Virus record (IMG/VR): IMGVR_UViG_3300029952_000088
Span: 1-33,754 of that record
Source: a virus
DNA: 33,754 nucleotides
Strand: one strand, 5' to 3'
Part shown: piece after piece, positions 1-33,754 of the stretch
How positions within the stretch are numbered: position 1 is the stretch's first letter
How the letters are laid out: the number at the start of each line of letters is the position of its first letter
The notes under the pieces: model-generated
Database searches by the model: none
Seen by the model: the letters and a program-made list of their open reading frames with translations, nothing else
Told to the model about the DNA's origin: nothing
Translations under genes and position numbers: made by a program

Positions 1-2
1 CC

Positions 3-392
3 GCCGTCGCCGAATGCGGGGAGTGGAAAACCGCGCATGAGCATTTCCCGACGATGACCCTTGACCCGACGTTTTCGGGCTGGTTCATGGTCAAGGACGA
101 CCTGACGGGAAATCAGGCGTGTCTTCTCAAGCCACGCAACGGAATGCGCCAGGATCCGCAGCATTACTCACCATCGACCAATTGGGCCATTGGCGGCCCC
201 ATCATCGAGCGCGAGCGGATTACGGTCGAGCATCACTTGTCCGCAGCGGACGGCCCAAATCTATGCGATGACGGCCAGGCGTGGTGCGCCATGTTCGACC
301 AAGAGACCACGGCCTACGGCCCCACACCCCTCGTCGCCAGCATGCGATGCTTCGTCGCCAGCCGCCTGGGTGAAACCGTGGAGTTGCCATGA
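3..392 (+). CDS. NinX-like DUF2591 phage protein, 5' end missing
   Basis: The frame is open to the left edge of the window, so the true start lies upstream; an internal ATG at 54 is probably not the start because readable protein precedes it. The visible part has the pattern of the DUF2591/NinX family of phage accessory proteins: a YSPSTNWAIGGPIIERERI block followed near the C-terminus by PLVASMRCFVASRLGETVELP-like residues (a repeat of 'full-size, aligned along the family' features seen in lambdoid NinX). The biochemical role of the family is not known. It overlaps the next gene by ATGA at 389-392, so the two are translationally coupled. Family assignment is from memory of the motif; no function is claimed. 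Confidence 0.72.
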   Translation, partial: AVAECGEWKTAHEHFPTMTLDPTFSGWFMVKDDLTGNQACLLKPRNGMRQDPQHYSPSTNWAIGGPIIERERITVEHHLSAADGPNLCDDGQAWCAMFDQETTAYGPTPLVASMRCFVASRLGETVELP

Positions 393-634
393 CACGCAAG
401 CATAGGGCAACGCGCCCAGTCTCAGACGCAGCCACGACCAGAGCCACGGTGGAAATGTTTCAGCGGGCCAAAATGAACGGCTGCGAGCTGGCCTTCATCG
501 CCATGGAGTTCCTTGAACTTTCGAAGCTGAACGGCCTGGATGACATGGATGGCTGCGACGCCTGGGCAAGAGTCTGCGCCAACGCAGAGGCCTGGATCGC
601 ATACATCCGCGGCACCGGGGAAATGCCGACATGA
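389..634 (+). CDS. Hypothetical protein, 81 aa
   Basis: A short soluble protein starting at an ATG that overlaps the previous stop (ATGA). It is mostly helical in appearance, with a basic N-terminus (MTRKHRATRP) and a middle rich in Met, Leu and Glu; no membrane segment, signal peptide or recognisable domain is visible. Its stop overlaps the next ATG at 631 in the same ATGA fashion, placing it in a run of small coupled accessory genes left of the terminase. I do not recognise the family. Confidence 0.6.
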   Translation: MTRKHRATRPVSDAATTRATVEMFQRAKMNGCELAFIAMEFLELSKLNGLDDMDGCDAWARVCANAEAWIAYIRGTGEMPT

Positions 635-675
635 ACCTCCGCACCCACAAGCACCGGGCCGCCGTCGCGCCATGA
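631..675 (+). CDS. 14-codon mini-ORF bridging two genes
   Basis: An ATG at 631 overlaps the stop of the 81-residue gene (ATGA), reads MNLRTHKHRAAVAP and stops at 673-675, overlapping the ATG of the next gene at 672 (again ATGA). The double overlap would let ribosomes pass from one gene to the next by re-initiation. It may be a coupling peptide, a remnant of a deleted gene, or a chance ORF; the peptide itself shows no feature beyond basic charge. Confidence 0.3.
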   Translation: MNLRTHKHRAAVAP

Positions 676-923
676 GCGCCGGCCGCTTGACCATCCGCCG
701 CGCAGGCTACAGCCTGCCCTTCGACGTGTTCGACCGGGCGCTGGCTCAGAAGAACCACGGCCAGACCCTGGAGCGTCTGGAGGAGCGCGGTGGCGTCAGC
801 CCCGTGGAGGCCGTCGCCATGATCAACTGGAAGCACTGGAGCCGGTTTCCCGAGGGCTGGTGCGTCTCCATGATCCTGAGCCCGCTTCGCGACGATCCGC
901 CGGACGTGCCTCCCGCGCGCTGA
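672..923 (+). CDS. Hypothetical protein, 83 aa
   Basis: Start chosen at ATG 672 (MSAGRLTIRRAG) because it overlaps the stop of the 14-codon ORF; the frame is open further upstream to an ATG at 540, but that stretch lies inside the previous gene. The product is a small soluble protein with a central RALAQKNHGQTLERLEERGG helix-like region and a Trp-rich SPVEAVAMINWKHWSRFPEG segment. No known domain is recognised. It is the last gene before the packaging genes. Confidence 0.5.
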   Translation: MSAGRLTIRRAGYSLPFDVFDRALAQKNHGQTLERLEERGGVSPVEAVAMINWKHWSRFPEGWCVSMILSPLRDDPPDVPPAR

Positions 924-1130
924 ACCGTGCAGCCCTGCCCGCGCCCTGACTTCTCCACGATCCTGACCGGCCGGCACAAGTGGGCGACCGGCGGATGGCA
1001 CTCCACGCCCCGTGGCATGCGACCCACGATGAGCCAAACCTGTAGGAATTGCAGCCAAACCCGCCAGCAAGCCTCCAGCGTCGAGCACCTCCTACTCGTC
1101 CGCATCCCTGTCCGGCCATAGAATCAGGCC
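924..1130. other. 207-nt gap before the terminase genes
   Basis: No convincing gene is visible. A GTG-initiated 64-codon frame (927-1121) exists but has no ribosome-binding site and an unconvincing composition. A TAGAAT hexamer at 1119-1124 looks like a sigma-70 -10 box, but no good -35 is placed upstream. The position, just left of terS, is where many phages carry a cos or pac recognition region; nothing in the bases proves it here. Confidence 0.3.
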
Positions 1131-1646
1131 ATGGGCCGAAAAGCGAAACTCACTCCGGAGCAGATCAAGCACTACCGCGACAAGCACGTGGAGGGCGAGT
1201 CGATTCGCTCCCTGGCGAAGAAGGCGAATGTCTCCGAGGCCCTGCTGCGAAGTTATATCTCAGACAGTGCGCAGAAAATAAAAAGCGTTGCAAATCAAAT
1301 AGTTGCAACTGAGATCGCGTTGAAAAGCTTGACGATTTCTGCGCAGATCGCCGCCCAAGACCGGGCAGCAAGAATCCAGCGGATGCGCGCCAACTTGGAA
1401 TCCGGCATGGAGATGCTGTCCGGAAACTTCATGCGGCTGGCGTTCATGTCGCAAACTGAGCTGTCGAAGGTCGATGAGTCGGCATTGAGGGAGGATGCGT
1501 CCAGCGAGCGCCTCAAGACCGTTTCTCGCCTGACTGCGATGGCGAACGCCTCGGTCGAAGTACCGATGCGCATGGCGGCGACCCTGGCCCAGGCTGAAGG
1601 CGCTGGTGACGAAAAGGTAGAAATTCGAGGTGGAATGCCGGATTAG
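1131..1646 (+). CDS. terS: Terminase small subunit
   Basis: TerS recognises the phage packaging site and loads the large subunit on DNA. The N-terminus has a helix-turn-helix (about residues 7-45: LTPEQIKHYRDKHVEGESIR, then SLAKKANVSEALLRSYI), followed by a long helical region with IAAQDRAARIQRMRANLESG suited to ring oligomerisation. Its 171-residue length is normal for the family. It sits immediately upstream of the endonuclease and large terminase, which supports the call. The Shine-Dalgarno sequence is poor (AGG only 2 nt before the ATG). Codons around 1270-1330 are noticeably AT-richer than the flanks. The assignment rests on domain layout and context rather than an invariant motif. Confidence 0.72.
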   Translation: MGRKAKLTPEQIKHYRDKHVEGESIRSLAKKANVSEALLRSYISDSAQKIKSVANQIVATEIALKSLTISAQIAAQDRAARIQRMRANLESGMEMLSGNFMRLAFMSQTELSKVDESALREDASSERLKTVSRLTAMANASVEVPMRMAATLAQAEGAGDEKVEIRGGMPD

Positions 1647-1656
1647 GGTAAGACCG

Positions 1657-1665
1657 TGCTACGCT
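1657..1665 (+). promoter_or_regulatory. Possible extended -10 promoter of the endonuclease
   Basis: TGC-TACGCT at 1657-1665 resembles an extended -10 element in the 24-nt gap before the endonuclease ATG at 1671. The AGGGTAAG at 1646-1653 is too far upstream to be a good ribosome-binding site. If real, transcription would begin about at the ATG and give a nearly leaderless message. No -35 is evident, so this is weak. Confidence 0.2.
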
Positions 1666-1670
1666 AGAGC

Positions 1671-2201
1671 ATGGCCGAACTAATCACATTTGACGAGGCA
1701 CATCGTCTCCTCGCCTACGATCCTGATGATGGGTCATTCGCCTGGCGTGAATCGCGGGGCGGTGAGTTTGCCGGCTCCCGAGCTGGCGGCCCGTACATCC
1801 ACACGAAGGCTGGCAAGAGTGGCAGCGCGGTGGATGTCTGGCTCTACCTGATCGGGATCAACTACCGCCTGTATCGAGGGCATCGACTCGCGTGGTTCAT
1901 GACTTATGGCGAGTGGCCGCCGCTCGTTGATCATCGGGATGGTGATCCACTCAACAACCGCCTGGGGAACCTGAGGCCAGCTACGCGCCGGGTGAACTCG
2001 CAGAATATGCGGCGGGCCATGCCCCAGAACTCCACGGGACTACTCGGCGCTGGCGTCGATGCGGAGCGCGGTGGATTCAAGTCGGAGATCAAGCTGCCAG
2101 ACGGAACGCGGAAGTTCCTCGGCCGATTCGCTACCGCCATCGAGGCGCACGAGGCGTACCTTGAAGCCAAGCGCCGACTTCACGAAGGATGCACCATCTA
2201 A
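1671..2201 (+). CDS. HNH homing endonuclease with AP2-like DNA-binding domain
   Basis: This is a free-standing HNH endonuclease of the HNH_3/AP2 type. The HNH core is at about residues 64-108: HRLAWFMTYGEWPPLVDHRD, then GDPLNNRLGNLRPATRRVNS and QNMRR, giving the His-Asn-Asn arrangement of active enzymes. The C-terminus (about 115-174) has the AP2-like pattern NSTGLLGAGV...GGFKSEIKLPDG...FLGRFATAIEAHEAY used for DNA binding. Such genes are selfish elements that cut and copy themselves into a target site lacking them. It separates terS from terL and its TAA stop overlaps the terL ATG (TAATG at 2199-2203), so terL translation may depend on it. It looks intact. A role in packaging-site cutting, as reported for other HNH proteins next to terminases, is possible but less likely with an AP2 domain. 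Confidence 0.9.
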   Translation: MAELITFDEAHRLLAYDPDDGSFAWRESRGGEFAGSRAGGPYIHTKAGKSGSAVDVWLYLIGINYRLYRGHRLAWFMTYGEWPPLVDHRDGDPLNNRLGNLRPATRRVNSQNMRRAMPQNSTGLLGAGVDAERGGFKSEIKLPDGTRKFLGRFATAIEAHEAYLEAKRRLHEGCTI

Positions 2202-3488
2202 TGCCGACCATCATCCTCCCTACCCTTCACCCGGGCCAAGTCAAAATCTACGAAGGGAGAGCGCAGCTGAACGTAGTCTGTTGCGGACGCAGGTTTCGGA
2301 AAAACAAAACTGATGTCTGCCATTGCAGGCAATGCCGCAGCCAAGGGCCGCAAAGCCGCCATCTTTACGCCTGAGCACAAGCAGTGGTCGGAGCCTTATG
2401 ACGAGCTGCTGGAGATCCTTCAGCCCATCAAGCGCAAGGCGAACAAGAACGAGGCCACCATCCGCACAACAACGGATGGATTGATCGACTTCTGGGCGAC
2501 CACTGACAACCCGCTGGCTGGGCGTGGTCGGGAGTACCACGTTGGCTGCATGGATGAGGCCGCATTCTCGAAGAACATCCAGATGACGCAAATTTGGACG
2601 CGCGCCATCAAGCCCACCTTGCTGACGACGCGCGGAAGTTTCTGGCTGTTCTCGACGCCGAACGGGATTGACCCGGACAATTTCTTCTACCAAGCGTGGC
2701 ACGACCCTGAAATGGGGTTCAAGCAATTCCACGCGCCGACTGCGAACAACCCCTATGTTCCGCCGGATGAGCTTGAAAAGGAGAGGCTGAAGCACCACCC
2801 GCTGACATGGAAGCAGGAATTCCTTGCCGAATTTGTGTCCTGGGATTCGTCAACTTTCTTCAAGCTGGACTATTTCATGGGCGCCGATGGCTTGCCGGTG
2901 AACTATCCGAACAAGTGCGACTATGTATTTGCAGTGCTTGACTGTGCCGCAAAATCGGGCACGGAGCATGATGGCACGGGGGTTCTGTATTGCGCCTTCA
3001 GTCAATACCACGGAGACAAGCTCGTCTGGCTGGATTACGAACTCCACAGCGTAGACGCGGCGATGTTGGAATATCTGGCGCCCAGCATCATGAAGCGATG
3101 CGATGAATTGGCTGCTCAGTGTGGCGCGCGCCGGGGCTCCATTGGATTATTCGTCGAGGATGCGGCTGGTGGGACGGTACTCATTCAGCAGGGGCAGGCC
3201 AAAGGCTGGCCGGTGACGCCGATCCCATCAAAGCTCATGGCGAAAGGGAAGGATGAGCGAGCCATGATCGCGGGCGGCCCAGCCTATCGAGGGGAGTGCA
3301 AAATTAGCCGCCACGCCTTCGACAAGGTGATCCCATGGAAGGGCCGAAACTTGAACCATCTAGTGCACCAGGTTGTGACATTCAGGATTGGCGACAAGGA
3401 TGCCAGCAAGCGGGCGGACGACCTGTTGGACACGGCCTGTTATTCAATCGCGCTCACACTTGTGAGCGAAGATGCTGTGGGCGACTAG
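2201..3488 (+). CDS. terL: Terminase large subunit, interrupted by a +1 frameshift in Walker A
   Basis: TerL is the ATP-driven DNA packaging motor and headful/cos nuclease. Translation from ATG 2201 gives an N-terminus ending VVCCGRRF and then leaves frame; reading one base further on restores GKTKLMSAIAG, that is a classical Walker A, and the frame continues to 3488. Joined, it gives about 428 residues, a normal TerL size. Walker B is HVGCMDEAAF (DE at 2553-2558), the motor coupling motif is FSTPNG, and nuclease acidic residues appear in FAVLDCAAKSGTEHDGTG and DDLLDTACYS. The zero frame alone would stop at 2374 after 57 residues, and a protein begun at ATG 2313 would lack the P-loop. The cause may be a sequencing error, an inactivating mutation or programmed frameshifting (TTT-C slip). 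Confidence 0.85.
2294..2298 (+). other. Candidate +1 frameshift or indel site in terL
   Basis: The zero-frame codons are AGG-TTT-CGG-AAA-AAC. Dropping a single T gives AGG-TTC-GGA-AAA-ACA, the expected R-F-G-K-T of the P-loop. A tRNA-Phe on TTT can re-pair with the overlapping TTC one base on, and this is the favoured codon for its anticodon, while the A-site CGG is a low-use Arg codon in many bacteria; these are features of +1 slippage. A plain one-base insertion would look the same. Confidence 0.6.
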
Positions 3489-3524
3489 TTTCGCTGCCCA
3501 GCCATTCCTGAGAGAATCGCCGCC

Positions 3525-4946
3525 ATGGCATCCATCGAAATCACCGGCTCTGGCCTGACATCCCCTCTCCAGCAAATCATGGGCTGCGACGAGATCGAGC
3601 CTGGCTCGCCGGCTGGATACTCGATGTGCAAGGCGCTGTGGGCAAATCTCGGCATCGCGGCCAAGCTCGTCGAAAAGCCGGTGGCGCTGGCCCTGAGCCA
3701 GAAGCGGCTGATCAATGTGCCGTGCGCCATCGAGGAGAAATTCGTGGAGGCGTTCAACCAGGAGTGGGAACGCCTGGGATGCACGAATCACATCCGAGAC
3801 CTGCACCACATCGCGCGCGCATATGGCGCCTCGGCGCTGATCGTGGGCTGGCCGGAAGTGGCAACTACGGAGCCCATCGACCTCACGTCCATTGCCGTGA
3901 CGGAGGGCCTGTACTTCAACACGTATGACCCGCTTAACCTGTCGGGCTCCATCGTCACGAACCAGAACCCGAACGCGCCCGATTTCCAGAAGCCGCGGCG
4001 CAACATCACGGCGGCCGGGCAGCCCTACCATCCGAGTCGGTCTGTCGTCGTGTTCAATGGCACGCCGATATATCTGGATTATCAGGCGTCCTCGTTCAGC
4101 TTCTCTGGCCGATCCGTTTTCCTGCGCGCCCTCTTTCCCCTGAAGTCATACATCCAGACCATGCTGGTCGATGACATGATCAGCATCAAAGCCGGCCTCA
4201 TCGTCGCCAAGATCAAGCAGGGCAGTTCGATTGCGAACAAGATCGCTGAGGCGGTGTCGGGCCTGAAGCGCGCCATGATCAAGATCGCTGGCGCCGGCAA
4301 CGTGTTGACCATCGACCCCTCCGAAGACATCGAGTCGATCAACCTCACGAATTTGGATGGGCCGTACAAGCTGGCGCGCGACAACATCATTGCCAACATC
4401 GCCACGGGCGGTGACGTACCTGCGATCCTGATAAAGGACGAGTCCTACGCCGAAGGCTTCAGCGACGGCGATGTCGATATGATGGCGGTCGTCCAGTACA
4501 TCGACGGCATTCGAGAGCAGATGCAGTCAGCCTGCGAGTTCTTCGACAAGATCGTGATGGCTCGCGCGTGGAACAAGGGGTTCTACGAGGCAGTGAAGGG
4601 CGAATATCCGGACGAAGTGGAGGCGACCTACGAGCTGTTCTACTCGAACGCCAAGCATCGATTCAAGGCCAAGTGGCCGACATTGATCAAGGAAAAGGAA
4701 TCCGAGACCGTCAAGCGAAACGCCGAGAAGCTGAAATCCATGTCGGATGTCATGAAGGTTCTCTTGCCGTCGCTCGATCCGGAGAACAAGGCCCGTCTCG
4801 TGGCCTGGTTCGTGGCAGCACTCAACGACATGAAGGACGTTTTCTCGGGCGAAATGGAATTCGACGAACAGGCGCTTGCCGACTACGAGCCACCTGCGCC
4901 GACGATGGGTGGCGCCCCAGGTGAGGGCGGCGGCGGTGGCGAGTAA
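3525..4946 (+). CDS. Portal protein (DUF1073-type)
   Basis: The portal forms the dodecameric DNA gate at one capsid vertex and docks the terminase. The 473-residue protein directly follows terL, the conserved position. It contains the elements expected of DUF1073/phage_portal_3 proteins: an N-terminal CKALWANLGIAAKLVEKPVA helix, a central SGRSVFLRALFPLKSYIQTM stretch, a long helical DDMISIKAGLIVAKIKQG region and LIKDESYAEGFSDGDVDMM. The C-terminus is acidic, ending in a Pro-Gly-rich tail (APGEGGGGGE). A GAGAGA ribosome-binding site lies about 10 nt before the ATG. The next gene starts inside its 3' end in another frame. No anti-CBASS HxT motifs were seen, so the portal role is preferred for this DUF1073 member. 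Confidence 0.8.
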   Translation: MASIEITGSGLTSPLQQIMGCDEIEPGSPAGYSMCKALWANLGIAAKLVEKPVALALSQKRLINVPCAIEEKFVEAFNQEWERLGCTNHIRDLHHIARAYGASALIVGWPEVATTEPIDLTSIAVTEGLYFNTYDPLNLSGSIVTNQNPNAPDFQKPRRNITAAGQPYHPSRSVVVFNGTPIYLDYQASSFSFSGRSVFLRALFPLKSYIQTMLVDDMISIKAGLIVAKIKQGSSIANKIAEAVSGLKRAMIKIAGAGNVLTIDPSEDIESINLTNLDGPYKLARDNIIANIATGGDVPAILIKDESYAEGFSDGDVDMMAVVQYIDGIREQMQSACEFFDKIVMARAWNKGFYEAVKGEYPDEVEATYELFYSNAKHRFKAKWPTLIKEKESETVKRNAEKLKSMSDVMKVLLPSLDPENKARLVAWFVAALNDMKDVFSGEMEFDEQALADYEPPAPTMGGAPGEGGGGGE

Positions 4947-5769
4947 GGCGCCAACGTTCTACGAGGAAATCACGGCGGCAACGCAGCATTTCCGAGAGTT
5001 TGGGTTTCGCTCGCAGAACCAATTGGACGAATGGGTGGCGCGTATCCGCCGAGCGGCCTTGTTGCAACTGAAGACTCCGGCCGAGACAGAACGGGTTCTG
5101 AAGCGCGCGCTGACCGAACGGTATTCCAATCTCATCACGAAGGCCGGTGTACTGAAGACCATGCCGGAGGTGTCGCGATTCACTCTGGACAAGCTCAAAC
5201 CGCAGCTTCGCAAGGAATTGGATCGGCGAATTCTGGCAAGCGCAAATCTAATCAAGCTGAACCGCGCGAAGGCCATCGACACGACGCTGAGCCGATTCCA
5301 GGGCTGGGCGACGGCAATCCCCGCGGGCGGTTCTAATGCCCCAGAAGCGCGCGCTGACAAGGAATTGATGCGCAAGGCTTTGGCAAGAATGCCATTCGAA
5401 GAGCGGCGCGTCATCATTGATCAGTCGCACAAGATGATCGCAGCCCTGCGTGATACGGTCGCAGTCGGAGGCGGCGCGCTGGCAGGCATCTGGCACTCGC
5501 CCTGGCGCAGGCCGGGCTACCAATATCGGGAAGACCATAAGGAACGTGATGAGCAGTGGTATGCCATCCGCGACAATTGGGCCATCGAAAAGGGCCTCAT
5601 GAAGCCTGGGTCGAATGGTTATCTCGACTCCATCGACGGCCCGGGATTCCTGCCGTTTTGTTCATGCAGCCTGCAATATGTTTTTTCGCTGAACAAGCTC
5701 CCGCCCGACATGCTGACGAAAGCCGGCATGTACGGCGTAACGTTGAAATCGACGGCGCCGCAGAGCTAG
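4936..5769 (+). CDS. Head morphogenesis / minor capsid protein (Mu gpF or SPP1 gp7-like)
   Basis: The start is placed at GTG 4936 (MASKAPTFYEE), with AGGTGAG at 4919-4925 as ribosome-binding site; an ATG at 4876 in the same frame would overlap the portal by 71 nt and encode an Arg-rich, less plausible leader. The chosen protein is 277 residues. The N-terminal two thirds are helical; the C-terminus holds the YREDHKERDEQWYAIRDNWA block and ends with PFCSCSLQYVFSLNKLPP, resembling the Cys-containing C-terminal motif of Mu gpF-like head proteins. Such proteins are minor capsid components that enter the procapsid with the portal and scaffold. Location between portal and protease/scaffold fits. Exact family not certain. 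Confidence 0.68.
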   Translation: MASKAPTFYEEITAATQHFREFGFRSQNQLDEWVARIRRAALLQLKTPAETERVLKRALTERYSNLITKAGVLKTMPEVSRFTLDKLKPQLRKELDRRILASANLIKLNRAKAIDTTLSRFQGWATAIPAGGSNAPEARADKELMRKALARMPFEERRVIIDQSHKMIAALRDTVAVGGGALAGIWHSPWRRPGYQYREDHKERDEQWYAIRDNWAIEKGLMKPGSNGYLDSIDGPGFLPFCSCSLQYVFSLNKLPPDMLTKAGMYGVTLKSTAPQS

Positions 5770-5785
5770 GACATAATCGCTACCC

Positions 5786-7501
5786 ATGGACGAACTCCCG
5801 ATTGCACCGCACGCAGGCCCGATGGGTCGCGCGGCCGGGATCATGTTCATCACGCCCGATGGGGAGACGCTGCTCCTGCGTCGTGGCGATGGCGGCGATT
5901 TCCCGCGCACGTTCGGATTCCCGGGCGGCCATCTCGAAGAGGGTGAAGATGACGAACAAGCCGCTCGACGAGAAACGCTGGAGGAAACTGGCTACGCCTA
6001 CGAAGGCCCCCTCACGCGCCTTTGCAGCGATCCGCAGTTCACTACTTTCGTTGCCAGAGACGTGGAAAAGTTTGAGGTCACGATCTGCGACGAAAGTACC
6101 GGATTCGCCTGGTGCAAGCCCGACCAAGCGCCGAGTCCGCTCCACCCCGGCTGTGAGCGAGCATTCCGAATCGCTGCCGCTGAAACTGAACTCGATGTTG
6201 CCCGACTGATTCGCGACGGCGACCTGCCCAGCCCTCAGGTCTTCCGTAACTCGATGCTGTTCGCACTGAGAATCACGGGCACCGGCCATGCATACCGATC
6301 CAGCGCTGAAGAACATGTCTGGCGTGACCCCTCCATTGTCCTGACCCCTGAATTTCTGGAGCGCTGTAACGGCCTGTTCGTGACGGCGCGCCATCCGGTC
6401 AAGGACACGATTGATACTGAGACTTTCTCGCAATCGGTCATCGGCGCGATCATGCTGCCCTATATCCAGGGCGAAGACATGATGGGTATCGCGCGCATTA
6501 TTGACCTGCATGCGGGCGCCGCCATGGGCCGGGTAGGCGCGAAATGGAGTACGTCGCCAGGCGTCGTATTTGCGAAATCGAGCGGCAATGTTAAAGTCTC
6601 GCTCAACGATGATAAACCCCTCCTAATCGAGGGCAATCCAGTGCTGATCGACCATCTCGCAATCTGCGATTTGGGAGTTTGGGACAAGGAAGGCCCCCCG
6701 GAGGGGGTGCAAGTTGACCAACCAATCGAGGTGAATATGGCAGGCGAAACGAGCGGCGAAACCAAGGTGGATTCCACCATCCCTTCGCTCAATGACGTCA
6801 TGCAGGCGGTGAAGGCGATTGCCGAAGGGCAAGGCAAGATTCACGCGCGCATGGATGCGTTCGAGAAGGACAAGCCGGCTGAGCCGCTGGAGACCGCTGC
6901 CGACAAGGCCAAGAAGGACGCCGAGGCGAAGGCCGAGGAAGAGAAGAAGGCGGACAAGGCGAAGAAGGACGCGGACGAGGCGATGATGGCCGACAAGGCC
7001 AAAAAGGACGCAGCCGAGGAAGCCGCCAAGAAGGACGCCTTCGAGAAGGAAGAGCAGGCCAAGAAGGATGCTGCGCTGGCCGCTCGCTGCGATGCTGACG
7101 AGACCGCCTACGCCGATGCCCAGGCCCGCGCCGATGGCGTGTACGCGATGTTCGGCAAGTCGGCTCCGCGCCGCATGGACGGCGAAAAGCTGATGGACTA
7201 CCGCCGCCGCCTCGCGCGACCGCATCAGACGCACAGCGCGGCCTACAAGGACGCCAAGCTGGACACCGTCACCGATGCCGCGGTGTTCAAGGCCGTCGAG
7301 GACGCGATCTACCACGACGCAGCCGCCGCATCCCGTACCCCGGGCGTTTACGGCGCCGGTCAACTGATCGCGATGACCTCGCGTGACGCCGCTGGCCGCA
7401 CGATCACCAAGTTCGGCGGCGACGTGGAGGCCTTCCTCGGCGACTTCAAGATTCCCGAGCAGCGCGTGACCGAGTTCCACACCCCGCAAGCCCGCCGCTA
7501 A
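5786..7501 (+). CDS. Nudix hydrolase - DUF2213 prohead protease - scaffold fusion
   Basis: A 571-residue three-part protein. Residues 1-145 are a Nudix domain with an intact box at 48-70 (GHLEEGEDDEQAARRETLEE then TGY), matching Gx5Ex7REUxEExGU; such domains cleave nucleoside diphosphate-linked compounds. About 150-315 is a DUF2213-like capsid assembly protease, with LFVTARHPVKDTIDTETF and DHLAICDLGVWDKEGPP. From 318 the protein is extremely Lys/Ala/Asp/Glu-rich (about 365-440, repeated DKAKKDA), a coiled-coil scaffold-like region, then a C-terminal part likely contacting the capsid protein. Protease and scaffold fusion is common upstream of capsid genes; the Nudix head is unusual. The substrate of the Nudix part and the protease catalytic residues cannot be stated from the sequence. 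Confidence 0.8.
   Translation: MDELPIAPHAGPMGRAAGIMFITPDGETLLLRRGDGGDFPRTFGFPGGHLEEGEDDEQAARRETLEETGYAYEGPLTRLCSDPQFTTFVARDVEKFEVTICDESTGFAWCKPDQAPSPLHPGCERAFRIAAAETELDVARLIRDGDLPSPQVFRNSMLFALRITGTGHAYRSSAEEHVWRDPSIVLTPEFLERCNGLFVTARHPVKDTIDTETFSQSVIGAIMLPYIQGEDMMGIARIIDLHAGAAMGRVGAKWSTSPGVVFAKSSGNVKVSLNDDKPLLIEGNPVLIDHLAICDLGVWDKEGPPEGVQVDQPIEVNMAGETSGETKVDSTIPSLNDVMQAVKAIAEGQGKIHARMDAFEKDKPAEPLETAADKAKKDAEAKAEEEKKADKAKKDADEAMMADKAKKDAAEEAAKKDAFEKEEQAKKDAALAARCDADETAYADAQARADGVYAMFGKSAPRRMDGEKLMDYRRRLARPHQTHSAAYKDAKLDTVTDAAVFKAVEDAIYHDAAAASRTPGVYGAGQLIAMTSRDAAGRTITKFGGDVEAFLGDFKIPEQRVTEFHTPQARR
6728..6739 (+). promoter_or_regulatory. Internal ribosome-binding site and start for scaffold
   Basis: GAGGTG at 6728-6733 lies just before an in-frame ATG at 6737-6739 inside the fusion gene. 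A GC hairpin (CCCCC-CGGA-GGGGG) lies about 30 nt upstream at 6694-6707. The ATG falls exactly where the protease-like domain ends and the coiled-coil begins, which makes a true internal start plausible. Confidence 0.5.
6737..7501 (+). CDS. Scaffold protein from internal start (nested, in frame)
   Basis: If translation starts at ATG 6737 (MAGETSGETKVDS), a separate 254-residue scaffold is made in addition to the full-length fusion. This is the arrangement of lambda C/Nu3, where the protease and scaffold share a C-terminus. The protein is highly charged, with repeats of DKAKKDA and EEKKADKAKKDADE and no Cys except one in AARCDADE, typical of coiled-coil scaffolds that are removed during maturation. 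The C-terminal 100 residues (AVFKAVEDAIYHDAAAASRT onwards) may form the capsid-binding end. The claim rests on the ribosome-binding site and domain boundary and not on protein data. Confidence 0.45.
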   Translation: MAGETSGETKVDSTIPSLNDVMQAVKAIAEGQGKIHARMDAFEKDKPAEPLETAADKAKKDAEAKAEEEKKADKAKKDADEAMMADKAKKDAAEEAAKKDAFEKEEQAKKDAALAARCDADETAYADAQARADGVYAMFGKSAPRRMDGEKLMDYRRRLARPHQTHSAAYKDAKLDTVTDAAVFKAVEDAIYHDAAAASRTPGVYGAGQLIAMTSRDAAGRTITKFGGDVEAFLGDFKIPEQRVTEFHTPQARR

Positions 7502-7513
7502 GGAGAGACATCA

Positions 7514-8125
7514 GTGTCCAATATCTCGATTGCCCCGTTCGCGACGACCAACGCCGCGGGCCTGTTCAACGTCAACAGCGCAGGCTTCACGCAGGGTGAC
7601 GCGCAAGACGATCCGGCGGTGAAGTTCAAGCTGGCGGGTGGCGTTCTGCTGGCTTCGGCCTCGGCGCCGATGTGGGGTGGCATTCCCATTACGGAGCTGA
7701 TCCCTGCCGCCGTGACCACGCCGGGTTCCGATGTGCTCGGCCCCACCGTCCAGCTTGCTACCGCGCTGGCGAATGTGACCGGTATCTGCGTGTTCAACCA
7801 GGCTTTCCACGGCGTCACCTCGCCGCAAAGTCCGGTTCCGCTGTACGCCCCTGGTTCGTCGGTCAACTTCTACCGCACCGGCTCCGGCGCGCGCATCCCG
7901 TTGCGCCTGAACCCTGCTCTGGTGTCCATCGACGGCTCCATCATCTCGACGCAGCTCAGCTGGGACTTCACGAACCAGTGGCTGACGACCTACGACGGCA
8001 CGAACGCTTTCCCGGTCAAGGTGCTGAAGGTGAGCGCCACGGGCAACAAGACGGTTTCGTACAACTCTGGCACCGGCCTCGCAACGTACCTCACGACCGA
8101 AGTCGTGGCGCTCTGCCTGCTCTGA
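7514..8125 (+). CDS. Capsid cement/decoration-type structural protein
   Basis: A 203-residue beta-rich protein with a GTG start and a strong AAGGAGAGA ribosome-binding site at 7500-7508 overlapping the previous stop. It has no membrane segment or signal. The composition (Gly, Ser, Thr, Val, Ala; FKLAGGVLLASASAPMWGG; SSVNFYRTGSGARIPLRL) is that of a virion surface protein. Its place between scaffold and major capsid genes is where DUF2184-capsid phages keep a decoration or cement protein. I cannot prove capsid binding from the sequence. Confidence 0.55.
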   Translation: MSNISIAPFATTNAAGLFNVNSAGFTQGDAQDDPAVKFKLAGGVLLASASAPMWGGIPITELIPAAVTTPGSDVLGPTVQLATALANVTGICVFNQAFHGVTSPQSPVPLYAPGSSVNFYRTGSGARIPLRLNPALVSIDGSIISTQLSWDFTNQWLTTYDGTNAFPVKVLKVSATGNKTVSYNSGTGLATYLTTEVVALCLL

Positions 8126-8157
8126 TCGACTGACGCACAGGAACATAAGGAAAAACC

Positions 8158-9183
8158 ATGAGCGGTTTCGCACCCTCCTACGTACTGGTTCACCCGAGCC
8201 ACATGATGCCCGAGATCATCATGCAGTACAGCATGGCGTCCGGCGCATTCGACATGCTGGCAACCCGCAATCCGATGGCTCGCCTCGGCGAGGGCGATCT
8301 CGTCGTCTACGCCAAGAAGATGCAGCTCACCACGCAGGTCTCGGCCAACCAATCGACGGCCAACCAGCTTCCGAGCGCCACGGTGATCCCGTCGATGATC
8401 TCGACGCCGACCTACCGGCTCCAGACGCGCTCGCAGTACGACGGCTTCGACCAGTCGGCCGCATCGAACTGGGGCTACGCCCTGCCTGAAGCCATGCGCT
8501 TGGCTGCCCGCCAGGGCATCGCCCAGCAGCTCCGCAATGCGCTGCTGTACGGCTACAACCCGGCGAACGGCGAGGGCATGCTGAACACGGCCGGCGCCAC
8601 CACGCTGAACCTCGGTTCGGACACGAACGGCAACACCGGCTACAGCACCTGGGACAGCGGCCAGCTCGCGCAATTCCTGCTGAACATGATCGGCGCGCTG
8701 AAGACCAAGACCCTGTTGATCGGGACGCCCCTGCGTTTGGTCTTCACGGCCCCGCAGCGGTTCATCTCGCAGATCAGCTACGGCGGCGTCGTCAGCCTTA
8801 CGCAGTTCCAGCGCATCGGCGCTGGCGTCGAGACGGTGGCCGGCATGGTCGAGACGGTTGCCAAGTGGGCCGGCGGCGACGATATCGTCTTCATGGCGGA
8901 CGACACGCTGATCGGCCAGGGCGCGGGCGGCACGGACGCAATCCTGCTGAATGCCCCGGAGCTGAAGATCCCGCGCGCCAAGTCGCAGATCAACACGAAC
9001 GACTTCGCCACGCTGACGCCGAATCAGCAAGCCACCGCGCTGATGCTGATCGATGTCCCGGCTCCGACCGAGATCCCGACGCCCATCGCGGACGGCGGCA
9101 TCACCACGCTGTACACCCTGCGCTCTTCGAGCGGCTGGGGCATCCGCCCCGAGGCCCTGACGATCCTCAGCGCCGGCTTCTGA
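8158..9183 (+). CDS. Major capsid protein (DUF2184-like)
   Basis: A 341-residue protein with the strongest ribosome-binding site of the region (ATAAGGAAA, 8145-8153). It follows the protease/scaffold and decoration genes and is closed by a hairpin terminator, as expected of the most abundant virion protein. Features resembling the DUF2184 capsid family are the N-terminal FAPSYVLVHPSHMMPEIIMQ, the central STPTYRLQTRSQYDGFDQSA, RLAARQGIAQQLRNALLYGY and the C-terminal SGWGIRPEALTILSAGF. It should form the HK97-fold hexamers and pentamers of the shell. No N-terminal delta domain is visible, consistent with a separate scaffold. Family name is from memory; the capsid role is well supported by context. 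Confidence 0.8.
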   Translation: MSGFAPSYVLVHPSHMMPEIIMQYSMASGAFDMLATRNPMARLGEGDLVVYAKKMQLTTQVSANQSTANQLPSATVIPSMISTPTYRLQTRSQYDGFDQSAASNWGYALPEAMRLAARQGIAQQLRNALLYGYNPANGEGMLNTAGATTLNLGSDTNGNTGYSTWDSGQLAQFLLNMIGALKTKTLLIGTPLRLVFTAPQRFISQISYGGVVSLTQFQRIGAGVETVAGMVETVAKWAGGDDIVFMADDTLIGQGAGGTDAILLNAPELKIPRAKSQINTNDFATLTPNQQATALMLIDVPAPTEIPTPIADGGITTLYTLRSSSGWGIRPEALTILSAGF

Positions 9184-9217
9184 GTTCTGGTTGTCTCCGC
9201 GCTCCTGACACGAGCTT

Positions 9218-9247
9218 GCCCTCGGCCAAAAGCCGGGGGCTTTTTCA
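9218..9247 (+). terminator. Rho-independent terminator after major capsid gene
   Basis: A 9-bp GC stem (9218-9226 with 9232-9240, one G-T wobble) closes on the loop CAAAA and is followed by TTTTTCATTT. It lies 35 nt after the capsid stop and probably reduces read-through into the neck genes. Confidence 0.75.
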
Positions 9248-9256
9248 TTTATGGCG

Positions 9257-9265
9257 TGATACGAT
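9257..9265 (+). promoter_or_regulatory. Extended -10 promoter before the neck genes
   Basis: TGA-TACGAT at 9257-9265 forms an extended -10 box just after the capsid terminator and 37 nt before the next ATG. No clear -35 is present; the extended -10 could compensate. It would restart transcription for the neck genes. Confidence 0.35.
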
Positions 9266-9301
9266 TTGTGGGCCAATAAACCCCCAACATCGGGAACCGA
9301 A

Positions 9302-9805
9302 ATGCCTGCTCTGTACATTGCCAATTGCTCCAAGATGGAGCATCTGTTTTGCTTCTCCCTCAAGGGGGCAGCTCGCCCGTTCGCGCTTCCGATCAAGGCT
9401 GGCGGCCAGATCAAGCTGGACTACGAAGATAGCGATTTGCAGCAGGTCATTGACCAGCACGAGCAGTATGGTTTCCGTGACGTAAACCAAATCGGAAAGG
9501 GTTTCGGAGGCCTGTGCTATCGGCATGTCATGCCGATCAATGTCGAGGCCATCGAGGCCGGAATCACGCAGACCGAGCAAGACCAGATTGACCGCGCGCT
9601 GGAGGTGCGAAAGCTCACTGCCGCGGCGACGGATCACGTCATGCAGGAAGAGGCTCAGAAGCTCGGCGCCACGCAGACGGGAACGACGGAAATCGAGGTG
9701 ATCGAAGAAACGCGCGGTGTGGGCGACTCGAAGACCGGCAAGTTCAACGAGACGATCGAAGTCGCAAAACAAGGCGTGAAACTGCGCCGCAATCGAGGCG
9801 CCTGA
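9302..9805 (+). CDS. Structural/neck-region protein, 167 aa
   Basis: Start placed at ATG 9302 (MPALYIANCSKMEHLFCFSL), the first ATG in a frame that opens at a TTG at 9266; a GGGAA about 7 nt upstream may serve as a weak ribosome-binding site. The N-terminal half looks folded and beta-containing (AARPFALPIKAGGQIKLDYE); the C-terminal half is helical, charged and Gln/Thr/Glu-rich. It lies between the major capsid gene and the connectors, where head-completion proteins are encoded, and is close to the next gene (1-nt gap). I recognise it only as a conserved-looking phage structural-region protein. Confidence 0.55.
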   Translation: MPALYIANCSKMEHLFCFSLKGAARPFALPIKAGGQIKLDYEDSDLQQVIDQHEQYGFRDVNQIGKGFGGLCYRHVMPINVEAIEAGITQTEQDQIDRALEVRKLTAAATDHVMQEEAQKLGATQTGTTEIEVIEETRGVGDSKTGKFNETIEVAKQGVKLRRNRGA

Positions 9806-9806
9806 C

Positions 9807-10262
9807 ATGCCGGACACTGCGCCCACTCTTGCCGGCCTGATCGCATTCGGCCGAGGCGCGCCGGCGATTCCAACCGAGGCACTCCCTGACGACAGCCCGG
9901 ACTGGCAGACGGCGCTGACGTTCGCGCAAGAGTGGGTGCCGTGCATCCTGAATCAGCTCTCGCCCACGATGTACACCGCCTGCGTATACAACTGGTCGAT
10001 TTCCAGCATCGTGCAATGGGCGACTGACCAGCCGGGGCAGACGTACTTCGCGACCCTTCAGGGTATCGATGGGTTCAAGACCGCCAATTTCGTGCCTGGC
10101 GTCGTCACCACAACGTCGGACGAGTCCACGTCCACGGGTCTGACCATCGGTGACGCGTTGTCGAATCTGAGTCTGATCGACCTGCAGCGGGTCAAAGATC
10201 CATACGGGCGGGCCGCGCTCGCCATGATGGCTGCGCTCGGCACCGTCTGGGGACTTAGCTGA
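9807..10262 (+). CDS. Head-tail connector candidate, 151 aa
   Basis: A soluble protein with a Trp-containing helical middle (LNQLSPTMYTACVYNWSISS, then IVQWATDQPGQTYF) and C-terminal helix LAMMAALGTVWGLS. It starts one base after the previous stop and ends on a TGATG overlap with the next gene. By position (after capsid, before sheath) and size it could be the adaptor binding the portal. No specific family motif is seen. Confidence 0.5.
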   Translation: MPDTAPTLAGLIAFGRGAPAIPTEALPDDSPDWQTALTFAQEWVPCILNQLSPTMYTACVYNWSISSIVQWATDQPGQTYFATLQGIDGFKTANFVPGVVTTTSDESTSTGLTIGDALSNLSLIDLQRVKDPYGRAALAMMAALGTVWGLS

Positions 10263-10771
10263 TGCCGACCTTAAATGTGGGTGTTGTTGATTTGCCCCAT
10301 GGTGACGATGGCCTGACGACGGGAGATCTCGCCGAAATCCTGGAGGCGAAGTACGACCTGTTTCGAGGCTTCGTCGAGGACAACCTCGACAAGATCGCCG
10401 ATCAAATGGCAGATGCGCTCGATGGGGCGCTGAACAACATGCTCAATGGCGCCGCCGTGCCGGAGAACCCGTATGCCGAAGCCATGGAGTGGGTGGGCGC
10501 CAGGTTCCGCGAGTTCATCAATTCGGGTGAGGTGGAACGCCTAGGCCTCATCGGCGTGCCCACTGAGGCTGCGCTGAAGGGCGTGAACCATCGCCTGAAG
10601 ATCAAGAGGGGGGGGCGACGGCAGTCGTTCGTAGACACCGGATTGCTCGTGGCCTCGTTCATTGCCTGGATGGACTTCGACGGCAAGGACTATGGGCAAG
10701 GCCCCCAGGCGAACACTGCCCAAGGCAAGACCATCGAAGGAATCCAGAACGACCTGAAGGCGGCTGACTGA
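10262..10771 (+). CDS. Neck/tail-completion protein, 169 aa
   Basis: The N-terminus is acidic and helical (LAEILEAKYDLFRGFVEDNL, DKIADQMADALDGALNNM), and the C-terminus carries RQSFVDTGLLVASFIAWMDF, the type of 'FVDTGLL' signature I associate with head-tail joining proteins of the HK97 gp10/neck class. TGATG and TGATGG overlaps couple it to both neighbours. No membrane segment is inferred from the short hydrophobic run. Function inferred mainly from order and this motif. Confidence 0.55.
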   Translation: MPTLNVGVVDLPHGDDGLTTGDLAEILEAKYDLFRGFVEDNLDKIADQMADALDGALNNMLNGAAVPENPYAEAMEWVGARFREFINSGEVERLGLIGVPTEAALKGVNHRLKIKRGGRRQSFVDTGLLVASFIAWMDFDGKDYGQGPQANTAQGKTIEGIQNDLKAAD

Positions 10772-11718
10772 TGGCCTCGCTCGCTTCGGCCGCAAGTTCA
10801 TCCAGCGCCGGCAAGGCTGCCGTTCTGGCGGCTGGCGTTGACCAGATTTCTGAGCAGCAGCAATTCACGTTCACGCTGTACAAGCGCCTGATCTTGCCGG
10901 CGGACGGATACGTTTTCCATTGCCTCGCCAGCGCGATCTCACCGCCCATTACGGACAAGTCGCTCACGTTCACGGCGCCGGGCAGCCTGCATCTATCCCA
11001 GCGCGTCGAGCAGAACCCGGACAGCACCATCGCCCGGCAAACCGTGATCTTCACGGCCGAGCAGCAGATCATCGAATTCTCCGATATGGCGGATACCGAG
11101 CTGTATTTCATGACGCTGCCGAACGGGTCGCTTGCGGCCTTTTCGTCGCAGAACATGCGATATGACACGTCCGGCCTATGGCATTACGCTGGCGTGGCTG
11201 TGCTGCCCTATGAGGCCAGCCAGATCATTGCCTCGGCTGCTGATGTGACGACAGGCGGCACCATTGTCTCGAACTCGCTGCCGATCTGGCTGGCGATGTC
11301 CACGGGGCCTCTGCCGGTCTATCCGGCCGACTTGTCGCCGATGAACCTGACGCCGCCGTACATCACGGCCGACATCCAGAACACGCAGGCGATGACGATG
11401 GCGCCGCTGTACGACTCCACCAGCGGCCAGCAGCAGCTATGCCGCGAAACAGTCGTCTTCACATTGTGGGGTTGCCGGAACGTGGATGCCCTGAATTTCC
11501 AAAAGGCGATCCTCGACAACTCGATGCCGGACGACGCAGCCTACGGGACGATGACGCCGCTCGTCCCGGTTGATCTGAAGAAGACGCAGCCGGAATTCGC
11601 GATCCTGGCGCAAGCCAAATCCATGACCGTGGACGTGAACTACCTTCAGGGCGTCACTCGCAATATTGCGCGCCAGCTCATCGAGTCAGCGTTCATTACC
11701 GTCACCGTGGGTGATTGA
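10771..11718 (+). CDS. Tail-connector/virion structural protein, 315 aa
   Basis: A Ser/Thr/Ala-rich beta-type protein beginning with a low-complexity MASLASAASSSSAGKAAVLA. It has no signal peptide, membrane segment or enzymatic motif. The C-terminus has a mixed ALAQAKSMTVDVNYLQGVTR segment. It is coupled to the preceding neck gene by TGATGG and is the last gene before a promoter-bearing gap. The location suggests a tail terminator or connector, but the size is larger than usual terminators, so the role is left open. Confidence 0.45.
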   Translation: MASLASAASSSSAGKAAVLAAGVDQISEQQQFTFTLYKRLILPADGYVFHCLASAISPPITDKSLTFTAPGSLHLSQRVEQNPDSTIARQTVIFTAEQQIIEFSDMADTELYFMTLPNGSLAAFSSQNMRYDTSGLWHYAGVAVLPYEASQIIASAADVTTGGTIVSNSLPIWLAMSTGPLPVYPADLSPMNLTPPYITADIQNTQAMTMAPLYDSTSGQQQLCRETVVFTLWGCRNVDALNFQKAILDNSMPDDAAYGTMTPLVPVDLKKTQPEFAILAQAKSMTVDVNYLQGVTRNIARQLIESAFITVTVGD

Positions 11719-11719
11719 A

Positions 11720-11748
11720 TTGCCGCGCAGCCCTGCGCGCTCTAGAAT
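11720..11748 (+). promoter_or_regulatory. Sigma-70-type promoter for the sheath/tube unit
   Basis: TTGCCG (11720-11725) and TAGAAT (11743-11748) are separated by exactly 17 nt. This is the best matching -35/-10 pair in the window. A short GC inverted repeat lies in the spacer (GCGC...GCGC). The expected transcript start is near 11755, ahead of an AAAGGAT ribosome-binding site before ATG 11786. Confidence 0.5.
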
Positions 11749-11785
11749 GCCCTACACCCGAAGCAAGACTTCAAAAGGATAGACC

Positions 11786-12166
11786 ATGCCCCAAGGCAAT
11801 CAAGGCGTAAACCCCGGCAGCCGCCCGACTTCCTCGGCGTACTCCGCGTTCAAAAGCGCACCACAGGTGCAAGACGTGGTCGGCGCCACCATGGTTGGCA
11901 AGGGCACGCTGTCCGCGCTGAACAAGACCGTGACGGCGGGCGTTCTCGTCAAGGCAACCCCGGGCCGAATCTGCAAAGTCATCGTGAATACGGCGGCCAG
12001 CACGGCGGGCGGCGTCTATGACAGCAACGTCGCTGGCATCGCCGTTGGAACGCTGATCTTCGCCATCCCGCAGACGGTCGGTATCTATGATGTCGATTTC
12101 CCCTGCGAGACCGCCATTTCGCTTGTCGTCGGCACGGCCGGCGTGGTGTCCCTGAGCTACCAATAA
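11786..12166 (+). CDS. Small beta-rich virion protein, 126 aa
   Basis: It has its own promoter and AAAGGAT ribosome-binding site. The sequence is a beta-rich fold with VKATPGRICKVIVNTAASTA and IPQTVGIYDVDFPCETAISL, the pattern of small phage coat/decoration proteins that appear next to structural genes. It is 17 nt ahead of the sheath gene and therefore likely made in quantity. It could decorate the head or bind the tail; the sequence does not decide which. Confidence 0.5.
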   Translation: MPQGNQGVNPGSRPTSSAYSAFKSAPQVQDVVGATMVGKGTLSALNKTVTAGVLVKATPGRICKVIVNTAASTAGGVYDSNVAGIAVGTLIFAIPQTVGIYDVDFPCETAISLVVGTAGVVSLSYQ

Positions 12167-12182
12167 GCGAGGGGCCTAGCCC

Positions 12183-13493
12183 ATGAGTAACGCAATCGTT
12201 GACTGCGAAGTATTTGAGGAAGTCGCTCCGACGCCAAGCCTGCTGATGCAGACTGGCGCGCTCGTCTCCCAGGGTGGAACCACGCTGACGGCGGGGACGT
12301 ATTCGTTTCTGACGCAGTTGGCTGACCTGACGGCCATCACGAAGTCGCCAATCACGATCACTTCGATTGTTTGGGCTTCCAATGTCGTGACTGTTGTCAC
12401 GGCCGCGGCACACGGCATTCCGTCCGGCGATACCGTTCAGGGTGTCATCTCAGGTTCCGTCCCGAGTGGCTACGACGGAACGTTCCCTTGCACCTATGTG
12501 TCGAGTACGAGCTTCACGTATCCGCTGGCCTCGAATCCAGGCACTGAGACGACTGCGGGATTTTTCGAGCTGAACGCCGTGCCCGAGCTGACGGCCATGG
12601 GGAACACGTTCTTCGGCCAGGGGGCCGTGCAGGGCGTGTACGTCTACGAACTAGGCCCCGGCACGCCGGCCCAGGGTGTCGCGCTTCTGTCCACGTACAT
12701 TGCGAGCCCGACACTGCGGTTCTATCGCTATCTGTGTCCCATGGAGTGGGACACCGAGCCCACTGCGGTGACGCTGGCGAAGCAGTACGAAAGCACGACC
12801 TCGAAGGTCTACTTCCACCAGACGACCACGCTCGCGACCTACTCGACCTGGACGACGCTGCCAATCAAGTCGATGTATCTCACGATGCAGAGCCCGAGCG
12901 CGCCGAGCGCCGAGTTCAGCGCGGCGGCAGATTTCTACCAGATGCTTGCCACGTCGCCTGGCCCGGTGTCTCTGGTGGCGCCGCTGTCGTTCCGCTACGT
13001 GTCCGGCGTGACCCCGTACAGCGCACTGACCGGGCCGCAGATTACCGCAGCTACCACGGCCGGCCTGAATTGGATTGGCACGGGTGCCGAGGGCGGGATC
13101 AGCAACACGCTGATCATCAACGGCCAGTATGGCGACCTGAACCCGTTCAACTATTGGTACAGCGTCGATTGGGCACAAGTCCAGTGCGACCTGAATCTGT
13201 CGAACTACATCATCAACGGATCGAACAGCCCGACGAATCCGGTGTACTTCGATCAGCCGGGCATCAATGGCGGCCAGAAGGTTCTGCAGCAAACGATCAA
13301 TAACGGCATCGCGTTCGGCATGATCAACGCGGGCGCGACGGTCACTGCGGTTCCGTTCTCGACCTACGTGGCCGCCAATCCGGGCGACTACAGCATTGGT
13401 CGATATGCCGGCTACGCCGTCACCATCGTGCCGAAGCGCGGGTTCAAGAAGATCGTGTTTTACATCACGGCCTCGAATCTGCCGACGGCATAA
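12183..13493 (+). CDS. Tail sheath protein (DUF3383-like) with inserted domain
   Basis: The contractile sheath surrounds the tail tube and drives injection. The 436-residue protein precedes the tube gene, the standard order. C-terminal features typical of sheath/DUF3383 proteins are LNPFNYWYSVDWAQVQCDLN, SNYIINGSNSPTNPVYFDQP and the final PKRGFKKIVFYITASNLP. Between residues about 57 and 127 is an inserted beta module (ITSIVWASNVVTVVTAAAHG, SGDTVQGVISGSVPSGYDGT) resembling a repeat found in many phage surface proteins, so it probably faces outward. A GAGGGG ribosome-binding site precedes the ATG. Sheath identity is from context and C-terminal pattern; it makes the virion a myovirus. Confidence 0.72.
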   Translation: MSNAIVDCEVFEEVAPTPSLLMQTGALVSQGGTTLTAGTYSFLTQLADLTAITKSPITITSIVWASNVVTVVTAAAHGIPSGDTVQGVISGSVPSGYDGTFPCTYVSSTSFTYPLASNPGTETTAGFFELNAVPELTAMGNTFFGQGAVQGVYVYELGPGTPAQGVALLSTYIASPTLRFYRYLCPMEWDTEPTAVTLAKQYESTTSKVYFHQTTTLATYSTWTTLPIKSMYLTMQSPSAPSAEFSAAADFYQMLATSPGPVSLVAPLSFRYVSGVTPYSALTGPQITAATTAGLNWIGTGAEGGISNTLIINGQYGDLNPFNYWYSVDWAQVQCDLNLSNYIINGSNSPTNPVYFDQPGINGGQKVLQQTINNGIAFGMINAGATVTAVPFSTYVAANPGDYSIGRYAGYAVTIVPKRGFKKIVFYITASNLPTA

Positions 13494-13502
13494 GGAATCG
13501 AA

Positions 13503-13943
13503 ATGGTTGCACCAGTTTCTCTCGCACCACTAAATCGCCTCAGAGCTTCCGTCGTCTTCGCTGACTTCCCGGAACTCCAGATCATCTCTACCGGCCTGAC
13601 GCGCGAGGGCGTGAACCTCGCATTCCAGGGCGATGCCTCGCAGAACCTGCCGACGATGACCGGCCTCGTGGGCTCGCCCGAGCCGTATCAGGTGGCGACG
13701 ATCACCGTCCACTGCGTGCGATCCCAGGCGATCTCGGCAGCCTTCAAGAACCAGATCGAGCAGAACACCACGCTGGGCTCCGTGAACGTCATCACCGACG
13801 CATCGAACCTGCCGGACTACCCCATTGAAAACGTCGTTCTACTGGGCGTTGATCCGCTGGCGTTCGATGGCAACCAGCCGGCTTTCGTCATTCGCATGTC
13901 TGGATCGTATATGGTCAACGCGGAGCTGTGGGCATCGAGCTGA
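13503..13943 (+). CDS. Tail tube protein
   Basis: A 146-residue beta-rich protein directly after the sheath, with AAGGAA ribosome-binding site at 13493-13498. Size and place match the inner tube protein of contractile tails, which forms hexameric rings stacked through the sheath. Recognisable stretches are SPEPYQVATITVHCVRSQAI, which resembles tube core strands, and the C-terminal PAFVIRMSGSYMVNAELWAS. The following hairpin terminator at 13967 separates the abundant tube transcript from the chaperone gene. Confidence 0.7.
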   Translation: MVAPVSLAPLNRLRASVVFADFPELQIISTGLTREGVNLAFQGDASQNLPTMTGLVGSPEPYQVATITVHCVRSQAISAAFKNQIEQNTTLGSVNVITDASNLPDYPIENVVLLGVDPLAFDGNQPAFVIRMSGSYMVNAELWASS

Positions 13944-13966
13944 AGCCCGGCAGCGAGCTACACTAG

Positions 13967-13992
13967 ACGCCTCACGCCCGTGGGGCGTTTCT
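13967..13992 (+). terminator. Rho-independent terminator/attenuator after the tube gene
   Basis: ACGCCTCAC and GTGGGGCGT (13967-13975, 13980-13988) form a 9-bp stem with one T-G wobble around the loop GCCC, followed by TTTCT. It lies 24 nt after the tube stop and should limit read-through to the chaperone and tape measure. Confidence 0.65.
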
Positions 13993-14005
13993 ACGTCTGG
14001 AAGCC

Positions 14006-14596
14006 ATGAAGACCGATCTCAAACTCACCCGCGACCTGCGCATCGCCTTCTCAGTGGATACGCCTGATCATGGGCGAGTCCACGTCCACAGCCTGCCGCT
14101 CGCGCGCTCTATCTTCGAGACATTCGTCCTGGAACTCGGCGAGACGTACAGCAAGGTCTTCGGCTCCTACGATCCCAAGCATGTCGCCATGACAGCGCCG
14201 CAAATGGCATTGCCGGCCCTGCGTTTGGTGTCCAAGAGGATGGGAACGTGGGAAGGGCCGGACGGGGTAGAGGCGGGCCTGATCAATGAGTTGTCGCGAC
14301 TGACCACTGTGGCCCATGCTGGAGCTGCCGGCTGGGAGCAGATCCCTCTTCACCTTGCGCTTCAACGGGGGATCTTGGATGAGGATACGCACGCGGAGGT
14401 GGCGTCGTCTTTGGTTTTTATCTTCTTGACATTGCGAGTCGGGCCGGATGTTCTGCGGGAGGACACCCTTCGGATGGCGAGTTCTGCCAGGGGCTGGCAG
14501 TACACCTCCTTGGGCTTTACGGAGTACCTCGCTTCGCTGCCGACATCGACGCCGGTCGCCAGTACGACGAAGAAACGATCCTCGGTCATTGGCTAA
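14006..14596 (+). CDS. Tail assembly chaperone (gpG-like)
   Basis: The 196-residue protein lies between tube and tape measure, the conserved place of the chaperone that coats the tape measure before tube growth. It is soluble and helical, with GWEQIPLHLALQRGILDEDT and FTEYLASLPTSTPVASTTKK, the latter resembling other chaperone ends. A second frame (-1) is open from 14383 and runs past its stop to 14721; such overlaps give the longer GT form by ribosomal slippage in many phages. Its TAA overlaps ATG 14596 (TAATG). No canonical slippery heptamer is found in the overlap. Confidence 0.68.
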   Translation: MKTDLKLTRDLRIAFSVDTPDHGRVHVHSLPLARSIFETFVLELGETYSKVFGSYDPKHVAMTAPQMALPALRLVSKRMGTWEGPDGVEAGLINELSRLTTVAHAGAAGWEQIPLHLALQRGILDEDTHAEVASSLVFIFLTLRVGPDVLREDTLRMASSARGWQYTSLGFTEYLASLPTSTPVASTTKKRSSVIG

Positions 14597-14721
14597 TGCT
14601 TTGCGCCGGCCCGTGGTTTCGCGAGATCATGAGCCTTCACGGTCCGTCTCAATTCTCGGATGCTCAGGAGTTCCGGCAGCGGCACATCATCAAGGCCCTG
14701 TTGCGTCGAGCTAACCCGTAG
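14596..14721 (+). CDS. Possible T-extension of the chaperone or coupled small ORF, 41 aa
   Basis: From ATG 14596 the -1 frame reads MLCAGPWFREIMSLHGPSQF to ARRANP-like residues and stops at 14721. The frame is open leftward to 14383, so it can be the C-terminal part of a GT frameshift product or a separate protein started by TAATG re-initiation. The ILGHWLMLCAGPWFREIM stretch upstream and downstream of the ATG looks like real protein, favouring a fusion. No Shine-Dalgarno is present at the ATG. Confidence 0.45.
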   Translation: MLCAGPWFREIMSLHGPSQFSDAQEFRQRHIIKALLRRANP

Positions 14722-14732
14722 GACAATGCCTC

Positions 14733-16454
14733 ATGACCACGCGCAAGATTCTGGAAATAGATGTTCAGGACGCCAGCTTCACGAAGTTCGCGGCGGCATT
14801 CAAGAAGTTCAGCGATGCCGTGAAGGCGACCGTTGGCGAGATGAACGAGCTGGACAAGGCCCAGCGTGGAGCTGCGAAAGCCGGCGAGAAGGCCGCCAAG
14901 ACCGAGGCCGCGGCCATCGTTGGCAAGCGCGCGAGCAGGAAGCAGCAAGTCCGCGATGACGAAGAGGCGCGCAAGCGCGAGGCGGCCGAGCAGAAGAAGA
15001 AGGACGATGCCGAACGCAAGTCCGAGCTTCAACGCAAGAAAGACCGCACAGACGCCATCAAGTCGCACAAGGAACTCGCCAAGTGGACAGCCGATGTCGC
15101 ATGGAACACGGGCAAGGCGGCGCTGAACGTCGCAAAGTGGGCCACCATCGGTGGCTTGGCGGGTGGCTTCGGGCTGGGCGCTCTGGCGTCCTCTGCATCG
15201 AGCGCACGCCGGCAGTCCCAGGGCTTGGGCATCGATTCTGGCGAGCTGCGTTCAGCCAATGTGAATTTCGGCAAGTACATCGATCCCGACAGCATGCTTG
15301 GGAAGATCGCAGATGCTCAATCGAGCTATGGGCAGCAATTCCGATTTGGGCAAGTCGGCGTCGATCCGACAAACAAGAATCCAGCCGAATTGATGGTCGA
15401 GATGCTCCCAAAACTGGTTGAGCGATTTCGTGCGGTCGGCGGCAAGCAAGAAGGCGCAGACGCCATGGGGCTGACTCAATTCGCCACCATGGATGAACTG
15501 CGGCGCCTGAGCAGGCTCGGCGCCGACGAGATGACCCGCACCATTGAAGCCTACCAAGAGGATCGCGAGAAGCTCAAGGTTGATGATTCCGTGAACCGTG
15601 ACTGGCAGTCGTTCATGGTGTCGATCCAGCGCGCCGGACAGATCATCGAAACTTCGCTGGTCAAGCACCTGGGCGCCCTGGCGCCTCAACTTGAGAAGTT
15701 CGCGAAGTCGGTGGCAACCGGAATTGACACATTCCTGGGCAACAAAGATTTGGGAAAGTGGGTCGATTCTTTTGCAAGCGCTATCGGGCGCGCGGCGAAG
15801 TATCTCGGTAGCGAGGAATTCCAGAACGACGTGACGACGTTCCTGCATGCAATCCACTCCATGGCGAAGTGGCTCGCGAAGTGGTTTGGTGCTGACGATC
15901 CGGACGCCAAGGGGGCAGCAAGCACAGCCAACGCCGTCTCGACGGCCGAATATGGGACATCGAACGATGATCTCGCACGCCTACTGGCTCAGCCGCAGGG
16001 CTCCAAGTCCAACCGAGTGAACGCGCTGGAGGGGCAGTACAAGTTACCAGCCGGCATGCTCGATACCGTATGGAATATCGAAAGCCATCGCGGCAAGAAT
16101 GCGGGTGTTTCGTCAGCGGGTGCTGCCGGCGATTTCCAGATCATGCCAGGGGTCGCTTCTGGCTATGGCGTGAAGGATCGATACAACTTCGAGCAGGCGT
16201 CCGACGCTGCTGCACGCATGCTGCGTGACCTTCTCAAGCACTATGGCGGTGACGTGCAGAAGGCCCTTGCGGGCTACAACTGGGGCATGGGCAACGTGGA
16301 CAAAGACGTTGCTACGCATGGCGACGATTGGCGAAAGTATGTCCCACGTGAAACATCGAACTACCTCGCCCAGGCGGCCGGCGCGAAGATCGTCATCGAG
16401 AACAACACGGGCGGTAACGCGAACACGACCATTGCCGCGCTGGGCGGGGGCTGA
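14733..16454 (+). CDS. Tape measure protein with C-terminal lytic transglycosylase domain
   Basis: This 573-residue protein sets tail length and helps DNA cross the cell envelope. The N-terminus is a charged helical coiled-coil (residues 40-118, repeats of KKK, EEAR, ERK), followed by a hydrophobic segment at 129-154 (LNVAKWATIGGLAGGFGLGA). The C-terminus (about 430-540) is an SLT/GH23 domain: LPAGMLDTVWNIESHRGKN with likely catalytic Glu450, SAGAAGDFQIMPGVASGYG, and ALAGYNWGMGN. The transglycosylase presumably cuts peptidoglycan during infection. It is short for a tape measure, implying a short tail. Placement after the chaperone supports the call. Confidence 0.88.
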   Translation: MTTRKILEIDVQDASFTKFAAAFKKFSDAVKATVGEMNELDKAQRGAAKAGEKAAKTEAAAIVGKRASRKQQVRDDEEARKREAAEQKKKDDAERKSELQRKKDRTDAIKSHKELAKWTADVAWNTGKAALNVAKWATIGGLAGGFGLGALASSASSARRQSQGLGIDSGELRSANVNFGKYIDPDSMLGKIADAQSSYGQQFRFGQVGVDPTNKNPAELMVEMLPKLVERFRAVGGKQEGADAMGLTQFATMDELRRLSRLGADEMTRTIEAYQEDREKLKVDDSVNRDWQSFMVSIQRAGQIIETSLVKHLGALAPQLEKFAKSVATGIDTFLGNKDLGKWVDSFASAIGRAAKYLGSEEFQNDVTTFLHAIHSMAKWLAKWFGADDPDAKGAASTANAVSTAEYGTSNDDLARLLAQPQGSKSNRVNALEGQYKLPAGMLDTVWNIESHRGKNAGVSSAGAAGDFQIMPGVASGYGVKDRYNFEQASDAAARMLRDLLKHYGGDVQKALAGYNWGMGNVDKDVATHGDDWRKYVPRETSNYLAQAAGAKIVIENNTGGNANTTIAALGGG

Positions 16455-16456
16455 CC

Positions 16457-17131
16457 ATGTCCATCGAAGACTTCCGCCGCAGCTACCAGCTCGCGCCCAT
16501 CCTTTTGCTGGGCGGCATTGCCGCGAACGCGCCGAACGGACAACAAACCATCCTCTCGATCACGGAGGGTTCCGACACCGTCAACTACGGCAACAACCTG
16601 TCGGCCTACTTCGCGCACTTCGAGCCGGTTCCTGGCGGCACGCTGGTGGACTTCGAGATTGCCAAGTACCCCTTCGCATCGATGGCGATGGCGGCAAACG
16701 CCATGCTCCAGCAGCCGCTCAAGATCAGCCTGAAGATGCTCTGCCCGGCACGCACCGACCAGAACAACTACGAGGCCATGCAGGCGACGATTTCGGGCCT
16801 CCAGCAGCTTCTCACGGCCCACAATCTGGCCGGTGGGACATTCACCGTCGCCACGCCTGCAACGATCTACGATAACTGCCTGTTCAAGACCATGCGGGAC
16901 GTGACGAGCGCGGGCGACAAAAAGGTGCAACAGGTCTTCCAATTGGACTTCGAGCAGCCGCTGATCGCGACGGATCAGGCCGAGGCCGTGTACAACAATC
17001 TGTACTCGAAGATCAATGGCGGCCTGCCGGTGCCGAACCCGCCGACCAATAGCGGGCCGGGCGCCGCGATCGGTAGCGCCACGAACACGCAGCCCGTGAA
17101 GACGCCGGCCAGCGGAACGGGGCCAGCATGA
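16457..17131 (+). CDS. Dit-like tail/baseplate protein, 224 aa
   Basis: A 224-residue protein just after the tape measure. Beta-rich core (FEPVPGGTLVDFEIAKYPFA), helical middle (QNNYEAMQATISGLQQLLTA) and a Pro/Thr/Gly-rich tail. The order tape measure, this gene, plug, hub, spike mirrors cyanophage Pam3-like baseplates, where a Dit-like distal tail protein occupies this slot. Its end overlaps the next start by ATGA. Family call is tentative. Confidence 0.55.
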   Translation: MSIEDFRRSYQLAPILLLGGIAANAPNGQQTILSITEGSDTVNYGNNLSAYFAHFEPVPGGTLVDFEIAKYPFASMAMAANAMLQQPLKISLKMLCPARTDQNNYEAMQATISGLQQLLTAHNLAGGTFTVATPATIYDNCLFKTMRDVTSAGDKKVQQVFQLDFEQPLIATDQAEAVYNNLYSKINGGLPVPNPPTNSGPGAAIGSATNTQPVKTPASGTGPA

Positions 17132-17400
17132 CCGCGCAAGTCACGCCCTTCGCGCCATCGAGTAGTGCTAATTTCCAATTCACGGCCACGCTTGACGGCA
17201 ACCCGTACACCGTGATTTGCACGTTCAACACCTACGGGCAGCGGTACTACATCAATATCTTCGATAGCTCGCAGGCGCGTGTTCTGACCAGACCCGTCGT
17301 GGGCTCGCCCGACGACTACGACATTTCTCTGACGCTCGGGTTCTTCACGACCAAGATCGTCTTTCGCGAGTCCACGCAGAGTTTCGAGGTGGGTGGGTGA
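17128..17400 (+). CDS. Baseplate plug-like protein, 90 aa
   Basis: A small beta-sandwich-like protein of 90 residues (FQFTATLDGNPYTVICTFNT; RYYINIFDSSQARVLTRPVV). It matches my recollection of the cyanophage Pam3 gp18 'plug' family, found between the Dit-like and hub genes. ATGA and GTGA overlaps link it to both neighbours. The role would be to seal the baseplate centre before contraction. Confidence 0.6.
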   Translation: MTAQVTPFAPSSSANFQFTATLDGNPYTVICTFNTYGQRYYINIFDSSQARVLTRPVVGSPDDYDISLTLGFFTTKIVFRESTQSFEVGG

Positions 17401-18392
17401 GCCGCTACTACTCGTTGTTCCTGACCAAGGACGACGGAACGCTACTGAAGGGATACAGCAGTCGGAAGGCTGATGGCTCGACCGATGGGGGCGCCCTGAA
17501 GATCGAATTCGACATCCCGGTCTATGCCTACGGCATCCCGGCCGGCGGTGCGCATATCAAGATTTCGGGCGTCAACTTTGCCGACATTCAGCAATCCAGT
17601 GACTTTGCCACCAGCAACAGCACGCCCGGCAACCCGCGGGGCGCGAACATCATATTGCTGGGTGGCATGGGTAAGGGCTTGCCGCTAGCGAACCCAGCCC
17701 AGGCCGGCCTTCTGTTGTCGGGGCAAGTGCAGCAGTGCTGGGGCAACTGGCAGGGCACGGAAACGTCGCTCGAACTTGTGTCGTTCGCCAAACCCTACAC
17801 GCGCACGCAGCCGGCGAACCTGTCGTTCAACTGGCAGAAAGGGCAGACGCTCCAGGACGCCGTGACGGCTACGCTGACGACCGCCTACCCGGGCTCGACC
17901 ATCACGGGCGGCTTCACCTCGACGCTGGTCTATACCGAGGATCAGCCAGGCTTCTACCAGACGCTGGAACAGTTCTCTGCCTACGTCCTGGCGGCCTCGC
18001 AATCGATCATCCAGACGGATGGCTACATCGGCGCACAGATCCGCCCGACGCCGGCCGGCTTCGAGCTATTCGACGGCTCGACGCTGAAGGCGCCGAAGGC
18101 GATCAGCTTCCTTGACTTGATGGGGCAGCCCACATGGATCGACGTTGCCACGCTTCAGGTGCGCCTAGTGCTGCGCGCTGACCTCAACGTGAACGACATC
18201 ATCACGCTGCCGACCGGTACGAACGCGGTCAACACGCAGAACAACTACGCGCAGAACCGCAACCGCTCATCGTTCCAGGGCACGTTCATGGTGAAGAACA
18301 TCCGTCACCTGGGCGACAGCCGGCAACCTTCAGGCGACTCGTGGCTGACCATCATTGAGTGCGTGACGCAACTTCCGCCGATCACGCCATGA
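17397..18392 (+). CDS. Baseplate hub protein
   Basis: The 331-residue protein starts with GTG overlapping the preceding stop. Its size, position before the spike and beta-rich layout (FDIPVYAYGIPAGGAHIKIS; QTLEQFSAYVLAASQSIIQ; STLKAPKAISFLDLMGQPTW) fit the gp27/gpD-like hub that carries the puncturing spike. The C-terminal YAQNRNRSSFQGTFMVKNIR followed by LGDSRQ...GDSWLTIIEC resembles the closing part of hub domains. Evidence is structural order rather than catalytic motif. Confidence 0.62.
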   Translation: MSRYYSLFLTKDDGTLLKGYSSRKADGSTDGGALKIEFDIPVYAYGIPAGGAHIKISGVNFADIQQSSDFATSNSTPGNPRGANIILLGGMGKGLPLANPAQAGLLLSGQVQQCWGNWQGTETSLELVSFAKPYTRTQPANLSFNWQKGQTLQDAVTATLTTAYPGSTITGGFTSTLVYTEDQPGFYQTLEQFSAYVLAASQSIIQTDGYIGAQIRPTPAGFELFDGSTLKAPKAISFLDLMGQPTWIDVATLQVRLVLRADLNVNDIITLPTGTNAVNTQNNYAQNRNRSSFQGTFMVKNIRHLGDSRQPSGDSWLTIIECVTQLPPITP

Positions 18393-19177
18393 GCAACCCC
18401 GCACAGAAGCAGCAGCTATCGAAAAACCTGCCAAGCGTCATTGGTGGCGCGGTGGCAGATGGCAATCAGCTTGCCGGCCAGGGCCTGCCGTGCTCGGTCG
18501 TCATGGTTGCGGGCGCCATCGTCACGGTGGCCTTCGAGGTGGATTCCGATGTGTTCACGCTGCCGCAGGTAACGTGCCCGGTCGCCGAATCGGAGTATGC
18601 GATCCTGCCGATTCAGGTTGGAGACAAGGGATACGTGACATCGGCCTCCGCGCGCCTGGGCGGCGTGTCCGGTCTGGGTTCCGGCTTGGCGCCGCTGGTT
18701 GCGCCGTCGAACCTAGGCGGCCTCGTCTTCGTGCCAGTCGGAAACACGGCTTGGACGCAGGTCGATGCGAACGCCATCCAGCTACAAGGCCCGAACGGCG
18801 CCATCATCCAGACCATGGACGGCGCCGCCCGCGTGACGATCAACAGTGCCGGAATCGAGGCCAACTGGAACGGCAAGACCGTCATCATCAACGCCAGCGG
18901 GATCACGCTCACGGCCAGTCAAAATACCGTGCAAGGCGATCTTACGGTCAACGGCGACACGACCATGAACGGCGCGCTGGGGGTGCTCGGAAACTTCTCC
19001 GCGGCCGGATCGACGTTCACGGTCGCAGCCCCGACAATGACGATCACGGCGGCAGTGGCGATCACTGGCTCGCTGACGATCAACGGCAAGGACTTCACGA
19101 CCCATGAGCATGCAGCTCAGGGTTCGCTCAGAGCGGGTAGTACGGTCATCACCGGAAACACGGGGACACTGATATGA
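18389..19177 (+). CDS. Baseplate central spike (gpV-like)
   Basis: Start is ATG 18389 (MSNPAQKQQLSKNLPS), overlapping the hub stop by ATGA; ATG 18359 upstream lies within the hub gene. The 262-residue protein has an OB-like N-terminus (GQGLPCSVVMVAGAIVTVAF), then repetitive beta strands (NTVQGDLTVNGDTTMNGALG) typical of a trimeric beta-helix needle. HEH at residues 239-241 (FTTHEHA) matches the HxH metal-binding apex of P2 gpV-type spikes, which binds iron at the tip. The spike pierces the outer membrane. Confidence 0.82.
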   Translation: MSNPAQKQQLSKNLPSVIGGAVADGNQLAGQGLPCSVVMVAGAIVTVAFEVDSDVFTLPQVTCPVAESEYAILPIQVGDKGYVTSASARLGGVSGLGSGLAPLVAPSNLGGLVFVPVGNTAWTQVDANAIQLQGPNGAIIQTMDGAARVTINSAGIEANWNGKTVIINASGITLTASQNTVQGDLTVNGDTTMNGALGVLGNFSAAGSTFTVAAPTMTITAAVAITGSLTINGKDFTTHEHAAQGSLRAGSTVITGNTGTLI

Positions 19178-19494
19178 GAATTTGGGGAAGAAATTCAGCG
19201 GGGCAATGGGTCGCAGTCACCGACCCGAGCTATGCGCGCCTGTTGCAGCTTGAGCAGACCCTGCGTCTCAACCAGGGGGAGAGTCCGCTCAATGGCTCGA
19301 CCGGCATCCCCGCCCAGCAATCCGTCAACACGCAGATCGCGCCGGATGCCGCCGTCGCACGCACGGTCGTCGCTTTCCAACCGTACTTTGCCAGCCTGAC
19401 CGTGAAACGCGACAATACGCAAGCAAACCCGACCTATCGATTGAGGGCGGTCTTCCTCTCCGGGACTGTCGTTGAAGCACTGATTGCGACCTGA
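19174..19494 (+). CDS. Baseplate wedge protein, 106 aa
   Basis: A short protein between spike and gpJ-like genes, the place of gp25/gpW wedge proteins. It starts MRIWGRNSAGQWVAV and carries LEQTLRLNQGESPLNGSTGI with a TYRLRAVFLSGTVVEALI end; the 'LRLNQGESPLN...GIP' segment recalls small baseplate proteins of Pam3-like myoviruses. ATGA overlaps join it to the neighbours on both sides. It should bind the hub and the gpJ-like wedge. Confidence 0.6.
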   Translation: MRIWGRNSAGQWVAVTDPSYARLLQLEQTLRLNQGESPLNGSTGIPAQQSVNTQIAPDAAVARTVVAFQPYFASLTVKRDNTQANPTYRLRAVFLSGTVVEALIAT

Positions 19495-20681
19495 TGCCAA
19501 CCATTTCCGCCAACGGCGCCACGCCGACCAGCCTGTCCGACCTGAATGCCGCACTGATCGCGGTGGCGACGAGCATCGTCCCGGACTTGACGGCCAACCT
19601 GCCGGCGACGTTGATCGAGGACGTGTCAAGCACCGATACCGGTGCCTGCTCGATCATGGATCAGGCGGCTGTCGATCTGGTGAATTCGATCTCGCCGCTG
19701 ACAGCGAATCCGTTCATCGTGGTGCAGCTTGGCGCGGTCTATGGTGTGCAGCAGGGTGTTGGATCGAATACGAGTGTCCTCGTCGCATTCACCGGAACGC
19801 CCGGGTTCGTCATCAACATCGGTTTCCTTGTTGGGGATGGCACGTACCAGTACGCGGTTCAAGATCCTGTCATCATCCCTTCGGGCGGCACGACAGCGGC
19901 GGTCTTTTGTCTAGCGACCGTTTCTGGATCCTGGGCTGTGCCGTCGAGCACCGTGACCCAGCGCGTCACCAGCGTTCCGTCCACCATCGCGCTGACGTTT
20001 ACGAACCCATCGACCGGAATTCCGGGTGCGGCGGCGCAATCGATCCAGTCTTACCAGGCGCAGGTCATCCAGGCTGGGCAGGCAGTGTGCACTGGATCGC
20101 CCCAGGCTGTGAAGACGCAACTTGAGAATGTCTCAGGCGTGCAGTCACGACTGATCTCGTTCCGACAGACTGGCGGCGGCTGGCAAGCCATCGTTGGCGG
20201 CGGCGATCCGTACTCTGTCGCGGGCGCGCTGTACCTGTCGATCCCCGACATCAACGTCCTCCAGCCGGCCGCAACGATGGGCACGACGGAGACTGTTGCC
20301 ATCAACGATTTCCCGGACACGTACAACGTCACCTACGTGATCCCCGATCAAGAGGCCGTAGGCATCTCGATCACCTGGAACACCATTGCCAGCGCGAACT
20401 TCGTGGCGCCGGCCATCGTCACGGCGGCTGTGCAGCCGGCCATGGTGGCGTACATCAACAGCATCACCGTTGGTCAGGCCATCAGCCTCCTGCAGCTTCA
20501 GGACGCGTTCATTACGGCAGTGGCCGGATTCATCCCAGAACAGAGCCTGTCGAAACTCCAGTTCGTCGTCACGATCAACGGCACCATTGTGGCGCCCGCA
20601 ACCGGCAGCGTCCTGATCCCTGGCGACCCGGAAAGCTTCTTCTTCACCTCGACTGCGAACATCGCGGTCAACCAGGGGTGA
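19494..20681 (+). CDS. Baseplate J-like protein
   Basis: A 395-residue baseplate wedge protein of the gpJ family. N-terminal LNAALIAVATSIVPDLTANL and IEDVSSTDTGACSIMDQAAV lie where gpJ proteins have a conserved assembly segment; the middle contains QLGAVYGVQQGVGSNTSVLV and the C-terminus LQDAFITAVAGFIPEQSLSK. It follows the wedge gene and precedes the gpI-like gene, the J-I order found in most contractile phages. TGATG overlap at 19492-19496 couples it upstream. Confidence 0.78.
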   Translation: MPTISANGATPTSLSDLNAALIAVATSIVPDLTANLPATLIEDVSSTDTGACSIMDQAAVDLVNSISPLTANPFIVVQLGAVYGVQQGVGSNTSVLVAFTGTPGFVINIGFLVGDGTYQYAVQDPVIIPSGGTTAAVFCLATVSGSWAVPSSTVTQRVTSVPSTIALTFTNPSTGIPGAAAQSIQSYQAQVIQAGQAVCTGSPQAVKTQLENVSGVQSRLISFRQTGGGWQAIVGGGDPYSVAGALYLSIPDINVLQPAATMGTTETVAINDFPDTYNVTYVIPDQEAVGISITWNTIASANFVAPAIVTAAVQPAMVAYINSITVGQAISLLQLQDAFITAVAGFIPEQSLSKLQFVVTINGTIVAPATGSVLIPGDPESFFFTSTANIAVNQG

Positions 20682-20684
20682 GTC

Positions 20685-21404
20685 GTGAATGTTGATGAAG
20701 TCGAGTCCAGTTTCGTTCAAACGACTCTTGGAAGCTATCCATACGTCCAATTTTCGGACGATCCGAACCTTGGTGCTCTGTTCTCAGCCTTCAACCAGCT
20801 CGCGCAGCAGTTCCTCGACGACATCAATGGCTACCAGCTCCCGATTTTCCTGAACCAGTCGGGTGCGCTGCTGGATTGGGCGGCGACGAGCATCTATGGG
20901 ATCGTGCGTCAGAACCTGTCATCGGGTGGCCCACGCCCTGTCGGGCCGCTGAATTCGGCGCCACTGAACAGCGAGCCTCTGAATGGATTCAGCGAGATCA
21001 ACAGTTCCACAACCTACCTCGCGACCGACCAGATTTACCAGCGAATCCTTCAGTGGAACACGTTCAAGGGTGACGGGTTCCAGTTCACGCCACGATGGCT
21101 CAAGCGCCGCGTGCAGCGTTTCCTGACGGGCGACCTGTTTCCCGATCAGACGTATCAGGTCAGCGTCCATTTCGTGACGCCGACGCATGTGGTCATCACA
21201 GTCAATTCCGCCGTGCGGTTCCTGACAGGCGGCGCCTTCTTCAACGAGAATGACTTCAACGCGGACGGCATATCGCTGAATGAGGCTGACACGGAGGCTG
21301 TTGTCTACACATCGACGGCGCTCGCTGGTGCGCTCCGGGCGGCCATCATTTCGGGGCTACTGACCCTGCCATTTCAGTACGAATTCACGGTGAATATCGC
21401 ATGA
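20685..21404 (+). CDS. Baseplate tail protein I-like
   Basis: GTG-initiated protein of 239 residues, three bases after gpJ. It has an amphipathic N-terminus (FNQLAQQFLDDINGYQLPIF), LDWAATSIYGIVRQNL resembling gpI proteins, and a beta-rich C-terminus (VSVHFVTPTHVVITVNSAVR). Such proteins connect wedges to the receptor-binding fibres that follow. ATGA joins it to the first fibre-like gene at 21401. Position and partial resemblance support the call. Confidence 0.6.
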   Translation: MNVDEVESSFVQTTLGSYPYVQFSDDPNLGALFSAFNQLAQQFLDDINGYQLPIFLNQSGALLDWAATSIYGIVRQNLSSGGPRPVGPLNSAPLNSEPLNGFSEINSSTTYLATDQIYQRILQWNTFKGDGFQFTPRWLKRRVQRFLTGDLFPDQTYQVSVHFVTPTHVVITVNSAVRFLTGGAFFNENDFNADGISLNEADTEAVVYTSTALAGALRAAIISGLLTLPFQYEFTVNIA

Positions 21405-21868
21405 TCTTCGTCTTCAGCAACAACGCGAAATCGACGCTGGCTGCGCCTGTCGCGCCTGGCGATACCACGGTGACGCTGTTCACCGGGACGGGTGCACTGT
21501 ACCCGGCGCCGGCCGCCGGGCAAGCCTTCCCGCTATCGATGCTCGATCAGTCCACGGGGACGCAACGCGAGATCATGTACTGCACATCGCGCACAGGCGA
21601 CGTGTGCACCGTGACGCGCGCCCAGGAGGGAACGTCAGCCGGAACATGGGTCATCGGTGACTTCGCGAATCTCTTCATCACAAAGGGCATCGCAGCAGCC
21701 TTTGCGCAGACTGCAGCCATCGGGCCTCAGGGGGGCGCCACCTCGGCACGCCCCGTCTCGCCGACGCTCTATCAACCGTACTTCGACACGACATTGGGGC
21801 TGCCCCTGACGTGCTCGCAGATCACTCCGACCGTCATTTGGGTCACTGCCTCGGGCGTCTCCGTATGA
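21401..21868 (+). CDS. Tail fibre-like protein A (short)
   Basis: A 155-residue protein with an N-terminal baseplate-attachment module (IFVFSNNAKSTLAAPVAPGD, TREIMYCTSR-like and VTRAQEGTSAGTW) shared with the next gene. The C-terminus (ARPVSPTLYQPYFDTTLGLP and PTVIWVTASGVSV) is a common ending of small fibre/receptor-binding proteins of betaproteobacterial phages. It lacks coiled-coil or helix shaft, so it could be an adaptor. ATGA overlap couples it to protein B. Confidence 0.6.
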   Translation: MIFVFSNNAKSTLAAPVAPGDTTVTLFTGTGALYPAPAAGQAFPLSMLDQSTGTQREIMYCTSRTGDVCTVTRAQEGTSAGTWVIGDFANLFITKGIAAAFAQTAAIGPQGGATSARPVSPTLYQPYFDTTLGLPLTCSQITPTVIWVTASGVSV

Positions 21869-23013
21869 TTTTCCTTTACGAAAACCTCGCCGTCTCGACG
21901 CTGAATAGCGGCATTCCCGCCTCGGCATTGACGGTTGTTTTGGCGACCGGTACGGGATCGTTGTTTCCCCAGCCGGTGCCGGGGCAATCCGCTTTCTACA
22001 TGACGTTCCTCGATGCTGCCACCAAGCAGGTGAATGAGATCGTACTGTGCACGGCACGCGCCGGGGATGCGCTCACCATCGTTCGCGCGCAGCAGGGGAC
22101 TACGGCGCTGACCTGGGGGGCAGCCGACATCGCCACGCAACTCTGGACGATGGGCGATGCTGACGCGATGCTCCAGCCGGATGCGCTACAAGAGAACAAC
22201 TACGGTTCCGCCCAGGCGGTTGGAACGAATAGCCTCACGGCCTCGATCCCGTCGAATCTGGCGGCGCCGTCTGCGCCCCCCGATCTGTTCCAGTGTGTGC
22301 TGGAGGCTCAGCATGCCAATACGGGCGCCGTGACGCTCACGCTCACGCTTGGATCGACGGTGCTGCCCGCCTTCCCTATTCACAAGGCCGGCGGTTCAGC
22401 CTTGAATGCGGGTGACATTGCCGCGCCTGGCGCCATCATCGAGCTTACGTGGTCAGCCACGCTCGGCGCCTACATCATGACGAATCCCGGCAGCGGGACG
22501 GCAGGCAGCATTGCGGGTGGGGTGGCCAATGAAGTTTTGTATCAGACCGCAGTCGGCACGACGGGGTTTGTTACGCCGCCGACCATCGCCGGTCAAGTCC
22601 TGGCTTGGACGGGTTCGGCGTTGGCGTGGCTTGCGGCAGCCGTTACTAGCTTCAATGGTCGCTCCGGTGCAGTCATGCCGCAGACCAACGATTACACGGC
22701 AGCGCAAGTTGGCGCCATTGCCGCATCTCTGTTCTCGACCCCGAATGTGCAGTTCAACAACCCGCTGTACTTCATTCTTCCGTTTAGCGATGGTAGCGGA
22801 AAGCGGATAATCGTCCAGGCCGGGAATCAAAGCGTAGTTCCTAACTACCCAACGCCGGTTACTTACCCGCATTCATTCACGGCGTGTATCGCATTGGTGG
22901 CGGTCGGAAACAACGCATCAGCGGCGATCAACGTCACGAATTCGAGCCCGTCTTACGGCACAGTGACCGGCAATGTCAGCCAGATCAACTGGATTTCTGT
23001 TGGCTATGGCTGA
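21865..23013 (+). CDS. Tail fibre-like protein B with gp53-like C-terminal domain
   Basis: Start ATG 21865 overlaps the stop of protein A. The first 95 residues are a diverged copy of protein A's N-terminal module (MIFLYENLAVSTLNSGIPAS, IVLCTARAGDALTIVRAQQG). Then comes VTSFNGRSGAVMPQTNDYTA, a motif typical of fibre shafts, and a C-terminal gp53-like beta domain (about 300-382: YPHSFTACIALVAVGNN to INWISVGYG) that in other phages binds host receptors. It is probably a receptor-binding protein attached to the baseplate. No ribosome-binding site is needed because of coupling. Confidence 0.72.
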   Translation: MIFLYENLAVSTLNSGIPASALTVVLATGTGSLFPQPVPGQSAFYMTFLDAATKQVNEIVLCTARAGDALTIVRAQQGTTALTWGAADIATQLWTMGDADAMLQPDALQENNYGSAQAVGTNSLTASIPSNLAAPSAPPDLFQCVLEAQHANTGAVTLTLTLGSTVLPAFPIHKAGGSALNAGDIAAPGAIIELTWSATLGAYIMTNPGSGTAGSIAGGVANEVLYQTAVGTTGFVTPPTIAGQVLAWTGSALAWLAAAVTSFNGRSGAVMPQTNDYTAAQVGAIAASLFSTPNVQFNNPLYFILPFSDGSGKRIIVQAGNQSVVPNYPTPVTYPHSFTACIALVAVGNNASAAINVTNSSPSYGTVTGNVSQINWISVGYG

Positions 23014-23057
23014 TATTCATAGGCTGAACGACAATCCAATGAACTAAAAGGACGATC

Positions 23058-23303
23058 ATGGCTGGATTCCCAACCCTTCAAAACTTCGCCGCCGGTGCAA
23101 CTCCGAATTGGGAGGTCAGCAGCTCCCCGGTAGCCAGCGATGGCACCATCTTGCCGTTGGCATCCTTGGCCCAGGCAATGGCATATAACGGATCGAATCA
23201 GCTCTTGACGATCACGGTCGTATTCAATTCAAAAACATACGTGCAGACGTACACCTACACCAGCAACAACCTCACTGGCATTAGCGTGTTCGTAAAACAA
23301 TGA
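23058..23303 (+). CDS. Small structural protein before the large spike, 81 aa
   Basis: A beta-rich protein with an AAAGGA ribosome-binding site (about 23047-23052) and no signal or membrane segment. It reads MAGFPTLQNFAAGATPNWEV and LTITVVFNSKTYVQTYTYTS. It overlaps the spike ATG (ATGA at 23300-23303), so the two are likely made together. It might be an adaptor or chaperone for the spike; no family is recognised. Confidence 0.5.
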   Translation: MAGFPTLQNFAAGATPNWEVSSSPVASDGTILPLASLAQAMAYNGSNQLLTITVVFNSKTYVQTYTYTSNNLTGISVFVKQ

Positions 23304-26143
23304 ACTACGCCGCGTTTCTTCGATTGGCTGCGATCTATGGGTTCGCGAAAACCGTTGCCTCAGTGACGATAGCCGGGACTCCTGGCGTCGGAAATGTACT
23401 GACGGCCAGCCTGAACCCATCGCTTGGAACGGCTACGTCCTGGCAGTGGAACCGCAACGGGTCGCCTATCAGCGGACAGACGGCCAGCACGTATACCCAG
23501 GTCACCGCAGACCTTGGTGCGACTGTGTCGGTGCTGATCAACGGTGCATACACTGGCAGCATCGGCATTCCTGGCATCGCGCCGGCCGTGACGACCGCCC
23601 CGAGCATCGCCAGCGCCACGACGACCGCCGGCCTGACCTGGACGCCTGGCGTCTACACGGGTACACCGACGCCGACGGTTGTGGCGAACGCCTACGTCAA
23701 CGGCACGCTAGCTCAGGCCGGAATCACACAGGGCAGTTGGACGCCTTCGACTGCGGGATCGACGGTGACGGTACAGGAAGTGGCGACAAATTCTGCCGGT
23801 TCGGTGACTTCAACGAGTGCTGGCGTGACGGTGACGGCATCCTCAGGCGTCCCAACCGGTGGAATGAAGACGCTGACCGTCAACGATGCCACGCAGATCG
23901 ACCCGGTTGCAGCCACCGCTGGCCCGAACACCGGCACCCTCGTCGGCGCCAGCGGCTCCGGCTGGGTTGCGACTGTCGTCCTAAAAGGCATCACCAGCCT
24001 GGTCGGAACCTGCATCCCCGCTGCGCTGACGCTGAGTGTTTCCGACCCAGGCTACGACGCCAGCGGAAATGCGACTACCGTCACCCGCACGATCACCGGC
24101 GTCGCCCAGATCCGCCGCCAGTACCCGAACGGTGCGGCTCAGATGATCTCAACGGACGGAACAGACCTGACGATCATGGTGTCGCTGGATGACTGGATCT
24201 ACGCTGGCACGACCATCGTGTCCGCGACGATCGGCAGCACCTTCTACACCGGCTGCACGGCGGGCAACGCGGGCGCGACGATCGTCAACTCGTCGACCGT
24301 GGCCTACACGAAGCCGGTGTTCGGCTGGATGAACGCGCAGCAGGCGTACAACCCCGCCAGTACGTTCCCAGTGGAAGCCGTAGCATTCCATCGCCACGCG
24401 CGGTCGGGGCGCCAGGTCGCCGCCATGAAGATCACGGCGACAGACGGCACGAACAGCTCACCGACGATCACCGTTGCAGCAACCAGCACCTCGGCGATCC
24501 AGACGCAAGGCAACATCGCCGAGGTCTACGCGGCCACGCTCAACACCAGCAGCCTGACTGCCGGCTTGTGCAACGTCACGGCCAAGGTCTATCCGTGGCT
24601 GGGTGACTCTACTGCCGTCCTCGATCTGAACACCGATGGCATCGCGTGGCCGACCCCGCTGCCATACACGCTGCTGCGTTTCTACAGCGATCCGACGGCC
24701 ACCTATGGCGGGGGCATCGCCTATGTGCAGATTGGCGCGAGCGGAGGCACAGTCTCTTCGACGGCAGCGACGGCGCGTGCTGCACCGTTCCCCACAATCC
24801 AGGCTGCGATGAACGCGCTCGCGACCTGGAACAACACGACAAGCGCCGGTCATTCGGTACTTCACCTCGACCATGGTGGCGGCTCAGTGCGGTTCATGGA
24901 CGCTTCGGGCGGTGCGGTCACGCACACGCTTGCCACGGCGCCGACTTCCCACACAGCACTGACTTGGTGTGAGATCACCAAGGATGCGCTCGCCACAGGG
25001 GTAGTTACGCTCCAGTGGAGCGCACTGGTTCCTATGCCGACTTTGATGAAGTGGACGGGCGGCCTGGTCATCGATACTGGAGGCGCTGGAACCTTCGGCA
25101 TCATGGGCCCCGGCAGCGCCACGCAAGGCACGATGGTATGGCTCAGCGGCCTAGCGTGCAATACGACTACCGGCAAGACCATTTCCGGGTACGCGCAGTA
25201 TTTCTACCTGGACAACCTCACCCTCACGGGAGTGAAGACATCGTTTGTGAACAACGGGGTCGCACCTGTGGCCATCGCCCGCGCCATCGGTATCGTGTCA
25301 TCGGTGACTACAGCGTTCCCCGATCCTGTCGCCAATGCACCGAAGCTGCTGATCGGCTGCACGATGCCCGGGTATTCGCTCCAAACTGATCCCAGCACCA
25401 ACGGCGATCACGGCCGTATCGTCTACAACAACAGGCTGAACAGTGGCGTGCTGCAGAACCAGTCTTCTGCGAAGACGATCAACCTCGGGTTTGCCAACGT
25501 GCAGAACCTGTACGAGAGCGACAACACCATTACCGTCGCATCTCTGAACCAGTGGGCAGACGGCGACCTGACAACGATCTTGAACTACATCGAGCAGCAC
25601 AACACAGCCCCTGGTGGTCGCTGCTCTCGTATGTACAACGATATCGCCGCCGACAAGGTGGCACCGAATGGTGTCCGCAAGATTGGATCGCATCTATACA
25701 ACATCTGGGACGACTACAACATCAAGTCCGACACGTTCAGCTCCGGCGCCGGCTCGACCGGCAACTGGGAAGAATTCTTCAGTGTCGGTAATCGCGGCAA
25801 CATCAGCCTGTTCGGCGCAGTCGGACGTGGCGCAGGCGATGCGCCGCACAACGACAACGCGGATGTTCCGTACCTCGGAAGCGCTTGGTTGCCATCCTCA
25901 GAATACAACCTGTTCCGCACGGCGCTCGGGTTCACGCAAGCCCAGATCATGGCGATGTTCACGAGCTATACCGTGGCTCCCCAGGCAACCCCAGCGCAGG
26001 GCGGGACGTACACGCCGCTCAGCACGGCGACGAACCTGAAGAATCGCGTTCCGGTCGGCTTCAGCGTGCTGACGAAGGACCTAGCGGGCACTGCGCGGCG
26101 CTCTGACGGCACCGGCGCTGCAGGCGCCTACGAGTCGCTGTGA
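23300..26143 (+). CDS. Tail spike/fibre with Ig-like and beta-helix domains, 947 aa
   Basis: The largest gene of the window. N-terminus: two Ig-like repeats (about 20-90, NPSLGTATSWQWNRNGSPIS; 95-185, TWTPSTAGSTVTVQEVATNS-type). Middle: mixed beta domain. From about 480 on, the sequence has parallel beta-helix (pectate-lyase-like) character, with APFPTIQAAMNALATWNN and LHLDHGGGSVRFMDA. The C-terminus has RRSDGTGAAGAYESL, a common spike ending. There is no N-terminal signal. It is probably the main receptor-binding or polysaccharide-degrading protein; no catalytic residues can be assigned. ATGA overlap with the small gene before it. Confidence 0.7.
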   Translation: MNYAAFLRLAAIYGFAKTVASVTIAGTPGVGNVLTASLNPSLGTATSWQWNRNGSPISGQTASTYTQVTADLGATVSVLINGAYTGSIGIPGIAPAVTTAPSIASATTTAGLTWTPGVYTGTPTPTVVANAYVNGTLAQAGITQGSWTPSTAGSTVTVQEVATNSAGSVTSTSAGVTVTASSGVPTGGMKTLTVNDATQIDPVAATAGPNTGTLVGASGSGWVATVVLKGITSLVGTCIPAALTLSVSDPGYDASGNATTVTRTITGVAQIRRQYPNGAAQMISTDGTDLTIMVSLDDWIYAGTTIVSATIGSTFYTGCTAGNAGATIVNSSTVAYTKPVFGWMNAQQAYNPASTFPVEAVAFHRHARSGRQVAAMKITATDGTNSSPTITVAATSTSAIQTQGNIAEVYAATLNTSSLTAGLCNVTAKVYPWLGDSTAVLDLNTDGIAWPTPLPYTLLRFYSDPTATYGGGIAYVQIGASGGTVSSTAATARAAPFPTIQAAMNALATWNNTTSAGHSVLHLDHGGGSVRFMDASGGAVTHTLATAPTSHTALTWCEITKDALATGVVTLQWSALVPMPTLMKWTGGLVIDTGGAGTFGIMGPGSATQGTMVWLSGLACNTTTGKTISGYAQYFYLDNLTLTGVKTSFVNNGVAPVAIARAIGIVSSVTTAFPDPVANAPKLLIGCTMPGYSLQTDPSTNGDHGRIVYNNRLNSGVLQNQSSAKTINLGFANVQNLYESDNTITVASLNQWADGDLTTILNYIEQHNTAPGGRCSRMYNDIAADKVAPNGVRKIGSHLYNIWDDYNIKSDTFSSGAGSTGNWEEFFSVGNRGNISLFGAVGRGAGDAPHNDNADVPYLGSAWLPSSEYNLFRTALGFTQAQIMAMFTSYTVAPQATPAQGGTYTPLSTATNLKNRVPVGFSVLTKDLAGTARRSDGTGAAGAYESL

Positions 26144-26225
26144 AGCTGAGTCCGAACCTATGATCGAAGGCTTTGGCCGATAATCTTAAATTTCACTGAA
26201 ATATCACCCAGATCGGATTCTGACC

Positions 26226-28178
26226 ATGAAGAAACTCCTCGCTGCAATCTCGCTTCTGCTGGCGGCCACGCTCTCGTTCGCGCAGACGTTCCCCGTTCAG
26301 AACCTCCAGGTCAACGGGACTTCGAGCTTTGGTAGCACGATGTCGGGCGCCGGCCTGGCGAGCCATGACGCCAACATCAATCACGTCCAGACGGTTGCCA
26401 ATGTAGCCGCCCTTCGCGCCCTGACGTGTGTTCCTGGCCTGCTATATGACACCCAGGGCTATGCCGCTTTGGCGGACGGCGGGAATGGGCATTACGTCTG
26501 CAATGGAAGCGATACGACGACGGCTGACAACGGGTCATCCATCATCGCCGGGTTAACTTTCAGGTTCTACCTGATCCCAGGAACCAACGTCAATGTTCGG
26601 CAGTGCGGTTTTCTGCCATCCAATGCCGATTCCGTGAACGCCGCCGCTTTCACGAACTGCATCGCCAGCAACGTCGGGAAAGACATTTATGTCCCTGCGG
26701 GCACCTACAGCGTGGCATCGGTTACGGTGCCCATTACGTCTCGATTCCACATGCATGGCGACGTGGCATCCTACGATTCGACGTTGGGGACTGTTTGGAA
26801 CTACACAGGAACGGGGGTCGCCCTGACGGTGGGCGTCAACGCCGGCAACCCGGATGTGACCGGCTATCTTCGGGACGTGCAGATCAGGCAGATCAACTTC
26901 AACACCTCCACCGGATCGGGTGGCCTGCTGATTCAGAACTCCGCACAGACCGTCATCGACCACAACTCGATTCATGGCTTCAGCGGAAACTGTATTCTGT
27001 TGCACGAAAACGTGATCACAAAGGTCACGAATAATGATATTCGCGGCTCTCAGCCGGCCAGCGGAAATTATGGCGTATACCTAGACACGGTGCAGTATTT
27101 TGGGAACTACGTCGTAGAAATCAGTGGAAACCACATATACCAGGACAATTGGGCAATCCGCTTTGCTGGTGGGCGTTCCGTCACGGTTAATCAAAACGTT
27201 TTCGAGAACCAGAGTGGTTATACGGTTTCCAACCCGCAAAATGGCGGCCTTTTTCTTTTTGAATCCGCCGGGTACATATCTAATGCCGTGTTCACGAATA
27301 ATTATCAGGAAAACTCGCGTGGGTGGATGTTTTACTCCAATCCGGCAAGTCCGTTTACGGGAGCGATCCTGAACCTTGTTGTCCGGCAAAATGAATTTTG
27401 GGGGTCGGCGGATGCGTCTAATCAGAACCCCGGATTCGGGAACCTGCCGCGCAGTAAAGTCATGACTCAGCAGATCGATGCCAATTGGATCATCGATGCC
27501 AGCTATAACACAAACGCATTCATCGGCCTACCTACCAACGCATATTTTCCAACTACCACCATCTTTGATCCCTCATCGACTGTCGTGAATTCTGAAGCTG
27601 GCGCCGATGGATATGAAGATGCGCTCGTCTACTCAATGCGGCCGAACGAGATTCTTAATTCATTAGGGGACTTCGGAACTATGACCGGCGGAACTGCTGG
27701 AGCAATGACAATTACGGGCGGTACACCGGCTGGCTGGACGAGTGATATCTCGGGTGCTTCAATGAGCTTGGTGGCGGACTCAATCCAGGGCACCTTTGTA
27801 GTCAATACTCCAGGCAGCGGATCGACGTTCAATCTGTTCCATTCGGTAATATCGTGCGCCAACGTTGCCAGCGCACAATATTACGTGATTGCGTTTACCA
27901 GCAAGGGTTGGTCAACAGTAAAACTGAACGGAACATCTATCTACGATAGTGGGACGGCTACCACCACATACTCAACGCAGGTTGTTACGTTCCAGATCCC
28001 ATCCAGCGTCTCGTCGTTCACTATCCAATTTGCCACCAATGCCGCGAACGCCTTTTCGATCGCCGAGGCGCGTCTTTGGCAGATCGGATTGGCAGAGTTC
28101 ACCGCCCCTGGGCCTGGGGCGACGAACGGTGTTCTGATCAAGGCGGCCCGCCGCCAGATGAAGCGTGGAGCGTATTGA
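26226..28178 (+). CDS. Beta-helix tailspike with N-terminal signal peptide, 650 aa
   Basis: A second spike-type protein. The N-terminus is a classical Sec signal: MKK, hydrophobic LLAAISLLLAATL, and SFA-Q cleavage after residue 19. Then follow FPVQNLQVNGTSSFGSTMSG, as in other tail fibres, and a region with right-handed beta-helix rungs at about 160-400 (IQNSAQTVIDHNSIHGFSG, ITKVTNNDIRGSQPASGNY, SGNHIYQDNWAIRFAGGRS), typical of pectate-lyase-fold depolymerases. The C-terminus is a beta-rich Ser/Thr domain and ends basic (RRQMKRGAY). The 27.0-27.7 kb part is clearly AT-richer than the flanks, as in horizontally exchanged host-range genes. The start has only a weak GGATT Shine-Dalgarno. Depolymerase activity is not proven. 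Confidence 0.72.
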   Translation: MKKLLAAISLLLAATLSFAQTFPVQNLQVNGTSSFGSTMSGAGLASHDANINHVQTVANVAALRALTCVPGLLYDTQGYAALADGGNGHYVCNGSDTTTADNGSSIIAGLTFRFYLIPGTNVNVRQCGFLPSNADSVNAAAFTNCIASNVGKDIYVPAGTYSVASVTVPITSRFHMHGDVASYDSTLGTVWNYTGTGVALTVGVNAGNPDVTGYLRDVQIRQINFNTSTGSGGLLIQNSAQTVIDHNSIHGFSGNCILLHENVITKVTNNDIRGSQPASGNYGVYLDTVQYFGNYVVEISGNHIYQDNWAIRFAGGRSVTVNQNVFENQSGYTVSNPQNGGLFLFESAGYISNAVFTNNYQENSRGWMFYSNPASPFTGAILNLVVRQNEFWGSADASNQNPGFGNLPRSKVMTQQIDANWIIDASYNTNAFIGLPTNAYFPTTTIFDPSSTVVNSEAGADGYEDALVYSMRPNEILNSLGDFGTMTGGTAGAMTITGGTPAGWTSDISGASMSLVADSIQGTFVVNTPGSGSTFNLFHSVISCANVASAQYYVIAFTSKGWSTVKLNGTSIYDSGTATTTYSTQVVTFQIPSSVSSFTIQFATNAANAFSIAEARLWQIGLAEFTAPGPGATNGVLIKAARRQMKRGAY

Positions 28179-28180
28179 CC

Positions 28181-28417
28181 ATGCACCCCCCTAGAATCGA
28201 CAATGCAGGAGCGCCCGAAGGGGCTTCGCCAAAGAAATCGATGCCCATTGACCCGAACAGCCGCGCAGTGAAAGAGGCCCTCAAGGAGGGTCTTCAGGAA
28301 TGGCTGAACGACCAGATGGCCGAGTTCGGAAAGTGGTCGCTTCGCACTCTGCTGGCCTTGTTCGTGGCCGGCATCGTGTGGCTGGCGCTTGTCTCCGCTG
28401 GCTGGAAACACCCGTAG
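28181..28417 (+). CDS. Small membrane protein, 78 aa (holin-like)
   Basis: Start chosen at ATG 28181, just after the spike stop. The protein has a charged helical N-terminus (NSRAVKEALKEGLQEWLNDQ) and one membrane segment at about 53-74 (TLLALFVAGIVWLALVSAG). Such N-in proteins with a single helix before lysis genes are often annotated as phage membrane or holin-associated proteins. It begins the lysis cassette. A role in membrane permeabilisation is inferred from topology and place only. Confidence 0.55.
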   Translation: MHPPRIDNAGAPEGASPKKSMPIDPNSRAVKEALKEGLQEWLNDQMAEFGKWSLRTLLALFVAGIVWLALVSAGWKHP

Positions 28418-28434
28418 CAATCGAAAGGGCCGCC

Positions 28435-28599
28435 ATGCGCACGACCGACGACCCGACGCCTGAGAAGTTCAAGCCATTCGGCCCGGCCGTCTCGCGCGAG
28501 GCTCCGAAGCCTACTCCAGCGCCGGCCCCGCGAGGCTCATACGGCGTCGTCACCGACCCGGACGGCAAGCTGCGTACCACCAAAAGCCCGAACCCATGA
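28435..28599 (+). CDS. Proline-rich small protein, 54 aa
   Basis: Start at ATG 28435 with AAAGGG ribosome-binding site (28424-28429). The sequence (MRTTDDPTPEKFKPFGPAVS, then PKPTPAPAPRGSYG) is Pro-rich and disordered, with no signal or membrane part. It overlaps the lysozyme ATG (ATGA at 28596-28599). The function is unknown; it may be a small accessory of the lysis cluster. Confidence 0.45.
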   Translation: MRTTDDPTPEKFKPFGPAVSREAPKPTPAPAPRGSYGVVTDPDGKLRTTKSPNP

Positions 28600-29036
28600 T
28601 CCACGATGCTGAATCCCTCCTGATTGGCGAAGAGGGGCGCCGATCCATCGCCTATCCCGATTCGCGCGGGAAGCCGACCATCGGGATCGGCCATTACGAT
28701 CCTGCGCTGGTCATCGGGGTAACGGAGTGGACGGATGCCCAGATTGACGCGCAGTTCCAGGCCGACTACGTGCACGCGCGGGACGGCATCGCGCGGACGT
28801 GGCCGCAGATCCAGGCGCTGGACGCTGTTCGCCAAGCCTACCTGGTGTCGATGGAATTTCAGCTTGGAACTTCGGGCGTTCTACTGTTCCGCCACCTGCT
28901 GGCGGCGCTGGCGGCTGGAGACTGGCTTGGCGCGCAGCAGAATGCCCTGGCTTCCGACTGGCATAAACAAACCCCGGAGCGCTGCGAGCGCGCCGCCCAG
29001 GCTTTTTTTACTGGCGAATTTCAACAGATCCCCTGA
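28596..29036 (+). CDS. Endolysin, T4-type lysozyme (GH24)
   Basis: A 146-residue N-acetylmuramidase. The catalytic triad spacing of T4 lysozyme is present as Glu13, Asp22 and Thr28 in EGRRSIAYPDSRGKPTIGIG with GH following. No signal peptide, SAR anchor or binding domain is visible, so it is released through a holin. It lies between the small membrane protein/Pro-rich genes and the holin candidate, with ATGA and TGATG overlaps. The C-terminus has QTPERCERAAQAFFTGEF, similar to other phage lysozymes. It degrades peptidoglycan at the end of infection. Confidence 0.9.
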   Translation: MIHDAESLLIGEEGRRSIAYPDSRGKPTIGIGHYDPALVIGVTEWTDAQIDAQFQADYVHARDGIARTWPQIQALDAVRQAYLVSMEFQLGTSGVLLFRHLLAALAAGDWLGAQQNALASDWHKQTPERCERAAQAFFTGEFQQIP

Positions 29037-29305
29037 TGGAAGCCGAAACCGACGTTCCCAAGGGCGCATCCGCGCCGGAAACCGATGCCGACCACTGGCC
29101 CAGCATTATCTGGCGCCCGTTCATTGGCTTTTGTTTCGGTGTGACGTTCCTCGGGAACTACTTCGTGCTGCCGCTGATGAAGCTCACGCCCGCGACGATT
29201 CCGGCTGAAGCCTGGTTCGCGATTGGCGGTATCCTTGGGGTTGCTTCGTTCTTTCGCGGGAAGGCCCAGGCTGACCCCAATGTCAACACAGATCCTCGCG
29301 GATAA
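29036..29305 (+). CDS. Holin candidate (3TM-type superfamily), 89 aa
   Basis: Start overlaps the lysozyme stop (TGATG). The 89-residue protein has two clear hydrophobic helices (about 26-49: RPFIGFCFGVTFLGNYFVLP; and 58-75: EAWFAIGGILGVASFFRG), with an acidic N-terminus and PRG end. The pattern resembles GTA/phage holins of the 3TM superfamily (WRP...F.G..FLxNYFVLP...W.AIGGILGVASFFRG). It would form the membrane lesion letting lysozyme out. Being next to the endolysin supports the call. Confidence 0.75.
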   Translation: MEAETDVPKGASAPETDADHWPSIIWRPFIGFCFGVTFLGNYFVLPLMKLTPATIPAEAWFAIGGILGVASFFRGKAQADPNVNTDPRG

Positions 29306-29344
29306 ATCTCCGCGTAGGGTAATCGATCTCAACTGGAGCTCTGC

Positions 29345-29641
29345 ATGGACTACACGACCCTTGGAATCATCGCGCTCACCATCGCCGGCACGCTCGCGGC
29401 TATCTTTGCCCTGCGCAACGTGAAGGCGCCGGCTGCCGTCATCGCCGTCGAAAAGAAGGTGGAAGACTACACGCACGCCGAAACCGTCAAGCTGGTGGGG
29501 TCGCTTCTCGACCACCTGGGCGACACCTCGCCGGCCCAGGCGAAGATCGCATCCGGCCAGGCTGAAATAGCCGCTCAGGCGCAACTCCTGGCCGCGATCA
29601 AGGCGCGCGTTGCCGCTGCCGGGCTTTCGGCGGCATCGTGA
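29345..29641 (+). CDS. Membrane protein with one N-terminal helix, 98 aa
   Basis: Starts 39 nt after the holin with a GGAG about 8 nt upstream. One membrane helix at about 5-22 (TLGIIALTIAGTLAAIFAL) is followed by a helical, charged cytoplasmic or periplasmic part (APAAVIAVEKKVEDYTHAET). It overlaps the spanin GTG (GTGA at 29638-29641). It could be an antiholin or a second holin, as lysis clusters often carry several small membrane proteins. Confidence 0.5.
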   Translation: MDYTTLGIIALTIAGTLAAIFALRNVKAPAAVIAVEKKVEDYTHAETVKLVGSLLDHLGDTSPAQAKIASGQAEIAAQAQLLAAIKARVAAAGLSAAS

Positions 29642-30147
29642 TCGCGCGCTGGGAGATCGAGCTGATCGGCGTCCTAATCATCCTGGCCGCCGCTCTGATG
29701 TGGCTCGGATTTCATGATGCGGCGATCAAGACTGCGGCAACGCAGGCCGTCACGCAGGCTGTCCAGGCCGCCGAGGCTGCAGCATCCGCCGCCGTGGCGG
29801 CTCATGATGCCAAGGTCGCCGCCAATCAACAGGGGAATTTGAATGTCGCCCTCGCGCAAACTGCTGCTCTCGTGCCTGCTGTCCGCAATCTCACTGCTGT
29901 GGTTGACGGCCTGCGGCACGACGCAGTTCGTCCCGCCCCCGCTGCAATCCGTAGCGCCGCTTCCGCCCCAGGCGCTCCCGCAAGCGACCGCGGCGCCGAC
30001 ATGGTGCCTGGGCGACTGCTTGACGCAACTGCAGAAGCGTTTGCAGACACGGCGGGAGACGCTGCAGACCTTGCGGGCTACGCTCGCGGACTCCTCACCA
30101 GTGGCAGCCTCTGCGCCGCAGATCACGCCAGTGCGGTGACGCCGTGA
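29638..30147 (+). CDS. Inner-membrane spanin (Rz-like)
   Basis: GTG-initiated, 169 residues. An N-terminal membrane anchor (about 7-25, IELIGVLIILAAALMWLGFH) is followed by a long Ala/Gln-rich helix (TQAVTQAVQAAEAAASAAVA), the periplasmic coiled-coil typical of i-spanins. The outer-membrane spanin is fully nested in its +1 frame. Together they fuse inner and outer membranes in the last lysis step. The Ala-rich composition is higher than in lambda Rz. Confidence 0.8.
   Translation: MIARWEIELIGVLIILAAALMWLGFHDAAIKTAATQAVTQAVQAAEAAASAAVAAHDAKVAANQQGNLNVALAQTAALVPAVRNLTAVVDGLRHDAVRPAPAAIRSAASAPGAPASDRGADMVPGRLLDATAEAFADTAGDAADLAGYARGLLTSGSLCAADHASAVTP
29843..30139 (+). CDS. Outer-membrane spanin (Rz1-like lipoprotein)
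   Basis: A 98-residue protein encoded entirely within Rz in another frame, started by ATG with AGGGGA at about 29831-29836. It has a lipoprotein signal peptide (KLLLSCLLSAISLLWLTAC) with lipobox LTAC, predicted lipid Cys24, followed by a Pro-rich periplasmic region (VPPPLQSVAPLPPQALPQAT) as in Rz1 proteins. It binds Rz at the C-terminus to fuse membranes. The nested layout is the strong evidence. Confidence 0.85.
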   Translation: MSPSRKLLLSCLLSAISLLWLTACGTTQFVPPPLQSVAPLPPQALPQATAAPTWCLGDCLTQLQKRLQTRRETLQTLRATLADSSPVAASAPQITPVR

Positions 30148-30506
30148 CGGAATTCGAGCTTCTTAAGCGATTCGACACACTCATGGAAGCGCGAGAAGGT
30201 AGACTGCTCGCTCAATTACACGCCATCATTCACCACGCAAAGGATCAAATCATGTCCGATCTCACCAAGCTGTCCGCATCCGTCGATGCCCTGACCGCGC
30301 AAGCCGCCGTCAACACCAAGGCCATTGCCGACCTCGTGGCGCTCGCCCAGGCCAGCGGCGCCGATCAAGCCGCCATCGACACCATCCAGGCCAAGATCGA
30401 TGCTGCGACCGCGCAGCTCACCACCGACGACGCGCAAGACCCGAGCGCCACGCCGCCCGCGCCGGCCCCTGCCGCGCCCGTGGACGACTCCGCGCCGGCC
30501 GCCTGA
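30144..30506 (+). CDS. Small helical protein after spanins, 120 aa (or 84 aa)
   Basis: The frame starts at GTG 30144, overlapping the Rz stop (GTGA). An internal ATG at 30252 (MSDLTKLSASVDALTAQAAV) has a good AAAGGA ribosome-binding site at 30239-30244 and looks like a better start; the shorter protein would be 84 residues. The product is an Ala/Thr-rich helix with a Pro/Ala C-terminal tail (SATPPAPAPAAPVDDSAPAA). No membrane segment. It is the last gene before a strong terminator. Function unknown; the repetitive helix resembles small proteins that follow spanins in related phages. Confidence 0.55.
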   Translation: MTEFELLKRFDTLMEAREGRLLAQLHAIIHHAKDQIMSDLTKLSASVDALTAQAAVNTKAIADLVALAQASGADQAAIDTIQAKIDAATAQLTTDDAQDPSATPPAPAPAAPVDDSAPAA

Positions 30507-30528
30507 TACCTGACTAGTGTCAGACAAG

Positions 30529-30552
30529 AAAAGCCCCGTTTCCGGGGCTTTT
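30529..30552. terminator. Bidirectional Rho-independent terminator
   Basis: A perfect 10-bp inverted repeat AAAAGCCCCG / CGGGGCTTTT around loop TTTC, giving T-tracts on both strands. It lies between the plus-strand lysis genes and the convergent minus-strand block, so it should stop transcription from both sides. Confidence 0.9.
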
Positions 30553-30638
30553 GTCATTCAGGGCTGCATCCTCACCCCACCAGGGCCAGCCCTCCTCGGT
30601 GTTTGCCTTCAGGCTCTCGATAGTCAGCGGGGCAGCAT

Positions 30639-31547
30639 TCATGCCGGCTTGTTTCTGCCAGACAGGGTTCCGCTCCAAAATGCATCGACCGCCGATCCCG
30701 TCTGGCTCGGGCTTGCCTGTGCCCCGCAGTCGCTGCAGATGGGGCCTCGCGCCAGGAGCCGGTCGATCCGCTCAATCTCCGCAAGGATCAGCGCGCCGGC
30801 CTTGACAAGCTGACGACGAACAGGTGCGCGTTTGAATACCCAGCCGTGGGGCCAGGGTGCGCGGTGAGGCAATGGCGCCGGCTCATTGAGGGTCGGCTGT
30901 CCATCACCATCGAACTGATGCTCGATGGCCTGCAGCGCATCCGATGCCGCACACGCATAGCCCGCAGCAGCGAAGCACATCTCACCCTCTTTGTGCTCGT
31001 CGTCATGCTCAGGAGTCCAGCCCTCCGCGCTGATCTGGCGCTGACGCTCAGATTGAACATCGCGCCACGCTTCTGGCGGCTCGGACGCAGCAGCCCTCGC
31101 CGAATCTGCCGTGATGCCGAAGTGGCGTTCGATAGACCGCGCGAAGTCGAAGATGCTCATCTCTGCGCTGTTGGGATCGCTGGCATCCGCCCATGCGTCT
31201 TGAATCTGCTCATCGCTCAGCGGCTCTCGTGCCAGTGCAGGCGCTGGCTGGGTGGCGAGGTAGACCGGCGTCAGGTCGTAGCAGTGCTCGTGGTAGCTCG
31301 CCGCCGCCTTTACGTCCGTGAAGACGCGACGTGATTCGTCGTCCCAGCCGGGCAGCAGATTCACCCACGCCACCGCCTCACCACCCCTCGCCTGGGCGTC
31401 AGCCTTGGCACTCGCGGTGTGGTGGGCGACGAACTTTTCGACTGCCGCCCATGCTTTGTCGTGGTGGCGGAGGTTCACGTCGTGCGTGTCGATTCCCGCC
31501 AGCTCGCACAGCAACTCATCTACCGCTGCTTCGTCAATGTTGTCCAT
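30639..31547 (-). CDS. Modular phage accessory protein, 302 aa
   Basis: Start is at 31547 (MDNIDEAAVDELLC) with AAGGA about 12 nt upstream; the frame is open 29 codons further but without a good start. Modules seen in order: an N-terminal helical part; EAVAWVNLLPGWDDE with PVYLATQPAPAL; LSDEQIQDAWADASDPNSAE with IFDFARSIERHFGI; then SERQRQISAEGWTPEHDDEH and the C-terminal RRQLVKAGALILAEIERIDR. These blocks appear combined in different orders in many phage accessory proteins. The ICSDCGAQA near the end may bind zinc weakly. No enzymatic role can be given. It overlaps nothing and is 5 nt from the next gene upstream. Confidence 0.6.
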   Translation of the reverse strand: MDNIDEAAVDELLCELAGIDTHDVNLRHHDKAWAAVEKFVAHHTASAKADAQARGGEAVAWVNLLPGWDDESRRVFTDVKAAASYHEHCYDLTPVYLATQPAPALAREPLSDEQIQDAWADASDPNSAEMSIFDFARSIERHFGITADSARAAASEPPEAWRDVQSERQRQISAEGWTPEHDDEHKEGEMCFAAAGYACAASDALQAIEHQFDGDGQPTLNEPAPLPHRAPWPHGWVFKRAPVRRQLVKAGALILAEIERIDRLLARGPICSDCGAQASPSQTGSAVDAFWSGTLSGRNKPA

Positions 31548-31552
31548 GGGGT

Positions 31553-32851
31553 CTAGTCCTTCGGAGGTTGCGCCGGCAGCGGTTGCCAATGGGTGGGGTC
31601 GGTCGGCCAGCAGCCGCTGTCCTCGTCGTCGCATTCGACGGAGGTCTCGAACCAGCCGGCCTCATGAACGTCGGAATGCGTCCACTCTTCCTGGATCACG
31701 GCATCGGTGAACCATTGGCCCCGCAGCGTGCGCCACTTGCCCGGCGCGTTGAAGTAGCCCAGCAGGATCGTCCGGCCAGTCTGGGGCGCCGTCTCAATCG
31801 GCAGCCACTCCGCACTCACGCTGGCTTTCGCCTGGGTTGCGGCAGCGCCGAGTGCGTCGAGTGCGGAATCAATCTTTTCGCCCAAGTCGCCAGCCATTTC
31901 ACGATCGAGCCTGTCCCGGAATAGACATGACGTGGTGATTGCCCGCAGGTTCAACTTCGCCTGCTCTACCATCTTCGCCACGTCAGGGATCGCAGCCGCA
32001 GCACTTCTAGTGGCGTTGACGGCGCGGACTTCATAGCCATCCCCGCGCAAAGTCTCGGGGTGTCGCGTGGCAGTCCACTTGCCGAGAATCTTCGCCTCCC
32101 AGGCCACCGGCTCCACCACAGGAGCACTCCCTGCGTAGAGGGGGATGACGTAGACCGGATTAGGATTCGGGTCGCACACGTCGGGTTCCATGCACTTGTC
32201 GGCGTACCGCTGGGCTTCTTCTCGCGTGTCGAACGTGGTCTTGGCGTTGATAGGCCGGCCATTGAACGAAAGCGTCCACGCCACAGGAGCACTGCTCGCC
32301 CCTACTGCGGCTGTCTGGGTGGCGTCTTGCTTGGAACAGAACTCTTCGAGTACCGGTAGCATCACCTGCATGTCGTATAGGTTGACGCACTTCGGCCCGA
32401 CACCTTCCATACCATTACGCATCCACTTGATGTGCTCTCGAAGGCGCTGGGCGACCTTCTCAACAGCCTCCAGCTTCTCTTCATCGGCTGGGCTCACCGC
32501 TTCGACCCCGGCCTGCGGACGCTGGTCAGCCCAAGCCCCATGCTTGTAGCCAGTCTTCCAGCCATCGGCCCAGCGTTCGTTCATCTGGTCAGCGGTAAAT
32601 ACGTCTTCCGAGTCATCCCCGACCAGCATGTTGGTGATGGGGTGTGGCAAAGATGGCGGTGAGGATGGCTCGGCCTGCGGACGCTGGGCTCGGTCAAGAA
32701 CGATGGCAGCGCGGCAAGCGGCAACGAACTGCGCCTCCATGCTGTCGTCTTCGCCATCCGGGACGATGGGTCGAGTGATCCATGCGCGCCAGATTTCATC
32801 GTCGGTCAGGGGCAACGCCAGCGCGTCGCTGTTCTGGGGTGTGGTGGTCAT
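31553..32851 (-). CDS. Modular accessory protein with DUF551 C-terminus, 432 aa
   Basis: Start 32851 (MTTTPQNSDALALPLTDDEI) has AAGGA 7 nt upstream. The N-terminus shows an LTDDEIWRAW module like that in the neighbour; a charged helical middle (AVEKVAQRLREHIKWMRNGM) follows; then PVAWTLSFNGRPINAKTTFD and PVAWEAKILGKWTATRHPET, two copies of the VAW module with VYVIPLYA between. The C-terminus is a DUF551-type domain: EWLPIETAPQTGRTILLGYF and PTDPTHWQPLPAQPP. DUF551 is widespread in phages with unknown role. Its neighbour at 30639 shares two modules, so the two may be paralogous in part. Confidence 0.75.
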   Translation of the reverse strand: MTTTPQNSDALALPLTDDEIWRAWITRPIVPDGEDDSMEAQFVAACRAAIVLDRAQRPQAEPSSPPSLPHPITNMLVGDDSEDVFTADQMNERWADGWKTGYKHGAWADQRPQAGVEAVSPADEEKLEAVEKVAQRLREHIKWMRNGMEGVGPKCVNLYDMQVMLPVLEEFCSKQDATQTAAVGASSAPVAWTLSFNGRPINAKTTFDTREEAQRYADKCMEPDVCDPNPNPVYVIPLYAGSAPVVEPVAWEAKILGKWTATRHPETLRGDGYEVRAVNATRSAAAAIPDVAKMVEQAKLNLRAITTSCLFRDRLDREMAGDLGEKIDSALDALGAAATQAKASVSAEWLPIETAPQTGRTILLGYFNAPGKWRTLRGQWFTDAVIQEEWTHSDVHEAGWFETSVECDDEDSGCWPTDPTHWQPLPAQPPKD

Positions 32852-32852
32852 G

Positions 32853-33038
32853 TCAATCCTTCGACGGTGTTAGAGCTGGCTGCGCAGCGCTCCCGCTGCT
32901 GCAGCGGATGCGGGTGTCGTCCTCTCTGCCGGTGGGGATCAGGAAAACGAGCGCGACAAGGATGGCGATCAGCAGTTCGGCGCGCACGTCGCGCCAGAAC
33001 TCGCCAATGTCGTCATCTTCAGATGCGGGGTTGGTCAT
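32853..33038 (-). CDS. Small membrane protein, 61 aa
   Basis: ATG 33038 has GAGGTG about 8 nt upstream on the minus strand. The protein has a charged N-terminus (MTNPASEDDDIGEFWRDVRA) and one hydrophobic segment (ELLIAILVALVFLIPTG), then a soluble tail. It overlaps the next upstream gene by 20 nt and its stop nearly touches the DUF551 gene start. It might be a small inner-membrane peptide; function unknown. Confidence 0.5.
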   Translation of the reverse strand: MTNPASEDDDIGEFWRDVRAELLIAILVALVFLIPTGREDDTRIRCSSGSAAQPALTPSKD

Positions 33039-33219
33039 AGTCCATCACCTCGGGAACAGCTTGCCAGAAGGCGGCTCCGGTGTCGGTGTTCAGGTATGCC
33101 TGCTGAAGCGTCCGACTGTGCTCCAGAGGCATGTCTTTCACCTTGCCATCGTGCATCGTCTGAACCAGCGCGGTATGAATAAGCCATCGAAAGGTTTGGG
33201 TGGGAACGAGACAGGCCAT
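33019..33219 (-). CDS. Hypothetical protein, 66 aa
   Basis: Starts at ATG 33219, overlapping the TAA of the next upstream gene (TAATG). It is soluble and helical: MACLVPTQTFRWLIHTALVQ and DMPLEHSRTLQQAYLNTDTG. The GGAG on the minus strand about 13 nt upstream is a distant ribosome-binding site, so coupling is likely. No domain is recognised. Confidence 0.45.
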   Translation of the reverse strand: MACLVPTQTFRWLIHTALVQTMHDGKVKDMPLEHSRTLQQAYLNTDTGAAFWQAVPEVMDYDQPRI

Positions 33220-33371
33220 TACTGCACCGTCTCCAGAGCCAGGGCTTCTTCGATGGCCTCGGGCGACAAGCAGAGTTCACGCGAAACAGCCGCCACGGCG
33301 GCCTCGCGCGTCGGGTAGAGAGTCATGGCCGTGTCGTAGGCGACCTTGACGGCGTGGCGAGGATAGATCAT
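33219..33371 (-). CDS. Small protein with helix-turn-helix look, 50 aa
   Basis: ATG 33371 (MIYPRHAVKVAYDTAMTLYP) is preferred to a TTG at 33431 that would add a poorly composed 20-residue leader. The C-terminal half REAAVAAVSRELCLSPEAIE-EAL has the shape of a helix-turn-helix, but is too short to be certain. It may be a regulator in the minus operon. It overlaps the following gene by TAATG. Start uncertain. Confidence 0.4.
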   Translation of the reverse strand: MIYPRHAVKVAYDTAMTLYPTREAAVAAVSRELCLSPEAIEEALALETVQ

Positions 33372-33420
33372 GGTGGAGTCCGGTTTGAGAGTCGATACGC
33401 CGATGGTATCGCAAACGCGA

Positions 33421-33754
33421 TTACCGCGCAAGTGGCGCGGCCATCATCTGGCACATCACCCGATCTTTGAGGCGCTGGGTTCTGCCAGCCCAATATCGCT
33501 GGTTGTGTTCACGCTTCGTTGGTGGCTTCGGACGCGGTTTGTCTCGCATCGTGAGGCCCATTCGGTAGACCGGAAGCGGCAGCCCGAATCGCGTACTTTC
33601 CCAGGCTGCGATATGGATGACTTGGAGCGCCTTCATGTGCTTGATCACCAGGGAGGTGGAATCGCGACCGAGGCCGATCAACTCAACCAGCGAGGGCGCG
33701 CTTTGCCCCTCTTCGAGCGCCTGGACAAGCAGGCTGAAATGGTGAAGCTCTGCC
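33421..33754 (-). CDS. Winged/helix-turn-helix-like protein, 5' end cut by window edge
   Basis: The minus frame is open from the right edge to a stop at 33421, so the start lies beyond the window; a TTG at 33681 is internal. The visible start HHFSLLVQALEEGQSAPSLV and ELIGLGRDSTSLVIKHMKAL looks like a helix-turn-helix DNA-binding domain, and the next part ALQVIHIAAWES...GLPLPVYRMG like the wing. The C-terminus is basic (RPKPPTKREHNQRYWAGRTQ). It is likely a phage regulator or replication-initiation accessory. Confidence 0.6.
   Translation of the reverse strand, partial: AELHHFSLLVQALEEGQSAPSLVELIGLGRDSTSLVIKHMKALQVIHIAAWESTRFGLPLPVYRMGLTMRDKPRPKPPTKREHNQRYWAGRTQRLKDRVMCQMMAAPLAR

Follow-up and report, generated by a model that had tools for sequence, protein, structure and literature searches.

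Gene organisation at the locus

The window, as we term the whole stretch of viral DNA analysed here (33,754 nucleotides, positions 1 to 33,754 of IMG/VR record IMGVR_UViG_3300029952_000088), contains a block of head genes in which one open reading frame encodes a Nudix hydrolase domain, a capsid-assembly protease domain and a C-terminal scaffold part (Table 1). The gene is preceded by that of a MuF-like head protein, with the portal gene upstream, and is followed by a gene for a small conserved protein and then by the major capsid protein gene. PHROG 6216, a family without an assigned function, spans residues 16-565 of the product (E 2.2e-148), so that the whole Nudix-protease-scaffold layout constitutes a conserved family. 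In the predicted model the scaffold part begins as a low-confidence stretch rich in Lys, Ala and Glu and continues into a helical domain that is predicted with high confidence. The first-pass annotation of this DNA had recognised a Nudix domain, a DUF2213-like protease and a scaffold in a single 571-residue frame, and this identification of the domains is correct. Its "coiled-coil scaffold" is indeed a C-terminal scaffold but, given the confident helical domain, more than a coiled coil; its "one 571-residue polyprotein" agrees with the open frame but overlooks a conserved internal start at 6737.

Table 1. Features of the Nudix-protease-scaffold gene and of neighbouring head genes in the window
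Feature	Coordinates	Strand	Details
Portal protein (context)	3525..4946	+	Phage_portal_3 E 2.7e-15
MuF-like head morphogenesis protein (context)	4876..5769	+	phrog_324 E 2.6e-18
Nudix-protease-scaffold gene	5786..7501	+	571 aa plus stop; open throughout
Nudix hydrolase domain	5825..6145	+	residues 14-120; PF00293 E 3.9e-16, 59.7 bits vs cut-off 21.1
Nudix box	5927..5995	+	residues 48-70 (G48-Y70), GHLEEGEDDEQAARRETLEETGY; GX5EX7REUXEEXGU, Thr at first U
DUF2213-type capsid-assembly protease domain	6179..6736	+	residues 132-317; AlphaFold pLDDT 88.9
His203, proposed catalytic	6392..6394	+	invariant 54/54; aligns with His72, likewise invariant in the DUF2213 set
Ser255, proposed catalytic serine	6548..6550	+	invariant 54/54; aligns with the LSxGY serine of the DUF2213 set
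His290, proposed third catalytic residue	6653..6655	+	invariant 54/54; aligns with the GNHxALV histidine of the DUF2213 set
Shine-Dalgarno GAGGTG of internal start	6728..6733	+	duplex energy -7.2 kcal/mol vs -3.5 for the gene's own start
Nested in-frame scaffold gene (putative)	6737..7501	+	254 aa from Met318; Met in 53/54 homologues with Shine-Dalgarno; separate gene in L071, L072, L094
Conserved helical C-terminal scaffold domain	7091..7480	+	about residues 436-565; high-confidence model; invariant D450, E467, Y472, R475
Major capsid protein (context)	8158..9183	+	phrog_6671 E 4.7e-137; phrog_264 major head protein E 2.3e-8

Elsewhere in the window, the gene encoding the terminase large subunit (2189-3488) carries a +1 frameshift within Walker A, around 2293-2305, with CGRRF in one frame and GKTKLMSAI in the next. 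The frameshift is common to two contigs that are 98.4-99.9% identical to the window (L002 and L003); the terminases of relatives with a recognisable Walker A are read through in a single frame. This gene is either decaying or subject to programmed frameshifting, and directly upstream of it lies an HNH endonuclease gene (1671-2201, PF13392 E 4.9e-13) that is possibly a homing element. Some near-invariant positions of the protease are also changed in the window copy (e.g. W233 to M) and, taken together with the terminase frameshift, this indicates that the window phage genome may be decaying.

Nudix domain

All catalytic glutamates of the Nudix box are present in the window copy, in which the only deviation is a Thr at one hydrophobic position, and the best 50 Foldseek matches of the whole predicted model in the PDB are exclusively Nudix proteins. 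Degeneracy among the homologues, named beforehand as an outcome that would speak against the first-pass proposal, is not what we observe: the REx2EE motif is retained in 85 of 86 Nudix-bearing homologues. Asp replaces the first box Glu in nine of these 86, and in a single copy, L101, a metal-binding Glu has been lost. Values of dN/dS for the Nudix domain range from 0.02 to 0.20 among the 28 pairs listed, similar to those of the protease, which indicates that the domain is under purifying selection. From its sequence the Nudix domain appears to be catalytically competent. Among solved structures, NTP pyrophosphatases such as NudG and MutT give the best sequence matches, and no NCBIfam equivalog cut-off that would assign a substrate was reached. 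In comparisons of L021 with L023 and L038, dS is about 1.0-1.1 for the Nudix domain and 0.3-0.4 for the neighbouring protease, a threefold difference which hints at exchange of the domain by recombination at the junction.

Capsid-assembly protease

We refer to the protease of the window as a DUF2213-type relative rather than as a Pfam member because its score for DUF2213 (PF09979; window 6293-6454) is 12.9 bits, below the cut-off of 22. Within the family, PF09979 is matched by 34 of 54 members (alignment A2, best E 1e-8) and phrog_530 (head maturation protease) by 32 of the 54 homologues. The DUF2213 assignment, for which HMM comparison had been named beforehand as a test, held: alignment of the protease region (A3) with a set of DUF2213-type head maturation proteases (A4) by hhalign gave an E-value of 6.5e-6 and places H203, S255 and H290 onto three residues that are invariant in the latter set. 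Since the whole model retrieved Nudix proteins throughout its best 50 matches, residues 132-317 were folded alone and searched apart. The best PDB match of this predicted fold is T4 gp21 (probability 0.99, E 3.6e-3), followed by the herpesvirus assemblins, and every one of the top 30 is a capsid-assembly protease, with weak E-values. H203, S255 and H290 may form a His-Ser-His triad of the assemblin kind.

A probable nested start for the scaffold

Position 318, immediately after the protease, is occupied by Met in 53 of 54 aligned homologues, and the duplex predicted between the sequence preceding this codon and the 16S tail has a mean energy of -6.2 kcal/mol, compared with -1.9 at 740 other internal Met codons (p = 8e-27, with the standard anti-Shine-Dalgarno assumed and the homologues not being independent). 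The frequent occurrence of Glu-rich residues before Met318 could be taken to mean that the Met and its purine-rich stretch are merely conserved amino acids, specified by Glu and Gly codons, and not a translation start. We regard this as very unlikely, because a Shine-Dalgarno core is found in 51 of the 53 although the frames differ and with them the residues encoded (E-V-x, G-D-x or Q-E/P-x), which argues that it is a nucleotide signal that has been kept. In three homologues (L071, L072 and L094) a stop codon lies before this point and the scaffold is a gene of its own, beginning at the conserved Met behind a Shine-Dalgarno. The natural split sites are at 7090-7100 in L071 and at 1152-1172 in L094, with a further one in L072. 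The same signal also forms a single sharp peak in 70 other DUF2213 proteins, 97% of which possess a Met with a Shine-Dalgarno 20-40 residues past the third catalytic motif, as opposed to 0-14% in other bins of 20 residues. No such internal start is marked in the Mansfield record, in which ribosome-binding sites are annotated. For a Nudix-free form of the protease, no conserved start codon with a Shine-Dalgarno was found near residue 133.

Phage lambda (C/Nu3) and the herpesviruses (UL26/UL26.5) have a protease-scaffold gene from which the scaffold is also made separately, by way of a nested in-frame unit. The gene in the window resembles C/Nu3 in having a predicted in-frame internal start with a ribosome-binding site. 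It differs from lambda C, which has a protease of a different (S49-type) fold and no Nudix domain, and from UL26/UL26.5, which uses a nested transcript and likewise lacks a Nudix domain. The gene probably gives rise to two products in the manner of C/Nu3, namely the full-length protein and a separate 254-residue scaffold, and judging from the strengths of the two start signals the long form is probably scarce and the free scaffold abundant. The principal novelty of this analysis, as far as we have checked, is that DUF2213 proteases at large show such a nested scaffold start, a variant of a known arrangement; we found no report of it in the open-access literature, and it may still have been published elsewhere.

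Junction between the Nudix and protease domains

In the predicted model the junction (residues 115-150) has a pLDDT of about 90-95, with helices at 121-130 and 135-143 that are separated by four residues, whereas residues 316-333 and 362-410 are disordered. The model thus leads us to expect proteolytic cutting after the protease and not before it. The first-pass annotation had suggested that the whole polyprotein enters the procapsid and that the protease then frees the Nudix domain as a soluble enzyme within the head. The three parts do share one reading frame and the protease looks active from its sequence, but the proposed release is not supported: the compact predicted junction makes it unlikely, we identified no conserved cleavage motif, and with an internal start the scaffold need not arise by cleavage. 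We therefore consider this scheme improbable. If the Nudix domain is delivered to the host, the model suggests that it probably travels as a Nudix-protease unit.

Loss of the Nudix domain and its other settings

The Nudix domain is missing at three separate places on the protease tree, represented by a clade of enterobacterial phages and prophages that includes Rac-SA53, by L056 and by L106. Nudix-less proteins start exactly at the Nudix/protease junction (MSLTELEVAER), and no Nudix gene was found elsewhere within the flanking sequence examined for these phages. The three absences and the position at which these proteins begin indicate that the Nudix domain is separable from assembly. As its catalytic residues are selected and yet the domain has been lost at least three times, we consider it an accessory enzyme and not a part of the assembly machinery: comparison of the sequences identifies it as an accessory module of head genes that is kept active by selection and is dispensable for assembly. 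Four members of the set of other DUF2213 proteins also carry a Nudix domain at their N-terminus.

Several further arrangements were encountered. In L056 (4638-5130) the place of the Nudix domain is taken by an acidic repeat together with a VSEKQ...GIPQSVGKEF motif at the N-terminus, and a short motif similar to that of L056 is found before the Nudix domain in Shewanella phage QDWS (L007). The jumbo phages XbC2, Munch and Kaldavass (L125, L127 and L128) have a related unfused Nudix gene immediately downstream of a tail sheath gene, or in Munch of a tail sheath stabiliser gene. Some public names are misleading (among L008, L010 and L011): a Nudix-protease of Yersinia phages is listed as "glycosyl transferase" and the Nudix-less homologue as "TolA protein".

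Relationship to known systems

Fusion of a Nudix domain to a capsid protease is already known. NudE-like Nudix domains fused to MuF, portal and capsid-processing serine peptidase proteins have been described, with a proposal that they are packaged and injected (Iyer et al. 2022, PMC9503650), and a DUF2213-NUDIX architecture is shown in PMC8770471. The window gene belongs to the same class of fusion and falls under the same proposal, so the first-pass view that it would represent a new way to package an enzyme was anticipated by these two papers. As regards the NudE-like label, T4 NudE falls outside the group of head Nudix domains in our tree, in which branches are long and the deep ones supported too weakly to place the domain near either T4 NudE or MutT, and the nearest solved structures are those of the NudG/MutT kind mentioned above.

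The search for Nudix-DUF2213 architectures suggested in the first pass did find them in phages, in PHROG 6216. Pantoea phage PdC23 (pdc_04) and Klebsiella phage Chronis (gp4) encode PHROG 6216 proteins with the same full-length Nudix-protease-scaffold layout at about 40% identity to that of the window, in the same gene order (terminase, portal, a hypothetical protein in the MuF position, the Nudix-protease-scaffold gene, capsid). They are annotated as NUDIX hydrolase only, with no mention of protease, scaffold or nested start. In the Bcep781 group a related Nudix domain (46-49% identity to that of the window) is fused to the C-terminus of the portal and not to the protease, whereas Burkholderia phage Bm1 has a related Nudix (39% identity) that is unfused and stands alone between MuF and the protease. 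In both cases, as in the window, it is encoded among the head genes, with a DUF2213-like head maturation protease close by. Searching viral contigs with the Bm1 protease gave no relatives.

Proposed role of the Nudix domain

The explanation that we favour, with a probability of roughly 0.6, is that a weak start yields little of the Nudix-protease-scaffold protein and a strong internal start yields abundant scaffold, with the Nudix domain carried in the head as an accessory enzyme. The start at 5786 would give a scarce 571-residue protein comprising the Nudix hydrolase, the His-Ser-His protease and the scaffold, and that at 6737 an abundant 254-residue scaffold running from Met318 to the end. 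Free scaffold and major capsid protein would form the procapsid core, which the long form would enter through the shared C-terminal part, bringing with it the protease and the N-terminal Nudix domain, such that the copy number of the Nudix domain in the procapsid would equal that of the protease. The protease would subsequently remove the scaffold, and the Nudix domain, not being needed for assembly, would stay joined to it as one compact unit. Most likely the head would then carry it, and host nucleotides or NDP-X compounds would be its targets at infection. Its entry into the procapsid is plausible, and our case for delivery draws on the recurrent linkage between Nudix domains and head proteins as well as on what Iyer et al. 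(2022, PMC9503650) proposed. In L071, L072 and L094 the Nudix-protease is separate from the scaffold, which implies that those phages do not require covalent tethering. Capsid proteases can also exit the head during maturation, so that a fused Nudix domain might not reach the virion.

The main alternative is that the Nudix domain acts in the producing cell, working late in infection to clean up oxidised or modified nucleotides or to clear nucleotide alarm signals, with the protease serving as a late-expression carrier and no delivery taking place. The similarity to NTP pyrophosphatases such as NudG and MutT and the occurrence of the Nudix as a separate gene in Bm1 are consistent with this; the repeated fusion to head proteins (protease and portal) in different phages argues instead for a location in the head, and we consider action in the producing cell possible but rather unlikely. 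It is also conceivable that the role of the Nudix fold is structural or regulatory and catalysis incidental, as it would be if the domain sensed nucleotides and thereby controlled the protease, or if it docked the protease. In most of the family it adjoins the protease, and the copies with Asp for the first box Glu, together with L101, would fit such a role. This is difficult to reconcile with the near-universal retention of the catalytic residues, with the repeated loss of the Nudix domain while the protease was kept and with its presence on portals or alone in other phages, and a structural or regulatory function is accordingly a poor candidate.

The reading that we favour, of a scarce long form, abundant free scaffold and a Nudix domain carried in the head, can be extended to a more ambitious scheme in which one gene with two starts sets the dose of a virion-carried enzyme. 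Each procapsid would contain few Nudix-protease units among many free scaffolds, and the Nudix domain, delivered with the DNA, would forestall the host response by destroying nucleotide alarm signals, NAD-derived or other; DUF2213 capsid proteases would have a nested scaffold start as a rule, overlooked in current annotation. In this full form the scheme is speculative and, on balance, unlikely.

Implications

The putative nested scaffold gene is absent from the annotations examined, and a relative of one DUF2213 protease is present in 991 phage records. If the nested start is real, a missing scaffold gene would be accounted for in a very large number of phages. If the Nudix domain does enter the virion, these phages would make it possible to test directly the idea, published but unproven, that phages inject nucleotide-cleaving enzymes as a first strike against host signalling, for which the Nudix-less relatives would provide natural controls.
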